Assembly: GCF_003330845.1 (NCBI RefSeq)
Contig: NZ_CP026121.1
Coordinates: 2,957,501-3,021,500 of the forward strand
DNA length: 64,000 nucleotides
DNA from: Streptomyces sp. Go-475
Lineage (GTDB): Bacteria; Actinomycetota; Actinomycetes; Streptomycetales; Streptomycetaceae
Direction: 5' to 3'
Shown here: piece by piece, positions 1 through 64,000 of the stretch
Layout: every line of letters begins with the position of its first letter
How positions within the stretch are numbered: the first letter of the stretch is position 1
Notes under the pieces: model-generated
What the model was told of the DNA's origin: nothing
Databases searched by the model: none
The model's input: only the letters and a program-made list of their open reading frames with translations
Made by a program: the position numbers and the translations under genes

Positions 1-403
1 CCGCCGGACGGCCGGGGCGCCCGGCGGGGGTGATCTTGTTGTGTCCTGCCCCGTGCGGCAGCACGATCACAGGACTCTGCAGTTCGTGGAGGCTGCCGTG
101 GCTGGCGGCCAGCGCCAGGTCGAAGCCGGTCTGCACGGCCTGGCTCCATGGCATCACCAGGCCGCCCAGCTGTTCCAGGAACTCGGACACGCCGTTGCCG
201 AACACGTCGGGTGCCTGGGTGAAGATCGTCTGCACCCTGATGTCGCCTTCCAGCAGGCGTATCGCGTCGAGCAGCCGCTGCCCGGATATCACCGTGTGCA
301 CCACGACCAGGACCCGCCTGCGGGTCCGTCGGGTGGCCCAGCGCTCGACGTCCAGCCGCACCGGCACGTGACGCCAGTGGGGTTCGGGCACTGTCACACT
401 CAT
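1..403 (-). CDS. Partial conserved streptomycete protein of unknown function (GT-B-like)
   Basis: Left-edge fragment: only the first 134 codons lie in the window and the frame is still open at base 1. ATG at 403 follows a GGGGGAC ribosome binding site. The protein opens with a Rossmann-like strand-loop (VLVVVHTVISGQRLLDAI, about residues 31-48) and later contains LPHGAGHNK. This pattern is known from Streptomyces proteins that resemble CDP-glycerol glycerophosphotransferase or nucleotide-sugar enzymes and often sit beside SARP regulators. There is no signal peptide or membrane segment in the visible part. It is transcribed away from the SARP gene across a 267-bp shared upstream region, so it may be a target of that regulator (inference). 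The catalytic function is unknown. Confidence 0.7.
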   Translation of the reverse strand, partial: MSVTVPEPHWRHVPVRLDVERWATRRTRRRVLVVVHTVISGQRLLDAIRLLEGDIRVQTIFTQAPDVFGNGVSEFLEQLGGLVMPWSQAVQTGFDLALAASHGSLHELQSPVIVLPHGAGHNKITPAGRPGRPA

Positions 404-670
404 CGTTGTTGTCCCCCGGATTCTCGTGCATGCCTTCACGACCGCGGCCCCGCGCGATCGATGACAGAGGCGTGCCCCGGGGGCTGGATGCTCGGCTTGC
501 AGGAATCCTGCACTCCTGTGGACCCATGCTGTGCACCGGTTCCGTGCGCCCCATCGCGCTCCAGTGCGCCCCTGTCTCCCCCGGGGCACCCCGCAGAACA
601 GTGGATCGGGTGCCGCACACACAGGCGGGAACTGCCGACACGGCAGGAAGAAGCACACCCGGCGGGGGTG

Positions 671-3600
671 ATGGTGGAACTTCTTGCTCTGGGACCTCTC
701 GAACTGTGGCAGGGTCCGCAGCAGTACGAGCTGGGATCCGTGAAGGAGCGCTGCCTGCTGGCGGCGTTGGTGCACGCCCGGGGCGAGCCGGTCTCCGTGG
801 ACACGCTGATGGACCGGGTGTGGAACGGCGATCCGCCGCCCACCGCCACGGAGACCCTGCACAGTTACCTCTCCCGGCTGCGCAGCCGATTACGCAGGAC
901 CGTGGGCGACGACCTGGCCCAGGTGGTCCGCCCGTCACCCCGGCTGTACCAGCTGCGGGCCGACCCTGAGGACATCGACCTGCTGCGCTTCCAGCGGCTG
1001 CGGACGGACGCGGCGGCCGCGGCGGCGCGGGGTGACCAGGAGCTGGCGATCGGGCTGCTGCGCACCGCCGAGGCACTGTGGCGCGGCGAGCCGCTGACCG
1101 AGTTCGCGGGCAACGCCTGGGCGCTGTCGGCGCGGGCCCGGCTGACCGAGGAGCACCGCCGGGTCCGCGAGGAGCGGATCGCCCTGGAACTGGAGTTGGG
1201 CCGGCACGCGGACCTCGTCGGCGAGCTTCAGGAGCTCGCGTCGCAGAACCCCTTCGCCCAGCAGGTGGTCGGCTCGCTGATGCTGGCGCTGTACCGCTCC
1301 GGGCGCCACGACGAGGCGCTCGCCGTCTTCCGGCACACCCGCGAGAAGCTGCACGAGAGCCAGGGCATCGAGCCGGGCGCGGAGCTCCAGGAACTCCACC
1401 TCCGCATGCTCGAACAGGACCACACCCTGCTGAACACCCGGCCCGCCCCCGTCACGGCGCCACCCCGGCCACAGCCACAGCCGCAGCCGCAGCCGCAGCC
1501 GCAGCCGCGCAACTGCCTGCCCCGGGACACACGGGACTTCACCGGCCGGGCCGCCGAACTGCGCATCCTGCTCGACACCTCGGACGCCGACGACAGCGCG
1601 GTGAACGCCCTGCCGGTCACGGTCGTCCACGGCATGCCGGGCATCGGCAAGACGGCGCTGGCCGTGCACGCGGGGCACCTCCTGGGCCCGTCGTATCCGG
1701 ACGGCCGGTTCTACGTGGACCTGCGGGGGTACAGCAGCGAGCGGCCGCTCGACCCGGCGGAGGCACTGGCCGTCCTGCTGCACTCGGCGGGCTGGTCCGG
1801 TGAGCTGCCGGCCACTGCGGCCGAGCGGGCGGCGAGGTGGCGGGAGTGGATGGCGCGGCACCGCGCGCTCGTGGTGCTCGACAACGCCCGGGACGCCGGC
1901 CAGGTCGAGCCCCTGCTGCCGGGGAACCCGGCCTGCCGTGCCATCGTGACCACCCGGAGCCGGCTGGCCCGTCTCGAGGGCGCCTCGTCCCTGCGGGTGG
2001 AGGCGCTGTCCCGGGCGGAGGCGGCCGCGCTGTTCACCCGGATCGTCGGTGCCTCCCGCGCGTCCGCGGAGCCGGAAGCCTTGGAGCAGGTCGTCGAGGC
2101 GTGCGGCGGCCACCCCCTGGCCGTGCAACTGCTGGCGAGCCGGTTGCGCTACCGGGAGGCGTGGGCCGTCCAGGACCTGCTCGACCGGCTGATCCACACG
2201 ACCGATCCGCTGACGGAGTTCGACGGCCTGATCACGGCGGTCTTCCAGCTCTCGTACGACGAACTCAGCGGCCCCGCCCAGCGGTTGCTGCGCCGCCTCG
2301 CCCTGCACGCCGGCTCCGACATCACCCTCCCGGCGGCGGCCGCGCTGGCCGGTCCGGCCTACGGCAGACGGACGGAGCTGCTGGAGCGCTGCGTCGAGGA
2401 GCTGCTCGACGCCGGCCTCCTGGAGGAGCCGGTCCGCGGCCGCTACCGGCTGCACGACCTGACCCGGGCCTTCAGCGCGGGGCTCGGCTCGCGCACCGAT
2501 CCGGAGGAGGTCCGGCACGCGGCGGTCGGCCGTCTCCTCTCCTACCACCTCACCACGGCCCACCGCACCGACCGCCTGGCCCGTCCCCACCGCCGCGCGC
2601 TACGGCTGAGCCCGGACCGGGAATCCCCCTACGCTTCGGACTTCTCCGATGTGGACGAGGCGTCCGTGTGGCTCACGGTGGAGCGCGCCAACCTCCTCGC
2701 GGCCGCGCGGACGGCCGCGGCGGGGCATCCCGAGTACGCGGCGCTGTTCCCGAGTGTCCTGGCGAGGTCCCTCAAGCTGTGGGGGACGTGGGACGTGGCG
2801 GCGGAGCTCTTCGACGCGGCCGTCCCCGTCCTGCGCGCCCAGGGCGACCGCGCCGCCCTCGCCCGCACCCTGACCGACCGCGCGGACCTGCTGGCGCAGC
2901 TGAACCACGCCGAGGCCCTGCGCTGCGCGACCGAGGCCCTGTCGCTCTACGAGGACCTCGGCGACACCGGCGGCCGGGCCGACGCGCTCCTCCAGTCGGG
3001 CCGCGCCCATCTCGCCGCAGGGCACGGCGGGACGGCCCTGCGCGTCCTCGAACAGTCACTGGCGCTGTACCGGGAGGTCGGCGACCGCTCGGGAGAGGCC
3101 GACTGCCTCAATGTGCAGGGGGCCGCGCTGCACTACGCGGGGCAGTACGAGGAGGCCCTCCACCGGGTCCAGCTCATGCAGGGCATCTACGAGGCGCTGC
3201 CCGACCCCTACGGCCTGGCCCAGGCGCTCAACAACCGCGGCGAACTCCACTACCTCCAGGGGCGCTACGACGACGCCCGCGACTGCTACGAACGGTCGCT
3301 GGCCCTGATGCGGCAGCACGGCGGCCGGCAGGAGCTCGCCATCCTCGACACCAATCTCGGCGCCGTCCACCAGGCGGCCGGGCGGACGGACCGGGCCCTG
3401 GCCTGCTACCAGCGGGCCCTGGCCGCCCACCGGGCCGGCGGCGACGCCCTGGGCGAGGCCGACGTGCTGATCAGCATGGGGATGGCCCACGCCCGGTCGG
3501 GCCGCGGGGGCGAGGCGCTGCGGCACTTCACCCTGGCGGAACAGGTCGCCACCAGCATCGACAACCCGTACGAGAAGCTGCGCGCGCTGATCGGCGCGGC

Positions 3601-3925
3601 GGACGTGCAACGGGAGTCGGGCCGCCTCGACATCGCGCGCCGGGGGTACGAGCGCGCGCTCGAGGCGGCCGGGAGCACCGACTTCCCGCTGGGCCGCGCC
3701 CACGCGCTGGCGGGCCTCGCCCGGACGGCGGCCCTGCACCCGCGCGGCGCCCGCAAGGCCCGCGCGTACGGCGAGCGGGCGGTGGCTCTCTACCGGCGCC
3801 TCGGCGCCGTCACGGATGCGGAGAATCTGCTCCGGGTGCTGGTGTCACCACATCCAGCGGGACACGACCAGCACTCCGTAGGTGACGCTCAGGACATGGA
3901 CGGATGCGAACAAAAGCCGCGCTGA
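671..3925 (+). CDS. SARP-type regulator with BTAD, NB-ARC and TPR domains (AfsR-like)
   Basis: Cytoplasmic transcription activator of 1084 residues, comparable to AfsR. Residues 1-95 form the OmpR-type winged helix (MVELLALGPLELW, then SRLRSRLRR), 96-245 the BTAD all-helical domain, and 265-280 a Pro-Gln repeat linker. From about 300 there is an NB-ARC ATPase with P-loop GMPGIGKT (321-328), a Walker B-like VVLDNARD and a GxP-like CGGHPLAV near 478. The C-terminal third is TPR repeats, for example around 740-1060. ATG 671 was chosen because homology starts exactly there; the frame is open far upstream but reads as antisense to the divergent gene. Codon 74 (890-892) is TTA, rare in Streptomyces, so translation probably depends on the bldA tRNA. 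Targets are unknown; the divergent gene is one candidate. Confidence 0.9.
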   Translation: MVELLALGPLELWQGPQQYELGSVKERCLLAALVHARGEPVSVDTLMDRVWNGDPPPTATETLHSYLSRLRSRLRRTVGDDLAQVVRPSPRLYQLRADPEDIDLLRFQRLRTDAAAAAARGDQELAIGLLRTAEALWRGEPLTEFAGNAWALSARARLTEEHRRVREERIALELELGRHADLVGELQELASQNPFAQQVVGSLMLALYRSGRHDEALAVFRHTREKLHESQGIEPGAELQELHLRMLEQDHTLLNTRPAPVTAPPRPQPQPQPQPQPQPRNCLPRDTRDFTGRAAELRILLDTSDADDSAVNALPVTVVHGMPGIGKTALAVHAGHLLGPSYPDGRFYVDLRGYSSERPLDPAEALAVLLHSAGWSGELPATAAERAARWREWMARHRALVVLDNARDAGQVEPLLPGNPACRAIVTTRSRLARLEGASSLRVEALSRAEAAALFTRIVGASRASAEPEALEQVVEACGGHPLAVQLLASRLRYREAWAVQDLLDRLIHTTDPLTEFDGLITAVFQLSYDELSGPAQRLLRRLALHAGSDITLPAAAALAGPAYGRRTELLERCVEELLDAGLLEEPVRGRYRLHDLTRAFSAGLGSRTDPEEVRHAAVGRLLSYHLTTAHRTDRLARPHRRALRLSPDRESPYASDFSDVDEASVWLTVERANLLAAARTAAAGHPEYAALFPSVLARSLKLWGTWDVAAELFDAAVPVLRAQGDRAALARTLTDRADLLAQLNHAEALRCATEALSLYEDLGDTGGRADALLQSGRAHLAAGHGGTALRVLEQSLALYREVGDRSGEADCLNVQGAALHYAGQYEEALHRVQLMQGIYEALPDPYGLAQALNNRGELHYLQGRYDDARDCYERSLALMRQHGGRQELAILDTNLGAVHQAAGRTDRALACYQRALAAHRAGGDALGEADVLISMGMAHARSGRGGEALRHFTLAEQVATSIDNPYEKLRALIGAADVQRESGRLDIARRGYERALEAAGSTDFPLGRAHALAGLARTAALHPRGARKARAYGERAVALYRRLGAVTDAENLLRVLVSPHPAGHDQHSVGDAQDMDGCEQKPR
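1466..1507 (+). repeat. In-frame CAG/CCG repeat encoding a Pro-Gln linker
   Basis: A run of alternating proline and glutamine codons (cca-cag, ccg-cag) encodes the linker between the BTAD and NB-ARC domains of the SARP regulator. The 6-bp unit means length changes stay in frame, so it is a length-variable hinge rather than a switch. Confidence 0.75.
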
Positions 3926-4079
3926 CGTCTTCACTCGTTCCTCGGGGGCTGTTGGTTCGGATGGGAAGTGTGCGGGTGATGATCACCCGACATCGGCACC
4001 GAACCGTAGCCGAGACCGGAGGGACACGCGCGCGCGTTTGATAAAGGAACGCCCATGCGGTAAAGGTGAGTTGACGTCT

Positions 4080-4526
4080 TCAGTCTCGTTCGTGCGAAGA
4101 CGGGCCACCGGAGCTGTGGAACGTCAGCCCGGAGAAGCTCTGCCCCTGCACGACCGGCCCGTGCTGCACGCCGCCGCTGATGCTGTTGCGCACCGAGACC
4201 GACGGCTCCCCGCCCTCCCGCGGGTCCAGCTCCGCCAGCAGCGACCTGAGTTCCTCGGCGGCCCGGGGGTCGGCTTCCAGCGCACGGCGCAGCCGGGTCC
4301 GCCACTCCGCCTCGACACCGGCCGCGGCGTCTTCGTCCCGCGCGTCCCGGGCCGCCGCCAACTCCGCCTGCGCGGACCGCAGTTCCTCCTCCACCGCGCC
4401 GTCGTCACCGCGCCGCGCGAAGAACCGCGCCACGCGGTCGCGCGCCGCTGTCCAGCTGTCCGACACCATGAGCCCGACCAGGGTCGTGGCCCCGGACGCG
4501 GCCAGTGCCGCAAGCTCAGCCTCCAC
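4080..4526 (-). CDS. Small helical protein with C-terminal RHIM/BASS-like amyloid motif
   Basis: 148-residue protein starting at GTG 4526 behind an AGGGGGG ribosome binding site. The first 40 residues are a hydrophobic, helical block (LAALAASGATTLVGLMVSDS) and 45-100 is a charged Ala/Glu/Arg helical region likely to form a coiled coil. The tail from about residue 114 is Gly/Asn/Gln/Val-rich (NSISGGVQHGPVVQG, then SGLTFH). This arrangement matches my recollection of actinobacterial Bell-domain proteins that end in a BASS (RHIM-like) amyloid-signalling motif; the family assignment is inference without a profile search. It converges on the SARP/NB-ARC gene and lies head-to-head with the dehydrogenase. 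No signal peptide, so it acts in the cytoplasm or at the membrane face. It could alternatively be an uncharacterised membrane-associated protein. Confidence 0.65.
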   Translation of the reverse strand: MEAELAALAASGATTLVGLMVSDSWTAARDRVARFFARRGDDGAVEEELRSAQAELAAARDARDEDAAAGVEAEWRTRLRRALEADPRAAEELRSLLAELDPREGGEPSVSVRNSISGGVQHGPVVQGQSFSGLTFHSSGGPSSHERD

Positions 4527-4648
4527 TGCGCCCCCCTGCGCTGGTGCTTCCTTGCCCCGGTGACAGCCACGGTAGGCAGCCCGCGGGGGATTCGGTAGCC
4601 CGTCGTAGAGTCGGTGTCCCGAGGTCCGGCCCGAGAGAGGGGGACGAC

Positions 4649-5608
4649 GTGCGGCTGCGCTGTGCTGTGCTGAACGACTTTCAGAAGGTGGCGACCGAGG
4701 TCGCCGACTGGTCGGTGGTCGCGGACGACGTGGAGGTCGTCTGCTTCGACAGCCACATCGACGGCGAGGACGCCCTCGCCGCGGCCCTGGCCGACTTCGA
4801 CATCGTGGTGACCGTGCGCGAGCGCGTACCGTTCCCCGGTTCACTGATCGCCCGGCTGCCGCGGCTGAAACTGCTCGTCGCCTCCGGCATGCGCAACTCG
4901 GTCATCGACTACGCGGCCGCCGAGGCGCACGGCGTCACGGTCTGCGGCACGGCCAGCTCCTCCACCCCGCCGGTCGAACTGACCTGGGCGCTGCTGCTCG
5001 GCCTCGCCCGCGGCATCGTCGAGGAGAGCACCGCCCTGCGCTCCGGCGGCCGCTGGCAGAGCACCGTCGGCGCCGACCTGCACGGCCGTCGTCTGGGGCT
5101 CCTCGGTCTGGGGAAGATCGGCAGCCGGGTCGCCCAGGTCGGCCTCGCCTTCGGCATGCGGGTCGGCGCCTGGAGCCAGAACCTCACCCGGGAGCGGGCC
5201 GAGGAGGTCGGCGTGGAACTCGCCGCCTCCAAGGAGCAGTTGCTGGCCGACAGCGACTTCGTGTCGGTCCACCTCGCGCTGAGCGACCGCACCCGCGGCC
5301 TGCTCGGGCCCGCCGAACTCGCCCTGCTCAAGCCGACCGCCTACCTGGTCAACACCTCGCGCGCGGCGATCGTCGACCAGGACGCCCTGCTCGACGCCCT
5401 GCACGCCGGCCGTATCGCCGGTGCCGGCGTGGACGTCTTCGACATCGAGCCCCTCCCCGCCGGGCACCCGATGCGCACGGCTCCCCGCCTCCTCGCCACC
5501 CCGCACCTCGGTTACGTCTCCCGCGCCAACTACGCGACCTACTACGGGCAGGCCGTGGAGGACATCCGCGCCTTCCTCGACGGCGCTCCGGTACGACGGC
5601 TCCCCTGA
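4649..5608 (+). CDS. D-isomer-specific 2-hydroxyacid dehydrogenase family protein
   Basis: 319 residues, NAD(P)-dependent oxidoreductase of the D-2-hydroxyacid dehydrogenase family (phosphoglycerate/glyoxylate/formate dehydrogenase group). The nucleotide-binding loop GLGKIG lies near residues 151-156. The catalytic triad is visible: Arg238 in NTSRA, Glu267 in DIEPLP and His286 in TPHLGY. GTG 4649 follows a purine-rich GAGAGAGGGGGA site and gives the expected N-terminus LRCAVLNDF. The real substrate cannot be read from the sequence; homologues in Streptomyces are often annotated only at family level. It stands alone, with a 122-bp divergent gap to the small amyloid-tail gene and a sporulation-type gene downstream. 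Confidence 0.9.
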   Translation: MRLRCAVLNDFQKVATEVADWSVVADDVEVVCFDSHIDGEDALAAALADFDIVVTVRERVPFPGSLIARLPRLKLLVASGMRNSVIDYAAAEAHGVTVCGTASSSTPPVELTWALLLGLARGIVEESTALRSGGRWQSTVGADLHGRRLGLLGLGKIGSRVAQVGLAFGMRVGAWSQNLTRERAEEVGVELAASKEQLLADSDFVSVHLALSDRTRGLLGPAELALLKPTAYLVNTSRAAIVDQDALLDALHAGRIAGAGVDVFDIEPLPAGHPMRTAPRLLATPHLGYVSRANYATYYGQAVEDIRAFLDGAPVRRLP

Positions 5609-5655
5609 CCGGCTCCGCCGACCGCCTTCAGGACGGGTGATCCGGCCGTGATCGC

Positions 5656-5683
5656 CGTGACCCTCGGTGAACGGGCGCGTTGA
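5656..5683 (+). promoter_or_regulatory. Putative sigma-BldN promoter of the first chaplin gene
   Basis: CGTGAC (5656-5661) and CGTTGA (5678-5683) are separated by exactly 16 bp, matching the reported sigma-BldN consensus CGTAAC-N16-CGTTGA at 11 of 12 positions. The predicted start site lies about 50 bp before the chaplin start codon at 5741. Confidence 0.6.
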
Positions 5684-5740
5684 ACGGGGAGTGCGGCGCG
5701 CCTCCTGCCGCCGTGCTCACCGAGTCAGAAGGAGAACGTG

Positions 5741-6022
5741 ATGTCTCGCATCGCGAAGGCAGCCGGTGTCGCGCTCGGCACGGGTGCCGTGGTGGTCAGC
5801 GGAGCCGGTCTGGCCCTGGCCGACGCGGGCGCCCAGGGCAAGGCCGTCGGGTCGCCGGGCGTCCTGTCGGGCAACATCCTGCAGGTCCCGGTCCACGTGC
5901 CGATCAACCTCTGCGGCAACACGGTCAACATCGTGGGCCTGCTGAACCCGGCGTTCGGCAACGAGTGCGAAAACAAGGACGACCACAAGGGCCACCACGG
6001 TGGCTACGGGTACGGCCACTGA
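5741..6022 (+). CDS. chpG: Short chaplin with His/Gly-rich tail (ChpG-like)
   Basis: 93-residue exported amyloid-forming surface protein that helps coat aerial hyphae and lower water surface tension. A Sec signal peptide covers residues 1-27 (ends GLALA, cut before DAGAQ). The mature chaplin domain follows, with the family block SPGVLSGN, two cysteines (58 and 76) in NLCGNTV and GNECEN, and alternating hydrophobic residues between them. ATG 5741 is preferred over GTG 5738 because GGAG at 5731-5734 is better spaced. The tail after Cys76 (DDHKGHHGGYGYGH) is unusual for a short chaplin: five His plus Tyr/Gly. Its position beside melC suggests ChpG. A sigma-BldN-like promoter lies upstream and a strong hairpin downstream. 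Confidence 0.92.
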   Translation: MSRIAKAAGVALGTGAVVVSGAGLALADAGAQGKAVGSPGVLSGNILQVPVHVPINLCGNTVNIVGLLNPAFGNECENKDDHKGHHGGYGYGH

Positions 6023-6047
6023 TCACTGCGCACCCCCGCGCACCCAC

Positions 6048-6082
6048 GGAGAGCCCCGGCACGTCGAGCGCCGGGGCTCTCC
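6048..6082 (+). terminator. Hairpin terminator after chpG
   Basis: A 13-bp perfect stem GGAGAGCCCCGGC / GCCGGGGCTCTCC with a 9-nt loop lies between the convergent chaplin and tyrosinase genes and can serve both. There is no U-tract, as is common in Streptomyces. Confidence 0.75.
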
Positions 6083-6126
6083 GCATGAGCCGTACGACCG
6101 GCCGACGCCGCGCCACCGGCAGCGGC

Positions 6127-6993
6127 TCACGCGTACCGGTAGATCCGCTCGTGGTCCTCCAGCTGGTCCGGCGTCACGTCCCACGGCGGCAGCTTCTCGT
6201 GCCGCGCCACCACCCGCCGGTACTGCGCGCTGTCCGGTCCCGGCGGCTTCGCCGGCAGGTAGCGGTGGTTGCGGTGGCGCCGCTGCCAGCGGGACCACAC
6301 CAGGTCGATGAAGGCGTGGTGCAGCCAGAAGACCGGGTCGTTGACGGACGCGCCGCCGACCATGACCCCGCCGACCCAGCGGTGCACGCGGTTGTGGTTG
6401 TACCAGGAGGCGCTGCCCCGCCCGCTCCCCCACCCCTCCAGCTTGTTGCGGAAGCCCTTGCCCGCCGTCGAGTCCCAGGGCGAGACGTCGTACACCGGGT
6501 CCTTCAGGGCCCATTCCAGCTCGCTCCTGGTGGGCAGCTTGATCGGGTCGCGGGCGCGGCCGAGGTCCCGGGTGAGGAACTCCTCGTCGGTCACGCCCTC
6601 CCTGATGGTCCAGTTGCCCTCCGCGTAGGCGAACGGCCCGGTCGTCACCTGGCGGTCGGAGCGCCGCCCGTTGCCGCCGAGGAGGTCGGCGGTCCAGGGC
6701 ACCGACGTGGTCGTGCGGTCGCGCGTCCAGTCCCAGTACGGCACGGACACCGACGCGTCGACCCGGCGCAGCGCCTTCTCCAGCTCCAGCAGGAACTGCC
6801 GGTGCCAGGGCAGGAAGGAGGGCGCCATGTGGGCCGTGCGCAGGCCGTCCTCGCCGTCGGCGGTGTAGTACTCGATGTGCGTGCGCACGAACTCGTCGTA
6901 CTCGCCCCGCCGCTTCACCTCCAGCATCGCCTTGACGAACCGGCGCCTCTCGGTGCGCGTCAGGGTGCTGACGTCCTTACGCGTGTACGCCAT
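6127..6993 (-). CDS. melC2: Tyrosinase (monophenol oxidase), type-3 copper enzyme
   Basis: 288 residues, about the family length (270-290). Oxidises tyrosine and o-diphenols to quinones, the first step of melanin formation. CuA ligands are visible at His39 (RTHIEYY), His55 (TAHMAPS) and His64 (FLPWHRQF); CuB ligands lie in NHNRVH and in WLHHAF. VPYWDW and EGWGSG are family blocks. There is no signal peptide of its own: export relies on the twin-arginine signal of the partner MelC1, which also loads copper. The start at 6993 overlaps the end of melC1 (stop at 6977-6979) by 17 bp, so translation is coupled. The Tyr-rich chaplin next door is a conceivable substrate, but that is speculation. Confidence 0.95.
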   Translation of the reverse strand: MAYTRKDVSTLTRTERRRFVKAMLEVKRRGEYDEFVRTHIEYYTADGEDGLRTAHMAPSFLPWHRQFLLELEKALRRVDASVSVPYWDWTRDRTTTSVPWTADLLGGNGRRSDRQVTTGPFAYAEGNWTIREGVTDEEFLTRDLGRARDPIKLPTRSELEWALKDPVYDVSPWDSTAGKGFRNKLEGWGSGRGSASWYNHNRVHRWVGGVMVGGASVNDPVFWLHHAFIDLVWSRWQRRHRNHRYLPAKPPGPDSAQYRRVVARHEKLPPWDVTPDQLEDHERIYRYA

Positions 6994-7456
6994 GGGCTCC
7001 CCCGTCCTGGTGTCCCGGGCCGTGGCCGGGCAGGTCGCGCAGGCGCTGCCCCGGGCCCATTTCGTCGACGGCGGCGCGGGTCGCCGCCAGCGGGGTGGGA
7101 TAGGAGCGGTAGTGGTCCACCATGCTCAGCCAGCTGCCGTCGGCGCGGCGCATCAGGTGCAACGGCCGCCCGTCCACGGTGACGTGCCAGTCCACGTCAC
7201 CGACCTCCTGCTCCGGGGAGGGGATCGGCACGCCGCGGATGAGGCGGCCCCGGTAGGTCTCCTCGAACATGCCGTCACCGGCCCGCACGGCCGTGTTCTT
7301 GCCGTCGGACTCCTCGGGCCAGGCGGCCACGGCGACGGGGGCCAGCACGGCGCCGGCCGCCGCGGCCGCCAGGCCGCGCAGCACACCCCGCCGGGTGCCC
7401 GCGGCGCCCCCGTCCCCCGCCGCTCCCACCGGTACTCCACCGACGCCTACGACCAT
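6977..7456 (-). CDS. melC1: Tyrosinase copper chaperone/cofactor with Tat signal
   Basis: 159 residues. MelC1 binds apo-tyrosinase, delivers copper and carries the pair across the membrane. The N-terminus holds a twin-arginine motif TRRGVLRGL followed by an Ala-rich hydrophobic stretch ending before WPEESDGKN. The mature part has the family block EETYRGRLIRG, then DGRPLHLMRRADGSW and HYRSYPTP, and a His-rich C-terminal tail (GHGPGHQDG) suited to copper binding. ATG 7456 has a good GAGGAG ribosome binding site. It is the first gene of the melC1-melC2 operon. A hairpin just upstream (7505-7532) insulates it from the gene before it. Confidence 0.92.
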   Translation of the reverse strand: MVVGVGGVPVGAAGDGGAAGTRRGVLRGLAAAAAGAVLAPVAVAAWPEESDGKNTAVRAGDGMFEETYRGRLIRGVPIPSPEQEVGDVDWHVTVDGRPLHLMRRADGSWLSMVDHYRSYPTPLAATRAAVDEMGPGQRLRDLPGHGPGHQDGGAHGVHA

Positions 7457-7504
7457 GTCGTGCTCCTCGCTCCGCTCGGGTTGTCACTGCGGTAACAGCC
7501 CGAA

Positions 7505-7532
7505 GGCCCCCGCGGTCACCACCGCGGGGGCC
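7505..7532 (-). terminator. Hairpin terminator between exported-protein gene and melC1
   Basis: GGCCCCCGCGGT / ACCGCGGGGGCC form a 12-bp perfect stem with a 4-nt loop, 30 bp after the stop of the exported protein at 7563 and before the melC1 start. Confidence 0.75.
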
Positions 7533-7562
7533 ACACGAGAACACCCGGTACGGCCGGCCGGT

Positions 7563-8081
7563 CTACAGCCCGGGGCCGAGACCCAGGTCCGCCGTCGGCA
7601 CCGCCTGCACCACCGGGGCCAGCACGCCCACCTGCGGCAGCTGCGGCTGGGGCAGGCCGAAGCCGTCCGCGTTGGGCGAGCTGAGCGGGGCGTCGACGGA
7701 GACGCCGGGCGCGAGCGTGCGCAGGTCGGAGGCGGGGGCGTCGACGCCGACGTGGTCGAAGCCGGCGCCGAGGATGTGCGGCAGGGGCGCCCGCAGGTCG
7801 GCGCCGGGCAGTCCGCCGTGGACCGGCAGCTGGGGGATCGCCCGCTCGGGGATGAGCCGGCCCTCGACGTAACGCGGCCCGTCGGGTGAGCCCGGCATCG
7901 GCACGGGCAGTTCCCCGGTGGCCTCGGGCAGTTCCACGTTGAGGGCCTTCTCGGCGCCGCCCAGCGGCACGGGGACGGGGACCGTGCCGACCGCGGCGGC
8001 GGGGGGCGCGGCGGCGGCGCCGGCCGCGGCCGCCACACACGTGATCACTGCGGCGAGGGTTCCTCGGGTGGTCGACTTCAT
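7563..8081 (-). CDS. Exported Pro/Ala/Val-rich protein of unknown function
   Basis: 172 residues, ATG 8081 with a GAAAGGGACC ribosome binding site. A Sec signal peptide covers about residues 1-31 (MKSTTRGTLAAVITC, then an Ala run ending PPAAAVG). The mature protein has no cysteine and repeats short hydrophobic-proline blocks (VPVPVPLGG, ELPVPMPG, LPQPQLPQVG), so it is probably an extended, secreted surface protein. No family is recognised. It is one of three Ala-rich exported proteins between two chaplin genes, together with those at 8821 and 9247, which suggests a role in the aerial or spore surface (inference). It is followed by its own hairpin terminator. Confidence 0.8.
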   Translation of the reverse strand: MKSTTRGTLAAVITCVAAAAGAAAAPPAAAVGTVPVPVPLGGAEKALNVELPEATGELPVPMPGSPDGPRYVEGRLIPERAIPQLPVHGGLPGADLRAPLPHILGAGFDHVGVDAPASDLRTLAPGVSVDAPLSSPNADGFGLPQPQLPQVGVLAPVVQAVPTADLGLGPGL

Positions 8082-8218
8082 CTGGGGTACGGTCCCTTTC
8101 ACGTGTCGGGGGCTCAGCGTGCGTACCGAGTAACGAGCCGGGGAACCGCACCAGCGCACAATTCCCCCGACTGCCGCAGTAATACGACGGACCGCCCGGG
8201 CCCGGGGCGGGGTGTCCG

Positions 8219-8824
8219 TCAGCTCGTCCAGAAGTCCCACCAGCGCGTCAGGACCAGCATGCCGACGACGCCGAGGTGCAGCACCGGCGGCAGCCAGGTG
8301 AACTCGTCGAGGAAGCGGCGCACCGGCCGAGGCGCGGGCAGGAAGGCGTGCCGCACGGCGAACGACGTCACGTACCAGAACAGCGGGATCGTCGCGGCCC
8401 ACGCGAGGCAGCACCACAGGCACAGCGCGTCGATCCGGTACAGCGACTCGAACTGCAGCCACGACACGAACCCCACACCGAACAGGCATCCGGCGTCGAA
8501 GGCCAGCCAGTACCAGCGGGGGAACCGGGCGCCGGCCAGCAGGCTCACGCCGACGCAGACGACGACGCCGTAGGCGACCAGTCCCAGCATCGGGTTGGGG
8601 AACCCGAAGGCCTCGGCCTGGTCGCTCTCCATGACGCTGCCGCAGGACAGGACCGGGTTGATGCTGCATCCGGGGGTGAAGTCCGGGTCCTCGAGCAGCT
8701 TGAACTTGTCGAGGGTGATGATCCAGGACGCCAGCAGCCCCGCCGCTCCCGTGACGACCAGCAGCAGGGCGAACGCCCGGCCGGCGCCCGCCGTGCCTGC
8801 CGCGTGGTGCGCGGGCGGGGTCAC
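8219..8824 (-). CDS. Vitamin K epoxide reductase (VKOR) family disulfide-forming membrane enzyme
   Basis: 201 residues with about five membrane helices. The VKOR signature is clear: the active-site CxxC sits in LCLWCCLAW in a C-terminal helix and the shuttle cysteine pair in CSINPVLSCGSVM after the first helix. VKOR reoxidises menaquinone-linked thiols and supplies disulfides to a periplasmic DsbA-like partner in actinobacteria. The start codon is GTG 8824, overlapping the stop of the upstream exported protein (GTGA), so the two genes are translated together. Its neighbours are chaplins, which need their conserved Cys pair oxidised outside the cell, so a dedicated folding role is plausible (inference). 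The enzyme family assignment itself is secure. Confidence 0.9.
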   Translation of the reverse strand: MTPPAHHAAGTAGAGRAFALLLVVTGAAGLLASWIITLDKFKLLEDPDFTPGCSINPVLSCGSVMESDQAEAFGFPNPMLGLVAYGVVVCVGVSLLAGARFPRWYWLAFDAGCLFGVGFVSWLQFESLYRIDALCLWCCLAWAATIPLFWYVTSFAVRHAFLPAPRPVRRFLDEFTWLPPVLHLGVVGMLVLTRWWDFWTS

Positions 8825-9105
8825 TTCGGCAGCGGAAGCCCGCCGAGCAGCCCGCCGTTCTGGTTCAGCTTCGTGGTCGCCTGCTTGACCGTGCTGAGCA
8901 CGGAGTCCTCGTTCTCGGTGTCGAGCGCGTTCGACTGGTGCTTGAGCGGCATCGGGTCGATGGGCTCCCGGGTGAGCGCGTTGACGGCGCCGTTGAGGCT
9001 GGTGGGGGTGACGGCGTCGGTGTCGTAGGCGGCGTGGGCGGGAGCGGCGCCGGCTGCGGCGACGAGGGAACCGGCGACGACGGCGGCAGCCTTCAGGGAC
9101 TTCAT
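8821..9105 (-). CDS. Small exported protein translationally coupled to VKOR
   Basis: 94 residues, ATG 9105. A Sec signal peptide spans residues 1-25 (MKSLKAAAVVAGSLV, ends APAHA). The mature part contains no cysteine and is Asn/Thr/Leu-rich: TPTSLNGAVNALTREP, VLSTVKQATTKLNQNG and a Gly-Leu-Pro end (LLGGLPLPK). It resembles small exported proteins found near chaplins in streptomycetes, but I know of no function. The stop overlaps the VKOR start by 4 bp. Lack of cysteine means it is not itself a VKOR substrate. The Gly-Leu-Pro ending is shared in style with the protein at 9247 (LAGLPSLPKAP), suggesting related surface proteins. Confidence 0.8.
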   Translation of the reverse strand: MKSLKAAAVVAGSLVAAAGAAPAHAAYDTDAVTPTSLNGAVNALTREPIDPMPLKHQSNALDTENEDSVLSTVKQATTKLNQNGGLLGGLPLPK

Positions 9106-9246
9106 CGTGAATCCTTTCTTCGGCGACGGGTGTCGCCGGCGGGGAATTCTGACGCCGTGCCTAACGAGGTCTGCGGGGAGCGGAAACCCCGTGGCCGGAA
9201 CCTCATATGAGTCGCTGAACCAGAAACCCGCTGAAACAGAAAGCTG

Positions 9247-9885
9247 TCAGGGTGCCTTCGGCAGCGAGGGCAGGCCGGCCAGGTCCGGGGCGGGCAGCCT
9301 GCTGCCGACCAGCGTGGCGGCGACGGTGTCGACGAGGTTGGACACGACCGAGTCGACGGCCGGGTTCACCTTGGCGGCGTCGCCCGAGGTCACGGCCTTG
9401 AGCAGCTCGTCGGTCGCCTTCTCCAGGGCGGCCAGCGCCTCGGCCGCGAGTCCGTCCGGCGCCTCGGCCCGGTCCTCGACGGGCGCGGGCAGCGTGCTGG
9501 CCTGCGGCAGCGGGCTGCTCGGGGTTGTGGCGTCCGGCTGGGCCACCGCCGGCGGGGCCGCCGGAGAGGTCGCGGTCGCCTGGTCGATGGCGTCCTGCAC
9601 CGAGGTGCCGAGCTTGGCCGCCTGGGAGGGCGCCAGCTGGCCGCCGTCCGCCTTGAGCACGGCGCTCAGCAGGTCGGCGACCGGGGTGAGCACGCCGCCG
9701 AGGTCGCCCAGGATCTCGACCTGGACGAGCAGTTCGTCCGCCTCGGGGACGGGGGCCCCGGACGCCGCGTGGGCGCGCTCCGGGGCCGATGCGCTGTCGG
9801 CGGCCAGGGCCGCGGGCCCGGTGACCCCGAGCAGCAGCGTGGCGCAGAGCGCGGAGGTCGCGATTCGCCGTGCGGGCAGACGCAT
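9247..9885 (-). CDS. Exported Ala-rich helical protein of unknown function
   Basis: 212 residues, ATG 9885 with a GAAAGGAA ribosome binding site. The signal peptide covers about residues 1-29 (MRLPARRIATSAL, ends PAALA). The mature protein alternates amphipathic helices (VQVEILGDLGGVLTPVADLL; KATDELLKAVTSGDAAK) with a Pro/Ala/Thr-rich linker in the middle, and ends LPSLPKAP. No cysteine in the mature part. Unknown family. It belongs to the run of minus-strand exported proteins from 10.4 to 7.5 kb and sits directly after a chaplin gene, so a developmental surface role is likely but unproven. Confidence 0.8.
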   Translation of the reverse strand: MRLPARRIATSALCATLLLGVTGPAALAADSASAPERAHAASGAPVPEADELLVQVEILGDLGGVLTPVADLLSAVLKADGGQLAPSQAAKLGTSVQDAIDQATATSPAAPPAVAQPDATTPSSPLPQASTLPAPVEDRAEAPDGLAAEALAALEKATDELLKAVTSGDAAKVNPAVDSVVSNLVDTVAATLVGSRLPAPDLAGLPSLPKAP

Positions 9886-10072
9886 GACGGTTCCTTTCGG
9901 TGGTGCGTCGGATCTTTGTGCCCACCGTGCGAGCGGCCGGAACGCTCCGCAACCGAGCGAACGCCCCAGGTCAGCACCGCACCCCCGGCCCGGCGGCGTC
10001 CCCCCTGGTGAGGCGGCGTGCGCGGTCCCGCCCGCCGGGCCGCCCCGCCGCCCCCGTTCGGCGCAACGCGAA

Positions 10073-10112
10073 CCGGCCGCCCTTCCGTGTGGTCCCACGG
10101 GAGGGCGGCCGG
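10073..10112 (-). terminator. Hairpin terminator after chpF
   Basis: The inverted repeat GGCCGCCCTTCCGTG / CACGGGAGGGCGGCC begins about 20 bp past the chaplin stop codon. Long GC stem, no U-tract. Confidence 0.75.
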
Positions 10113-10133
10113 CCAGGTGTTCCGGGAACGACG

Positions 10134-10373
10134 TCAGTCGTTCTCGCACTCGTTGCCGAACGCCGGGTTCAGCAGGCCGATGATGTCGACCGTGTTGCCG
10201 CAGACGTTGACCGGGATGTGCAGCGGCACCTGGACGACGTTGCCGGACAGCACGCCCGGGGAGTGGGCGGCGGCGGCCTGCGCGCCGGCGTCGGCGGCGG
10301 CGATGCCGGTGCTGCCCGCGACAGCGGCAGCGGCAGCGGAGGTCAGGACCAGGCCCTTCGCGATACGCGACAT
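10134..10373 (-). CDS. chpF: Short chaplin (ChpF-like)
   Basis: 79-residue exported amyloid-like surface protein. The signal peptide is residues 1-27 (MSRIAKGLVLTSAAAAA, cut before DAGAQ). One chaplin domain follows with SPGVLSGN, Cys58 in NVCGNTV and Cys76 in GNECEND, ending three residues after the second Cys, which is the canonical short-chaplin size. ATG 10373 lies behind AAGGAG. Its signal peptide start MSRIAK is identical to that of the chaplin at 5741, so the two are close paralogues. A sigma-BldN-like promoter and a striking hairpin lie in the 5' region (10393-10457). Position just before the polysaccharide cluster supports ChpF. Confidence 0.93.
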   Translation of the reverse strand: MSRIAKGLVLTSAAAAAVAGSTGIAAADAGAQAAAAHSPGVLSGNVVQVPLHIPVNVCGNTVDIIGLLNPAFGNECEND

Positions 10374-10392
10374 GGAGAGGTGCTCCTTGGGG

Positions 10393-10434
10393 GTTGACAC
10401 AAACATCCGGGCGGATGCCCGGCGTTGTGTCAAC
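10393..10434 (-). promoter_or_regulatory. Nested stem-loop in the chpF leader/promoter
   Basis: Perfect 10-bp arms GTTGACACAA (10393-10402) and TTGTGTCAAC (10425-10434) enclose a second perfect hairpin CCGGGC-ggat-GCCCGG. The outer arm overlaps the -10-like element, so it could be an operator in DNA or a leader structure in RNA. Confidence 0.55.
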
Positions 10435-10457
10435 GCGTGGCGTGCGCGCGAGTTGTG
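10430..10457 (-). promoter_or_regulatory. Putative sigma-BldN promoter of chpF
   Basis: Read on the minus strand: CACAAC (10457-10452), 16 bp, CGTTGA (10435-10430). The -10 is a perfect match and the -35 four of six to the reported CGTAAC-N16-CGTTGA consensus. Confidence 0.55.
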
Positions 10458-10789
10458 CCGCCAAAGGAGTGATCCCGGCGCAGGGGCGCTCTTCACGGTT
10501 CCGACACACTCGTCCGGTTTCTCCGGAATAGTACGGATGGCGACTACAGTTGCGCACCTCTCAACGCACCCCGACAGCAAGCAGATCGCACTCGTGACGG
10601 CCCCTGACCCGTCCGTCGAAAGGACCACGTTCCGCGAAGCCCTGCGGTGTGGTGGTGACCAGGTGGCCTTCCGGCTCGTTCCCCAGCGGAACGCGGCGTG
10701 CGCCGGCGCGCTCTTCGGCGCCGTCGGCATCCGGCAGTGAGGCGCGTTCCCGCCGTCCCGAGCGCCGTCCGTGAGCGAGGAAACCGCGC

Positions 10790-11953
10790 ATGCACCTGTC
10801 ACCGACCGACCCTCCGCCACGGGTCCTGCACGTCACCCAGCCCGTGGACGGCGGGGTGGCCCGGGTCGTGACGGACCTGGCCCGCGCCCAGCTCGCCGCC
10901 GGACTGCGCGTCACGGTCGCCTGCCCCGACAGCCCCCTCGCGGCCCGGCTCACGGCGCTCGGCGCGGACGTGCGGCACTGGGCGGCGACTCGCTCGCCGG
11001 GGCCGTCACTGATGGGCGAGGCGCGGCGGCTGGCCCGTGTCGTCGTGGACGTGCGGCCCGACCTGGTGCACGCGCACAGCGCGAAGGCCGGGCTGGCCGG
11101 GCGGCTCGCCGTGCGGGGGCGGATCCCGACCGTGTTCCAGCCGCACGCCTGGTCGTTCGAGGCGGTCGGCGGGACCACCGCGGCCCTCGCCCGCGGCTGG
11201 GAGCGGTCGGGCGCGCGCTGGGCGGCGAGGGTGGTGTGCGTCAGCGAGGCGGAGCGCCGGCTCGGGGCGGCGGCCGGGGTCCGGGGGCGGTGGAGTGTCA
11301 TCCCCAACGGGATCGACGTCGAACGCTTCCGGCCGGCCGCCGCGGACGCCGTACGGGCGAGCCTGCTGCCGGACGTCGATCCGGGGGCGCCGCTGGTGGT
11401 GTGCGTGGGGCGGCTGTGCCGGCAGAAGGGGCAGGACGTCCTGCTGACGGCGTGGGACTCCGTGCTGCGGCGGGTGCCCGGGGCGCGGCTGGCGCTGGTC
11501 GGCGACGGGCCGGACCACGGCCGGCTGCGGGCCCTCGCGCCGCGTTCCGTGCTGTTCGCGGGGGACGTCGCCGATGTCGTGCCCTGGTACCAGGCGGCGG
11601 ACCTGGTCGTCCTGCCGTCGCGCTGGGAGGGCATGGCGCTGGCGCCGCTGGAGGCCATGGCGTGCGGTCGGCCGGTGGTCGTGACGGACGTGGGCGGGGC
11701 CCGCGAGAGCCTGCCGCCCGGCCACGCGCCGCACTGCCTGGTCCCCGCCGTCGCCCCGGCGGCACTGGCCGGGGCCCTCGCCGAGTTGCTGCTCGATCCG
11801 CCGCTGCGCGAGTCGCTCGGCCTGCGGGCGCGCCGGCACGTCCTGTCCACACACGACGTGCGCCGCACGGCCCAGGCGGTCGCGGACGTGTACCGCGAAC
11901 TCCTGGGCGCGGACGCCGTGTCCACCGAGTACAGGGAGTCAGTCCACTCGTGA
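10790..11953 (+). CDS. GT4-family glycosyltransferase, first gene of polysaccharide cluster
   Basis: 387 residues, GT-B fold retaining glycosyltransferase of the GT4 type, transferring a sugar from a nucleotide donor to a lipid-linked acceptor at the cytoplasmic membrane face. The N-terminal acceptor domain opens VLHVTQPVDGGVARVV, a typical GT4 glycine-rich loop. The donor domain contains NGIDVERF, GRLCRQKGQD and the E-x7-E motif in WEGMALAPLEAMACG. The start at ATG 10790 gives full length. The stop overlaps the GTG of the sugar-phosphate transferase (GTGA), so the two are translationally coupled and head the operon. Donor and linkage cannot be deduced. Confidence 0.9.
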   Translation: MHLSPTDPPPRVLHVTQPVDGGVARVVTDLARAQLAAGLRVTVACPDSPLAARLTALGADVRHWAATRSPGPSLMGEARRLARVVVDVRPDLVHAHSAKAGLAGRLAVRGRIPTVFQPHAWSFEAVGGTTAALARGWERSGARWAARVVCVSEAERRLGAAAGVRGRWSVIPNGIDVERFRPAAADAVRASLLPDVDPGAPLVVCVGRLCRQKGQDVLLTAWDSVLRRVPGARLALVGDGPDHGRLRALAPRSVLFAGDVADVVPWYQAADLVVLPSRWEGMALAPLEAMACGRPVVVTDVGGARESLPPGHAPHCLVPAVAPAALAGALAELLLDPPLRESLGLRARRHVLSTHDVRRTAQAVADVYRELLGADAVSTEYRESVHS

Positions 11954-13364
11954 CCGCGGAAAGCACCGTTCCCCCTCCCGCCGGGCAGCCGCGGGACCCC
12001 GGATTCACGCCCGTGACGCTCCTGCCGCCGCGCGGCGCCGCGGCGGGCTTCCGCCTCCCCGTCCGGCGGCCCGCGGTCCGGGCCGCGTCACCGCTGCCCC
12101 TGCTCGCCGCGGACGGCGCCGCCGCCGTGCTGGGCGTGCTGGCGCTCACCGGCGGCCAGCGCCGCCCGCTGCTCGTGGCGGTGCTGGTGGCCGTATCGCT
12201 GCTGCCGCGCCCGCACCGGCCCGCGCGCGTGCCGGCCGTGCTGGACGAACTGCCCGCCGTGTGCGGCCGGATCGCCGTGGCCTGGCTGGCGCTCGGGGCG
12301 TTCGCGGCGGCGTACGTCCCGCACCACGCGCTGTCCGTCCGGACGCTGCTCACCGGTTTCCTGCTCCAGACCGCGGCGAGCTGCGCCGGGCGCGGCGCGG
12401 TGCACGCCTGGCGGCGCGGCCTGCTGCTGCCGCCGCGGGCCGCGCTCGTCGTCGGGCCCGCCGCGCGCGCGCGGCCGCGGCCGTGCTGCGGCATCCCCGG
12501 TACGGGGTGCGGCCGGTGGGGGTCGTCGCCGAGGAGCCGGACGGCGGTGAGGGGCTGCCGGTGCTGACCACGGGCGAGGAGGTCCAGCGGGCGATCGTCC
12601 AGAACGGGGTGTGCGAGGTGCTGGTCGTGCACCCGTCGGCGCGGGCCGGGCAGGGGCCGCTGCTGCGGGCGCTGGCCGAGTCGGGCTGCGCGGTGTGGGA
12701 GGTCGATCCGGACGTGCCGTCGTACCGGTCGCGGGACCGGCTCGCCGGGTTCTCCTGCCGTCGCCTGGACCTCGGGGCCGGGCAGCGCGGCAGTGCCGCC
12801 AAACGGGTTCTGGACGTCGTCGTGTCCGGGGCGCTGCTCCTCCTGGTCAGCCCGCTGCTGCTGGTGTGCGCGGTGGTGCTGCGGACGACCGACGGACCGG
12901 GGGTCGTCTTCCGGCAGGAGCGGATCGGCAAGGACGGCCGGCCCTTCACGCTGCTGAAGTTCCGCACCCACCGCCCGGTCGACGAGCACGAGTCGGCGAC
13001 TCGCTGGAGCGTGGCGGACGAACGCCGCATGCCGTGGTTCTGCCGTTTCCTGCGCCGCACCTCGCTGGACGAGTTGCTCCAGCTGTGGAACGTCCTGCGC
13101 GGCGACATGAGCCTGGTCGGCCCGCGGCCCGAACGCCCCTACTTCGTCGCCAAGTTCGGCCAGGCCCACCCCGGCTACGCGGACCGCCACCGGGTGCGGA
13201 CCGGCATCACCGGTCTCGCCCAGGTGCACGGGCTGCGCGGCGACACCTCGATCGAGGACCGGGCCCGGTTCGACAACGCGTACATCGACGACTGGTCGCT
13301 GTGGCAGGACGTCTGCCTCCTGCTGCGCACGGCCGCCGCGCTCGTGCGTCCGACGGGGAGCTGA
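11950..13364 (+). pseudogene. Initiating undecaprenyl-phosphate sugar phosphotransferase, frameshifted at a GC repeat
   Basis: Polyprenyl glycosylphosphotransferase that would start the lipid-linked repeat unit. As written it is split. The first frame runs from GTG 11950 (overlapping the previous stop) to a stop at 12567, giving 205 residues with the N-terminal membrane helices. The catalytic part continues in another frame from about 12470 to 13364. The reading switches inside GCGCGCGCGC (12463-12472). Removing one GC unit restores a continuous 470-residue protein, the usual length: ALVVGPAARA joins AAAVLRHPRYGVRPVGVV. The C-terminal domain has all family marks: KRVLDVVVSG, RQERIGKDG, RRTSLDELLQLWNVLRG, MSLVGPRPE and the GITGLAQVHG end. 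Either a sequencing slip, a true mutation, or a slippage switch. Confidence 0.85.
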
Positions 13365-13371
13365 GCGGCCG

Positions 13372-14715
13372 ATGATCCGGGCTGGGGCGCATGCGCCCGT
13401 CCTGCCGCTGCTGGCCGTCGTCGTCCTGCTCGCGCTGCCGCTGGGGCCGGGCGGCGAGGGCGGTGCCGGACCCGCCGACGCGGTGTCCGCGCTGGTGGTG
13501 CTGTACTGCGCGGTCCGTGTCGTGCGGGACCGGCGGCGACCCCTGTCCCCCGCGGTGGCCGTGGTGCTGGGCCTTCCGGTGCTCGGTGTCGCGGTCGCCG
13601 CGATGGGCGCGGTGTCGCCGGGCGAGGGGCTCGTCGGCCTCGGCCGCTACCTCCAGGTCTTCGTGCTGGTCCCGGCCGCCGTGCTGCTGCTCCTGCGGGG
13701 CCGGGGCGACTTCCGGCTGCTGGCCTGGTCGTTCGTGGCGCTGGCGGTGTGGCAGGGGGCGGTCGGCGTGCACCAGTACGCGACCGGGACCGGCGCCTCG
13801 TACCAGGGGCGGCCGGTGCGGGCCGTGGGCACGTTCGGGGCGCAGGACGTGATGGGCATGGCCACGGTGGTCTCCCTCGGGCTGGTGTGCGCGGTGGGTC
13901 TCGCGCTCGGGGCCGCGCCCGTACGGCAGCGGATCGTCGCGCTGGCCTGCGCGCTGGCGCTGCTGCCGCCGCTCGCGCTGTCCTTCAGCCGCGGGGCGTG
14001 GATCGCGACGGCGGTGACGGTCGCGGCGCAACTGCTGCTGGCCGGGCTGCGGCGGGCGCTGACGGCCGGGGCGGTGGTGGCCGCGGTGAGCGTCGTCCTG
14101 GTGGGGGGCTTCGGGCTCGGTACGGCGATGCTGCAGGAGCGGATCAGCAGCATCACGCGGGTCGCGGACGCGCCCGACCAGTCGGTGACCGACCGGTACA
14201 CCATGTGGGCGGCGGCGACCGGCATGTGGCGCGAGCACCCGCTGACCGGGGTGGGGCTGAAGGGGTTCCCCGAACACCGCGACTCCCACGCCTCGCTGGC
14301 CCTCTCGGCGGGCAGCGACACGGAGGGCGCGGGCGCGGGCTTCCGCAAGCAGCCGCTGCTGTCGCCCCACAACATGTACCTGCTCATCCTGGCCGAGCAG
14401 GGGCTGATCGGCCTCCTGGCCCTGGCGGGCAGCTGGCTGGCGCTGCTGCTGTGCGCGGTGCGCGCCCTGTGGCGGACCCGCCGGGCTCGCGGACCGGGCC
14501 TCGACTGCGGCCTGATCGCCTGCGGCCTGCTGGTCTGGCAGCTGACCGACTTCGCCTACGCCGACATCGGGGGCCCGTCGACGGTCCTCACCGCGATGTG
14601 CTTCGGCCTGGCGGCGTGGTGGGGCCTGTCCGCCGCGAACGTCCCGGCGGTGCCCGACCGGGATCAGGCCGGGGCGGACGCCCGGGGCCTGACGGAGGAG
14701 GCCCCGGCACGATGA
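13372..14715 (+). CDS. Wzy-like polysaccharide polymerase / O-antigen ligase family membrane protein
   Basis: 447 residues with about ten membrane helices. It carries the Wzy_C/O-antigen ligase pattern: SFSRGAWIA at the start of a helix, then a long extracytoplasmic loop with GVGLKGFPEHRDSH and PHNMYLLILAEQGLIG. Such proteins polymerise or transfer lipid-linked glycans on the outer membrane face. It begins 7 bp after the sugar transferase and its stop overlaps the flippase start (ATGA). The C-terminal 30 residues are hydrophilic. Polymerase is preferred to ligase because there is one such gene in a cluster with flippase and chain-length protein. Confidence 0.85.
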   Translation: MIRAGAHAPVLPLLAVVVLLALPLGPGGEGGAGPADAVSALVVLYCAVRVVRDRRRPLSPAVAVVLGLPVLGVAVAAMGAVSPGEGLVGLGRYLQVFVLVPAAVLLLLRGRGDFRLLAWSFVALAVWQGAVGVHQYATGTGASYQGRPVRAVGTFGAQDVMGMATVVSLGLVCAVGLALGAAPVRQRIVALACALALLPPLALSFSRGAWIATAVTVAAQLLLAGLRRALTAGAVVAAVSVVLVGGFGLGTAMLQERISSITRVADAPDQSVTDRYTMWAAATGMWREHPLTGVGLKGFPEHRDSHASLALSAGSDTEGAGAGFRKQPLLSPHNMYLLILAEQGLIGLLALAGSWLALLLCAVRALWRTRRARGPGLDCGLIACGLLVWQLTDFAYADIGGPSTVLTAMCFGLAAWWGLSAANVPAVPDRDQAGADARGLTEEAPAR

Positions 14716-16694
14716 CGGTGACACCTGAACAGAGGGACGCGAGCGGGGAAACGCCGCTGCCCCGGCCCGCGACCGCGAACGGGGCCGCCTCGGCTGCCCC
14801 AGGTCCCCCGGCCACGAGCGAGACCCGGGCCACCTCTCGGACTCCAGCTCCGAACAAGACCCCGACCGCCCCACGGACTTCGGCCACGAGCGAAACCCGG
14901 GCCACCTCTCGGACTCCAGCTCCGAACAAGACCCCGACCGCCCCACGGACTTCGGCCGCGAACGAGACCCGGGCCACCTCTCGGACCTCAGCCCCGAGCA
15001 GAACCCCCACCGCCCCCGAGCCCTCGGCCGCCACCGGGGCGTCCGCCCCGTGCCCCGCTTCCCCCGGCCCCCGAGTGCCCGCCGCAACTGCCCCTTCGGC
15101 CGCCGGCCACCCGTCGTCCCCCGCCGACGCCCCCGTCACCCGCGGGTTTCTCGCCCGGGCCACGCTGCTCACCGCCGTTCTCTCCGCCGCCGGGGCCCTG
15201 CTCGGGCTGGTGCGGGACCAGGCGTTGGCGCGGATGTTCGGGGCGGGGAGTGCGACGGACGCGTTTCTCGTGGCGTGGACCGTGCCGGAGTTCGCGGCCA
15301 CGCTGCTCATCGAGGACGGGCTGGCCATCGCGCTGATCCCGGCGTTCAGCATGGCCCTGGCCCGGCGCGCGCAGGGCGTTCCCGGCGACCCGGTGCGTGC
15401 GCTGGTCGCCGGTACGCTGCCCCGGCTGTCGCTGGCCTTCGCCGCCGTCGCCGCGCTCCTGGCCGTCTGCGCCCCGCAGGTCGTGCGCGTCCTGGCCCCG
15501 GGCCTGCCCGACCCCGCGCTCGCCGTGGACTGCACCCGGCTCACCGCCACCTGCGTGCTGACCTTCGGGCTGGCCGGGTACTGCAGCGCGGCCCTGCGCG
15601 CCCACCGCCGGTTCCTCGCCCCGGCGGCGATCTACGTCGCCTACAACACCGGCATCATCACCGCGGTGCTCGTGCTCGGCGGGCGGTGGGGCGTGCGCGC
15701 CGCGGCGTTCGGCGTGGCGGCGGGCGGCTGTCTGATGGTCGTCGCACAACTGCCGGTGCTGTGGCGCGAGTTGCGCGGACGGTCGGCGGCCGCTCCGGCC
15801 GGTGGGGAGGGCGGCGGGCGTCCGATGGGACTGGCCCTGCTCGCCGCCGTCCTGCTGTTCGCGCTGTGCCGGCAGTCCCAGGTCCTGATCGAGCGGTTCC
15901 TCGGCTCCACCCTGCCCGCCGGCGCCATCTCGCACCTGAACTACGCGCAGAAGGTCGCCCAGATCCCCATGACGCTGTCGCTGATGCTGTGCACGGTCAC
16001 CTTCCCGGTGGTCGCCCGCGCCCTGGCCGACGGCGACACCGAGCGGGCCCGCGCCCGCGTGGAACGCGATCTCGCCCTGGCCGCGTGCCTGGTGCTGGCC
16101 GGCGCGTCGGTCGTCGTGGCCTGCGCCCCGCAGATCATCGAACTGCTCTTCCAGCGCGGCGCGTTCACCGGCCGGGACACGACGGCCACGGTCCGGGTGA
16201 TGCGCGTGTACGCCTTCGGCCTGCTGGCGCAGACCCTGGTCGGCGCCCTGATCCGGTCGTACTTCTCGGCGGGCCGGGCCACCTGGTACCCGCTCGGCGC
16301 GATGGCGGCGGGACTCGTCGTCACCGCCGGTGCCGGCGCCTGGGCGGTGGGCCCCTGGGGCGTCATGGGGATCGCCGCCGCCAACGCCGCCGGCATCACC
16401 GTCACGGCCGCGCTGCTGCTCGCCGGCATGGGCCCCCGCAGCATCCCGATCCGCACCCGGCGCATGCTCTGCGAGCTGTGCCGGCCGGTCGGCGCGGCGG
16501 TGGCCGCGACGCTCGCGGGCGCCTGGGCCGCGGGCCGCTTCGGCTCCCCCGTCCTCGCTCTCACCGCCGGCGCGCTCACCGTCGCCGCCGTCTTCCTCCT
16601 GCTCGGCCGGGCCCTGGGCGACCAGGGCTGCGTCACCGCGCTGAAGTCCCTCCGTTCCGTCTCACGAAGGCTCCCTCATGGCCGCTCCCGTTGA
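14712..16694 (+). CDS. MurJ/Wzx-like lipid-linked oligosaccharide flippase with repetitive N-terminal extension
   Basis: 660 residues, much longer than the usual 500-540. The C-terminal 520 residues are a MOP-superfamily flippase of the MurJ/MviN type with about 14 membrane helices ([67 protein letters not shown]). It would move the lipid-linked unit across the membrane; a second, unlinked MurJ is expected to serve peptidoglycan. The first 135 residues are Thr/Ala/Pro/Ser-rich and contain three tandem 24-residue repeats ([20 protein letters not shown]). ATG 14712 overlaps the previous stop; an internal start is possible. The end overlaps the deacetylase by 17 bp. Confidence 0.85.
14811..15026 (+). 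repeat. Three tandem 72-bp repeats in the flippase gene
   Basis: Units at 14811-14882, 14883-14954 and 14955-15026. The first two are almost identical at DNA level and the third is diverged. They encode 24-residue [15 protein letters not shown] blocks. The unit is a multiple of three, so copy number can change without breaking the frame. Confidence 0.9.
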
Positions 16695-17439
16695 CTCCCC
16701 GGACACCGGCACCCGCGCCAGACCCGGCCCGGTCCCGTTCGTGGCGATGTACCACTCCGTCGGCGACCCCTCGGACGACCCGTACCGCATCACCGTCACC
16801 CCCGAGCGGCTGGACCGGCAGCTCGGCTGGCTGCGGCGGCGCGGACTGCGCGGCGTGTCGATGGCCGAGCTGCTCGCCGCCCGGGCCCGCGGCGCGGGCC
16901 GCGACCTGGTCGGGCTCACCTTCGACGACGGATACGCCGACTTCGTCACCGAGGCCCTGCCCGTGCTGCGCCGCCACGGCTGCGGCGCCACCCTGTTCGT
17001 GCTGCCGGGCCGGCTCGGCGGCGACAACGCCTGGGACCCGCTGGGCCCGCGCAAGCCGCTGCTGACCGCCGACGGCGTCCGGCACGCGGCGGCCGAGGGC
17101 ATCGAGATCGGCTCGCACGGCCTCACCCACGTCGACCTGACCGAGGCGGACGACATCGCCCTGACGTCGGAGGTCGAGGGCAGCAGGACGGTGCTCGCGG
17201 AGCTGACCGGCACCCCGCCCGCCGGCTTCTGCTACCCCTACGGCACGGTCGACCGGCGGGCCGTCGACGCCGTACGGGACGCCGGCTACACCTACGGCTG
17301 CGCCATCGACCCCGGCCCGCTCGGCGGCCCGCACGCCCTGCCCCGGGCGCATATCGGCCAGAACGACACCGCCGTACGGCTGTTCCTGAAGCACCGGCTG
17401 CACCGGCTGCGCCGCCGACCCGTCGAGGAGCCGCGATGA
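16678..17439 (+). CDS. NodB-type polysaccharide deacetylase (CE4)
   Basis: 253 residues. Zinc-dependent deacetylase of the CE4 family, removing N- or O-acetyl groups from glycans. Motif 1 TFDDGYAD has the catalytic Asp83 and zinc ligand Asp84; the other zinc ligands are His147 and His151 in SHGLTHVD; motif 3 is FCYPYGTVD. There is no signal peptide or membrane anchor, so it may act on cytoplasmic lipid-linked sugar or be exported non-classically. It overlaps the flippase end and its own stop overlaps the next glycosyltransferase start (ATGA). Context points to tailoring of the cluster polysaccharide. Confidence 0.88.
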   Translation: MAAPVDSPDTGTRARPGPVPFVAMYHSVGDPSDDPYRITVTPERLDRQLGWLRRRGLRGVSMAELLAARARGAGRDLVGLTFDDGYADFVTEALPVLRRHGCGATLFVLPGRLGGDNAWDPLGPRKPLLTADGVRHAAAEGIEIGSHGLTHVDLTEADDIALTSEVEGSRTVLAELTGTPPAGFCYPYGTVDRRAVDAVRDAGYTYGCAIDPGPLGGPHALPRAHIGQNDTAVRLFLKHRLHRLRRRPVEEPR

Positions 17440-18587
17440 GGGTCCTGCACATCATCACCGGCCTCGGCGTCGGCGGCGCCGAGCAGCAACTGCGGCTGCT
17501 GCTGCGGCACCTGCCCGTCGACTGCGACGTGGTGACCCTGACCAACCCGGGCCCGGTGGCCGCCGGGCTGCGCGCCGACGGGGTGCGCGTGCACCACCTC
17601 GGCATGGCGGGCAACCGCGACCTGGGCGCCCTGCCCCGCCTGGTGCGGGTCATCCGCGCGGGCGGCTACCAGCTCGTGCACACCCACCTCTACCGCGCCT
17701 GCCTCTACGGCCGGATCGCCGCGCGCCTCGCCGGGGTCCGGGCGGTCGTCGCCACCGAGCACTCGCTCGGCGCCTCTCAGATGGAGGGCCGCCCGCTCAA
17801 CGCGGGAGTCCGCGCCCTGTACCTCGCTGGCGAGCGGCTCGGCCGTACGACGGTCGCCGTCTCCCCCACGGTCGCCGAGCGGCTGAGGCGCTGGGGCGTG
17901 CCCGGTCCGCGCATCGAGGTCGTGCCCAACGGCATCGACCTGGCCCGCTTCCGCTTCGACCCGGCCCGCCGCCAGGACACGCGCCGCCGGCTCGGCCTGC
18001 CGGACGACGCGTACGTCATCGGCGCCGTCGGCCGCCTCGCCCCCGGCAAGCGCTTCGGCGTCCTGATCCGGGCGCTGGCCCAACTCCCCGACGACCACCG
18101 GCTGCTGCTGGTCGGCGGCGGCCCCGAGGAGGACGTGCTGCGCCGCACGGCCCGGGCCGCCGGGGTCGCCGACCGGGTGCTGTTCACCGGCGAACGCCCC
18201 TGCGTCCCGGACGGCTCGGACGGACCCGACCTGCCGTCGCTGACCGCCGCGATGGACGTCCTCGCCTCGCCGTCCCCGGAGGAGGCCTTCGGCCTGGCCG
18301 TCGTGGAGGCACTGGCGTCCGGCCTGCCGGTGCTCTACGCCTCCTGCCCGGCCCTGCAGGACCTGCCCCCGACCGCCGCTCCCACCGCCCGGCACGTCAC
18401 CGGCGGCCCCGACGCGTACGCCCGGGCCCTGGCGGACGTACGCCGGCAGGGCCCGGGGCCGCGCACGGTGCCCGAGGCCGCCCGCCACTACTGCATCACC
18501 CGCAGCGCCGCCCGGCTCATGGACGTGTACGCCGACGCGGTCTCCCGCCCCCTGTCCCCCTCGTTCCAGGAAGCCCGCACCTCATGA
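17436..18587 (+). CDS. GT4-family glycosyltransferase, second in the cluster
   Basis: 383 residues, GT-B fold. The start MRVLHIITGLGVGGAEQQL is the classic GT4 acceptor-side loop. Donor-side marks are VPNGIDLARF, GRLAPGKRF, GGGPEED and the E-x7-E motif in SPEEAFGLAVVEALASG. It probably adds the second or later sugar of the repeat unit. ATG 17436 overlaps the deacetylase stop, and the stop overlaps the chain-length protein start at 18584, so five consecutive genes are coupled. Sugar specificity is not readable. Confidence 0.9.
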   Translation: MRVLHIITGLGVGGAEQQLRLLLRHLPVDCDVVTLTNPGPVAAGLRADGVRVHHLGMAGNRDLGALPRLVRVIRAGGYQLVHTHLYRACLYGRIAARLAGVRAVVATEHSLGASQMEGRPLNAGVRALYLAGERLGRTTVAVSPTVAERLRRWGVPGPRIEVVPNGIDLARFRFDPARRQDTRRRLGLPDDAYVIGAVGRLAPGKRFGVLIRALAQLPDDHRLLLVGGGPEEDVLRRTARAAGVADRVLFTGERPCVPDGSDGPDLPSLTAAMDVLASPSPEEAFGLAVVEALASGLPVLYASCPALQDLPPTAAPTARHVTGGPDAYARALADVRRQGPGPRTVPEAARHYCITRSAARLMDVYADAVSRPLSPSFQEARTS

Positions 18588-19234
18588 CCGACACCCCCAC
18601 ACGGCAGCACCGCCCGGTCACCACCCTCGCCAGGTCCCTGCCCCCCTGGTCACTGCTCACGGCCGGGGCCGTGGCGGGGGGGCTGCTCGGCGGCACGTAC
18701 GGCCTGGTCAGGACACCGGAGTACACGGCGACCAGCTATGTCGTCGCCGTGCCGACGGCGAAGTCCGACACCGCCACCGCCCTCGGCTTCGCCCAGGCCT
18801 ACGGCCGGGTCGCCCCGCAACTCGCCGTGCTCGGGGACGCGCAGGTGTGGGCGGGCGTGCCCGTGCGGACACTCCAGGACAGCGTCCGCACGGCGACCTC
18901 GCCGGACGCGCCGATGGTGGCGGTCACGGCGACCTCCGCCCGTCCGGACCTGGCCGCCGACATGGCCAACGCCGTGGCCCGGGCGCTGACCCGGCACGCG
19001 GACGACACCGAGCGGTCCACCCACGTCGAACTCCGGCAGTTCGCCCGCGCCCTGCCGCCCGCCGAGCCGTCCTCGGCGACCGCCTCGGTGACGGGACTGG
19101 TCGGCGCGAGCGCGGGCGGCCTGCTCGGCGGGCTGGCGGTGCTGGTCCGCCCCCGGCGGGCCGCCGACCAGGCCGGGCCGCCCGCCGCCGTGCCCGGCCC
19201 GGCCGTCGCCGCCGACGCCCACGGACAGCTGTGA
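18584..19234 (+). CDS. Wzz-like chain-length determinant protein
   Basis: 216 residues. There is a first membrane helix at about 24-41 (LLTAGAVAGGLLGGTYGLV) and a second near 168-188 (VTGLVGASAGGLLGGLAVLV), with an extracytoplasmic region between them that starts PEYTATSYVVAVP. This is the Wzz/polysaccharide co-polymerase topology. It lacks the C-terminal tyrosine-kinase domain found in larger actinobacterial versions and has a short Pro/Ala tail instead. It would set polymer length together with the Wzy-like protein. The start and stop both overlap the neighbouring genes. Confidence 0.78.
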   Translation: MTDTPTRQHRPVTTLARSLPPWSLLTAGAVAGGLLGGTYGLVRTPEYTATSYVVAVPTAKSDTATALGFAQAYGRVAPQLAVLGDAQVWAGVPVRTLQDSVRTATSPDAPMVAVTATSARPDLAADMANAVARALTRHADDTERSTHVELRQFARALPPAEPSSATASVTGLVGASAGGLLGGLAVLVRPRRAADQAGPPAAVPGPAVAADAHGQL

Positions 19235-20337
19235 CGTACACCGCCGAACTCGTCACCGACGAGCGGGACTTCGCCGGCCTCGCCGCCGACTGGGACCGGC
19301 TGCACCGGCGCTACGCCGCCGCCACGCCCTTCCAGAGCCACGCCTGGCTGCACTCCTGGTGGGTGTCGTACGGCGGGCGCGGGCGGCTGCGGCTGGTGCT
19401 GGTGCGGGACGGCGACGGCGGTGACCTGGTCGCCGCCGCGCCGCTGAGGCTCGTACGGAGTCCGCTGCCGGCGCTGGTGCCGCTCGGCGGGGCGATCTCC
19501 GACTACGGGGACGTGCTGGTGGACGACGAGCACGGCGAGGCGGCCGTGGCCGCGCTCACCGACGCGCTCTCGGCCACCGCCCGCACCGCGCTGATCGACC
19601 TGCGCGAGGTCCGGCCCGGCGGTGCCGCCGAGCGGGTCTACGAGCGCTGGCCCGGGCCCCGCGGCCGGGTCGACGACTCGGTGTGCATGGAGCTGCCGGC
19701 CGTGCCGATGGGCGAGCTGATCGCCCGGCTGCCGTCGAAGACCCAGCAGCGGCTGCGCGCCAAGCTGCGCCGGCTGGACGCGCTCGGCATCCAGCGCCGG
19801 GTCGTCGACCCCGGCGAGGTGGAGCCGGCGCTGCTGCGGCTGCTGGAACTGCACCGGTTGCAGTGGCAGGGGCGGAAGGTGACGCCGGAACACCTGCGGA
19901 CGCGGTTCCGTGAGCACCTGGTGCGCTCGGTCGGGCCTATGGTGCGCTCCGGCGACGCGGTGGTCACCGAGTTCCGGCTGGACGACGAGGTGGTGGCGGT
20001 GGACCTGACGCTGGTCTCGGCGCGGCTCGCGGGCGGCTATCTGTACGGCGCCCACCCGCGGCTGCGCGAGCACAAGGCGGACGTGGCGGCGATGCTGCTG
20101 GACTCGACCGCCACCCACACCAAGGACGGCATGTTCGGCACGCTGAGCCTGCTGCGCGGCAACGAGCCCTACAAGCACCACTGGCGTCCCGAGACGGTGG
20201 TGAACCAGCGGCTGCTGCTGGCCCGGCGGCGCACGGCGCCCCTGTTGTCGGCGGCGCTGTGCGACGCGTCCGCGCGTCGGCGGGGCAAGGAGCTGCTGCG
20301 CCGCCTGCGGGAACGCGACCGCGGCGGCCGGCCCTGA
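19231..20337 (+). CDS. FemAB/CelD-type GNAT-fold acyltransferase
   Basis: 368 residues, GTG 19231 overlapping the previous stop (GTGA). Two tandem GNAT-like halves as in the CelD/BcsL (acetyltransferase_6) group: an N-terminal FQSHAWLHSWWVSYG block and a C-terminal GGYLYGAHPRLREHKADVAA plus RGNEPYKHHWRPE block, typical of proteins that acylate or aminoacylate extracellular polysaccharide precursors. No membrane segment. It is the last rightward gene of the six coupled ones. The likely role is modifying a sugar of the exported polymer, but the group donated is unknown. Confidence 0.8.
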   Translation: MTYTAELVTDERDFAGLAADWDRLHRRYAAATPFQSHAWLHSWWVSYGGRGRLRLVLVRDGDGGDLVAAAPLRLVRSPLPALVPLGGAISDYGDVLVDDEHGEAAVAALTDALSATARTALIDLREVRPGGAAERVYERWPGPRGRVDDSVCMELPAVPMGELIARLPSKTQQRLRAKLRRLDALGIQRRVVDPGEVEPALLRLLELHRLQWQGRKVTPEHLRTRFREHLVRSVGPMVRSGDAVVTEFRLDDEVVAVDLTLVSARLAGGYLYGAHPRLREHKADVAAMLLDSTATHTKDGMFGTLSLLRGNEPYKHHWRPETVVNQRLLLARRRTAPLLSAALCDASARRRGKELLRRLRERDRGGRP

Positions 20338-20381
20338 CCGGGCCCGCCGCCGCGGACCGAGCGCCGTGTCCCCGGCCCCGG

Positions 20382-21671
20382 CTACCTGGTACGCGACCAC
20401 CAGTCGAGGCGCAGGCACAGCTTGCCGCCGATCCAGTACTCGACCCAGTCGCCGAGGTCCAGCGGCGAGCAGCCGGCCGGACGCTCCGGGGTGGGCCGGG
20501 TCGGCTGCGGTGTGGGGGTCGGGGCCGGTGGCAGGGCCGGGGTCGTGGGGGCCGGGTCGGGGGCGTCGTCACGGCCGAAGAGGAAGGACCGGTAGACCTC
20601 GGACGCCCTGGGGTTGTCGTCGCACTGCCACACGCCGTGCGGGCAGTAGTCCGTCAGGGTCTGGTACAGCGGCTTGTGCTCGTCCATCCACGCGAGCATG
20701 CGCTTCATGTACTCGGCGTTGTCGCCGTTGCGGAACAGTCCCCATTCCGGAAAGGAAATGGCCTTGCCGTGGGCCTTCGCGAATTCCACGTGCTGCTGAA
20801 GCCCGTAGGGCTCCTTCACCTGTTCGTCGAACGACATTCCGCGCGGCTGGTCGTACGCGTCCATGCCGACGATGTCGACCGTGTCGTCGCCCGGATAACA
20901 CCGCGTCCAGGGAACGGCGTCGCGGCCGCGGCTCGGCGTGAAGTCGAAGCGGAACTTCTGCCCCGGCACCGCGCGCATGGTGGTGACGATCCTGTTCCAG
21001 TACTGCTTCCAGGCCTCCGGGTCCGGTCCGCAGCGATGGGTGTACGTGACGCCGTTCATCTCCCAGCCGAGCACGAGGACCGTGTCCGGCACCCCCAGCT
21101 CGACGAGCCGTTCGGCGAGCGCGCGGAAGTGGTGGTCGAACCGGCCGGCCGCGCCCTCGCGCAGCAGCCGGCGCACCTCGTGGTCGGGCACGCCCTCCTC
21201 GTTGCGCTCCAGCATGGGCACGTTGAGGACGAGCAGCCGGTCGGCCTTCTCGCGCCGCCAGTTCGCCCACACGTCGAGGAACCCGGGCCGGCCCTCGATG
21301 TTGCTCCAGCGGTCGCCCGGCAGGTACGTGTGCCCGACGCGCAGTTCGGCCCCGCCGAGCCAGGTGCTGAGCTGGGCCATCCGGGTCACGCCCCGGGGGC
21401 CGTAGTCGAGGTAGGCGCCGAACGCGGGGACCGTGGGGGCCGCTGGTGCGGTGGGTGTGGCAGGCGCGGCTGGTGCGGCTGGTGCGGCTGGCGTGGCCGA
21501 TGGCGTGACGGGGGTGGCCACGGGCGCCGGTGTGGACGGCGGCTCGTCGGACCGTGCCGCCCCCGCGCCCGCGGCGACCGTGTGGCCGGACGCCAGGGCC
21601 GCCGACACGGCGACCGCCGCCGCGACGAATGCCAGCCGCCGGGACCGTGCGCGCCGCTGCTGTGTGGCCAT
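20382..21671 (-). CDS. Secreted GH26-family glycoside hydrolase
   Basis: 429 residues, ATG 21671 behind AAAAGGGG; an upstream in-frame GTG at 21707 has no ribosome binding site. Signal peptide or anchor residues 1-38, then a Pro/Ala/Thr linker to about 85. The TIM-barrel catalytic domain (about 85-370) has the GH26 acid/base Glu204 in LGWEMNG and nucleophile Glu309 in SFPEWGLF, 105 residues apart. GH26 enzymes cleave beta-mannans or beta-1,3/1,4-glucans. The C-terminal Pro-rich stretch leads to a Trp/Cys-containing tail (DWVEYWIGGKLCLRLDWW) that may bind sugar. It lies inside the polysaccharide cluster in opposite orientation, suggesting trimming or release of the cluster polymer. Confidence 0.87.
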   Translation of the reverse strand: MATQQRRARSRRLAFVAAAVAVSAALASGHTVAAGAGAARSDEPPSTPAPVATPVTPSATPAAPAAPAAPATPTAPAAPTVPAFGAYLDYGPRGVTRMAQLSTWLGGAELRVGHTYLPGDRWSNIEGRPGFLDVWANWRREKADRLLVLNVPMLERNEEGVPDHEVRRLLREGAAGRFDHHFRALAERLVELGVPDTVLVLGWEMNGVTYTHRCGPDPEAWKQYWNRIVTTMRAVPGQKFRFDFTPSRGRDAVPWTRCYPGDDTVDIVGMDAYDQPRGMSFDEQVKEPYGLQQHVEFAKAHGKAISFPEWGLFRNGDNAEYMKRMLAWMDEHKPLYQTLTDYCPHGVWQCDDNPRASEVYRSFLFGRDDAPDPAPTTPALPPAPTPTPQPTRPTPERPAGCSPLDLGDWVEYWIGGKLCLRLDWWSRTR

Positions 21672-21799
21672 GGCCGCCCCTTTTCGTTGGACTCCGCTTA
21701 CTGACACCCAGTCATATGAAACGGATTCACGCCACCGCCACTAAGGCTTTCGAGTGTTCCCCTCGCCCGCACCGGTGACCCAGTTCGAAGGAAAAGCAC

Positions 21800-23020
21800 G
21801 TGTCGCTGCTCGACATTCGCGTCCCCGCGGTTCTGCTGCGGATCGACCGGAATCCCTTTCACCACGGAACGCTGGGTGCCGTGCGCTCGCTCGGCCGGGC
21901 GGGCGTGGAGGTGCACGTGGTCGCCGACTGCGCGACCAGTCCCGTACGCCGGTCCTGTTTCGTGCGCGGGGTGCACGCACCGCCGCCGCCCGGGGCCTCC
22001 CCGGCCGAGGTCGCACGCGTGCTGCACCGCGTCGCCGCCCGCGTCGGGCGTCCGGCCGTGCTGATCCCGATGGACGACGCGGGCGCCGTCGCGGTGGGCC
22101 GGGTGCGGGCGGAACTGGCGCCCGTGTACCTGCTGCCCGCGATGCCGGGCGCGCTGCCCGAGCGGGTCGCCGACAAGGCGGAACTGGCCGGGATGTGCGC
22201 CGCGCTGGACGTCGCGCACCCCGAGACGCTCGTCCCGGACAGCGCCCGCCAGGCCGCCTCGGCCGTCGCGCGGCTCGGGCTGCCCGCGGTCGCGAAGTGG
22301 AGCAGACCCTGGCTGGTGCCGGCGGACAGCGGGCTGCGCAGCACCGTGCTGGTGCGCTCCGCGCAGCAGGCCCGGGACCTGTACGCGCGCGCCGGGGAGG
22401 CGGGCAGCAGGCTGCTCCTCCAGGCGTTCCTGCCGCCGGGGCCGGACCGCGACTGGTTCTTCCACGGGTACGCCGACAGCGGCGGGCTGGTGCGGGCCGG
22501 CGGCACCGGCCGCAAGCAGCGCGCCCGGCCGCGGGGAGCGGGGCTGACGTCGGTGGGCCGCTGGACGGAGAACCCCGAGGTGCACGTGCTCGCCGAGCGG
22601 ATCACCGAGGCGCTGGGCTACCGCGGCATCCTCGACCTGGACTTCCGCCGCTGCGGCACGACGGGCCGCTACCACCTGCTCGACTTCAACCCGCGCCCCG
22701 GGGCGCAGTTCCGCCTGTTCACGGACACGGCGGGCCTGGACGTCGTACGGGCCCTGCACCTGGACCTGACGCACCGTCCGCTGCCGGAGGGGGCGCCGCG
22801 GCCGGGCCGGGCGTTCGTGGTGGAGAACTACGCGCCGCTGAGCGCGTTGCGGCCCGCGCCCGCCGGCCGCGAACTGGCGTGGCACGCCCCGGACGACCGG
22901 GCCCCCGGGTGGGCGATGTGGCAGCTGTGGGGGCGGCATGCCGCGGGCCGCGTGTGCGACCGCCTGCGGGACCGTCTGCGCCGGGTCCCGGCGGGGCGCT
23001 TCACCCGACTGGCGCGATAG
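21800..23020 (+). CDS. ATP-grasp domain protein of the polysaccharide cluster
   Basis: 406 residues, GTG 21800 behind GAAGGAAAA. ATP-grasp fold of the carboxylate-amine ligase type. The N-terminal pre-domain starts VPAVLLRIDRNPFHHG; the nucleotide-binding region contains ERVADKAELAGM and LPAVAKWSRPW; the metal-binding end is LDLDFRR followed by YHLLDFNPRPGAQFRLF, where Asp and Asn coordinate magnesium. Such enzymes join a carboxylate to an amine or phosphate. Homologues occur in cell-surface glycan clusters, possibly adding an amino acid to a sugar acid. It diverges from the GH26 gene over 128 bp and is probably a separate transcript. Confidence 0.82.
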   Translation: MSLLDIRVPAVLLRIDRNPFHHGTLGAVRSLGRAGVEVHVVADCATSPVRRSCFVRGVHAPPPPGASPAEVARVLHRVAARVGRPAVLIPMDDAGAVAVGRVRAELAPVYLLPAMPGALPERVADKAELAGMCAALDVAHPETLVPDSARQAASAVARLGLPAVAKWSRPWLVPADSGLRSTVLVRSAQQARDLYARAGEAGSRLLLQAFLPPGPDRDWFFHGYADSGGLVRAGGTGRKQRARPRGAGLTSVGRWTENPEVHVLAERITEALGYRGILDLDFRRCGTTGRYHLLDFNPRPGAQFRLFTDTAGLDVVRALHLDLTHRPLPEGAPRPGRAFVVENYAPLSALRPAPAGRELAWHAPDDRAPGWAMWQLWGRHAAGRVCDRLRDRLRRVPAGRFTRLAR

Positions 23021-23060
23021 AAGTACGTGCCTTTTGTTGAGAAATGCCTACTTTATTCCT

Positions 23061-23267
23061 ATGACTCACATGAAGCGCACCACCACGGTGCTGTGCAGCC
23101 TCGCCCTCAGTGCCGCCGTCCTCGGCGGCACCGCGACCGCCGCCGAAGCCAACGTCCACCACCAGCGCGACCACTCGGACTCCAGGGAGTGCGACAAGCA
23201 CGACAGCCTGGGTCTGACCCTGCTGGGCATCCCGCTGCTCGGGTTCTTCTTCCCGGGCAAGTGCTGA
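23061..23267 (+). CDS. Tiny exported His/Asp-rich protein, possibly leaderless
   Basis: 68 residues with a signal peptide (MKRTTTVLCSLALSAAVLGG, ends ATAAEA). The mature part is about 40 residues: His/Asp-rich (VHHQRDHSDSRECDKHDS), then a hydrophobic LGLTLLGIPLLGFFFPGKC with Cys at both ends of the module. ATG 23061 has no ribosome binding site. TACTTT at 23049-23054 could be a -10 placing the transcript start at the ATG itself (leaderless), though no good -35 exists. ATG 23070 is the alternative. It resembles a miniature chaplin-like surface peptide by size, two cysteines and location, but does not carry the chaplin sequence block. Unknown function. Confidence 0.72.
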   Translation: MTHMKRTTTVLCSLALSAAVLGGTATAAEANVHHQRDHSDSRECDKHDSLGLTLLGIPLLGFFFPGKC

Positions 23268-23283
23268 TCCCACAGGCCTCCAC

Positions 23284-23312
23284 GGGTGCCGGACGCCGAG
23301 CGTCCGGCACCC
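23284..23312. terminator. Bidirectional hairpin terminator
   Basis: GGGTGCCGGACG / CGTCCGGCACCC, a perfect 12-bp stem with a 5-nt loop, lies in the 53-bp gap between the convergent tiny exported protein and long chaplin genes. Confidence 0.8.
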
Positions 23313-23320
23313 GCTGTGTG

Positions 23321-24129
23321 TCAGCGGTGCGACGCGGCCCGGCCGCGCCGGTACAGCACGGCGCCGCCCGCGATCAGCGCGGCACTGGTGGCCGCGGCAC
23401 CGAGCAGTTCCCCGGCACCGGTCTCGGGGAGACTGGGCGGCTGCTCCGCCCCGCCGGGGGGCGTGTGCTCCCCACCAGGGGGTGTGTGCTCCCCGCCCGG
23501 GGGCGGCGGGGTGTGGTGGCCGCCCGGAGGAGGTGTGTGGTGGTCACCCGGAGGGGGCGTGTGGTGGCCGCCCGGCGGGGGTGTGTGCGGGGGCTTGGCC
23601 GGTGGGGTGTGCGGGGGTTTCGTCGGGGGCTGGGTCGGGGGCGTGTGCGGGGCTTGGTCGAGGGTGTGTCGCCGTAGCCATAACCGCCGTCGCCGTAACC
23701 ACCGTCACCGTCGCCGCCGCGGGAGCCGTCGCCGGAGCCGGCACCGGGTGAGTGACCGCTCCTGCCGTCCTCGGAGGTGCCGGAGGAGTCGTGGCCGCCG
23801 GGTCCGTCACGGCCGTCGTCGCCGTGCCCCTCGTCGCCGCGTCCCTCGTCCCCGTAACCGCCGTCGCCGTGGCCCCGGTCCTTCTCCGCCTCGTTGGCGC
23901 AGGAGTTGCCGAAGGCCGGGTTGAGCGCGGCGATCACGTCGACGGTGTTGCCGCAGGCGTTCACCGGTACGTGGACCGGGGCCTGGACGTTGTTGCCGGA
24001 CGCGGCGCCCGGTGAGCCCTTGGCCGCTCCGTCGGCCGACGCGTCGGCGAGGGCGGAGCCGCCGCACAGGGACAGGATGCTCGTCGCGGCCGCTGCCGCG
24101 ACCATTCCCCTGCTCAGGGTCTGTCGCAA
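23321..24129 (-). pseudogene. chpA: Long LPXTG chaplin (ChpA-like), frameshifted before the sorting signal
   Basis: Cell-wall-anchored chaplin. TTG 24129 gives MRQTLSRGMV, the family start; the signal peptide ends at about residue 28. A single chaplin domain (GSPGAASGN, NACGNTV, GNSCAN) is followed by a Gly/Asp/His-rich then Pro-rich stalk. As written the frame ends at 23374 without an anchor. In the next frame the stalk continues as KPPHTPP/PGGHHTPP/PGGEHTPP repeats and ends with a sortase signal: LPETG, hydrophobic stretch, then YRRGRAASHR and stop at 23321. The shift lies in the G run 23649-23652 (minus-strand aagcccc); one added C yields an uninterrupted 269-residue protein. S. coelicolor long chaplins have two chaplin domains; here I see one. 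Gene symbol by position. Confidence 0.8.
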
Positions 24130-24163
24130 TCTCGTGGTCTTCCTGCTGGTAGAAGTGGGAAAA

Positions 24164-24201
24164 GCCGGCCCTGGAACGAACGGTGTTGTCCCAGGGCCGG
24201 C
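24164..24201 (-). terminator. Intrinsic terminator after chpD
   Basis: Minus-strand stem GCCGGCCCTGG / CCAGGGCCGGC (perfect 11 bp) is followed by UUUU (24163-24160). It sits between the short chaplin and the start of the long one, so the two are probably separate transcripts. Confidence 0.8.
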
Positions 24202-24236
24202 CAGATCGCAGCCGGTACTGCCGGCGCGTTACGGCG

Positions 24237-24464
24237 TCAGTCGTTCTCGCACTCGTTGCCGAACGCCGGGTTCAGCGCGGCGATGATGTCCACGGTGTTG
24301 CCGCACACGTTGATCGGGATGTGCACGGGAATCTGGACCACGTTGCCGGAGAGGACACCCGGAGAACCGACCGCGGCACCCTGGGCGCCGGCGTCGGCGA
24401 CGGCCGGGGTGGCCATGCCCAGAGCCATGATCGCGCCCGCGACGACAGCAGCGCTCTTCTTCAT
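24237..24464 (-). CDS. chpD: Short chaplin (ChpD-like)
   Basis: 75-residue exported amyloid-like surface protein. ATG 24464 behind GAAGGGAAAG. Signal peptide residues 1-23 (MKKSAAVVAGAIMALG, cut before DAGAQ). One chaplin domain with SPGVLSGN, Cys54 in NVCGNTV and Cys72 in GNECEND. Almost identical in the mature part to the chaplin at 10134, differing mainly by IAALNPAFG in place of IGLLNPAFG. It lies between the long chaplin and the rodlins, the chpD position. No good sigma-BldN-like pair was found upstream, unlike the neighbouring genes. Confidence 0.92.
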   Translation of the reverse strand: MKKSAAVVAGAIMALGMATPAVADAGAQGAAVGSPGVLSGNVVQIPVHIPINVCGNTVDIIAALNPAFGNECEND

Positions 24465-24598
24465 GAACTTTCCCTTCTCTGCGGTCATGCCCACCATGAC
24501 CTGCAGCCTGCAAACGAGGAATTGACATCGGGAGAAACTGAGGAACGTACGGCGTCGGGTAATTCACTCGAATGCCCGAGCAAAAGTTGCGAATACGG

Positions 24599-24634
24599 CC
24601 GGGCGGCCCGCCGTGGATCCGGCGGGCCGCCCGG
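24599..24634 (-). terminator. Hairpin terminator after rdlA
   Basis: CCGGGCGGCCCGCCG / CGGCGGGCCGCCCGG, 15-bp perfect stem, lies about 20 bp past the rodlin stop codon at 24653. Confidence 0.8.
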
Positions 24635-24652
24635 GCTGCGTACGAATACGGG

Positions 24653-25048
24653 TCAGTCGCCGTTCGCCGACAGGACCGACACGTCCTCCAGGATGTGGTC
24701 GAGCGCGCCGTCCCGCTTGCTGTTCGTCGAGTTGTCCGCGCACTGCTGCTGGACGTGGTCCGACAGGATCGGGATGTCCTGGACCACCACGCCGATGAGA
24801 AGCGCAACGCCGACGTCGAGGTCCTGAACGGCGACACAGGGCTTGTTGAGCGTCCCGTCGACCAGCGAGAGCTGGGGGCTCATGTCGCCCTTGGTCGCCG
24901 AGTTGCCGAACGACGACGAGGCGCCGTTGCCGTTGGCGACGGACGGTCCGGAGTCGTCCCCGACGGCAAGAGCCTGGGGAGCAGCCGCCACCGACATACC
25001 GATGACAGAGGCGGCGGCCGCCGCGGCGACCATTGCCTTCTTGAGCAC
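24653..25048 (-). CDS. rdlA: Rodlin (RdlA-like)
   Basis: 131 residues. Rodlins organise chaplin fibrils into the paired-rodlet layer on aerial hyphae and spores. GTG 25048 behind GGAAAGGAA. Signal peptide residues 1-28 ([17 protein letters not shown], ends PQALA). The mature protein has the family blocks [57 protein letters not shown] and ends VLSANGD, with two conserved cysteines. It is divergent from rdlB over 244 bp, the known arrangement of the rdlA/rdlB pair; which is A and which B is assigned by position relative to chpD. Confidence 0.93.
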
Positions 25049-25091
25049 TTCGCGTTCCTTTCCTCGTAGCGACGCATGTCCTACGGCCTCA

Positions 25092-25119
25092 TCAACCGGG
25101 CTCCGGATATTTGGTTGCG
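25092..25119 (-). promoter_or_regulatory. Putative sigma-BldN promoter of rdlA
   Basis: Minus strand CGCAAC (25119-25114), 16 bp, GGTTGA (25097-25092): five of six in each box against the reported CGTAAC-N16-CGTTGA consensus. Lies 44 bp upstream of the GTG. Confidence 0.6.
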
Positions 25120-25219
25120 GTTGTTCACCCGGTTGGCCCGCAGCCCCGAAAAGCCCCGATAATCACCGGGAACGAAGAACACACAAACTGTCCTGGCATG
25201 GGCTGACAGAGTGATGAGG

Positions 25220-25247
25220 AGAAACCATGCTCCGCCCGTGCAGTTGA
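25220..25247 (+). promoter_or_regulatory. Weak sigma-BldN-like promoter of rdlB
   Basis: AGAAAC (25220-25225), 16 bp, AGTTGA (25242-25247): four and five of six. Weaker than the rdlA pair but at the same spacing and a similar distance (45 bp) from the start codon. Confidence 0.4.
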
Positions 25248-25292
25248 CCAGAACGCTCCGGAGGACGGGGTTTCCTCAGAAAGGACTGGTCA

Positions 25293-25688
25293 GTGATCAA
25301 GAAGGTTATTGCCACCGCGGCGATCGCCGCTTCCGTCATGGGAGCCTCCGCCGCCGCGGCCCCGCAGGCGCTGGCTGTAGGCGACGACAGTGGTCCGTCC
25401 AGCGTCAACGGCAACGGGGCGATGCAGAGCTTCGGCAACTCGTCCACGTACGGCAACATGAGCCCGCAGATGGCGCTGATCCAGGGCTCCTTCAACAAGC
25501 CGTGCATCGCCGTGAACGACCTGCCGATCGGTGTGGGCGCGCTCATCGGTATCCCGATCCAGGACATCCCGATCCTGTCGGACCACCAGCAGCAGCAGTG
25601 TGCCGAGAACTCCACCAACGCCAAGCGCGACGGTGCGCTGGCGCACCTGCTGGAGGACGTGTCGGTCCTGTCGGCGAACGGCGGCTGA
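25293..25688 (+). CDS. rdlB: Rodlin (RdlB-like)
   Basis: 131 residues, GTG 25293 behind AGAAAGGA. Same architecture as the divergent rodlin: signal peptide 1-28 ([17 protein letters not shown], ends PQALA), then [57 protein letters not shown] and an end VLSANGG. The two proteins are clearly paralogues of equal length from an inverted duplication. Function: rodlet-layer formation on aerial surfaces together with chaplins. A strong bidirectional terminator follows. Confidence 0.93.
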
Positions 25689-25705
25689 CACGACCCGCTC
25701 CGAAG

Positions 25706-25747
25706 GGGCGGGCCGCCGAGCGACTGCTCGGCGGCCCGCCCTCCTTT
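25706..25747. terminator. Strong bidirectional terminator between rdlB and the acyl-CoA ligase
   Basis: GGGCGGGCCGCCGAGC / GCTCGGCGGCCCGCCC, 16-bp perfect stem with a 4-nt loop and a following TCCTTT on the plus strand. It separates convergent genes. Confidence 0.85.
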
Positions 25748-25751
25748 GCGG

Positions 25752-27677
25752 TCAGGCCCGGCCCGCGTACAGCGCCTCGATCTGCTCCGCGTACGCGGCC
25801 GTCGCCGCCCGGCGCTTGACCTTCAGGGACGGGGTCAGCAGCCCGTTCTCCTCGGTGAAGTCGCCCTCGACGAGGGCGAAGGCGCGGATCGACTCGGCGC
25901 GCGAGACGGCCTCGTTGGCGTGGTCCACGGCCTTCTGGACGTCGGCGCGCAGGCGTTCGTCGTGGACGAGTTCGGACAGCGGGGTGTCGGCGGGCAGTCT
26001 GCGGACGGCGAGCCAGTGGGCGAGGGCGTCGGGGTCGAGGGTGATCAGGGCGGCGACGTAGGGGCGGTTGTCGCCGACGACGAGGCACTGGCCGACGGGT
26101 GGGCGGCTGCGCAGGCGGTCCTCCAGGACGGCCGGGGAGACGTTCTTGCCGCCGGTGGTGACGAGGATGTCCTTCTTGCGGCCGGTGATGGTGAGGTAGC
26201 CGTCCTCGTCGAGGGAGCCGAGGTCGCCGGTGGCGAACCAGCCGTCGTCCAGGACCTCGCCGGTCGCGGCCGGGTTGTTCCAGTAGGCGCCGAAGACGAT
26301 GCCGCCCTTGACGAGGACCTCGCCGTCGTCGGCGATGCGGACGGCGGTGCCGGGGACCGGCAGGCCGACCGTGCCGGGGCGGGGGGCCAGGGGCGGGACG
26401 ATGGTGGCGGCGGCGGTCGTCTCGGTGAGGCCGTAGCCCTCGTAGATGAGGATGCCGGCCGCGTAGAAGAAGAGGTTGAGCTCGCGGTCCAGGGGGCTGC
26501 CGCCGCTGATGGCGTAGCGCAGGCGGCCGCCGAGTTCCTTGCGGATGCGGCGGTAGACGAGCAGGTCGTACAGGGCGTGGGCGGCGCGCAGGCCCGGGCC
26601 CGGTCCCTTGCCGCGGCCCAGGAACTGGTTCATGTGGGCCTGGCCGAAGCGGACGGCGATGCGGTGGGCGCGGTCGAAGGAGGAGCCGCGGCCGAGCCTC
26701 TCGGCGGTGGCGCGGCCGGTGTCGTGGATCTTCTCGAACAGGTACGGGACGCCGACCAGGAAAGTGGGGCGGAACGCCCTGAGGGCCGGGCGGAGTTCGT
26801 CGGGTTTGATGCTCGGGCAGTGGCCGATCTCGATGCGGCCCATCAGGCAGGCGATCTGCAGGGTGCGGCCGAGGATGTGCGCGAGCGGCAGGAAGAGGAG
26901 CGTCGAGGCGGTCTCGCCGGTGACCTCCTTGAACATGGGGTGCAGCAGTTCGACGGTGTTGGCCGCCTCGGCGTGCAGGTTGGCGTGGGTGAGGACGCAG
27001 CCCTTGGGGCGGCCGGTGGTGCCGGAGGTGTAGCAGAGAGTCGCGGTGGTGTCGGGGGCCAGGGCCGTACGGCGCTTGGTGACCTCCTCGTCGGCCACGT
27101 CCCGGCCGAGGGCGGTGAGGTCGTCGAGGGCGCCGCCGTCGAGTTGCCAGACGCGCGGGGGCCGCGGGTGGTCCGCCGTGCCGGTCAGGACCGTGTCGGC
27201 GTTCTCGGCCGTCTCCGTGACGACGTGGCGGGCGCCCGAGTCGCGGACGATCCACTCCACCTGGTCGGCGGAGGAGGTGGCGTAGACCGGGACGGTCTGG
27301 CCGCCGGCGGACCAGATCGCGAAGTCCAGGACCGTCCACTCGTAGCGGGTGCGGGACATCACCGCGACGCGGCCGCCCGGTTCGAGGCCGGCCGCGATCA
27401 GGCCCTTGGCCACGGCGGTGACCTCGCGGGCGAACGCCGCCGCCGTGACGGGCTGCCAGGTGCCGTGCCGTTCGCGGCGCAGGACCACGGCGTCGGGGGC
27501 CTCGGCCGCGTTGGTGTACGGGAGGTCGGCGATGCTGCCGGTCGTCGGGCGGGGCGCGAGGGGGGCCACGCGGGCCTCGCGGACGACGCCCCGCTCGTCC
27601 CGGACGGTCTCCGCCTTCGTGCGGATCGCCAGGTCGGTGCGCTGCTTCGCCCGTTTCAGATCCTTGCGTACGCCCAT
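25752..27677 (-). CDS. Long-chain fatty-acid-CoA ligase (FadD15-type)
   Basis: 641 residues. ANL-superfamily enzyme that adenylates a fatty acid and transfers it to CoA. The AMP-binding P-loop YTSGTTGRPKG lies at about 216-226, GYGLTET and the adenylate-binding YWNNPAATGEVLDDGWFATGD follow, and the hinge/lid GRKKDILVTTGGKNVSP completes the family set. Length and the N-terminal RKDLKRAKQRTDLAIRTKAE extension fit the FadD15 subgroup (long-chain substrates, 600+ residues). ATG 27677. Single gene; an operator-like inverted repeat lies upstream at 27741-27773, suggesting fatty-acid-responsive control. Confidence 0.92.
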   Translation of the reverse strand: MGVRKDLKRAKQRTDLAIRTKAETVRDERGVVREARVAPLAPRPTTGSIADLPYTNAAEAPDAVVLRRERHGTWQPVTAAAFAREVTAVAKGLIAAGLEPGGRVAVMSRTRYEWTVLDFAIWSAGGQTVPVYATSSADQVEWIVRDSGARHVVTETAENADTVLTGTADHPRPPRVWQLDGGALDDLTALGRDVADEEVTKRRTALAPDTTATLCYTSGTTGRPKGCVLTHANLHAEAANTVELLHPMFKEVTGETASTLLFLPLAHILGRTLQIACLMGRIEIGHCPSIKPDELRPALRAFRPTFLVGVPYLFEKIHDTGRATAERLGRGSSFDRAHRIAVRFGQAHMNQFLGRGKGPGPGLRAAHALYDLLVYRRIRKELGGRLRYAISGGSPLDRELNLFFYAAGILIYEGYGLTETTAAATIVPPLAPRPGTVGLPVPGTAVRIADDGEVLVKGGIVFGAYWNNPAATGEVLDDGWFATGDLGSLDEDGYLTITGRKKDILVTTGGKNVSPAVLEDRLRSRPPVGQCLVVGDNRPYVAALITLDPDALAHWLAVRRLPADTPLSELVHDERLRADVQKAVDHANEAVSRAESIRAFALVEGDFTEENGLLTPSLKVKRRAATAAYAEQIEALYAGRA

Positions 27678-27740
27678 GACGGCTCCCGGTCGTGGATGAG
27701 GCTGACGTGCTGCCGCTCGTACGCACGTGCCCGCACGAGT

Positions 27741-27773
27741 ACTTACTCTGGAGTCAACTTACTCATGCGTAAG
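27741..27773. promoter_or_regulatory. Operator-like repeats upstream of the acyl-CoA ligase
   Basis: Direct repeat ACTTACTC at 27741-27748 and 27757-27764, the second forming the inverted repeat CTTAC-tcatgc-GTAAG (27758-27773). The AT-richer sequence stands out in this DNA. It would suit a TetR-type fatty-acid regulator; which one is unknown. Confidence 0.5.
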
Positions 27774-27793
27774 GATAGGTCAATGGGCCGGGG

Positions 27794-29299
27794 TCACTTC
27801 AGGCGGTTCGCGGTGCCGATCGCCTCGGCGAGGCGGCGGATCTCCTCGTCCTCCGTGCGGTCCGCGAGGTCGTCGGCGCGCTCGGAGAGTTCGCCGAGCC
27901 GCGGGGCGCCGGGCAGGGAGGGGCCGTCGTCGCCGAGGGCGTCGGCGAAGTAGGCGGCCGTGGCGGCGGTCTTCAGGCCGCGGCTCGCGCTCCAGACGGA
28001 GTCGTCGAGGGCGTCGGCCTCCAGGTCGCCGCTCTCCTCGTGCGGGGCGCGGGTGTCGGGGTCGAGCCAGCGGACGGTGGCGGTGGCGAGGTGGCCCTCC
28101 GCGCCGGGCTCGGTGCGGACGGCGTACAGCGCGGTGACGGTGTGGCCGGGGCCGACCTCGCCGCCGTCGACGCGGTCGTCGCGGAAGTCCTCGTCGGCGA
28201 CCCGGCGGTTGTCGTAGCCGATCAGGCGGAACTCCTCGACCGTCTCCGGGTCGAAGGCGACCTGGGCCTTGGCGTCGCGGGCGGTGAGGTCGATGTGGCG
28301 CGGGAGGTCCTCGCAGAAGACCTTGCGGGCCTCGTCCTCGTCGGAGACGTAGACGGTGTGGCCGTCGCCCTTGTCGGCGAGGGTCTCCATGAGGGCGTCG
28401 CCGTAGTCGCTGCCGACGCCGACGCCGAAGAGGGTGATGCCGTGCTCGCGGCGTTCGCCGGCGATCTTCTCCAGGATGCTGTCCGCGTCGGTGTCGCCGG
28501 TGTTGGCGAGGGCGTCGGAGACCAGGACGACCCGGTTGGTGGCGCCTTCGCGCAGGCCCTCGACGGCGGTCTCGTAGCCGGTCTCGACGCCGGCGCCGAG
28601 GTTGGTGGAGTTCTGGATGTCCAGGTCGTCGATGGCGTCCTGGATCTCGTCGCGGTTGCCGTCGAGGCGGGTCATGGGCAGGACGGTCTCGGCCTCGTCG
28701 CTGAAGGTGACGAGCGCGACCGAGTCGTCGTCGCGCAGCCGGTCCGTCATCACGGCGAGGGACTCCTGGGCGAGGTCCAGGCGGCCCGGTTCGGCCATGG
28801 AGCCGGAGACGTCGATGACGAACGTCAGGGCGGCGGGCGGGCGTTCGCCGCCGCGTTCCGCGGTGCGGGTGGCGAGGCCGACGCGGACCAGGGACCAGTC
28901 CTCGTCGTCGGTGCGGGCGCCGTCGACGGTGACCGAGAAGCCGTCGCCGTCGGGGCGTTCGTAGTCCTGGCGGAAGCTGTTGACGAACTCCTCGGGGCGG
29001 ACCGTCGACGGGTCGGGCAGGCGGCCGTCGGCGAGGGCGCGGCGGGTGTAGTCGTAGGAGGCGGTGTCGACGTCGAGGGCGAAGGTGGAGAGGTGGCCGG
29101 GGTCTTCGCGGAGGTCGTCCCGCTCGCTCGTGCCGTCCTCGTCGCCGTGGGCGGGTGCGGGTTCGCCCGCGCCGTACTCCGGGCGGTCGGCGGCCTTGCT
29201 GCCCTCGCCGGTGTCGCCGCCCCCGCTGCACGCGGTGAGCAGCAGGCCGCCCGCCGCCGTGAGGGCGAGCAGCAGTTTTCGCGTCCGGTACCGCTCCAT
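27794..29299 (-). CDS. Lipoprotein with von Willebrand factor A domain (YfbK-like)
   Basis: 501 residues, ATG 29299 behind AGGGGG. Lipoprotein signal with lipobox LLTAC, lipidated Cys24. A conserved N-terminal domain (STFALDVDTASYDYTRRALA, VRPEEFVNSFRQDY) precedes the VWA domain with an intact MIDAS, DVSGS at 163-167. The C-terminal domain ends in helical DLADRTEDEEIRRLAEAIG. The domain order is that of the widespread YfbK/YfbL 'Ca-activated chloride channel-like' lipoproteins, whose real function is unknown, probably metal-dependent protein binding on the outer face of the membrane. Single gene facing left toward the acyl-CoA ligase. Confidence 0.9.
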   Translation of the reverse strand: MERYRTRKLLLALTAAGGLLLTACSGGGDTGEGSKAADRPEYGAGEPAPAHGDEDGTSERDDLREDPGHLSTFALDVDTASYDYTRRALADGRLPDPSTVRPEEFVNSFRQDYERPDGDGFSVTVDGARTDDEDWSLVRVGLATRTAERGGERPPAALTFVIDVSGSMAEPGRLDLAQESLAVMTDRLRDDDSVALVTFSDEAETVLPMTRLDGNRDEIQDAIDDLDIQNSTNLGAGVETGYETAVEGLREGATNRVVLVSDALANTGDTDADSILEKIAGERREHGITLFGVGVGSDYGDALMETLADKGDGHTVYVSDEDEARKVFCEDLPRHIDLTARDAKAQVAFDPETVEEFRLIGYDNRRVADEDFRDDRVDGGEVGPGHTVTALYAVRTEPGAEGHLATATVRWLDPDTRAPHEESGDLEADALDDSVWSASRGLKTAATAAYFADALGDDGPSLPGAPRLGELSERADDLADRTEDEEIRRLAEAIGTANRLK

Positions 29300-29448
29300 C
29301 GTCCGTACCCCCTGGGTCCGTTGGTGTCGCGCTTCTTGCGACTGTGACGGCGCGGGGGGCCGGAACGTGCGGTACGGAGCGTTGCGGAAGCGTCTCGAAG
29401 CGGCCACGGAGGCGGCCGTTCGAGACCGGTGGGTGATCCTCCGTTGAC

Positions 29449-30315
29449 CTAGGAGACGACGTCCTTGCGGGCGAAACCGCGGAAGGCCAGGGCGAACAGC
29501 ACGAGCGCGTACGTTACCGAGATCGAGGTGCCCTGGATCATGTCCGTCCACTGCAACTGCGGCTGGACGGCGTCGAGCCAGGCGTACTGCCAGTGCGCGG
29601 GCAGGAAGTCGCGCCAGTCGCCGAGGGCCGTCACCTCGTCGAGGACGCTGCCGATGATGGTGAGGAACACCGCGCCGCCGACCGCGCCGAGCGGGGCGTC
29701 CGTGCGGGTCGACAGCCAGAACGCCAGGGCGGCGGTGACCAGTTGGGACACCATGATGTACGCGACGACGATCAGCAGGCGCTGGGCGGCGGTGCCGGTC
29801 GGGAGCGTGCCGCCGGTGGGCAGCTGGAGCGGGCCCCAGCCGTAGGCGGCCGTGCCGACGGCCAGGGCGACGACCGGCAGCAGGACGAGCGCGGCCAGGC
29901 TGAGGGTGAGCCCCACGGAGAGCTTGGACCACAGCAGCCGGGCCCGGGGCACGGGCGCCGCGAGCAGGTAGCGCAGGGACGACCAGCTCGCCTCCGAGGC
30001 GACCGTGTCGCCGCAGAACAGGGCGACGGGGATGACGAGCAGGAACCCGGCGGAGGCGAAGAGGTTGACCGCGGCGAAGTTGGCTCCGGACGCGGTCGCC
30101 GTGTCCATGAGGTTCACGCGCTGGTTGCCGCCGCCCGGCTCGCCGCCGACCTGGAAGGCGACGAGCAGGACGAGCGGCAGGGCGAACAGGACGCCGCCCA
30201 TGACCTGGGTGCGGCGCCGCTTCAGCTGCCGGACCAGCTCGACGCGGAAGGGCAGGGTGCGGCCCGCGCGGTAGCCGTCGGCGACCTCGACGGGCGGCTC
30301 GGCGAGCGTGCTCAT
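29449..30315 (-). CDS. ABC-2-type transporter permease
   Basis: 288 residues, six predicted membrane helices (for example GVLFALPLVLLVAFQVGG, GFLLVIPVALFCG, LAALVLLPVVALAVG). An ABC-2 family mark is TVASEASWSSLRYLLAAPVPRARLLWSKL. ATG 30315 overlaps the end of the ATPase-hydrolase gene by 4 bp (ATGA), so the two are co-translated and form one transporter. Cargo unknown; the fused extracytoplasmic hydrolase in the partner suggests a peptide or ester substrate is processed on the outside. Confidence 0.88.
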   Translation of the reverse strand: MSTLAEPPVEVADGYRAGRTLPFRVELVRQLKRRRTQVMGGVLFALPLVLLVAFQVGGEPGGGNQRVNLMDTATASGANFAAVNLFASAGFLLVIPVALFCGDTVASEASWSSLRYLLAAPVPRARLLWSKLSVGLTLSLAALVLLPVVALAVGTAAYGWGPLQLPTGGTLPTGTAAQRLLIVVAYIMVSQLVTAALAFWLSTRTDAPLGAVGGAVFLTIIGSVLDEVTALGDWRDFLPAHWQYAWLDAVQPQLQWTDMIQGTSISVTYALVLFALAFRGFARKDVVS

Positions 30316-32966
30316 GCTTCGGCTCCGATCAGGGTGAGGAAGGCGTCCTCCAGGCGGCGGTGCGGGCCGACCGAGCGCACGGCCACGTCCAGCCGTACGA
30401 GGTCGGCGACCAGGCGCTGCGGGGTGCCGTCGGCGTCGAGCTGGACGAGGAGGCCCTCGTCGGCGCGTACGGCCGAGGCGACGCCCGGCAGCGCGGCGAC
30501 CTTCTCGACGACGGGCTCGTCCACCGGCGTGGCCGTGCCCACCAGGAGCGTGTCGCCCGAGCCGACGATGTCCGCCACCGGGCCCGCTTGGACGAGCTGC
30601 CCGTGGTCCATCACGACCAGGTGGGTGCAGGTCTGCTCCACCTCGGCGAGGAGGTGGCTGGAGACGATGACCGTGCGGCCGGCGGCGGCGTAGCGGATCA
30701 TCACCTCGCGCATCTCGCGGATCTGGGGCGGGTCGAGGCCGTTGGTCGGCTCGTCGAGGATGAGCAGGTCGGGCAGGCCGAGCATGGCCTGGGCTATGGC
30801 GAGGCGCTGGCGCATGCCCTGGGAGTAGGTGCGCACCGCCCGGGCGAGGGCGTCGCCCAGGCCCGCGATCTGCAGGGCCTCCTCCATGTGCGCGTCCTCG
30901 GCGGGGCGGCCGGTGGCGCGCCAGTACAGCTCCAGGTTCTCGCGGCCGGACAGGTGCGGCAGGAAGCCCGCGCCCTCGACGAAGGCGCCGACCCGGGAGA
31001 GCACCGGGGCGCCCGCGCTGATGGCGTGGCCGAAGACGCGGATCTCGCCGCCGTCGGGCTTGATGAGTCCCATCAGCATGCGCAGGGTGGTCGTCTTGCC
31101 CGCTCCGTTGGGGCCGAGGAGGCCCAGGACCTGGCCCTTCTCCACGCGGAAGGACAGGTCCTTGACGGCGTACCGGTCGGAGGACTTGGCGTACCGCTTG
31201 GTCAGGCCGGTGATCTGGAGGGGGACCTCGGCGAGTTCGGGGTCCGGCGGTGCCGGGGCGGCGGTACGGCGGCGGCCCGTGAGGACCAGCGCCAGGGCGA
31301 TGCCGGCGCCGGCCAGCGGCAGCCACCACACCCAGGCGGGCAGCGGGCCCTGCGTGTTGCTCTGGCCGAGGCCCGAGGGGACCTTCAGGTCGCCCTTGAG
31401 GGAGACGGTGTAGGTCGCCGGGGCCGCCGGGGAGGCGTAGCCGAGGTCGGTGGAGGCGAGGACCAGGCGCAGGCGGTGGCCGTCGTCGATCTCGTGGTCG
31501 ATCGCCGGGAGGGTGATGGTGACGTCCTTGCCGGCCTTGGCGCCCTCGACCCTGACGGGGGTGACGAGCTGGGAGGGCAGCACCGGCTGGGTGCCGCCGG
31601 GGCCGACGTCGTAGACCTTGGCGAAGAGGACGGCGTCGTCGCTGGTGGACTTCACATGGACGGTGGCGGTGGGCGAGCCGGTGATCTGGAGGTCCTCGTG
31701 GAACGGCGCGGACTCGAAGGCGGCGAACTGGCCGGGGAAGTCGAGGGAGACGCCGATGCCGAGGGTGGACAGCTGGCTCAGGCCGCCGGCGCCGCCGAGG
31801 CCGGGGAGGGCGGAGACGCCGGGCGGGCTGGCGCCGGGCGGGTTGTCGAAGCTCTGCTCGCGGCCGGTCAGGGCGATGGAGCGCTGCTTGCTCTCCAGGC
31901 CGGGGTAGCGGTCCGAGGTCACGCCGGTGAGGCGGGGTTCGCCGTCGCCGGAGCCCAGGCCGAGGGTGCGGGTGACGCGGAAGGCGGGGCCGGTGTCGGC
32001 GCTCTTGTCGTCCTTCAGGTAGCGGTCGAACCAGGTCTTCACGCGGTCCTGGACGCGGCCGGTCTCCATGTCGCCGCCGTCGTGGCCGCCGGCGATCCAG
32101 TCGACGTCGACGGGGGCGCCGTTCGCGCGGATGGCCTTCGCCGCCTGGTCGGCCTGGCCGAGCGGGAAGAGGGAGTCGGACTGGCCCTGCATCAGCAGCG
32201 TCGGCACCTTGATGTCCTTGCCGACGGCCGACGGCGACCGCTCGTCCAGCAGCTTGCGCGCCTCGGCGTCGGGCTTGCCGGACTCGGCGACCCGCTCGTA
32301 CATCCGGCACAGCGCGGGCTCGAACTTCTCGCAGCCGCCGCCGGAGTTGACGAAGATGCCGGCCCACAGCTTCTTGAACACGCCGTTCGGGAACAGCGCG
32401 TCGGCGAGGTTCCAGTACGTGATCGCCGGGGCGATGGCGTCCACGCGCCGGTCGTGGCCGGCCGTGAGCAGGGCGATGGCGCCGCCGTAGGAACCGCCGG
32501 CCATGCCGACGCGGGGGTCGCCCTTCTTGTCGAGCTCGACCTGGGGCTGCTGCGCCAGCCAGTCGATGAGCTTGGAGACGTCGGCGACCTCGCCCTTGGG
32601 GTCGTTCAGCCCGATCTTCCCGGTCGACTTGCCGAAGCCGCGGGCCGACCAGGTCAGCACCGCGTAGCCGTCCCGGGCGAGGTCCTGGGCCTGCTGCCGG
32701 ACGTCGTTCTTGCTGCCACCGAAGCCGTGTCCGAGGAGGACGGCGGGGCGGCGGCCGGCTCCTCCGGAGGTGAAGAAGGAGGTGTCGATGCGCACGCCGT
32801 CCCCGGTGTCCAGGAGCCGGTCCGTGCGGTGCACCGGGGGCGCTTCGTCGCCGGCGACGGCCGTCCACGTCCCCGCGCCCGCGAGAACGACGACGGCGGC
32901 CCCGGCGGCAAGGAGCCTCCGAGGCCTCCGAAGCAGCCCGTTCAGTCCGGGCAGTCGAAGATCCAT
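30312..32966 (-). CDS. Fusion of extracytoplasmic alpha/beta hydrolase and ABC transporter ATPase
   Basis: 884 residues. N-terminal signal-anchor helix 19-36; alpha/beta hydrolase of the X-Pro dipeptidyl-peptidase/CocE (S15) type from about 50 to 530, with catalytic Ser159 (GGSYGG), Asp264 (GQSDSLFP), His295 (GGHDGG) and a C-terminal jelly-roll (SPTATVHVKSTSDDAVLFAK). A second helix at 545-563 (WLPLAGAGIALALVL) returns the chain to the cytoplasm, where 580-884 is a complete ABC ATPase: Walker A GPNGAGKT (618-625), signature YSQGMRQRL, Walker B LLILDEPTNGLDP, H-loop SSHLL. An enzyme outside and its energy source inside share one chain. Operon with the permease at 29449. Confidence 0.9.
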   Translation of the reverse strand: MDLRLPGLNGLLRRPRRLLAAGAAVVVLAGAGTWTAVAGDEAPPVHRTDRLLDTGDGVRIDTSFFTSGGAGRRPAVLLGHGFGGSKNDVRQQAQDLARDGYAVLTWSARGFGKSTGKIGLNDPKGEVADVSKLIDWLAQQPQVELDKKGDPRVGMAGGSYGGAIALLTAGHDRRVDAIAPAITYWNLADALFPNGVFKKLWAGIFVNSGGGCEKFEPALCRMYERVAESGKPDAEARKLLDERSPSAVGKDIKVPTLLMQGQSDSLFPLGQADQAAKAIRANGAPVDVDWIAGGHDGGDMETGRVQDRVKTWFDRYLKDDKSADTGPAFRVTRTLGLGSGDGEPRLTGVTSDRYPGLESKQRSIALTGREQSFDNPPGASPPGVSALPGLGGAGGLSQLSTLGIGVSLDFPGQFAAFESAPFHEDLQITGSPTATVHVKSTSDDAVLFAKVYDVGPGGTQPVLPSQLVTPVRVEGAKAGKDVTITLPAIDHEIDDGHRLRLVLASTDLGYASPAAPATYTVSLKGDLKVPSGLGQSNTQGPLPAWVWWLPLAGAGIALALVLTGRRRTAAPAPPDPELAEVPLQITGLTKRYAKSSDRYAVKDLSFRVEKGQVLGLLGPNGAGKTTTLRMLMGLIKPDGGEIRVFGHAISAGAPVLSRVGAFVEGAGFLPHLSGRENLELYWRATGRPAEDAHMEEALQIAGLGDALARAVRTYSQGMRQRLAIAQAMLGLPDLLILDEPTNGLDPPQIREMREVMIRYAAAGRTVIVSSHLLAEVEQTCTHLVVMDHGQLVQAGPVADIVGSGDTLLVGTATPVDEPVVEKVAALPGVASAVRADEGLLVQLDADGTPQRLVADLVRLDVAVRSVGPHRRLEDAFLTLIGAEA

Positions 32967-33165
32967 GCGTCAACGGTACGGGGTGAACCTGTCGATGAGT
33001 TGTCGACCGGAGACCGAAGTGCGGGGCCTTCCAGGGGTGTACACGGAGTTCGCGGCGTACTGCGGGTGGTGTACGGCTTCGAGCTCGGCGGGGGCTGTGC
33101 GTTGCCGGGCGCGGGGTGCGTTGTGGCCTTTCGCGCAGTTCCCCGCGCCCCTGAAGAGCAGGCCC

Positions 33166-34554
33166 CTACGCCTCCGGTACTGACACCAGCCAGCGGGTCT
33201 CCCTGCGCGGGCGGAGGTACAGGGCCCAGTACAGGGTGGCCGCCGCCGTGATGCCGCCCGTCCAGAGCAGGTACGCCGGGTCCTGCCGCGTCAGGATGTA
33301 GACCAGGACCACGATGAGCACGAGCGGGGCCGCGGGCCACAGGGGCATGCGCCAGGCCGGGGTGTGCTTGTGGGTGCCGTGGCGGGAGAGCAGGGCGGCG
33401 ACGGCGACCAGGAGGTACATGCCCGTCACCGAGACGCCCGTGACGCCGTAGAGGGTGTCCAGGTTCACGAAGCACAGGGCCGCGCCGGGGACGCCGACCG
33501 CGAGGGTGGAGACCCAGGGGGAGCCGAAGCGGCCGAGGCGGGAGAAGAGGGTGTTGACCGGGGTGGGCCAGGCCTTGTCGCGGGCCGAGGCGAACAGGAC
33601 GCGGGAGTTCTGGATGACCATGACGATCCCGGCGTTGATGATCGCGAGGGCCACGCAGAGGCTGACGAACGTGCCGACGGCCGTGTTGGACCAGGCGGTG
33701 ACCATGGTGCCGATGTCCCCGCCGGTGAGGGCGGCGAGGTCGGGGGCGCCCAGGGTGATGGCCGCGACCGGGACCAGGATGATGACGGCGGAGATGGCGA
33801 GGGTCGCCAGGACCGTACGGGCCACCGTGCGGCGGGGGTTCTCCAGTTCCTCGGAGAGGTAGACCGCCGTGGAGAAGCCCTGCGTGACGAACAGGGCGAT
33901 CGCGAGGCCGGAGACCACCAGGAGCGCGGTCACCGTGTCCGGGGTGCCGTCCGGGCCCGCCACCTGCATCGAGACCAGGCTGTCCGCGCCGCGCTCGGCG
34001 TGCGTGAAGCCCAGGACCGCCACGACCGCCGCCGCGATGACCTCCAGGACCAGGAAGACGCCGGTGATCCACGCGTTGGCCCGCAGGTCGAGCAGGCCGG
34101 CGAGGGTCGCGAGGAGCATCACCGAGGCTCCCGTCCAGGACGGGTCGAGGTGGACCAGCGGGGCGAGGTAGTCGGCCGTGCCCATCGCGATGACCGGCGG
34201 GACGATCATCACGACCAGGAGGGACAGCACGAAGACCAGCCAGCCCGCTAGGCGTCCGGCCAGCGTCGAGACCATGGCGTACTCGCCGCCCGCGCTGGGG
34301 ACGAGGGTGCCCAGCTCCGAGTAGCAGAACGCCACGGCGATGCAGAGCAGCGAGCCGATGGCGATCGTCAGGGCCGTGGCGGTGCCGAGCGTGCCGAACA
34401 GGTCGGGGACCACCACGAAGAGGGTGGAGGCGGGGGTGACGCAGGAGAGGGTCAGGAGGGTGCCGCCGACGACTCCGATGGAGCGCTTCAGCTTCTTGGG
34501 GCCGCCCGACGCCTGCGCGACGGCGGCCTCGACAGGGGTGATGGTGTCGGTCAC
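33166..34554 (-). CDS. APC-superfamily amino acid/polyamine permease
   Basis: 462 residues, about twelve membrane helices, GTG 34554. Family block near the N-terminus: SIGVVGGTLLTLSCVTPAST, then YSELGTLVPSAGGEY (helix 2/3) and a middle ARTVLATLAIS loop. Cation-coupled uptake or exchange of amino acids or amines; the exact substrate is not deducible. It lies downstream of the inositol genes in the same orientation but is separated from mmsA by a strong hairpin (34671-34705) and so is probably an independent transcript. Confidence 0.88.
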   Translation of the reverse strand: MTDTITPVEAAVAQASGGPKKLKRSIGVVGGTLLTLSCVTPASTLFVVVPDLFGTLGTATALTIAIGSLLCIAVAFCYSELGTLVPSAGGEYAMVSTLAGRLAGWLVFVLSLLVVMIVPPVIAMGTADYLAPLVHLDPSWTGASVMLLATLAGLLDLRANAWITGVFLVLEVIAAAVVAVLGFTHAERGADSLVSMQVAGPDGTPDTVTALLVVSGLAIALFVTQGFSTAVYLSEELENPRRTVARTVLATLAISAVIILVPVAAITLGAPDLAALTGGDIGTMVTAWSNTAVGTFVSLCVALAIINAGIVMVIQNSRVLFASARDKAWPTPVNTLFSRLGRFGSPWVSTLAVGVPGAALCFVNLDTLYGVTGVSVTGMYLLVAVAALLSRHGTHKHTPAWRMPLWPAAPLVLIVVLVYILTRQDPAYLLWTGGITAAATLYWALYLRPRRETRWLVSVPEA

Positions 34555-34670
34555 GTGAGGGATGCAACATCGACGGAAACCATCACGTCAATGGCTGTTC
34601 ACCTACGAAATCCGCAGCGAACCGGCAGATCGACTGTCCTTTTGAGTGCAAGTTGTCAACAGGAACAGGT

Positions 34671-34705
34671 CCGGGAGTGCCTGCGAGAACCGCACGCACT
34701 CCCGG
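34671..34705 (-). terminator. Hairpin terminator after the inositol operon
   Basis: CCGGGAGTGC / GCACTCCCGG, perfect 10-bp stem with a 15-nt loop, lies immediately beyond the mmsA stop at 34716. The T-rich tract is on the upstream side in minus orientation, so it acts by stem strength only. Confidence 0.7.
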
Positions 34706-34715
34706 AGAAAAAATC

Positions 34716-36218
<1,503 letters not shown>

Positions 36219-36232
36219 GGCCGGGAACTCCT

Positions 36233-38110
36233 TCACAGATGGCGGCGTCGGGTGGAGACGTGCCGTTCGTACAGCTCACGTGCCTTGACCGCGGACGGTC
36301 GTGTCGCGGTCTCGGCCACGGGTACATCCCACCAGGCCTGCGCCGGGGGCGCGCCCGACACTGTGTCTGCCGTTTGGGTCTCCACGTAGACACATGTGGG
36401 AGTGTCGGCGGCCCGGGCCTCGGCGAGGGCCTCCCGCAGGTCCCGCACGGTCTTGGCGCGCAGTACGCGCATGCCGAGGCTGGCCGCGTTGGCGGCGAGG
36501 TCCACGGGCAGCGGCGGGCCGGTGAACGTGCCGTCCTCGGACGGGTAGCGGTACGCCGTGCCGAAGCGCTCGCCGCCGACCGACTCGGACAGGCCGCCGA
36601 TCGAGGCGTAGCCGTGGTTCTGGATGATCAGGACCTTGATCGCGACGCCCTCCTGCACGGCCGTGACGATCTCCGTCGGCATCATCAGGTACGTGCCGTC
36701 GCCGACCAGCGCCCACACGGGCCGGTCCGGGGCGGCCAGCTTCACGCCGATCGCGGCCGGGATCTCGTAGCCCATGCAGGAGTAGCCGTACTCCAGGTGG
36801 TACTGGTCGCGGGACCGGGTCCGCCACAGTTTGTGCAGGTCGCCGGGGAGGGAGCCGGCCGCGTTGATGAGGATGTCCGACTCGTCGACGAGTTCGTCCA
36901 GGGCGCCGAGGACCTGCGGCTGGGTCGGGCGGATGTCGGGCTCGTCCACCTCGTAGCAGGCGTCGACGCGCTGCTCCCAGCGTTCCTTGTCCTCGGTGTA
37001 CTCGGTGGCGTAGGTGCCGGCGACCCGGTGCGCGTGCAGGCGCAGGGCGTCGGTGAGCTCCTGAAGGCCGCTGCGGGCGTCCGCGATCAGGGCCTGCCCG
37101 GCGAGCTTGTGGCCGTCGAAGGGGGCGATGTTGAGGTTCAGGAACCGGACGCCGGGGTTGGCGAAGAGGGTGCCGGAGGCGGTGGTGAAGTCGGTGTAGC
37201 GGGTGCCGACGCCGATCACCAGGTCGGCCGTGCGGGCCAGTTCGTCCGCCGTGGCCGTGCCGGTGTGGCCGATGCCGCCGACGTCCTGGGGGTGGTCGTG
37301 GCGCAGGGAGCCCTTGCCGGCCTGGGTGGAGGCGACCGGGATGCCGGTGGTCTCGGCGAACTCGGCGAGCGCCTCCTCGGCGCGGCTGTGGTGGACGCCG
37401 CCGCCCGCGACCACCAGGGGCCGCTCGGCCGCCCGGATCGTCCGCACGGCCTCGGCCAGTTCCGCCGGGTCGGCACCGGGGCGCCGGACGGTCCACACCC
37501 GCTCGGCGAAGAACTCCTCGGGCCAGTCGTACGCCTCCGCCTGCACGTCCTGCGGCAGGGCGAGGGTGACGGCGCCGGTCTCGACGGGGTCGGTGAGCAC
37601 GCGCATCGCGTTCAGCGCCGAGGGGATCAGCGCCTCGGGGCGGGTGATCCGGTCGAAGTACCTCGACACCGGGCGCAGGCAGTCGTTGACCGACACGTCG
37701 CCGGCGTACGGCACTTCGAGCTGCTGCAGGACCGGGTCGGCGGGGCGGGTGGCGAAGATGTCGCCGGGCAGGAGCAGCACCGGCAGGTGGTTGATGGTGG
37801 CGAGGGCGGCGCCGGTGACGAGGTTGGTGGCGCCCGGGCCGATGGAGGTCGTCACCGCGTGGGTGGAGAGGCGGTTGGACTGGCGGGCGTAGCCGACCGC
37901 GGCGTGCACCATGGCCTGTTCGTTGCGGCCCTGGTGGTACGGCATCTCCTCGGCGTGCTCCAGCAGCGCCTGGCCGAGGCCGGCGACGTTGCCGTGGCCG
38001 AAGATGCCCCAGGTGGCGCCGATGAGCCGCTGCCGTACGCCGTCGCGCTCGGTGTACTGGGCGGCGAGGAAGCGGACCAGCGCTTGTGCGACGGTCAGGC
38101 GGGTGGTCAT
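36233..38110 (-). CDS. iolD: 3D-(3,5/4)-trihydroxycyclohexane-1,2-dione acylhydrolase
   Basis: 625 residues. Thiamine-diphosphate enzyme that opens the cyclohexane ring in myo-inositol catabolism to 5-deoxy-glucuronate. TPP-family marks: N-terminal GIFGHGNVAGLGQAL, a catalytic Glu region EMPYHQGRNEQAM, GPGATNLVTGAA, and the C-terminal TPP/Mg motif GDGTYLMMPTE ending in IIQNHGY. IolD-specific YEIPAAIGVKLA is present. ATG 38110 overlaps the iolB stop (ATGA), so the two are translated together. Next gene mmsA follows 15 bp later. Confidence 0.94.
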   Translation of the reverse strand: MTTRLTVAQALVRFLAAQYTERDGVRQRLIGATWGIFGHGNVAGLGQALLEHAEEMPYHQGRNEQAMVHAAVGYARQSNRLSTHAVTTSIGPGATNLVTGAALATINHLPVLLLPGDIFATRPADPVLQQLEVPYAGDVSVNDCLRPVSRYFDRITRPEALIPSALNAMRVLTDPVETGAVTLALPQDVQAEAYDWPEEFFAERVWTVRRPGADPAELAEAVRTIRAAERPLVVAGGGVHHSRAEEALAEFAETTGIPVASTQAGKGSLRHDHPQDVGGIGHTGTATADELARTADLVIGVGTRYTDFTTASGTLFANPGVRFLNLNIAPFDGHKLAGQALIADARSGLQELTDALRLHAHRVAGTYATEYTEDKERWEQRVDACYEVDEPDIRPTQPQVLGALDELVDESDILINAAGSLPGDLHKLWRTRSRDQYHLEYGYSCMGYEIPAAIGVKLAAPDRPVWALVGDGTYLMMPTEIVTAVQEGVAIKVLIIQNHGYASIGGLSESVGGERFGTAYRYPSEDGTFTGPPLPVDLAANAASLGMRVLRAKTVRDLREALAEARAADTPTCVYVETQTADTVSGAPPAQAWWDVPVAETATRPSAVKARELYERHVSTRRRHL

Positions 38111-38919
38111 CGGTACCCCTCCGTGTGGTCCGGGTGGAAGCAGATCCGCCACTCCCTCGTCTCCCCCGGACCGGCCATGACGTTCAGGTAGTACATGTCG
38201 TGGCCGGGCTGGGCGATCGACGGGCCGTGCCAGCCGTCGGGGACGAGGACGGCATCGCCGGAGCGGACCTCCGTTAGGACGTCGGACCCGCCCTCACGCG
38301 AGGGGAATACGCGCTGGTAGCCGAAACCGTTCGGGCCGTCGATCTCGAAGTAGTAGATCTCCTCCAGCTCCGACTCCTCGCCGGGCCGGTGCTCGTCGTG
38401 CTTGTGGGGCGGGTACGAGGACCAGTTGCCGCCGGGTGTGATCACCTCGACCGCGATGAGCTTGTCGCAGTCGAAGGCGTCGGCCGAGGCGAAGTTGCGG
38501 ACGCGGCGCAGGCAGGTGCCGCTGCCGCGTTCCTCGACGGGGACCTCCGGCGCGGGGCCGTAGCGGGCGGGGAGTTGTCGCTCGCACTTCGCTCCTGCCA
38601 AAGCAAAGCGGCCTCCCGCGCCGGAGGCGATCTGGACCCGGGCGTCACGGGGCGCGTACGCGAAGTCGGTGACCGACGCGAACACGTTCTCCCGGCCCGA
38701 GAGGGTGAACTCTTCGTCCTCGACGCGCACGGTGCACGCGCCGGACAGGGGCAGCACGATCCACTCGCTGTCCCCGGTGGTGAAGGTGTGCGTGCCGCGG
38801 GGCGTCAGCTCCACGATCCGCAGACTGCTGTGCGTCCAGCCGGCCCGCTTGGGGTCGATGTCCAGGACGTAGTTCACGTCGGAGGTGGTGCCCTTGGGGA
38901 CGTACAGCTCACTGGTCAT
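38107..38919 (-). CDS. iolB: 5-deoxy-glucuronate isomerase
   Basis: 270 residues. Isomerises 5-deoxy-D-glucuronate to 2-deoxy-5-keto-D-gluconate in the inositol pathway. Double-cupin (KduI/IolB) fold: the metal-binding second cupin has NWSSYPPHKHDEHR followed by EEIYYFEIDGPNGFGYQRV and a C-terminal GWHGPSIAQPGHDMYYLN, giving the His/His/Glu/His ligand set. ATG 38919. It overlaps iolD by 4 bp and starts 11 bp after the aldolase gene ends. Placement between aldolase and iolD is the normal streptomycete order. Confidence 0.93.
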   Translation of the reverse strand: MTSELYVPKGTTSDVNYVLDIDPKRAGWTHSSLRIVELTPRGTHTFTTGDSEWIVLPLSGACTVRVEDEEFTLSGRENVFASVTDFAYAPRDARVQIASGAGGRFALAGAKCERQLPARYGPAPEVPVEERGSGTCLRRVRNFASADAFDCDKLIAVEVITPGGNWSSYPPHKHDEHRPGEESELEEIYYFEIDGPNGFGYQRVFPSREGGSDVLTEVRSGDAVLVPDGWHGPSIAQPGHDMYYLNVMAGPGETREWRICFHPDHTEGYR

Positions 38920-38929
38920 GAAGCGGCCC

Positions 38930-39820
38930 TCACAGCAGTCCTACGGCGGTGTCCACGGCGGCGGCCACGTCGCCGTCCGCCGGGTACAGCAGGGAGCGGC
39001 CGACCACCAGCCCGCGCACGGTGGGCAGTTGCAGGGCGCCGCGCCACTTCTCGTACGCCCCGGCTTGCTCCTCGGCGGAGCCCCCGACCTCGCCGCCCAG
39101 CAGGACGGCGGGCAGTGTGGAGGCCGCCATGACCTCGGCCATGTCGTCGGGGTTGTCGGTGACCGGCACCTTCAGCCAGGTGTAGGCGGAGCTGCCGCCG
39201 AGGCCCGAGGCGATGGCGATCGACCGGGTGACGGCCTCGGCGGACAGGTCGTTGCGCAGCCGGCCCGTCTCGTCGCGGCGGCTGATGAACGGCTCGACGA
39301 AGACGGGGAGCTTGCGGGCCGCCATCGCGTCGACGGCCCGGGCGGTGGACTCCAGGGTGGTGAGCGAGCCCGGGTCGTCGTAGTCGATGCGCAGCAGCAG
39401 CTTGCCCGCGTCGAAGCCGAGGCGCTCGATGTCCTCGGGGCGGTGGCCGGTGAAGCGGTCGTCGAGTTCGAAGCGGGCGCCCTGGAGGCCGCCGCGGTTC
39501 ATCGAGCCCATGACGACCTTGCCGTCGAGCGCGCCGAGCAGCAGCAGGTCGTCGAGGATGTCGGCGGTGGCGAGGACGCCGTCCACACCCGGGCGGGACA
39601 GGGCCAGGCAGAGCCGTTCGAGGAGGTCGGCGCGGTTGGCCATGGCCATGCTGCGGCCGCCGACGCCGAGGGCGCCGCGGGCCGGGTGGTCGGCGGCGAC
39701 GATCATCAGCCGGCCGGTGTCGTTCAGCAGCGGGCGCCGGGTGCGGCGGGCGGCGGCCTCGGCGATCGCCTCCGGGCGGTGGCTGCGCAGCCGGACGAGT
39801 TCACAGACGTCGACGCTCAC
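38930..39820 (-). CDS. Cgl0159-family (beta/alpha)8-barrel aldolase of inositol catabolism
   Basis: 296 residues, GTG 39820 overlapping the iolC stop (GTGA). (Beta/alpha)8-barrel of the DeoC/LacD/FbaB class-I aldolase group: LMIVAADHPARGALGVG near the N-terminus, LLLRIDYDDPGSL, PVFVEPF and a Lys in TWLKVPVTDNP that is the probable Schiff-base residue. In actinobacterial inositol operons this protein replaces IolJ and would split 2-deoxy-5-keto-gluconate-6-phosphate into dihydroxyacetone phosphate and malonate semialdehyde (inference from context; family annotation is 'Cgl0159 family'). Confidence 0.85.
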   Translation of the reverse strand: MSVDVCELVRLRSHRPEAIAEAAARRTRRPLLNDTGRLMIVAADHPARGALGVGGRSMAMANRADLLERLCLALSRPGVDGVLATADILDDLLLLGALDGKVVMGSMNRGGLQGARFELDDRFTGHRPEDIERLGFDAGKLLLRIDYDDPGSLTTLESTARAVDAMAARKLPVFVEPFISRRDETGRLRNDLSAEAVTRSIAIASGLGGSSAYTWLKVPVTDNPDDMAEVMAASTLPAVLLGGEVGGSAEEQAGAYEKWRGALQLPTVRGLVVGRSLLYPADGDVAAAVDTAVGLL

Positions 39821-40767
39821 TGGACGACCCCCGCGGTGACGGCCGCCTCGATCTCGTCCGGCGTGGGCATCGCCGAGGAGCACTCCAGGCGGGAGGCCAC
39901 GATGGCGCCGGCGGCGTTGGCGTGCCGCATGGTCTTCTCCAGGTCCCAGCCGGCCAGCAGGCCGTGGACGAGACAGCCGCCGAAGGCGTCCCCGGCGCCG
40001 AGGCCGTTGAGGACGTTCACCGGCAGCGGCGGGACCTCGGCGCTCTCGCCGCGGCTGTTGACGGCCAGCACGCCCTTGGGGCCCTGCTTGACCACGGCCA
40101 GTTCGACACCGGCGTCCAGGAGGGCGCGGGCGGCGGCGTGGGGTTCGCGCACGCCCGTGGCGACCTCCACCTCGTCGAGGTTGCCGACCGCGACGGTGGT
40201 GTGGCGCAGGGCCTCCTCGTAGAAGGGGCGGGCGGCCTCGGGGTCCGTCCAGAACATCGGGCGCCAGTCGAGGTCGAAGACCGTCGTGCCGGACTTGGCG
40301 CGGTGGGCGAGGGCCGCGAGGGTCGCCGTCCGGCTGGGTTCCTCGCTCAGGCCCGTGCCGGTGATCCAGAAGACGCGGGCGTCGCGGATCGCGTCGAGGT
40401 CGAGCTCGTGGGCGTCGATCTCCAGGTCGGGGGCCTTGGGCTGCCGGTAGAAGTACAGCGGGAAGTCGTCGGGCGGGAAGATCTCGCAGAAGGTGACCGG
40501 GGTGGGGAGGCCGGGGACGGGGGTGACCCAGCGGTCGTCCACGCCGAAGCCCTTCAGGGCCTCGTGGAGGTAGGTGCCGAAGGGGTCGTCGCCGGTCCGG
40601 GTGATCACCGCGGTGTGCCGTCCCAGGCGGGCCGCGGCGACCGCGACGTTGCTCGCCGAACCGCCGAGGAACTTGCCGAAGGACGTGACCTGCGGCAGCG
40701 GGACGCCCGTCTGCAGCGGATACAGATCCACTCCGATCCGCCCCATGGTGATCAGGTCGTACGCCAT
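39817..40767 (-). CDS. iolC: 5-dehydro-2-deoxygluconokinase
   Basis: 316 residues. PfkB/ribokinase-family sugar kinase phosphorylating 2-deoxy-5-keto-gluconate. N-terminal MGRIGVDLYPLQTG and LGGSASNVAVAAARLG; the IolC-like YFYRQPKAPDLEI; C-terminal anion hole and base NGLGAGDAFGG (Asp is the catalytic base). ATG 40767 behind GAGGGGAC is preferred over an upstream in-frame start. It is the first gene of the inositol operon (iolC, aldolase, iolB, iolD, mmsA), with a palindromic operator 67 bp upstream. iolG and iolE are not in this window. Confidence 0.93.
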   Translation of the reverse strand: MAYDLITMGRIGVDLYPLQTGVPLPQVTSFGKFLGGSASNVAVAAARLGRHTAVITRTGDDPFGTYLHEALKGFGVDDRWVTPVPGLPTPVTFCEIFPPDDFPLYFYRQPKAPDLEIDAHELDLDAIRDARVFWITGTGLSEEPSRTATLAALAHRAKSGTTVFDLDWRPMFWTDPEAARPFYEEALRHTTVAVGNLDEVEVATGVREPHAAARALLDAGVELAVVKQGPKGVLAVNSRGESAEVPPLPVNVLNGLGAGDAFGGCLVHGLLAGWDLEKTMRHANAAGAIVASRLECSSAMPTPDEIEAAVTAGVVQ

Positions 40768-40833
40768 CGGTGTCCCCTCGGTGTCGGCTCTCCCCGGCTT
40801 TGTAGCCCCCTTCACGAAGCCCTGTCAATGTTT

Positions 40834-40843
40834 TGTCCGGACA
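40834..40843. promoter_or_regulatory. Palindromic operator upstream of the inositol operon
   Basis: TGTCCGGACA is a perfect 10-bp palindrome with a preceding TTT, located 67 bp before iolC. It is of the kind recognised by GntR-type regulators, consistent with an IolR-like repressor responding to inositol, although no iolR gene is in the window. Confidence 0.55.
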
Positions 40844-41001
40844 TTCGGACCAGATCATGACAGCGCTTTCGGCGCGACCTGGTCCTCACATCGCAGTCTT
40901 CGGTCCCAGACCCCGGTCCGCCTCTCCAGACGGCTGCCGCCTGGCAGGGTGACGGACACCCGTTCCGCCCGCGCCCGGGTCCAGCACGGTCGCGATCACC
41001 C

Positions 41002-41700
41002 TTGACGACGAGGAGATCGGCACGGTCTCGCTACGGGCCGGCCCGCACCACCATGGCCGACCCCGCCCTCGTCGAACTGGCCGTCAGCTGCGACAGCGAC
41101 GAGGCGGCCCGGGCCCGGGCGTTACGGCTGCTGGGATTCGCCCCCGAGCTGCCGGTCCGGGTCGTCGCCGTGCGGTCGGAACTGCCGCTCGACCGGATCG
41201 GTGCCCGGCTCTGCCCGGCCCGCCCGGTGAAGGCGGCACCGGTCGCCGGCGTGGGCGTCATCCTGGCCACGACCATGGACCGGGCCGCGTTCCCGGACGG
41301 CGTCCGGGCGGGCATCGGCGCCGCCGAGAGCCCCGGCCTGTCCTGGCAGCAGGCCCGCACGGCCCTCCGCTTCAGCACCGCGCGCCGGCCGGTGGTGCCG
41401 TACACCGAGCTGGGGGCGCTGGCCCTGCTCGCCGAGGTACCCGCGGACGCCGTACGGGGCAACGCCGAGGTGGCCGCGATCGCCCGGCTCGCCGACGCCC
41501 CGGAGGACCTCCGGACACTGGAGGCCTATTGCGCCACGGGTTCCCTGCGCCGGGCCGCCGAGCTGCTGCACCTGCGTCACAGCAGCGTGGCGCGGCGCCT
41601 GGAACTGATCGGCAAGGCGTTCGGCTTCGAGATCACGGAGCCTGCGGGTCTGTCGCACGTCAGCCTCGCCCTGACGGCCTCGCGACTGCTGGACGGCTGA
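41002..41700 (+). pseudogene. N-terminally decayed PucR-type regulator with C-terminal helix-turn-helix
   Basis: 232 codons if the TTG at 41002 is used; ATG 41053 is the other option; neither has a ribosome binding site. The C-terminal 60 residues are a clear PucR-family helix-turn-helix: LRTLEAYCATGSLRRAAELL and HSSVARRLELIGKAFGFEI. The full family is about 400 or more residues. Just upstream another frame encodes VAITLDDEEIGTVSLRAGP, the strand that normally precedes this part in full-length relatives, followed by a frame change near 41030-41045, and stops lie before that. I read it as a truncated, frameshifted remnant. It contains a TTA codon (41122-41124). An expressed short protein cannot be excluded. 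Confidence 0.55.
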
Positions 41701-41962
41701 ACACCTGCCCCGGGCGCCGCGTCAAGGCGCCCCGCCGACGCCCCGGCGCGCGCCTTTGCCCCGGCTGTGTCACAAACGCCCCCTTCGTGTCACGCATGTC
41801 GCGTGTACGCGGACCTTCCGTCACACCCGGCGCACAGGCCCTGCCCTGGGTCACGGGACGTCGTTGACCGGACACAGGCTTGTTGATCGCCAGCGCAGCA
41901 CCCGGCTCCCCCGGACGGCCGCCCCCGGCCGCCGCCGCGGTGCTCGCGGGGAGGTGCACGTC

Positions 41963-42163
41963 ATGACCGACCGAAGGCTCTGGTCCTACAAGGAGATCGC
42001 CGCGCACATCAGGGTGCAGCCGGACACCGTGCGGTCCTACCGCAAGCACGGCCTGCTGCCCCCGCCCGACCACGTCGAGGGCGGCAAACCCTACTGGTAC
42101 GCCGACACCGTCCGGGCCTGGGTCGCCTCCCGGCCCGGCAACCGCGCCCGAAGAGCCGACTGA
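41963..42163 (+). CDS. Small MerR-like helix-turn-helix protein (excisionase/AlpA type)
   Basis: 66 residues, ATG 41963 behind a strong GGGGAGGTG. The whole protein is one winged helix-turn-helix of the MerR/excisionase kind: LWSYKEIAAHIRVQPDTVRS followed by YRKHGLLPPPD and a wing GGKPYWYADTVRAWVASRPG. It lacks any effector or dimerisation domain, so it is a minimal DNA-binding protein. Small proteins of this type are common in Streptomyces as phage/plasmid excisionases or local regulators; no integrase or att site is nearby, so a regulator role is preferred. Target unknown. Confidence 0.82.
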   Translation: MTDRRLWSYKEIAAHIRVQPDTVRSYRKHGLLPPPDHVEGGKPYWYADTVRAWVASRPGNRARRAD

Positions 42164-42180
42164 TCCGCTCCGCCCCGATC

Positions 42181-42208
42181 CCGTGCCCCACCACCGCGTG
42201 GGGCACGG
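42181..42208. terminator. Bidirectional hairpin terminator
   Basis: CCGTGCCCCAC-caccgc-GTGGGGCACGG, perfect 11-bp stem, in the gap between the convergent MerR-like and alcohol dehydrogenase genes. Confidence 0.8.
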
Positions 42209-42274
42209 TCGTCCGCCGGCTCTCCGCTCCGTCCTCGTGCCGCGGCGACGCCTGGCGCAGCCGTCCGCCGGCCG

Positions 42275-43318
42275 TCAGCTCCAGGGCTCGATGACCGTCG
42301 CCCCCGCTCCCGGCGCCGTCCCCATCGCGGCCAGTGCGGACGGGGCCTCGGCCAGGGGGATCGTGGACGTCACGAGCAGGTCGGGGCGCAGCACGCCGCC
42401 GCGGACCAGTTCCAGCATCGGCGGGTAGCCGTGCGCGGCCATGCCGTGGCTGCCGAGGAGTTCCAGCTCCAGGGCGATCGCACGGGCCATCGGCACGGGG
42501 GTCGTGCCGTCCGGCGAGGGCAGCAGGCCGACCTGGACGTGCCGACCGCGGCGGCGCAGGCCGTTCACGGAGGCGGCGCAGGTGACCGGTGAGCCGAGGG
42601 CGTCCAGCGAGAGGTGGGCGCCGCCGCCGGTGAGGTCGCGGACCGCCGCCGCGGTGTCCGGCACGGCTCGCGCGTCCACGCACTGCGCGGCGCCGAACCT
42701 CCGCGCCAGGTCCAGGGCCGCGGCCGACACGTCGACGGCCACGACCCGCGCTCCCGACGCCACCGCGATCATCACCGCCGACAGCCCGACCCCGCCGCAG
42801 CCGTGCACCGCCACCCACTCCCCCGCCGCGACCCTGCCCTGCCGCACCACCGCCCGGTAGGCCGTGGCGAACCGGCAGCCGAGGGAGGCCGCCGTCGTGA
42901 AGGACAGGTCCCCGGGGAGCGCCACGAGGTTCACGTCGGCGTGGTCCAGCGCCACGTACTGGGCGAAGGAGCCCCAGTGCGTGAAGCCGGGCTGGGTCTG
43001 GCGCTCGCACACCTGGTGGTCGCCGGCCGCGCAGGACGGGCAGGTGCCGCAGGCGCAGACGAACGGCACGGTGACCCGGTCGCCAGGCCGCCACCGGCCC
43101 ACCCGGGCGCCCACCGCCTCGACGGTCCCGGCGAGTTCGTGGCCGGGCACGTGCGGCAGGGTGATGTCGGGGTCGTGACCCTGCCAGCCGTGCCAGTCGC
43201 TGCGGCACAGCCCCGTGGCCTCGACGCGCACGACGACCCCGTGCTCCGCCGGCTGCGGATCGGCGACCTCCCGCACCTCGGCCGTCTCCCCGTACCGCTC
43301 GAACACGACGGCCCGCAT
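42275..43318 (-). CDS. Zinc-dependent medium-chain alcohol dehydrogenase
   Basis: 347 residues, ATG 43318. MDR-superfamily enzyme oxidising alcohols with NAD(P). Catalytic zinc ligands lie in [11 protein letters not shown] (Cys) and [16 protein letters not shown] (His-Glu); the structural zinc has four Cys in [18 protein letters not shown]. Rossmann motif [13 protein letters not shown]. The zinc-ligand set is complete. Substrate unknown; similar Streptomyces proteins are annotated as alcohol or sorbitol-type dehydrogenases. It is divergent from the copper operon over 156 bp, but the CsoR-type operator is placed for the copper genes. Confidence 0.9.
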
Positions 43319-43394
43319 GGACCCACCCGCCTTCCGTTCGTGACCGGCCAGGCAAGGAACGCTATCCGCTCGCCGGGCGCCCGGCGTGAACTCA

Positions 43395-43409
43395 TACCCC
43401 CTAGGGGTA
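43395..43409. promoter_or_regulatory. CsoR-type copper operator
   Basis: TACCCC-CTA-GGGGTA inverted repeat, matching the actinobacterial CsoR operator pattern. It lies 65 bp upstream of the copper chaperone start, so copper relieves repression of copZ-copA. Confidence 0.8.
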
Positions 43410-43474
43410 CAGTGGGGTGTAAGGATCCCTCAGCGGACCCCCCAGCCCCACACGCCTCGACGAGGAGTAACGAC

Positions 43475-43714
43475 ATGACCGCCCAGACCGACACCACGGG
43501 CTCCGTCACCACCGTCTACAAGGTGAGCGGCATGAGCTGCGGCCACTGCGAGGGCGCCGTCTCCGGCGAGATCTCCCAGATCTCCGGCGTCAGTTCGGTG
43601 ACGGCCGTGGCCAAGACCGGCGAGGTCACCGTCGTCTCGGCGGCCCCGCTCGACGACGAGGCCGTGCGCGCCGCCGTCGACGAGGCCGGCTTCGAACTGG
43701 CCGGCCGGGCCTGA
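43475..43714 (+). CDS. copZ: Copper chaperone with heavy-metal-associated domain
   Basis: 79 residues, ATG 43475 behind GAGGAG. Single HMA domain of the ferredoxin-like fold with the Cu(I)-binding motif GMSCGHC near residues 19-25; the His between the Cys pair is typical of streptomycete CopZ. It carries copper to the P-type ATPase encoded 140 bp downstream. A CsoR-type operator upstream indicates copper induction. The DUF and order operator-copZ-copA is the standard copper-resistance arrangement. Confidence 0.93.
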   Translation: MTAQTDTTGSVTTVYKVSGMSCGHCEGAVSGEISQISGVSSVTAVAKTGEVTVVSAAPLDDEAVRAAVDEAGFELAGRA

Positions 43715-43853
43715 GACCCCGGTCCGGGCAAGCAGCCAGGTCTGAGACCCGTCGGCCCTGGCACTCGTACCGACGTACGGGCCGTACGCCGCCGCCCCGG
43801 CCCGTACGGCCCGTTCCGCTTCCCGGGCGCACCGCACCACCTGGAGTACGGAC

Positions 43854-46094
43854 ATGACCAGCACCACCGCCAAGGCACCGACGGACGGCGAGCCCGCCCT
43901 CGCCGAGGTCGAGCTGCTCATCGGCGGGATGACCTGCGCCTCCTGCGCGGCCCGCGTCGAGAAGAAGCTCAACCGCATGGACGGCGTCACGGCCACGGTG
44001 AACTACGCGACCGAGAAGGCCCGCGTCACCTACCCGGCGGGCACCGAGGTCGCCGATCTGATCGCCACCGTGGTGAAGACCGGGTACACCGCCGAGGAGC
44101 CCGCGCCGCCGCGGGAGGAGGAGGCCGCGGCCGAGGAGACGGATCCCGAGCTGTCGGCGCTGCGCCGCCGTCTCGTCGTCTCCGCCGCCCTCGCCGTCCC
44201 GGTGATCCTGCTGGCGATGGTCCCGGCGGTGCAGTTCGACAACTGGCAGTGGCTCTCCCTCACCCTCGCCGCCCCGGTCGTCGTCTGGGGCGGACTGCCC
44301 TTCCACCGCGCGGCGTGGACGAACGCCCGGCACGGCGCCGCCACCATGGACACGCTGGTCTCCCTGGGCACGCTGGCCGCGTTCGGCTGGTCCCTGTGGG
44401 CGCTGTTCCTCGGTGACGCGGGCATGCCGGGCATGCGGCACCCCTTCGAGTTCACCGTCTCGCGCGGGGACGGCGCCTCCTCGATCTACCTGGAGGTCGC
44501 CTCCGGCGTCACCGCCTTCATCCTGCTCGGCCGCTACCTGGAGGCCCGCTCCAAGCGCCGCGCGGGAGCGGCCCTCAAGGCGCTCATGGACCTGGGCGCC
44601 AAGGAGGTCGCCGTCCTCCGCGACGGCCGCGAGGTGCTGATCCCGGCGCAGCGGCTGGCCGTCGGCGACCGGTTCGTCGTCCGGCCCGGCGAGAAGATCG
44701 CCACCGACGGCACGGTCGTCGAGGGGACCTCCGCGGTGGACGCCTCGATGCTGACCGGCGAGTCGGTGCCGGTGGACGTGGCGGCCGGGGACACGGTCAC
44801 GGGCGCGACGGTCAACGCGGGCGGCCGGCTCGTCGTCGAGGCCACCCGGGTCGGCGCCGACACGCAGCTCGCGCGGATGGCGAAGCTGGTGGAGGACGCG
44901 CAGAACGGCAAGGCCGAGGTGCAGCGGCTCGCCGACCGGATCTCCGGGATCTTCGTGCCGGTCGTGCTGCTGATCGCCGCCGCCACGGCCGGGGTGTGGC
45001 TCGGGCTGACCGGCGACGGCGTCGCCGCGTTCACCGCGGCCGTCGCGGTGCTGATCATCGCCTGCCCGTGCGCGCTGGGCCTGGCCACGCCGACCGCGCT
45101 GCTGGTCGGCACGGGCCGGGGCGCCCAGCTCGGCATCCTCATCAAGGGCCCGGAGGTCCTGGAGTCCACGCGCCGGATCGACACGGTCGTCCTGGACAAG
45201 ACCGGCACGGTCACCACCGGCCGGATGACCCTCCAGGAGGTCCACCTCGCCGAGGGGGCCGACGAGAAGGAGGTGCTGCGGCTCGCGGGCGCCGTCGAGC
45301 ACGCCTCCGAGCACCCCGTGGCCCGGGCGATCGCCCTGGGCGCCGAGGAGAGGGCCGGGCAGCTCCCGGAGGTCGAGGAGTTCCGGAACGTCCCCGGGCG
45401 GGGCGTACGCGGGCGCGTGGAGGGCCGTGAGGTCGCCGTGGGGCGGCTCTTCGACGTCGTACCGCCGGAGCTGGCCCGCGCGCGGGACGCGGCCGAGCGG
45501 GCCGGGCGCACGGCGGTGCCGGTCGGCTGGGACGGGACGGCGCGGGCCGTGCTGACCGTGGCGGACGCGGTGAAGGAGACCAGCGCCGAGGCGGTGCGCG
45601 AGCTGCGCGCGCTGGGGCTCACGCCGGTGCTGCTGACCGGGGACAACCGGGCGGTGGCCGAGGCGGTGGCCGCCGCCGTGGGGATCGACCGGGTGGTGGC
45701 GGAGGTCCTGCCCGAGGACAAGGTGGACGCCGTACGGCGGCTGCAGGCCGAGGGCCGGGTCGTCGCCATGGTGGGCGACGGCGTCAACGACGCGGCCGCG
45801 CTGGCCACCGCCGACCTGGGCCTGGCCCTGGGCACCGGCACGGACGCGGCGATCGAGGCGGGCGATCTGACGCTGGTGCGCGGGGACCTGCGGGTGGCCG
45901 CGGACGCGATCCGGCTGTCCCGCCGGACGCTGGCCACGATCAAGGGCAACCTCGTGTGGGCCTTCGGCTACAACGTGGCGGCGCTGCCCCTGGCCGCCGC
46001 GGGGCTGCTGAACCCGATGATCGCGGGGGCCGCGATGGCCTTCTCGTCCGTTTTCGTCGTCACGAACAGCCTGCGACTGCGGACATTCCGGTGA
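43854..46094 (+). CDS. copA: Copper-exporting P1B-type ATPase
   Basis: 746 residues. Pumps Cu(I) out of the cytoplasm. N-terminal HMA domain with Cys28 and Cys31 (GMTCASC), eight membrane helices, the copper channel motif Cys404-Pro-Cys406 in [13 protein letters not shown], phosphorylated Asp448 in DKTGTVTTG, the HP motif [13 protein letters not shown] and the hinge [10 protein letters not shown], then the helix-7/8 N-Y and M-S residues ([27 protein letters not shown]) defining Cu(I) specificity. Full length and intact. Follows copZ and shares its CsoR-controlled promoter. Confidence 0.96.
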
Positions 46095-46289
46095 AGTACC
46101 CCGAATTCGCCCTAAGTTCGCGGCGAACGTGATTTGAGCCCCTCTGGAGTCCCGGGCCCGGCTCACATAAGCTCTTCACAAGGCTCGCGCATCATCCTTA
46201 CGCTTGAGTCCGGATGGCATATCCGGGCTCTTGCGCATCTAACGGACATACGCAAGAGACGCAGATCACAGTGATGTGAACGTAACCAT

Positions 46290-46520
46290 TCAAGGGGTTC
46301 GAAGGTCTAAGTTGACGATGTCAGGGAGCGTCTTGGGGGGCGCCACCTGGCATCTGGAGATGTCTTGGGGGACCTCTCCAGAGATGCGTTGCCGGGGCAC
46401 GTACGCCGGGAAGCTTTGAGCGGCCCTCCCGGGCGTGCGCTGTCCCGGCAGATCGCACACCCAGCAGTACGGCGAGTTCTGCTCGTTGTGCTCACACAGC
46501 GATTCAGGCGCTGTCCTCAC
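46290..46520 (-). CDS. Possible small zinc-ribbon-like protein (low confidence)
   Basis: 76 codons from GTG 46520 to the stop at 46290. The N-terminal part SLCEHNEQNSPYCWVCDLPG has the spacing C-x2-H-x7-C-x2-C of a short zinc-binding ribbon, a feature of many tiny streptomycete proteins. There is no good ribosome binding site, and one TTA codon occurs near the end. It lies within the structured intergenic region, so it may instead be a chance frame over RNA structure. Confidence 0.3.
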   Translation of the reverse strand: MRTAPESLCEHNEQNSPYCWVCDLPGQRTPGRAAQSFPAYVPRQRISGEVPQDISRCQVAPPKTLPDIVNLDLRTP

Positions 46521-46624
46521 AGACGCCCGGCCGGATCCCGTGGGGGGAATCCGAACCGGGACTGGGAAGGCGCCCTGGTCGTCGGCCCGTGGGGGGACCG
46601 GCGCTCCAGGGCGCCTTCTTTTTT
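46500..46624 (+). ncRNA. Candidate structured small RNA ending in an intrinsic terminator
   Basis: Two hairpins share the motif CCCGTGGGGGGA (CGGATCCC-gtggg-GGG-a-ATCCG, and a second within the terminator stem), and the segment ends with a 10-bp GC stem plus TTCTTTTTT. On the opposite strand the same motif is CCCCCCACGGG twice, reminiscent of the two C6-bearing hairpins of the actinobacterial 6C RNA. Orientation is therefore uncertain; the U-tract favours plus. No promoter was identified. Confidence 0.4.
46569..46624 (+). terminator. Intrinsic terminator with long U-tract
   Basis: GGCGCCCTGG (46569-46578) / CCAGGGCGCC (46606-46615), a perfect 10-bp stem, is followed by TTCTTTTTT. U-tracts of this length are uncommon in Streptomyces, so a discrete upstream transcript is implied. 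Confidence 0.85.
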
Positions 46625-46665
46625 CGCCGCCCGCTCCTTTCGCCGTCCGCTCCGCACACGCGAAA

Positions 46666-46697
46666 GCCCCCGCACCCGGCGACCGGATACGGGGGCC
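46666..46697 (-). terminator. Hairpin terminator after citA
   Basis: Minus strand GCCCCCG...CGGGGGC with an inner CCGG/CCGG pairing, followed by TTTCG, 18 bp beyond the citA stop at 46715. Confidence 0.75.
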
Positions 46698-46714
46698 CGA
46701 AGCGGTACCGCGGC

Positions 46715-48004
46715 TCAGCGCTCCTCGACGGGAACGAAGTCGCGCTCGACCACGCCCGTGTAGATCTGGCGCGGGCGGCCGATGCGGGAGCCCGGCTCCT
46801 TGATCATCTCGTGCCACTGGGCGATCCAGCCCGGCAGCCGGCCGAGGGCGAACAGGACCGTGAACATCTCGGTCGGGAAGCCCATGGCCCGGTAGATCAG
46901 GCCCGTGTAGAAGTCGACGTTCGGGTAGAGGCTGCGCGAGACGAAGTAGTCGTCGGAGAGCGCGTGCTCCTCCAGCTTCAGGGCGATGTCCAGCAGCTCG
47001 TCGGACTTGCCGAGCGCGGAGAGGACGTCGTGCGCGGCGGCCTTGATGATCTTGGCGCGCGGGTCGAAGTTCTTGTAGACCCGGTGGCCGAAGCCCATCA
47101 GGCGGACGCCGTCCTCCTTGTTCTTCACCTTGCGGATGAAGGAGTCCACGTCGCCGCCGGAGTCGCGGATGCCCTCCAGCATCTCCAGCACGGACTGGTT
47201 GGCGCCGCCGTGCAGCGGGCCCCACAGGGCGTTGATGCCGGCGGAGATCGAGGCGAACATGTTCGCCTGCGAGGAGCCGACCAGGCGGACCGTGGAGGTC
47301 GAGCAGTTCTGCTCGTGGTCCGCGTGCAGGATCAGCAGCTTGTCGAGCGCGGAGACCACGACCGGGTCGAGCTCGTACTCCTGCGCGGGGACCGAGAAGG
47401 TCATGCGGAGGAAGTTCTCGACGTAGCCGAGGTCGTTGCGCGGGTAGACGAACGGGTGACCGATCGACTTCTTGTACGCGTACGCCGCGATCGTCGGGAG
47501 CTTGGCGAGCAGGCGGATGGTGGAGAGGTTGCGCTGGCGCTCGTCGAACGGGTTGTGGCTGTCCTGGTAGAACGTGGACAGCGCCGAGACGACCGAGGAC
47601 AGCATGGCCATCGGGTGGGCGTCCCGCGGGAAGCCCTTGTAGAAGTTCTTGACGTCCTCGTGCAGCAGGGTGTGCTGCGTGATGTCGTTCTTGAACGCCG
47701 AGAGCTGGTCGACCGTCGGCAGCTCGCCGTTGATCAGCAGGTAGGCGACCTCCAGGAAGGTGGAGCGCTCGGCCAGCTGCTCGATCGGGTAGCCGCGGTA
47801 CCGCAGGATCCCCGCTTCGCCGTCCAGGTAGGTAATGGCGGATTTGTACGCGGCGGTGTTGCCGTAACCGCTGTCCAGCGTCACCAGACCGGTCTGGGCG
47901 CGGAGCTTTCCGATGTCGAAGCCCTTGTCACCGACGGTGCTGTCGATCACCGGGTAGGTGTACTCGCCGTCGCCGTACCGCAGTACTACAGAGTTGTCGC
48001 TCAC
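46715..48004 (-). CDS. citA: Citrate synthase
   Basis: 429 residues. Condenses acetyl-CoA and oxaloacetate, first step of the TCA cycle. Type-II hexameric synthase: N-terminal beta-strand region (VVLRYGDGEYTYPVIDSTVG), catalytic His in HADHEQN and GPLHGGANQ, MGFGHRVYKNFDPRA and Asp in YPNVDFYTG. GTG 48004 (VSDNSVV) behind GAGGGAAG is chosen because the protein is then the same length as known Streptomyces CitA; GTG 48016 would add four residues. Two palindromes sharing half-sites lie in its 178-bp upstream region. Confidence 0.95.
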   Translation of the reverse strand: MSDNSVVLRYGDGEYTYPVIDSTVGDKGFDIGKLRAQTGLVTLDSGYGNTAAYKSAITYLDGEAGILRYRGYPIEQLAERSTFLEVAYLLINGELPTVDQLSAFKNDITQHTLLHEDVKNFYKGFPRDAHPMAMLSSVVSALSTFYQDSHNPFDERQRNLSTIRLLAKLPTIAAYAYKKSIGHPFVYPRNDLGYVENFLRMTFSVPAQEYELDPVVVSALDKLLILHADHEQNCSTSTVRLVGSSQANMFASISAGINALWGPLHGGANQSVLEMLEGIRDSGGDVDSFIRKVKNKEDGVRLMGFGHRVYKNFDPRAKIIKAAAHDVLSALGKSDELLDIALKLEEHALSDDYFVSRSLYPNVDFYTGLIYRAMGFPTEMFTVLFALGRLPGWIAQWHEMIKEPGSRIGRPRQIYTGVVERDFVPVEER

Positions 48005-48079
48005 GTCTTCCCTCACCGACGTTGTGCCTCATCTTCGAGGTGCCCTGACTGTCTCTACCATCCCCCACTTGGCTCAGGA

Positions 48080-48127
48080 GAGTGCACTCGGGGTCGACCA
48101 TCGGGCCTACTGACGGCACTGAGTGCC
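48080..48127. promoter_or_regulatory. Palindromes upstream of citA
   Basis: GAGTGCACTC (48080-48089, perfect) and GGCACT-g-AGTGCC (48115-48127) share the half-site AGTGC. They lie 76-123 bp before the citA start and may bind a regulator of the TCA cycle. Confidence 0.4.
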
Positions 48128-48182
48128 GCCAACTTGCTCATCCTGCCCCCTGTGTTCCCCTTCTGGAAGTGGCTTGTGACCT

Positions 48183-50465
48183 TCACGACTCATTTGATCG
48201 ATCATTTTTCGTTGAACCGAGCCGGAAGTCGAGTGCCGTGCACCTCCGGCCCGCCGAAACCGTGCGCACCGCCTGGCCGATCGCCTTGCGGGAACCGACG
48301 AGGACGACCAACTGCTTGGCCCGGGTGACGGCCGTGTAGAGCAGGTTCCGCTGGAGCATCATCCAGGCGCCCGTGGTGACCGGGATGACCACCGCCGGGT
48401 ACTCGCTGCCCTGGGAGCGGTGGATCGTCACGGCGTAGGCGTGGGCCAGCTCGTCGAGCTCGTCGAACTCGTACGGAACCTCCTCGTCCTCGTCCGTCAG
48501 CACCGTCAGGCGCTGGTCGACCGGGTCGAGCGAGGTCACCACGCCCACGGTGCCGTTGAAGACCCCGTTCTTGCCCTTCTCGTAATTGTTGCGAATCTGG
48601 GTGACCTTGTCGCCGACGCGGAACACCCGTCCGCCGAACCTCTTCTCGGGCACGTCGGGGCGGCCCGGGGTGACGGCCTGCTGGAGCAGGCCGTTCAGGG
48701 TGCCCGCGCCCGCCGGGCCCCGGTGCATGGGGGCCAGCACCTGGACGTCCCGGCGGGGGTCCAGCCCGAACTTGGCCGGAATCCGGCGCGCCGCCACGTC
48801 CACGGTGAGCCGGCCGGCCGCCTCCGTGTCGTCCTCGACGAAGAGGAAGAAGTCCTTCATGCCGTCGGTGAGCGGGTGTTGGCCGGCGTTGATCCGGTGC
48901 GCGTTCGTCACTACGCCCGACTGCTGGGCCTGCCGGAAGACCCGGGTGAGGCGGACGGCGGGGATCGGGCTGCCGTCGGCCAGCAGGTCGCGCAGGACCT
49001 CGCCCGCGCCGACGCTGGGCAGCTGGTCCACGTCCCCCACGAACAGCAGGTGCGCTCCCGGTGGGACGGCCTTCACCAGCTTGTTGGCGAGGAGCAGGTC
49101 CAGCATGGACGCCTCGTCGACCACCACCAGGTCCGCGTCGAGCGGACGGTCCCGGTCGTAGGCCGCGTCACCGCCGGGCTTCAGCTCCAGCAGCCGGTGG
49201 ACCGTCGAGGCCTCGGCGCCGGTGAGCTCGGACAGGCGCTTGGCGGCCCGGCCGGTCGGGGCGGCGAGCACGACCTTCGCCTTCCTGGCGCGGGCCAGCT
49301 CCACGATCGAGCGGACCGTGAAGGACTTGCCGCAGCCGGGGCCGCCGGTGAGGACGGCGACCTTCTCGGTCAGCGCCAGCTTGACGGCGGCCTCCTGCTC
49401 GGGCGCCAGCTCGGTGCCCGTCCGGCCCTTCAGCCAGCCGAGGGCCTTGTCCCAGGCCACCGCCCGGAAGCCCGGCATGCGGTCCTCCTCCGTGCGCAGG
49501 AGGCGCAGCAGCTGGGCGGACAGGGAGAGTTCGGCGCGGTGGAAGGGGACGAGGTAGACGGCGGTGACCGGCTCCGAGCCGCCGTCCGGCCCGGGGACCT
49601 TCTCGCGTACGACCCCGGGGTCGCCGCCGTCCTCGGGGACCTCGGCCAGTTCCGCGAGGCACTCGATGACGAGCCCGGTGTCGACCTGGAGCAGCTTGAC
49701 CGCGTCCGCGATCAGCCGCTCCTCGGGGAGGTAGCAGTTGCCCTGGTCGGTCGCCTGCGACAGGGCGTACTGCAGGCCCGCCTTGACCCGCTCCGGGCTG
49801 TCGTGCGGGATGCCCACGCTCTGGGCGATCTTGTCGGCGGTGAGGAAGCCGATGCCCCAGACGTCGGCGGCGAGCCGGTAGGGCTGGTTCTTCACGACGG
49901 AGATGGAGGCGTCGCCGTACTTCTTGTAGATGCGCACGGCGATGGACGTGGACACCTCGACCGTCTGGAGGAAGAGCATGACCTCCTTGATGGCCTTCTG
50001 CTCCTCCCATGCGTCGGCGATCTTCTTGGTCCGCTTGGGGCCGAGGCCGGGGACCTCGATGAGCCGCTTGGGCTCCTCCTCGATGATCTTCAGGGTGTCC
50101 ATGCCGAAGTGCTGGGTGATGCGGTCGGCGAAGACGGGGCCGATGCCCTTCACCAGACCCGAGCCGAGGTAGCGGCGGATGCCCTGGACGGTGGCCGGCA
50201 GGACCGTCGTGTAGTTCTCCACGTGGAACTGCTTGCCGTACTGCGGGTGGGAGCCCCAGCGGCCCTCCATGCGCAGGGACTCGCCGACCTGCGCGCCGAG
50301 GAGCGCGCCGACGACCGTGAGGAGGTCGCCCGCGCCTCTGCCGGTGTCGACCCGGGCGACCGTGTAGCCGTTCTCCTCGTTGGCGTATGTGATGCGCTCC
50401 AGCACGCCTTCCAGCGTGGCCAGTCGCCGCTCGCCCGCCTGGGAGGCCCCCGCCTGATCGGTCAT
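48183..50465 (-). CDS. RecD2-like ATP-dependent DNA helicase
   Basis: 760 residues, SF1B helicase moving 5'-3'. N-terminal OB-like domain (LEGVLERITYANEENGYTVAR), helix-hairpin-helix repeats (GLVKGIGPVFADRI, EVPGLGPKRTKKIADAW, VWGIGFLTADKIA), then the motor: Walker A GGPGCGKSFT, motif II VVVDEASML, motif III FVGDVDQLPSVGAG, motif VI YTAVTRAKQLVVLVG. Length and HhH region define RecD2 rather than RecBCD-associated RecD; there is no recB/recC here. ATG 50465. Its homologues are linked to replication stress tolerance, not recombination by RecBCD. Confidence 0.93.
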   Translation of the reverse strand: MTDQAGASQAGERRLATLEGVLERITYANEENGYTVARVDTGRGAGDLLTVVGALLGAQVGESLRMEGRWGSHPQYGKQFHVENYTTVLPATVQGIRRYLGSGLVKGIGPVFADRITQHFGMDTLKIIEEEPKRLIEVPGLGPKRTKKIADAWEEQKAIKEVMLFLQTVEVSTSIAVRIYKKYGDASISVVKNQPYRLAADVWGIGFLTADKIAQSVGIPHDSPERVKAGLQYALSQATDQGNCYLPEERLIADAVKLLQVDTGLVIECLAELAEVPEDGGDPGVVREKVPGPDGGSEPVTAVYLVPFHRAELSLSAQLLRLLRTEEDRMPGFRAVAWDKALGWLKGRTGTELAPEQEAAVKLALTEKVAVLTGGPGCGKSFTVRSIVELARARKAKVVLAAPTGRAAKRLSELTGAEASTVHRLLELKPGGDAAYDRDRPLDADLVVVDEASMLDLLLANKLVKAVPPGAHLLFVGDVDQLPSVGAGEVLRDLLADGSPIPAVRLTRVFRQAQQSGVVTNAHRINAGQHPLTDGMKDFFLFVEDDTEAAGRLTVDVAARRIPAKFGLDPRRDVQVLAPMHRGPAGAGTLNGLLQQAVTPGRPDVPEKRFGGRVFRVGDKVTQIRNNYEKGKNGVFNGTVGVVTSLDPVDQRLTVLTDEDEEVPYEFDELDELAHAYAVTIHRSQGSEYPAVVIPVTTGAWMMLQRNLLYTAVTRAKQLVVLVGSRKAIGQAVRTVSAGRRCTALDFRLGSTKNDRSNES

Positions 50466-50707
50466 GATCCGACCGTACCGCCCGGGTACGACAGCGGCGG
50501 CGGGCGCGGACCGGAAACGCCTCCGCAGGCCCTGGCATAAAGCGACCGATCAGTATGCGGACAAGGGCTCAGGTTTCACGGCCAATTCACAGGAAAACCG
50601 GAAGCTTTACAGTTCAAGAATATGAGCTGCCCCTTTTGTGCTCCTTTCCCGTGGGAGAATCCAGGCGTGAATCACAGGGGGGCGGACCCGATTCCGGAGC
50701 GACCGTG

Positions 50708-50950
50708 ATGCCGATGCCTCCCGTTGGCCCCCAGGCCCCTCGACGCGCGTACACCGCGGGAGCGTTGCTCGTCGGCCTGTGCGCCGTCAGCACGTTGACG
50801 CTGCTCGTGGTGGCTCCGGGCCTGTCCGGGGACCGCGCGGTCGTGGCACCGGGTCCTTCGGCGCGGCACGAGAACACCCCTGGCAGTCCCCCTTTGAGCC
50901 GGATCCCCGAGCCGGAATTCCGCCCCCTTCCGAGCCCGGGGCCGGGCTGA
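50708..50950 (+). CDS. Small single-span membrane protein
   Basis: 80 residues, ATG 50708 (GTG 50705 adjacent) behind CCGGAG. Short cytoplasmic N-terminus (MPMPPVGPQAPRRAY), one membrane helix at about 16-35 (TAGALLVGLCAVSTLTLLVV), and an extracytoplasmic Pro/Ser-rich tail ending in repeated Pro (PLPSPGPG). The protein has one Cys in the helix. No family recognised. It lies 52 bp before another tiny membrane protein in the same direction, so they may form a two-gene unit. Confidence 0.6.
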   Translation: MPMPPVGPQAPRRAYTAGALLVGLCAVSTLTLLVVAPGLSGDRAVVAPGPSARHENTPGSPPLSRIPEPEFRPLPSPGPG

Positions 50951-51001
50951 TTCGACTCGGCCCGTTTCCTTCTCCCCGGACCCGAATGACGACGAGGAAC
51001 G

Positions 51002-51172
51002 ATGTCACCCCAGGCCCAGAGCGTCGCCCTGTGGATCTTGTCCCTGGCCATCAACATCACGGCGGCGTGCGCGGGGATCGTGTGGGGCTGGGAGGCCTTC
51101 GCGCAGTTCCTGCTGCCGGCGTTCGGGTCGGTGGTGGGGGCGTCGCTGGTCAGTTACAGCTTGCGGCGGTGA
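51002..51172 (+). CDS. 56-residue membrane protein
   Basis: ATG 51002 directly behind GAGGAACG, a strong ribosome binding site. MSPQAQSVALWILSLAINIT begins the first hydrophobic segment (8-26), then CAGIVWGWEAFAQFLLPAFG leads into a second (35-52) ending in SYSLRR. This looks like a small two-helix hairpin protein. Function unknown. Its last 23 bp overlap the convergent DUF397 remnant. Confidence 0.65.
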   Translation: MSPQAQSVALWILSLAINITAACAGIVWGWEAFAQFLLPAFGSVVGASLVSYSLRR

Positions 51173-51545
51173 GGTGCCCGTGCTTCACGGCGGTGACGAA
51201 CGCGGTCCAGCAGGGCGGGGAGAGGCGCAGGACCGGACTGTCGGGGGCCTTGCTTTCGCGGACAGGTACGTCAGGAGTGCTGGCCATGCGCGTGTTCCTC
51301 CGCTGCCGTCCTGACTCGGCCAGGTCCCCGGTCTTCTGCGACTGTTCGGCCATGACCTGGGGGCCGCCGACTCGCCCCTGAGGACGACTTCGTCGAGGAG
51401 CGTCCAGACGACCGGCCTCGACGGATCGTCCAGCAGTCGGCCCCGCCGCGTTCTGATGACAACGGCCTCGTCAAGTTCCTTCGCGGTGCGGTTCGGCCGA
51501 TAGGCACCGAACACGGCTCGCGCGCCTGCCCGGCAGCCCTGCTCC
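51150..51545 (-). pseudogene. Remnant of an XRE-DUF5753 regulator joined to a truncated DUF397 gene
   Basis: Minus-strand frames together encode scattered parts of a streptomycete regulator pair. ARAVFGAYRPN...RLLDDPSRPVVWTLLDEVVLR (51545-51395) matches the DUF5753 core. A shift of two bases then continues as VGGPQVMAEQ (to about 51345). This is fused to a DUF397 end (VPVRESKAPDSPVL, then WTAFVTAV) that stops at 51150. The helix-turn-helix part and most of both proteins are missing. A 45-residue DUF397-like peptide from ATG 51287 with a good GGAGGAA site could still be made. Interpreted as deletion and decay of an abaA-like locus. Confidence 0.65.
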
Positions 51546-51619
51546 CCGACGAGCGCCCGCTCCGGGGCGAGGACAACCAACTGGTCCGCCCTTACCTGCG
51601 CGTGAGGGCCAGCGCATGA
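51546..51619 (+). pseudogene. C-terminal scrap of a small partner gene
   Basis: This frame encodes LLPDERPLRGEDNQLVRPYL then RVRASA and ends in a TGA that overlaps the next ATG. The sequence looks like the tail of small proteins found upstream of the 51616-type gene, but no start codon exists in frame back to 51353. It seems to be a stub left at the same deletion point as the DUF5753 remnant. Confidence 0.4.
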
Positions 51620-51987
51620 GCGACGGAGCAGATCACCACAACGCGGGCGGGCGGCTGCTGCCGTGGGCGATCCCCGAGGGCCGGCCGTGCTGCCTCGTCG
51701 GCGACGGAACCGGCTACGCCTCGCGGCTCGCCGACGAGATCGAGGGCGTTCAACTCGGCATGGCGGGCGAGTTGCTGGGCCATGCCTCCGAACTCCTCGC
51801 GGAGCGCCGGGTGACAAGCGTGGAACTGCACCATCTGGCCCGACGGCTGACCGAGTCACTGCGGGACGTCAAGCGGATCGCGGAGAGCAGAAGGGGACTG
51901 CTCGTGCGGGGCCCCGGGCATGACCCGGGAGGTGATCGAGGCCCGTGCGCACCGGCGGCACCCTCCTCGCCATGCCCTCTCCGCTGA
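51616..51987 (+). CDS. Conserved streptomycete hypothetical (abaA-locus-type partner), possibly altered C-terminus
   Basis: 123 residues, ATG 51616 behind GTGAGGG. The first 95 residues are a typical Streptomyces-only protein encoded beside XRE/DUF397 regulators: GGRLLPWAIPEGRPCCLVGD, SRLADEIEGVQLGMAGELLG, LAERRVTSVELHHLARRLTE, SLRDVKRIAESR. After residue 98 the sequence turns Pro/Gly/Ala-rich with no resemblance to a folded protein, suggesting the native end is lost or frameshifted. Function unknown; the group is linked to control of secondary metabolism. Its usual regulator partner next door is decayed. Confidence 0.65.
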   Translation: MSDGADHHNAGGRLLPWAIPEGRPCCLVGDGTGYASRLADEIEGVQLGMAGELLGHASELLAERRVTSVELHHLARRLTESLRDVKRIAESRRGLLVRGPGHDPGGDRGPCAPAAPSSPCPLR

Positions 51988-52053
51988 TCAGTTGTGCGTA
52001 GGCCCCGCCTCCGCTCCGCCCTCGGCCGAAGCGCCGTCCCGGCCGCGGGTGGG

Positions 52054-52656
52054 TCAGCCCCCCTTGCTGCGGCGCGCGTACGCCCGAGCCGCCCGTGCCC
52101 GGTCGCCGCAACGGGTCGAGCACCACTGGCGGCGGCCGTGGCGGAGCAGGAAGCGGTTGCAGGGCGGGGAGCCGCAGGCGGTGAGGCGTTCGGCGTCGGG
52201 GGAGGTGAGCAGGTCGGCGGCGTCGGCGGCGAGCGTGGCCAGGGCCAGGTCGACGATCGCGGTGGTGGGGTGGGGTGCCGTGCGGTAGGGGCCGGTCTCG
52301 TCGTCCCAGCGCAGCAGCGGGGCGGTGGGGACCCGGGTCATCGCGTCGTTGATGGCCGAGACGGCTGCGGGGAGGGCGGGCAGCCCTTCGGCGCGGGAGG
52401 CGAACAGCGATCTGATCTGTTCGCGCAGCGAGCGCAGTTGGGCCGCGCACATCTCCCGCATACCGGCGTCGACCGGGGCGAGGCCGCGCTCCGTCAGCCA
52501 GTGGTTCGCCTGCGCGGGGGTGCCCAGGAGGTCGATCGTGTGTCCGCCGGGCAGCGCCATCGCGGTGTTGGCGAGGGCGAGGGAGGGGTGCTCCTGCTCG
52601 CCTTGGGCGGGCGGCGGGGCGGGCTGCTCGGTCACGGACTCCTCCATGCTTCTCAT
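52054..52656 (-). CDS. CGNR zinc-finger (ABATE-domain) transcription regulator
   Basis: About 200 residues from ATG 52656 (ATG 52647 or 52674 are alternatives). The N-terminal ABATE/DUF1470 helical domain (LALANTAMALPGGHTIDLLG, AQANHWLTERGLAP, EQIRSLFASRAEG) precedes a C-terminal CGNR zinc finger: CGSPPCNRFLLRHGRRQWCS with CGDRARAARA, four Cys in total. Family members are local stress-response regulators. A perfect 10-bp inverted repeat lies just upstream at 52675-52704, between it and the divergent MBL-fold gene, which is therefore the likely target together with its own promoter. Confidence 0.88.
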   Translation of the reverse strand: MRSMEESVTEQPAPPPAQGEQEHPSLALANTAMALPGGHTIDLLGTPAQANHWLTERGLAPVDAGMREMCAAQLRSLREQIRSLFASRAEGLPALPAAVSAINDAMTRVPTAPLLRWDDETGPYRTAPHPTTAIVDLALATLAADAADLLTSPDAERLTACGSPPCNRFLLRHGRRQWCSTRCGDRARAARAYARRSKGG

Positions 52657-52674
52657 GGTACGGGTTGCCTCCAT

Positions 52675-52704
52675 CCGTGAGAAGCAGCTACGGTCTTCTC
52701 ACGG
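52675..52704. promoter_or_regulatory. Operator in the CGNR/MBL divergent promoter
   Basis: CCGTGAGAAG (52675-52684) and CTTCTCACGG (52695-52704) are perfect inverted arms around 10 bp. Further half-sites, TTCTCA within the CGNR start region and CCGTGAG at 52720-52726, flank it. Likely bound by the CGNR regulator. Confidence 0.7.
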
Positions 52705-52734
52705 TTCAACCACGTCTATCCGTGAGGTGTCTCC

Positions 52735-53538
52735 GTGTCCTCTCTTCCCGTGACGGCCGACCGCTTCCCCGTCCGCGTCTTCGGCGGCCCGACCGCCCTC
52801 TTCGAGTACGGCGGTCTGCGCTTCCTGACCGACCCGACCTTCGACGCTCCCGGCGACTACTTCCGCGACGGCGAGCGGATCCTGACCAAGACCGCGCCCT
52901 CCGCCGCCACCCCCGCCGACCTCGGCCCCGTCGACGTCGTGCTGCTCTCCCACGACGAGCACGATGACAACCTCGACACCAGCGGCCGGGCCCTGCTCGC
53001 GGGCATACCCCTGACCCTGACCACGCCCGGCGGCGGCAAGCGCCTGGGCGAGAGCCTGGGAGAGCGGGCCAAGGGCCTCGCCGACTGGGAGTCCGTCGAA
53101 TTGGACCGGCCCGACGGCGGCACGGTCACCGTGACCGGCGTCCCCGCGCTGCACGGCCCCGGCCGCCGCGAGGAGGTCGAGCCGGTCACCGGCCAGGTCG
53201 TCGGCTTCGTCCTGACCGGCGAGGGGCTGCCCACCGTCTACGTCAGCGGCGACAACGCCTCCCTCGACGCGGTCCGCGCGATCGCCGACCGTTTCGCCCC
53301 CGTCGACACGGCCGTCCTCTTCGCCGGGGCTCCCCGCTTCCCCGTGCTCTTCGACAACCAGGTCCTCGTCCTGGACAGCGCGATGGCCGCCGAGGCCGCC
53401 GGGATCCTGGGTGCCCGTCGGGTCGTCCCCGTCCATTACGACAGCTGGGCCCACTTCACCGAAGGCCGCGAGGAACTGGCCGCCGCCTTCACCGCCGCCG
53501 GGCTCGCCGACCGGCTGGACTGGGGCAAGGGCGCCTGA
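52735..53538 (+). CDS. Metallo-beta-lactamase-fold (UlaG-like) hydrolase
   Basis: 267 residues, GTG 52735 behind GTGAGG. The MBL fold starts with FGGPTALFEYGGLRFLTDPT; the metal site SHDEHDDNLD carries His-x-x-His-Asp in the UlaG-like version of HxHxDH; a later GVPALHGPG and VYVSGDNASLD add metal ligands, and RRVVPVHYDSW closes the site. UlaG-type proteins hydrolyse lactones or phosphoesters; the exact substrate here is unknown. Divergent from the CGNR regulator across a shared operator, so it is the probable regulated target. Confidence 0.87.
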   Translation: MSSLPVTADRFPVRVFGGPTALFEYGGLRFLTDPTFDAPGDYFRDGERILTKTAPSAATPADLGPVDVVLLSHDEHDDNLDTSGRALLAGIPLTLTTPGGGKRLGESLGERAKGLADWESVELDRPDGGTVTVTGVPALHGPGRREEVEPVTGQVVGFVLTGEGLPTVYVSGDNASLDAVRAIADRFAPVDTAVLFAGAPRFPVLFDNQVLVLDSAMAAEAAGILGARRVVPVHYDSWAHFTEGREELAAAFTAAGLADRLDWGKGA

Positions 53539-53558
53539 CCTGACGTCACTTCCGGACG

Positions 53559-54206
53559 TCACTTCCGCCAGAACAGGTGATGGACCACCCCGCTCGGACT
53601 CGGCACCACATCGCAGTGGAAGCGGTCGAGCAGTTCCTCGGGGGACTCCCAGAGCCGTGAGCCGGACCCGATGACCACGCCGGGCGAGACCGCCACGTGC
53701 AGCGTGTCCACCAGGTCGGCGTCGAGGAACTCCCGGATGGTGGCCGCCCCGCCGCCGAGCCGGACGTCCTTGCCCCCGGCCGCCTCGCGCGCCCGCTCCA
53801 GGACCTCGGCCGGGTCGCCCCCGACGAAGTGGAACGTGGTGTCGGAGAGGGTGAACGAGGGCCGCTCGTAGTGGGTCATGACGAACACCGGCGTGTGGAA
53901 CGGGGGTTCCTCGCCCCACCAGCCCTTCCACTCGTGGTCCTGCCACGGGCCGCGGTGCGGGCTGAACTTGTTGCGGCCCATGATCTCGGCGCCGATGTTG
54001 TGGTGGAAGTCGCGCGTGAGGTAGTCGTCGAGGCCGCGGCTCCCGCCGGGGTCGGTGCGGTTCGGCCAGCTCGCCGTCGCACCGGCCCAGGCGAACATCT
54101 GCCCGGGGTCGGCGTGGCCGAACGGCCGCTCCAGGCTCTGGTGCTCCCCGGCACCGAATCCGTCACTCGAGACGTTGAAGTTCTGCACACGCAACAGCTG
54201 GGACAC
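53559..54206 (-). CDS. Dihydrofolate reductase family protein (RibD C-terminal domain)
   Basis: 215 residues, GTG 54206 behind GGAGGAG. RibD_C/DHFR-like fold: N-terminal VQNFNVSSDGFGAG strand-loop, GAEIMGRNKFSPHRG, PVFVMTHYERPSFTLSD, then KDVRLGGGAATIREFLDADL, the NADPH-binding Gly-rich loop and helix, and a closing VDTLHVAVSPGVVIGSG. Such stand-alone proteins are NADPH reductases of unassigned substrate and lack true DHFR folate residues. Convergent with the MBL-fold gene. Confidence 0.88.
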   Translation of the reverse strand: MSQLLRVQNFNVSSDGFGAGEHQSLERPFGHADPGQMFAWAGATASWPNRTDPGGSRGLDDYLTRDFHHNIGAEIMGRNKFSPHRGPWQDHEWKGWWGEEPPFHTPVFVMTHYERPSFTLSDTTFHFVGGDPAEVLERAREAAGGKDVRLGGGAATIREFLDADLVDTLHVAVSPGVVIGSGSRLWESPEELLDRFHCDVVPSPSGVVHHLFWRK

Positions 54207-54307
54207 AGCGCTCCTCCTGAGATCGACCGGTGCCAGGGGAAGACCGCCCGGGCCGGCGAAACTCATCGGCCCGGGCCCGACGACCGGCCTGGCGGATTTC
54301 CCGGGGC

Positions 54308-54464
54308 AACGGGCCTGGCCCTTTCCCTGGGCAACGGGCCTGGCCATTCCCGGGTCACCGGGCCCGGCGGGTCCCCCCGGCTCACCCGGCCCGGCCGATC
54401 CCCCAGCTCACCCGAGCCCGGCCGATCCCCCAGTTCACCCGAGCCCGCCGGTTTCCCCGCTCAC
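54308..54464. repeat. Imperfect tandem 26-27-bp repeats before the cupin gene's end
   Basis: About six degenerate units of the pattern CCCGGCCCGGCCGATCCCCC plus AGCTCA. Each ends in CTCA, GTCA or TTCA. They fill the gap between the DHFR-like and cupin genes and run up to the cupin stop codon at 54461. Confidence 0.75.
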
Positions 54465-54826
54465 CCCGCCTGCGCCACCACGTGGTCGATCACCCGCTGG
54501 AAGTCCTCACTCGGCGAGAACTCCACGAACTCGCTGTCCTCCAGGGCCACCGGCACATGGCCCGGCCCCCAGTAGTAGGCCTGCCCCGCCACGTACTCCT
54601 CCTCGCCTGCGGCCGTGCGCATCCTGATCCGGCCCTTCAGCAGATAGCCCCAGTGCGGGCACTGGCAGGCGTCGTCGGGCATGCCCTTGAGCGCCGGGCC
54701 CATGTCCGTGCCCTGGGGCAGGGTGATGTAGCCCACCGACAGGCCGCCGCCGATCGGCATGATGCGCAGTTCCACTCCGTCGCCTTCGAGGGCGACGGGT
54801 ACGTCGCTCCGGGTCGCCGCTGTCAT
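54461..54826 (-). CDS. Single-domain cupin protein
   Basis: 121 residues, ATG 54826 behind GGAGGAG. One conserved beta-barrel cupin: GVELRIMPIGGGLSVGYI, then CPHWGYLLKGRIRMRTAAGE with His as a probable metal ligand, and EYVAGQAYYWGPGHVPVALE as motif 2. Cys-Pro-His precedes the first motif. Cupins of this size bind a metal or small ligand; activity unknown. Minus-strand gene directly left of the ribose operon, with its 5' end 215 bp from the LacI gene. Confidence 0.82.
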   Translation of the reverse strand: MTAATRSDVPVALEGDGVELRIMPIGGGLSVGYITLPQGTDMGPALKGMPDDACQCPHWGYLLKGRIRMRTAAGEEEYVAGQAYYWGPGHVPVALEDSEFVEFSPSEDFQRVIDHVVAQAG

Positions 54827-54955
54827 GGCTCCTCCGCTCCGGCCCGGCCGGGCCTGGGGAAAACGGCCTCCTCCCTCCAGCGTGGACCGCCGCCGGACCG
54901 GCCGCGACATCACGATCCGGTCAAGAGGTGTCCAGGGGGTCTTGATTTACCGGCG

Positions 54956-54995
54956 TGTAATCGATTCCATCCACCCGTCGATGTAATCGATTCCA
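54956..54995. promoter_or_regulatory. Two LacI-type operators upstream of the ribose operon
   Basis: TGTAATCGATTCCA occurs twice (54956-54969 and 54982-54995), 26 bp apart. Each is a near-palindrome around ATCGAT. They lie 47-86 bp before the LacI start and are the probable autoregulatory and ribose operators. Confidence 0.8.
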
Positions 54996-55041
54996 CGGAC
55001 CCGTCCACCGGGTCCCGTTTCCACAAGGAGGTGGAGCGGCG

Positions 55042-56061
55042 ATGGCGAGCATCAAGGACGTCGCCGCCGAGGCGGGCGTCTCCGTCGCCACGGTCTCGCG
55101 CGTCCTGAACGACCACCCGTCGGTCAGCGCCGACGCACGCACCCGCGTGCTGGCCGCCGTCGAGGTCCTGGGCTACCGCCCGAACGCCGTCGCCCGCTCG
55201 TTGCGCACGGACCAGACCCACACCCTCGGCCTGGTCATCAGCGACGTACTGAACCCGTACTTCACCGAACTGGCCCGCTCAGTCGAGGAGGAGGCCCGCG
55301 CGCTCGGCTACAGCGTGATCATCGGCAACGCCGACGAGCGGCCCGACCTCCAGGACCACCACGTACGCAACCTGCTGGACCGCCGGATCGACGGCCTGCT
55401 CGTCTCCCCCACGGACGGCGGCTCGCCGCTGATGCTGGACGCCGCGCGGGCCGGGACGCCCATGGTGTTCGTGGACCGGTGGATCCCGGGCGTGGACGTG
55501 CCCGTCGTCCGCGCGGACGGCCGGGCCGCCGTACGGGACCTCGTGACGCATCTGCACGGGCTCGGGCACCGGCGGCTCGCGATCATCGCCGGTCCCGCGG
55601 CGACCACGACCGGCCGGGAACGCGTGGAGGCCTTCCGGGAGGCGCTCGCCGCCTGCGGGCTGGAACTCCCCGACGCCTACATAGGGCAGGGCGACTTCCA
55701 GGCCGAGAGCGGGCGCCGGGTCACCGAGGGCTTCCTCGGCCTGGCCGAGCCGCCCGAGGTCGTCTTCGCGGCCGACAACCTGATGGCGCTCGGCGCACTG
55801 GACGCCGTACGCGCGCGTGGACTGCGCGTGCCGGACGACATCGCGCTGGCCGCGTTCGACGACATCCCGTGGTTCGTGCACACCGACCCGCCGATCACGG
55901 CGGTCGCCCAGCCCACGGGCGAGCTGGGCCGGGCCGCCGTACGGGCCCTGGTCGACCGCATCGAAGGACGGCCGGGCGAGTCCGTCACCCTCCCCGCCCG
56001 GCTCGTCGTACGCCGCTCGTGCGGCGAGAACCCCACCCCAGTGCAAAGGAGCACGTCGTGA
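55042..56061 (+). CDS. LacI-family transcriptional repressor of the ribose operon
   Basis: 339 residues, ATG 55042 behind AAGGAGG. The LacI helix-turn-helix and hinge are clear: IKDVAAEAGVSVATVSRVLN and YRPNAVARSLR. The ligand domain is of the periplasmic-binding type with GLVISDVLNPYF, DRRIDGLLVSP, FVDRWIPG, AADNLMALGAL and DIALAAFDDIPW. It is first in the operon, its stop overlaps rbsA (GTGA), and it has two operators in front. By context it senses ribose and represses the operon. Confidence 0.92.
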   Translation: MASIKDVAAEAGVSVATVSRVLNDHPSVSADARTRVLAAVEVLGYRPNAVARSLRTDQTHTLGLVISDVLNPYFTELARSVEEEARALGYSVIIGNADERPDLQDHHVRNLLDRRIDGLLVSPTDGGSPLMLDAARAGTPMVFVDRWIPGVDVPVVRADGRAAVRDLVTHLHGLGHRRLAIIAGPAATTTGRERVEAFREALAACGLELPDAYIGQGDFQAESGRRVTEGFLGLAEPPEVVFAADNLMALGALDAVRARGLRVPDDIALAAFDDIPWFVHTDPPITAVAQPTGELGRAAVRALVDRIEGRPGESVTLPARLVVRRSCGENPTPVQRSTS

Positions 56062-57578
56062 GCGACGCGGACGAGTTGCTGCGCATCGAGGGCATACGGA
56101 AGACCTTCCCGGGTGTGGTCGCGCTGGACGGCGTCGACTTCTCCCTGCGCCGGGGCGAGGTGCACGTGCTGCTCGGTGAGAACGGCGCGGGCAAGAGCAC
56201 GCTGATCAAGATGCTCTCCGGTGCCTACACGCCCGACGCCGGGCGGATCCTGGTCGGCGGCGAGGAGACGCGCATCCAGAGCGCGCAGGACTCCGAGCGG
56301 CTCAGGATCGCCACCATCTACCAGGAGTTCAACCTCGTACCCGATCTGACGGTCGCCGAGAACATCTTCCTGGGGCGGCAGCCGCGCCGCTTCGGCGTGA
56401 TCGACCGGAAGCGGATGGAGGCCGACGCCGAGGTCCTGCTCAAGCGGGTCGGCGTACACGTGTCGCCCCGCGCGCGGGTCCGCGAACTCGGCATCGCGCG
56501 GCTGCAGATGGTCGAGATCGCGAAGGCGCTCAGCCTGGACGCCCGGGTGCTGATCATGGACGAGCCGACGGCCGTGCTCACCTCCGAGGAGGTCGAGAAG
56601 CTCTTCGCGATCGTGCGCACGCTGCGCGAGGACGGCGTCGGGATCGTGTTCATCACCCATCACCTGGAGGAGATCGCCGCCCTCGGGGACCGGGTGACCG
56701 TCATGCGCGACGGGAAGAGCGTCGGGCAGGTGCCCGCCTCCACGCCCGAGGACGAGCTGGTCCGGCTCATGGTGGGGCGCTCGATCGAGCAGCAGTACCC
56801 GCGCGAGCGCGCCGACCGCGGTACCGCGTTGCTGACCGTCGAGGGGCTCACCCGCGACGGCGTCTTCCACGACGTCGGCTTCGAGGTGCACGCCGGCGAG
56901 GTCGTCGGCATCGCGGGGCTGGTCGGGGCCGGGCGGACCGAGGTCGTCCGGGCCGTGTTCGGGGCCGACCCGTACGACAAGGGCAGCGTGAAGGTCTCCG
57001 GCGCCCCGATCGCCAAGTACGACGTCAACGCGGCGATGACCGCAGGGATCGGGCTCGTCCCCGAGGACCGCAAGGGCCAGGGCCTGGTGCTGGACGCGTC
57101 GGTGGAGGAGAACCTCGGGCTGGTGACCCTGCGGTCGGCCACGCGCGCGGGGCTCGTCGACCTCAAGGGCCAGCGCGAGGCCGCCGAGCGGATCGCCGGG
57201 CAGCTCGGCGTGCGGATGGCGGGCCTCGGCCAGCACGTGCGCACGCTGTCCGGCGGCAACCAGCAGAAGGTCGTCATCGGCAAGTGGCTGCTCGCCGACA
57301 CCAAGGTGCTGATCCTCGACGAGCCGACGCGCGGCATCGACGTCGGCGCCAAGGTCGAGATCTACCAGTTGATCAACGAACTCACCGCCGCCGGCGCGGC
57401 CGTCCTGATGATCTCCAGCGACCTGCCCGAGGTGCTCGGCATGAGCGACCGGGTGCTGGTGATGGCCCAGGGCCGGATCGCCGGTGAACTCTCCGCCGAC
57501 GAGGCGACCCAGGACGCCGTGATGGCACTCGCCGTAAGCAACCCCAGCACCGACAAGGAGGCCTCCCGTGGCCACTGA
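56058..57578 (+). CDS. rbsA: Ribose-type ABC importer ATPase with two nucleotide-binding domains
   Basis: 506 residues, GTG 56058 behind AAAGGAG and overlapping the LacI stop. Two ABC cassettes as usual for sugar importers of the CUT2 family. The first is complete: [40 protein letters not shown]. The second has the degenerate Walker [10 protein letters not shown] typical of CUT2 proteins, then LSGGNQQKV and [14 protein letters not shown]. It drives uptake through the permease encoded next, whose start it overlaps by 11 bp. Confidence 0.93.
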
Positions 57579-59520
57579 CACGCTCAAGAGCACGACGGGC
57601 GCGGGTGGCGCCTCGGCCTCGGGCGGCCTGCGCCGCCTCCTGCTCGACAACGGCGCGCTCACCGCGCTCATCGTCCTCGTCATCGCGATGTCGGCGCTGT
57701 CCGGCGACTTCCTGACGACGGACAACCTCCTCAACGTCGGTGTCCAGGCGGCCGTGACCGCCATCCTCGCCTTCGGCGTCACCTTCGTGATCGTCTCGGC
57801 GGGCATCGACCTGTCGGTCGGCTCGGTCGCCGCGCTGTCGGCCACGGTGCTCGCCTGGAGCGCCACCTCGGCGGGCGTCCCGGTCTTCCTCGCCGTGCTC
57901 CTCGCCATAGCGACCGGCATCGTCTGCGGCCTGGTCAACGGCGTCCTGATCTCCTACGGCAAGCTGCCGCCGTTCATCGCCACGCTGGCCATGCTGTCCG
58001 TGGCCCGCGGCCTGTCCCTCGTCATCTCCGAGGGCTCCCCGATCGCCTTCCCGGACTCGGTCTCGCACATCGGCGACACGCTCGGCGGCTGGCTGCCGGT
58101 GCCGGTCCTGGTCATGGTCGTGATGGGCCTGATCGCCGCGTTCGTGCTCGGCCGGACCTACATCGGCCGCTCCATGTACGCGATCGGCGGCAACGAGGAG
58201 GCCGCGCGTCTTTCCGGGCTGCGCGTGAAGAAGCAGAAGCTCGCGATCTACGCCTTCTCGGGTGTCTTCGCCGCCGTCGCCGGTGTCGTCCTCGCCGCCC
58301 GCCTCTCCTCCGCGCAGCCCCAGGCCGCCGACGGCTACGAGCTGGACGCGATCGCCGCGGTCGTCATCGGCGGCGCCTCCCTGGCGGGCGGCACGGGCAA
58401 GGCGTCCGGCACGCTCATCGGCGCGCTGATCCTGGCCGTGCTGCGCAACGGGCTGAACCTGCTGAACGTCTCCGCGTTCTGGCAGCAGGTCGTCATCGGT
58501 GTCGTCATCGCGCTGGCGGTGCTGTTCGACACGCTGCGGCGCAAGGCCGGGGCGACGCCGGTGGCCGGTGCTTCTGGCGGCAAGGGCAAGCAGGCGGCGA
58601 CGTACGCGCTCGCGGCCGTGGTCACCGTCGCGATCGTCGGCGCCACGTCCTTCCTGCACAACGGCTCCTCCGCCGCGTCCACCCCGAAGATGGGCCTGTC
58701 GCTGTCCACCCTCAACAACCCCTTCTTCGTGCAGATCCGGGCGGGCGCCCAGGCCGAGGCGAAGCGGCTGGGCGTGGACCTGACCGTCACGGACGCCCAG
58801 AACGACGCCTCCCAGCAGGCCAACCAGCTGCAGAACTTCACCAGTTCCAACCTGGGCGCGATCATCGTCAACCCCGTGGACTCGGACGCCGCGAGCAACT
58901 CGGTGAAGGCCGCCGACAAGGCGAAGATCCCGGTCGTCGCCGTGGACCGGACCGTCAACAACGCGGCGGTGGACACCCTGGTCGCCTCCGACAACGTGGC
59001 CGGCGGTGAGCTGGCGGCCAAGTCCATCGCCGAGAAGCTGGGCGGCAAGGGCAAGATCGTGATCCTGCAGGGCCAGGCGGGCACGTCCGCGGCCCGGGAG
59101 CGTGCGCAGGGCTTCGCGAACGGCCTGAAGGCCTACCCGGGCATCCAGGTCGTGGCCCAGCAGCCCGCCGACTTCGACCGCACCAAGGGCCTCGACGTGA
59201 TGTCGAACCTGCTCCAGGCCCACCCGGACGTCCAGGGCGTCATCGCCGCCAACGACGAGATGGCCCTCGGCGCGATCAAGGCGCTGGGCTCCAAGGCCGG
59301 CAAGTCGGTCTCGGTCGTGGGCTTCGACGGCACGCCTGACGGACTGAAGGCGGTCGAGGGCGGCACGCTGTACGCCTCCGTGGCGCAGCAGCCGACCCAG
59401 CTCGGGAAGATCGCCGTGGACAACGCCCTGAAGGCGCTCCAGGGCAAGAAGGTCGAGGAGACGGTGAAGGTGCCGGTGAAGGTGGTCACGAAGGAGAACG
59501 TGGCCGGCTTCAGCGGCTGA
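57568..59520 (+). CDS. Fused ribose permease and substrate-binding protein (RbsC-RbsB)
   Basis: 650 residues, GTG 57568 behind AAGGAGG. Residues 1-330 are a CUT2 permease with about ten helices ([64 protein letters not shown]). After a linker with an extra helix (about 349-368) a complete ribose-type binding protein follows: [64 protein letters not shown], ending ENVAGFSG. In most bacteria RbsC and RbsB are separate; here the binder is tethered to the membrane, one per permease. No stop or slip at the junction; the frame is continuous. Confidence 0.93.
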
Positions 59521-59593
59521 CATCGGGGAACGGCGGGCGGTCGCACGGCTGGTGGGACCGCCCGTCCATGTCACTCACGTGGGGAGACAACTC

Positions 59594-60580
59594 ATGTACG
59601 ACTACGACCTCCTGGTCGTGGGGTCGGCCAACGCCGACCTGGTGATCGGAGTGGAGCGCCGGCCCGGAGCCGGCGAGACCGTGCTCGGCTCCGACCTGGC
59701 CGTCCACCCGGGCGGCAAGGGCGCGAACCAGGCGGTCGCCGCCGCCCGGCTCGGCGCCCGTACGGCACTGCTGGCCCGGGTCGGCGACGACGACCACGGC
59801 CGGCTGCTGCTGGACTCGCAGCGGGAGGCCGGCGTCGACACGGTGGGCGTCCTGGTGGGCGACGCGCCGACCGGCGTCGCGCTGATCACGGTCGACCCGT
59901 CCGGGGACAACAGCATCGTCGTCTCGCCGGGCGCGAACGGCCGGCTGACCCCCGGGGACGTGAGCGCCGCCGGGTGTCTGTTCCAGAGCTCCAAGGTGGT
60001 CTCGACGCAGTTGGAGATCCCGCTGGAGACGGTGGTGGAGGTCGTACGGAACCTTGCGCCGGACAGCCGCTTCGTGCTGAACCCCTCCCCGCCGCGCCCC
60101 CTCCCCGCGGAGGTGCTGGCGGCCTGCGACCCGCTCATCGTCAACGAGCACGAGGCGAAGGTGATCCTGGGCGACTCGGCCGTCGGGGACACCCCCGAGG
60201 ACTGGGCGCGGATCCTGCTCGCGAAGGGCCCGCGGTCGGTGGTGGTGACGCTGGGCTCGGAAGGCGCGCTGGCGGCGTCGGCGGAGGGCGTCTCCCGGGT
60301 GGCGTCGGTCAAGGTGCGGGCGGTGGACACGACGGGCGCGGGCGACGCGTTCACCGCCGCGCTGGCCTACCGGCTGGGGGCGGGCGAGTCCCTGGCGGAG
60401 GCGGCGGCGTACGCGGCGCGGGTCGGTGCGGCGACGGTGACCAAGGAGGGCGCGCAGGCGTCCTTCCCTACGGCGGAGGAGGTCGCTGAGCTGTGCTGTG
60501 CTGACCCGGGAGACAACCCCCGGACCCCCGGCCGCAGGTCGGACAGCGACTCCGCATCCGGCGAGCGGGGTGGGGCCTGA
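59594..60580 (+). CDS. rbsK: Ribokinase
   Basis: 328 residues, ATG 59594 behind GGGGAG. Phosphorylates D-ribose to ribose-5-phosphate. PfkB-family marks: LLVVGSANADLVIGVE, HPGGKGANQAVAAARLG (substrate binding), GVALITVDPSGDNSIVV, and the anion hole and catalytic base DTTGAGDAFTAALAY. The C-terminal 35 residues are a hydrophilic extension beyond the usual end. Its stop overlaps the rbsD start (TGATG), giving translational coupling. Confidence 0.93.
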   Translation: MYDYDLLVVGSANADLVIGVERRPGAGETVLGSDLAVHPGGKGANQAVAAARLGARTALLARVGDDDHGRLLLDSQREAGVDTVGVLVGDAPTGVALITVDPSGDNSIVVSPGANGRLTPGDVSAAGCLFQSSKVVSTQLEIPLETVVEVVRNLAPDSRFVLNPSPPRPLPAEVLAACDPLIVNEHEAKVILGDSAVGDTPEDWARILLAKGPRSVVVTLGSEGALAASAEGVSRVASVKVRAVDTTGAGDAFTAALAYRLGAGESLAEAAAYAARVGAATVTKEGAQASFPTAEEVAELCCADPGDNPRTPGRRSDSDSASGERGGA

Positions 60581-60969
60581 TGAAGAAGGCCGGAATACTC
60601 AACCGTCACCTCGCCGGAGCGCTGGCCGAACTCGGCCACGGCGACGGGGTCCTCGTCTGCGACGCGGGCATGCCCATCCCCGACGGCCCCCGGGTGGTGG
60701 ACCTGGCCTTCCGGGCCGGGGTGCCGGCGTTCGCGGAGGTCCTGGAAGGGCTGCTGGCCGAGCTGGTGGTCGAGGGGGCGACGGCGGCCGAGGAGGTACG
60801 GCGGGCGAATCCGGAGGCCTCGAAACTGCTGCACGGGCACTTCCCCGCACTGGACTTCGTCCCGCACGAGCGGCTCAAGGAACTGTCGGCGGACGCCCGG
60901 CTGATCGTCCGCACCGGCGAGGCACGGCCGTACGCCAACGTCCTGCTGCGCTGCGGCGTCTTCTTCTGA
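60580..60969 (+). CDS. rbsD: D-ribose pyranase
   Basis: 129 residues, ATG 60580 overlapping the rbsK stop. Interconverts pyranose and furanose forms of ribose for RbsK. Whole-length RbsD: MKKAGILNRHLAGALAELGH with the catalytic His20, GDGVLVCDAGMPIP, RVVDLAFRAGVPAF, and a C-terminal VRTGEARPYANVLLRCGVFF where Tyr and Asn bind the sugar. Last gene of the operon, followed by a hairpin terminator. Confidence 0.93.
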   Translation: MKKAGILNRHLAGALAELGHGDGVLVCDAGMPIPDGPRVVDLAFRAGVPAFAEVLEGLLAELVVEGATAAEEVRRANPEASKLLHGHFPALDFVPHERLKELSADARLIVRTGEARPYANVLLRCGVFF

Positions 60970-60990
60970 CCGCCGTCCACCGAGATGTTT

Positions 60991-61022
60991 CGAGGGGCCC
61001 GATCCGTCGACCGGGCCCCTCG
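60991..61022 (+). terminator. Hairpin terminator after the ribose operon
   Basis: CGAGGGGCCCG / CGGGCCCCTCG, 11-bp perfect stem with a 10-nt loop, followed by GCTTTCC, 22 bp beyond rbsD. Confidence 0.85.
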
Positions 61023-61196
61023 GCTTTCCCCTCCCGTCAGGATCCCCCGCGATCCCCCCGGATCCCCCTCCAGAAGTCCTGACACCAAGTACGACTGCCA
61101 AAGGACGGGAAGGGTTGCACGGCCGAGTAAGAAATTCTTGCCGGACCCTTACGGATCCCCGCGCCGGTGCCGGAGCAGGTGCCCTAGGTTGACGGA

Positions 61197-61709
61197 ATGG
61201 GCCTCTTCGACAAGCTGACCGGAACCCAACATCCCGACGACGGTGTCGTTCCGCGCCCGGTCGAGGAGGTGCGGGCGGCCCTGCTCGCTCTCAACGGGCC
61301 CGACGTGCCGTATGCCGTGCTCGTCGGGGCCGCGGAGGGCGCCGACGTGGTGGCGGAGTGGCGGCTGGCCGAGCCCGCCTGGCAGAACCTCTTCGTCCGT
61401 TCCCAGCTCAGCCGTGCCGTCCGGTTCCGGATGCGCTTCGTGGAGGCCGAGCACGAGGTGCGCGTCGTCGAGGAGGGGCGGGAGGTCACCCGGGTCGGGA
61501 ACCCGCCGAGGCTGAGCATCTCCCGGCAGTACACGCGTGGGCCGGACCGGACCGTCACCCGCCACTACACCCTCGGTCGCGGGGAGAGCGGCCGCCTCGA
61601 AGCCACGGAGACGTTCCGCTTCGACAGCGCCGAACTGCGCGATCCTCTGCGGGACATCGTCCTCACGTCGGGCTGGACGTGGCGGAGTGTGGTGTTCGGC
61701 AGGCTGTGA
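61197..61709 (+). CDS. Conserved hypothetical protein
   Basis: 170 residues, ATG 61197. It is soluble, with no signal peptide or membrane helix: MGLFDKLTGTQ, PVEEVRAALLALNGPDVPY, VAEWRLAEPAWQNLF, FRMRFVEAEHEVRVVEEGRE, then RQYTRGPDRTVTRHYTLG and a C-terminal DIVLTSGWTWRSVVFG. The alternating charged strands suggest a compact beta-barrel of the lipocalin/START-like sort, but I recognise no named family. The last 47 bp overlap the convergent GNAT gene. Conserved in streptomycetes as far as I recall. Confidence 0.75.
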   Translation: MGLFDKLTGTQHPDDGVVPRPVEEVRAALLALNGPDVPYAVLVGAAEGADVVAEWRLAEPAWQNLFVRSQLSRAVRFRMRFVEAEHEVRVVEEGREVTRVGNPPRLSISRQYTRGPDRTVTRHYTLGRGESGRLEATETFRFDSAELRDPLRDIVLTSGWTWRSVVFGRL

Positions 61710-62205
61710 GCACGCGGGTGACCTCGCCGTCGTCCTCCACGATGTCCCGGACGTGCGCGAACCCGAGCCGGCCCAGCAGCCGCAGCGACGGCTCGTTCCG
61801 CGCGTCCACGGTGGCGTGCACCTCGGTGAGCCCCAGGGTCTCGAAGCCGTACGCCACGAGCGCCCGCGCCAGCTCCGTCCCTAGCCCGCCGCCCCAGGCC
61901 TCGGGGGCGAGGGCGTAGATGATCTCGTGTCCGTCGACTTCCTCGGTCCGCTTGATCTCCGCGTGCCCGACCAGCCGCCTGTCACGCCGGACCGCCCACA
62001 CGTCGAACAGCTCCCGCGCGTACACCGTGCTGAAGACCCGCCCGAACAGGGCCCGGTCCTCGGCCTCGGACGCGGTGCCGTCCCCCATCCACCGGGACAC
62101 CCGGGTGTCCTGGAACAGGGCGACGAAGTCGTCCTCGTCGTCCGGGGTGTAGGGGGTGAGGAGGAGGCGGGGGGTGCGCAGGGTCGGGGGCAGGGCGGGG
62201 CTCAC
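61663..62205 (-). CDS. GNAT-family N-acetyltransferase (RimJ/RimL type)
   Basis: 180 residues, GTG 62205 overlapping the deaminase stop (GTGA). RimJ/RimL-like GNAT: TLRTPRLLLTPYTPDDEDDF opening, VGHAEIKRTEE, the acetyl-CoA loop in APEAWGGGLGTELARALVAY, and a C-terminal VDARNEPSLRLLGRLGFAHV that forms the family's last strand and helix. Substrate unknown: ribosomal-protein N-termini or small amines are possible. Translationally coupled downstream of the cytidine deaminase; overlaps 61197-61709 at its end. Confidence 0.85.
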   Translation of the reverse strand: MSPALPPTLRTPRLLLTPYTPDDEDDFVALFQDTRVSRWMGDGTASEAEDRALFGRVFSTVYARELFDVWAVRRDRRLVGHAEIKRTEEVDGHEIIYALAPEAWGGGLGTELARALVAYGFETLGLTEVHATVDARNEPSLRLLGRLGFAHVRDIVEDDGEVTRVLTACRTPHSATSSPT

Positions 62206-62615
62206 TCGGCACCGGCCAACTGATCGGCCCAGACGTAGCTCTCGGGCAGCAGGTCCGCGACGGGGACGGCCCGGACATCGTCGCATGTGCCAACGATGAC
62301 TTCGACGGCGGGAAAGCAGTCGAGAAGAACCTGCCGGCACCGCCCGCACGGGGGCACGACCCCCCGGCCGCGGTCGCCCACGGCGACGACGGTGTCCAGC
62401 TCGTACACCCCCTGGGCGGCCGCCACGCCGATGAGCGTCAGCTCGGCGCAGGGCCCTCCGGTGAAGTGGTAGACGTTCACCGCGGTCACGATCCGCCCGC
62501 CCGGGGCACGCCCCGCGGCGGCCACGGTGTGCCTCTCGCCCCGACACCGCGCGCGGGCGACGTCCGCCGCGGCCCGGACGAGCTCATGGTCGACGGGGAG
62601 GGTCTGCGTGGTCAT
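62202..62615 (-). CDS. Cytidine/blasticidin-type deaminase
   Basis: 137 residues, ATG 62615. Zinc-dependent deaminase of the cytidine deaminase fold. Zinc site: CAE in GGPCAELTLIG (catalytic Glu) and PCGRCRQVL with two Cys. The Cys in place of the His at the first ligand is the small tetrameric Cdd version. N-terminal VDHELVRAAADVARARCRGE and a C-terminal VPVADLLPESYVWADQ fit. It is in a two-gene unit with the GNAT enzyme. It may salvage cytidine or detoxify a nucleoside antibiotic; the sequence does not decide. Confidence 0.85.
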   Translation of the reverse strand: MTTQTLPVDHELVRAAADVARARCRGERHTVAAAGRAPGGRIVTAVNVYHFTGGPCAELTLIGVAAAQGVYELDTVVAVGDRGRGVVPPCGRCRQVLLDCFPAVEVIVGTCDDVRAVPVADLLPESYVWADQLAGAE

Positions 62616-62762
62616 CGGCTCTGCTTTCGTCTTTCGTCGGAGTCAAGGGGACGTTGACCCGGGCGGCCGGGTTCGTGCAACCGGAAATCGGCGAGTCACG
62701 ACGGGGCCGAAGACGGGAAAGCCGGTCGACAGCACGAGCGAGATCGGCGCAGGATCCGGTGC

Positions 62763-63710
62763 ATGTCCGCTCCTCCACGACTGCGGCTCCCGCCGGGCCA
62801 CCGCAGCCGACCGGCGACCCTCACCGACGTCCCCGCGATCCACCACCTCGTCGCCACCTGCGAGCGCGACCTGCACGGGCGCGTCGACACGGCAGCCGAC
62901 GGCATCGCCGCCGACCTGGCACGGCCCGGCCTGGACCCGGAGTTCGACACGCTGCTCGTGCACGACGCCGGTGGAGCACCGGCCGGCTGGGCCTGGGTGC
63001 ACGGAGGCCGCCGCAGCATGATCGACGTCCACCCCCGCCATCGGGGGAAGGGGCTGGGCAGCGCGCTGCTCACCTGGGCCGAGGCACGTGCCCGCCGGGC
63101 GGGCAGCGCACGGCTGGTCCAGACGCTCCCCGACGGCGACCGGACGGCCGCCACGCTGCTGCTCTCCCGCCGGTACCAGCCGTACATCACCCAGTGGCTG
63201 CTGCGGATCGAGATGCCCGGCGAACCCGAGGTCCCCGACGCACCGCCCGGCATCATGGTGCGACCGTTCGGCCCCGGTGACGAGCGGGCGGCGCACCGGC
63301 TCACCGAAGACGCCTTCGACGAATGGCAGCAGCGCCGCAAGGGCTACGAGGAGTGGGCCCGCCTGACGGTCGAACGCCCCACGTTCGCACCGGCCCTGTC
63401 ACCCGTGGCGTTCGCCGACGGCCGGATGGTAGGCGCGGTCCTGTCGCTGTACGTGCCGGACTCCGACGAGGGCTGCATCGACCGCGTCGCGGTACGCCGT
63501 GACCACCGCGACCGCGGCATCGCCCGCTCACTCCTGCGGGAGGCGTTCCACGGTTTCTGGCTGCGCGGCCGGCGCTCGTGCGCTCTGTGGACCCACTCGG
63601 CGACCGGCGCCCTGACGCTGTACGAGCGGGTGGGCATGACGGTCGCGCAAGGCTCGACGGTCTTCAGCAAGGCCCTCGACGACGAGGGGGACGCTGTGGC
63701 AGGGCTGTGA
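62763..63710 (+). CDS. Tandem GNAT-domain acetyltransferase
   Basis: 315 residues, ATG 62763. Two GNAT domains in one chain. The N-terminal domain has DVHPRHRGKGLGSALLTWAE (acetyl-CoA motif A) and the second has DRVAVRRDHRDRGIARSLL with a C-terminal LWTHSATGALTLYERVGMTV. Both pyrophosphate-binding loops are intact, so each may bind acetyl-CoA. Such double-GNAT proteins include mycothiol synthase (MshD); this one differs at the start and is only assigned at family level. Single gene. Confidence 0.85.
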   Translation: MSAPPRLRLPPGHRSRPATLTDVPAIHHLVATCERDLHGRVDTAADGIAADLARPGLDPEFDTLLVHDAGGAPAGWAWVHGGRRSMIDVHPRHRGKGLGSALLTWAEARARRAGSARLVQTLPDGDRTAATLLLSRRYQPYITQWLLRIEMPGEPEVPDAPPGIMVRPFGPGDERAAHRLTEDAFDEWQQRRKGYEEWARLTVERPTFAPALSPVAFADGRMVGAVLSLYVPDSDEGCIDRVAVRRDHRDRGIARSLLREAFHGFWLRGRRSCALWTHSATGALTLYERVGMTVAQGSTVFSKALDDEGDAVAGL

Positions 63711-63721
63711 CGGTGAGGCTG

Positions 63722-63739
63722 TTGCGACTGTGATCGCAA
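63722..63739. promoter_or_regulatory. Inverted repeat upstream of the WXG100-like gene
   Basis: TTGCGA-ctgtga-TCGCAA is a perfect inverted repeat 72 bp before the start codon at 63811. An operator is likely. Confidence 0.4.
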
Positions 63740-63810
63740 ACTGTGAACATGGTGTAGGTAGAAACGTTCATCACCGACCAATCGGTGGCCGGGGGAGGCG
63801 AGTTAGCGCG

Positions 63811-64000
63811 ATGAAGTTCGACATGGGTGCGCAGACGCTGTCGACGTTGCAGCGTGACACGCGTGGTTCGACGGATGATCTGGGTGGTCTGGTCCGGCAG
63901 TTGGTGGCGGCGGCGCAGCCGCTGGAGGGGAAGTTCAACGGTTCGGGTCGTGTGATGTTCGACCAGTTCAAGGCGCGGGCGGACCGTATCGCGTCGGATC
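63811..64000 (+). CDS. Partial WXG100-like (ESX/type VII) protein at the window edge
   Basis: Right-edge fragment: 63 codons from ATG 63811, open at base 64000. MKFDMGAQTLSTLQRDTRGS is a family start, and the helix-turn-helix hairpin is recognisable through LGGLVRQLVAAAQPLEGKFN, with FNG at the place of the WXG turn, then MFDQFKARADRIASD in the second helix. These small helical-hairpin proteins are substrates or partners of the type VII (ESX) system. The ribosome binding site GGGGGAGG is a little far (about 15 bp). Codons end in T or G more than in neighbouring genes, which may reflect high expression. Confidence 0.78.
   Translation, partial: MKFDMGAQTLSTLQRDTRGSTDDLGGLVRQLVAAAQPLEGKFNGSGRVMFDQFKARADRIASD

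What the first reader, a model, noticed from the sequence alone, without database searches (positions are those of the whole stretch)
4080..4526. Possible BASS/RHIM-type amyloid-signalling protein next to an NB-ARC regulator
The 148-residue protein has a hydrophobic helical N-terminal block, a charged helical middle and a Gly/Val/Gln tail (NSISGGVQHGPVVQG, then SGLTFH) that resembles prion-like BASS motifs attached to Bell-type domains in actinobacteria. In that system a nucleotide-binding TPR protein with a matching motif triggers the Bell protein. Here an NB-ARC/TPR protein (SARP) lies 154 bp away, though I see no matching motif in it. If right, this is a cell-death or signalling amyloid lying among structural amyloids (chaplins).
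Basis: partly seen in the sequence, partly recalled or inferred. Interest (0 to 1): 0.7.

Follow-up and report, generated by a model that had tools for sequence, protein, structure and literature searches.

The report
NLR-paired amyloid-type signalling effector, Streptomyces
A small helical bacterial protein ends in a short prion-like tag whose match sits at the front of an immune-receptor-like (NLR) protein encoded just outside the window, so the two probably form a cell-death or alarm switch of a kind already described in bacteria.

Summary
The 148-aa protein is real: minus strand, 4526 to 4080, with 447 homologues. It is a five-helix domain plus a disordered tail holding a conserved 26-residue motif. 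A profile built only from NLR N-termini of other genomes, run over the whole 8.57-Mb genome, has two matches below E 0.1: the N-terminus of an NB-ARC/TPR protein about 1.5 kb outside the window (1.2e-9) and this tail (0.005). In relatives the effector gene runs into such an NLR gene, with a 4-nt overlap in 13 of 18 loci; in 5 of 80 loci both are one protein. The neighbouring SARP, like the five other SARPs checked, lacks the motif. So the reading is largely right: an NLR/effector pair sharing an amyloid-type motif. The partner is not the SARP, and the RHIM label fails (no VQVG core). Effector-NLR linkage is loose: 4 of 11 clusters found through the NLR have the effector beside them. BASS/Bell profile membership, fibrils and killing could not be tested. 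New member of a known kind.

The parts
4080..4526 (-). Effector gene, 148 aa: five-helix N-terminal domain plus disordered tail with amyloid-type motif
   Evidence: translation; 447 homologues; alignments; AlphaFold2 model
4227..4526 (-). Helical (Bell-like) domain, residues 1-100; helices 2-20, 25-37, 42-61, 65-85, 89-100
   Evidence: block-mean pLDDT 86-96 over residues 1-100; fused to NB-ARC/TPR in L066, L067, L084, L089, L094
4116..4193 (-). C-terminal shared motif, residues 112-137 (VRNSISGGVQHGPVVQGQSFSGLTFH)
   Evidence: conservation; matched by a profile of NLR-side motifs from other genomes, E 0.0048 over the whole genome
671..3925 (+). SARP regulator (BTAD + NB-ARC + TPR), start taken at MVELL; conserved neighbour of the partner NLR, carries no motif itself
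   Evidence: Pfam; no motif; synteny
1..403 (-). 5' part of a conserved 418-aa gene of unknown function (runs off the window start) between the NLR and the SARP
   Evidence: present in 16 of 16 loci examined; no Pfam or NCBIfam match. The partner NLR itself lies outside the window at G000:C1:2953850-2955991 (+), about -3650 to -1509 in window coordinates

Best explanation
The protein is the effector of a two-component NLR signalling pair. The NB-ARC/TPR protein just outside the window is the sensor. When its NB-ARC/TPR part is triggered (ligand unknown) it oligomerises and brings its N-terminal motifs together. These nucleate a beta-arch/amyloid-like assembly that templates the same motif on the C-terminal tail of the effector. 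The clustered effector helical domains then act, most likely on the cell's own membrane through the hydrophobic first helix, giving regulated cell death or growth arrest. Shown here: the family, the architecture, the shared motif, its near-restriction to these two proteins in the own-genome scan, and operonic and fused forms in relatives. Inferred from the published BASS/Bell work: amyloid templating, membrane action, cell death.
For: A profile of NLR-side motifs from 16 loci of other genomes has two matches below E 0.1 in the own genome: the NLR N-terminus (1.2e-9) and this tail (0.0048), 7.7 kb apart (150 of 208 candidates scored). A profile of 120 effector tails (own included) scores >=8 bits before the P-loop in 26 of 43 NB-ARC-like ORFs, against 1 of 4300 shuffles and 0 of 42 control pieces from the same proteins. 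Profile-profile P 1.2e-11. Effector stop overlaps NLR start by 4 nt in 13 of 18 loci. Single-protein fusions in 5 of 80 loci. In 150 genus genomes all 11 with an orthologue of the own NLR (own genome included) also have an effector-family match at E<=1e-10, against 49 of 139 others, Fisher p 2.3e-5. Disordered tail on a helical bundle.
Against: NLR and effector are 5.6 kb apart here, with two genes between. Of 11 clusters found through the NLR, only 4 (own included) have the effector beside them; in the other 7 the effector-family matches listed lie on other contigs or megabases away, and in G124 the listed match is in an 844-aa fused frame. The own NLR motif scores only 3.3 bits with the effector-tail profile. 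An NLR-motif profile gave the own tail 18.0 bits but the effectors of L112-L114 only 2-3 bits. Paired motifs are no more alike than swapped ones (9.60 against 9.53 identities; 946 of 2000 permutations; 10 pairs). First helix is not a clear TM segment. No fold match. Only 26 of 80 effector loci show a motif-bearing NB-ARC protein within up to 10 kb (some loci end at contig ends).
Confidence: 0.7

Rival explanations
1. The helical domain is an adaptor (effector-associated-domain type) rather than a membrane killer: the motif joins NLR and adaptor and the helical domain recruits something else.
For: Small helical domain, also fused directly to NB-ARC/TPR receptors and, as a distant relative, at the N-terminus of another large NTPase/TPR protein in the same genome (E 2.2e-4). 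The EAD principle for such domains is described in PMC8195603 (passages). First helix only borderline hydrophobic.
Against: The strongest conservation is in the hydrophobic first helix (3.76 bits), which suits a membrane role. EAD2 appears for 1 of 144 family members, at E 0.031 (25 of 31 families shown).
Confidence: 0.2
2. The motif is a conserved docking tag that works by ordinary binding, not by amyloid templating.
For: No fibril data exist for this motif here; it lacks the VQVG core of the BASS3 peptide; effector-side and NLR-side versions differ systematically (Q-G then F.GLTF against Q-A then HGGITF).
Against: Length (about 25 residues), G/N/Q/V make-up and the C-terminal/N-terminal positions match the BASS layout (PMC7889193 and PMC8086366 passages); three of four tested peptides in PMC8086366 section 13 aggregated.
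Confidence: 0.2
3. The SARP is the true partner and the pair regulates transcription (development or antibiotic genes), with the motif incidental.
For: The SARP is beside the NLR in 10 of 11 clusters found through the NLR and 154 bp from the effector here.
Against: No motif in any of 6 SARPs. In L112 the SARP is absent while NLR and effector remain. None of the 16 operonic loci showed a hit above 1000 bits to the SARP (up to three hits listed per locus).
Confidence: 0.08

Closest known systems
BASS / Bell-NLR bacterial amyloid signalosomes (Dyrka et al. 2020, J Mol Biol; not held, known here through passages of PMC7889193, PMC8086366, PMC9815663)
   Same: Small helical protein with C-terminal motif; NLR with a matching motif at its N-terminus; adjacent or overlapping genes; filamentous actinobacteria
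   Different: In this genome the two genes are split by a SARP and an opposite-strand gene; one-protein fusions seen in relatives; published profiles not available to assign a BASS number
Fungal HET-S/NWD2 and HELLP/PNT1
   Same: NLR with N-terminal prion-like motif activating an effector with the same motif at its C-terminus (PMC7889193 passages)
   Different: No sequence relation tested; the effector model has no fold match in the PDB lists
BASS3 / RHIM
   Same: Short Gly/Val/Gln motif in the same positions
   Different: The published BASS3 peptide carries GVQVGDGN; here GPVVQG, no VQVG core
BASS2
   Same: BASS2 is reported to carry an ARD 3-mer (PMC9815663 passage); several homologues here read Q-G-R-D-F after the core Gln
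   Different: The window protein reads Q-G-Q-S-F; no profile test possible

Membership tests
BASS amyloid signalling system | Motif at the C-terminus of a small helical effector | tested here: met
BASS amyloid signalling system | Matching motif at the N-terminus of an NLR (NB-ARC/NACHT + repeats) | tested here: met
   own genome E 1.2e-9 and 0.0048 with a profile holding no own sequence; 26 of 43 NB-ARC-like ORFs in related loci
BASS amyloid signalling system | Adjacent or overlapping effector and NLR genes | tested here: inconclusive
   met in relatives: 4-nt overlap in 13 of 18 loci; in the window's own genome two genes lie between, and 7 of 11 NLR clusters have no effector beside them
BASS amyloid signalling system | Hit to a published BASS1-10 profile | not testable with these tools
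   profiles not held; original paper not held
BASS amyloid signalling system | Fibril formation / prion-like seeding | not testable with these tools
   needs peptide work
Bell domain | Small alpha-helical bundle | tested here: met
   five helices, block-mean pLDDT 86-96 over residues 1-100
Bell domain | Hydrophobic transmembrane helix | tested here: inconclusive
   Kyte-Doolittle 19-mer maximum 1.57; 3 of 144 reach 1.6
Bell domain | Match to Bell profile or to a HeLo/MLKL structure | tested here: inconclusive
RHIM / BASS3 | VQVG-type core as in the published BASS3 peptide (the RHIM tetrad itself is recalled) | tested here: not met
   tail reads GPVVQGQ against GVQVGDG; no Pfam RHIM hit at E<=1
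SARP as motif partner | Matching motif in the SARP | tested here: not met
   0 of 6 SARPs, own included

The most novel reading that the evidence does not exclude
The cluster NLR - unknown 418-aa gene - SARP - effector is one four-part system: an amyloid-type NLR death switch wired to a SARP transcriptional activator, so that the same stimulus can both trigger the effector and reprogramme transcription (for example development or antibiotic production) in Streptomyces.
Probability: 0.18. Interest if true: 0.78.

Novelty: new member of a known kind. Interest (0 to 1): 0.52.

Why it matters
It offers a concrete pair, in a genus that can be handled genetically, in which to test whether bacterial NLRs act through amyloid templating; [quoted passage not shown] The natural series from two overlapping genes to one fused protein, and the conserved SARP beside one NLR lineage, make the wiring testable by deletion.

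Tried and rejected
SARP as the motif partner: rejected, no motif in 6 of 6 SARPs. RHIM/BASS3 assignment: rejected on the core. The published BASS3 peptide against 396 genomes of the phylum: 0 hits, which shows nothing. Effector-tail profile A2 over the own genome: only the query locus is significant, next best E 0.56, so it did not find the NLR by itself. Profile A4 found the NLR but contains the own NLR motif as a row, and there the effector tail had only E 1.75; A7, without any own sequence, replaced it. Its 16 rows were picked by me as motif-bearing NLRs found beside effectors, so the tail match is not fully blind. In these scans 150 of 205 (A2), 247 (A4) and 208 (A7) candidates were scored. 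Cognate specificity between paired motifs: none found, in 10 of the 16 motif-bearing operonic pairs. Fold search: no HeLo/MLKL-like chain seen in the lists, which excludes nothing. A second protein search with divergent members listed only members that look like the same family (120 of 236 listed). Of nine genes downstream of other effectors, five are plainly other enzymes, two had no Pfam match, one is nSTAND1 (L054) and one tectonin (L079). Papers: searches (0 papers) showed no paper on this locus in their listings (titles and starts of abstracts only).

Full report
What is there. The ORF lies on the minus strand of 4080-4526 and encodes 148 residues from a GTG start. In the first alignment 27 of 30 sequences start at the same M-[ED]-A-E position; P0027 has an N-terminal extension and P0109 and P0121 begin five residues later. 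phmmer found 447 homologues at E<=1e-3, with the best 120 listed; the organisms named there are Streptomyces, Embleya and Actinacidiphila. Further relatives lie in Kitasatospora, Microbispora, Sphaerisporangium, Actinomadura and Streptantibioticus. That the window is Streptomyces is inferred from these homologues. The window protein has no Pfam, NCBIfam or PADLOC match above a cut-off. DUF7071 scores 14.4 bits against a cut-off of 27, and 27 of 144 family members match it at E<=0.1, best 4.6e-4.

Relatives show the system. A scan of one genome per species gave 95 relatives, of which the best 80 loci were kept (L017-L096). NB-ARC-like ORFs were picked in these 80 loci and the own cluster by resemblance to the SARP, not by motif: 46 ORFs, 43 of them with a P-loop and enough sequence before it. 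A profile of 120 effector tails scores >=8 bits before the P-loop in 26 of the 43. Sixteen of these 26 are on the same strand directly after the effector, 4 are one protein with it, 5 lie beyond a convergent SARP, and 1 (L028) lies on the opposite strand. The same profile reached 8 bits in 1 of 4300 shuffled regions and in 0 of 42 control pieces. The 17 ORFs below 8 bits include all 6 SARPs and the own NLR (3.3 bits). A fifth fusion, L067, scored 5.7 bits and was not among the 43. In 18 loci with an NB-ARC-like ORF downstream, the effector TGA overlaps the NLR start codon as NTGA in 13. Two other kinds of downstream protein show motif matches: a tectonin-domain protein in L079 (E 0.0009) and, weakly, an nSTAND1 protein in L054 (E 0.14). 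Of the nine downstream genes put to Pfam, these two included, five are plainly unrelated enzymes and two had no match.

The partner in this genome. Searching the own genome (one contig, 8,570,609 bases) with the NLR of L017 gave a best hit at 2953868-2955976. The protein starts at 2953850, ends at 2955991, about 1.5 kb before base 1 of the window, and begins VRSHELRVQNELSGTVHGATIQAGAVHGGIHF before its NB-ARC and TPR parts. The frames printed for the five other hits (L098-L102, of which L100 is the window's SARP) show no such motif by eye, the one for L099 being uninformative. The strongest test is: a profile from 16 NLR-side motifs of other genomes, none from this one, matches the own NLR (E 1.2e-9) and the window protein's tail (E 0.0048); the next places are partial matches at E 0.48 and 0.71; 150 of 208 candidates were scored. 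The effector-side and NLR-side profiles align with P 1.2e-11. The effector is single-copy at E<=1e-10. A weaker relative of its helical domain (E 2.2e-4, 30% identity) heads a large NTPase/TPR protein elsewhere in the genome that matches the FxSxx-COOH TPR family below its cut-off (159.9 against 300).

Linkage. Orthologues of the own NLR (about 834 bits or more, 64% identity or more; the next match has 453 bits) were found in 11 of 150 genus genomes, own included. All 11 have an effector-family match at E<=1e-10, against 49 of the other 139, Fisher p 2.3e-5; relatedness of the genomes is not corrected for, and in G124 the match listed lies in an 844-aa fused frame. Around these 11 NLRs the opposite-strand 418-aa gene is present in 11 and the SARP in 10, but the effector is beside the cluster in only 4 (own, L112, L113, L114), in either orientation. 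In the other 7 the stretch read shows no effector (four of these stretches end inside the SARP), and the effector matches listed lie on other contigs or megabases away. Five further loci picked because effector and SARP were together (L019, L022, L033, L036, L081) all have the 418-aa gene and the NLR beyond it. In L112 the effector is present although the SARP is missing. An NLR-side motif profile found the motif in all 11 orthologue loci, in L119 in a separate frame, and in the own effector tail at 18.0 bits, but gave the effectors of L112-L114 only 2-3 bits.

How it probably works. The layout (C-terminal motif on a small helical effector, a matching motif at the N-terminus of an NLR, overlapping genes in relatives) is that of the BASS/Bell systems described in passages of PMC7889193, PMC8086366 and PMC9815663. 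There an activated NLR is thought to template the motif of a membrane-targeting Bell protein. I read the window pair the same way. The templating, membrane and death steps are inferred, not shown. The main alternatives are an adaptor role for the helical domain and a non-amyloid docking motif.

The SARP is not the motif partner. The RHIM label fails on the core sequence when set beside the published BASS3 peptide. A BASS2 leaning (the ARD 3-mer reported in PMC9815663, against QGRDF in several homologues) is only a hint. Paired effector and NLR motifs are no more alike than swapped ones. Published profiles could not be run. Novelty is therefore modest: a well-supported new member of a known kind, with the conserved NLR - 418-aa gene - SARP cluster as the part most worth pursuing.

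Noticed in passing
window 1-403 (-), continuing to L016:11650: Conserved 418-aa gene of unknown function between NLR and SARP, present in 16 of 16 loci examined; no Pfam or NCBIfam match and no PDB match better than E 0.97.
   Followed up: partly
window 5741-6022 (+), 6127-6993 (-), 10134-10820 (-): Chaplin, tyrosinase and a second chaplin-domain ORF (ChpA-C, Tyrosinase); the ORF at 8821-9105 (-) looks rodlin-like by recall, with no Pfam match above cut-off.
   Followed up: partly
G000:C1:5597192 onward (L014): Large NTPase/TPR protein with a CbiA/ParA-type domain whose N-terminus is a distant relative of the effector's helical domain; no motif seen by eye.
   Followed up: partly
L093 (Streptomyces violaceoruber), 9983-10434: The effector copy appears split: the helical domain ends early and a tail-like motif lies in another frame.
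   Followed up: no
L029 and L061: Downstream NLRs appear split into separate frames, with the motif in one frame and NB-ARC in another.
   Followed up: no
L079:10480-11850 (+): A tectonin-domain protein with an N-terminal motif match (E 0.0009) sits downstream of an effector, a possible non-NLR sensor.
   Followed up: no
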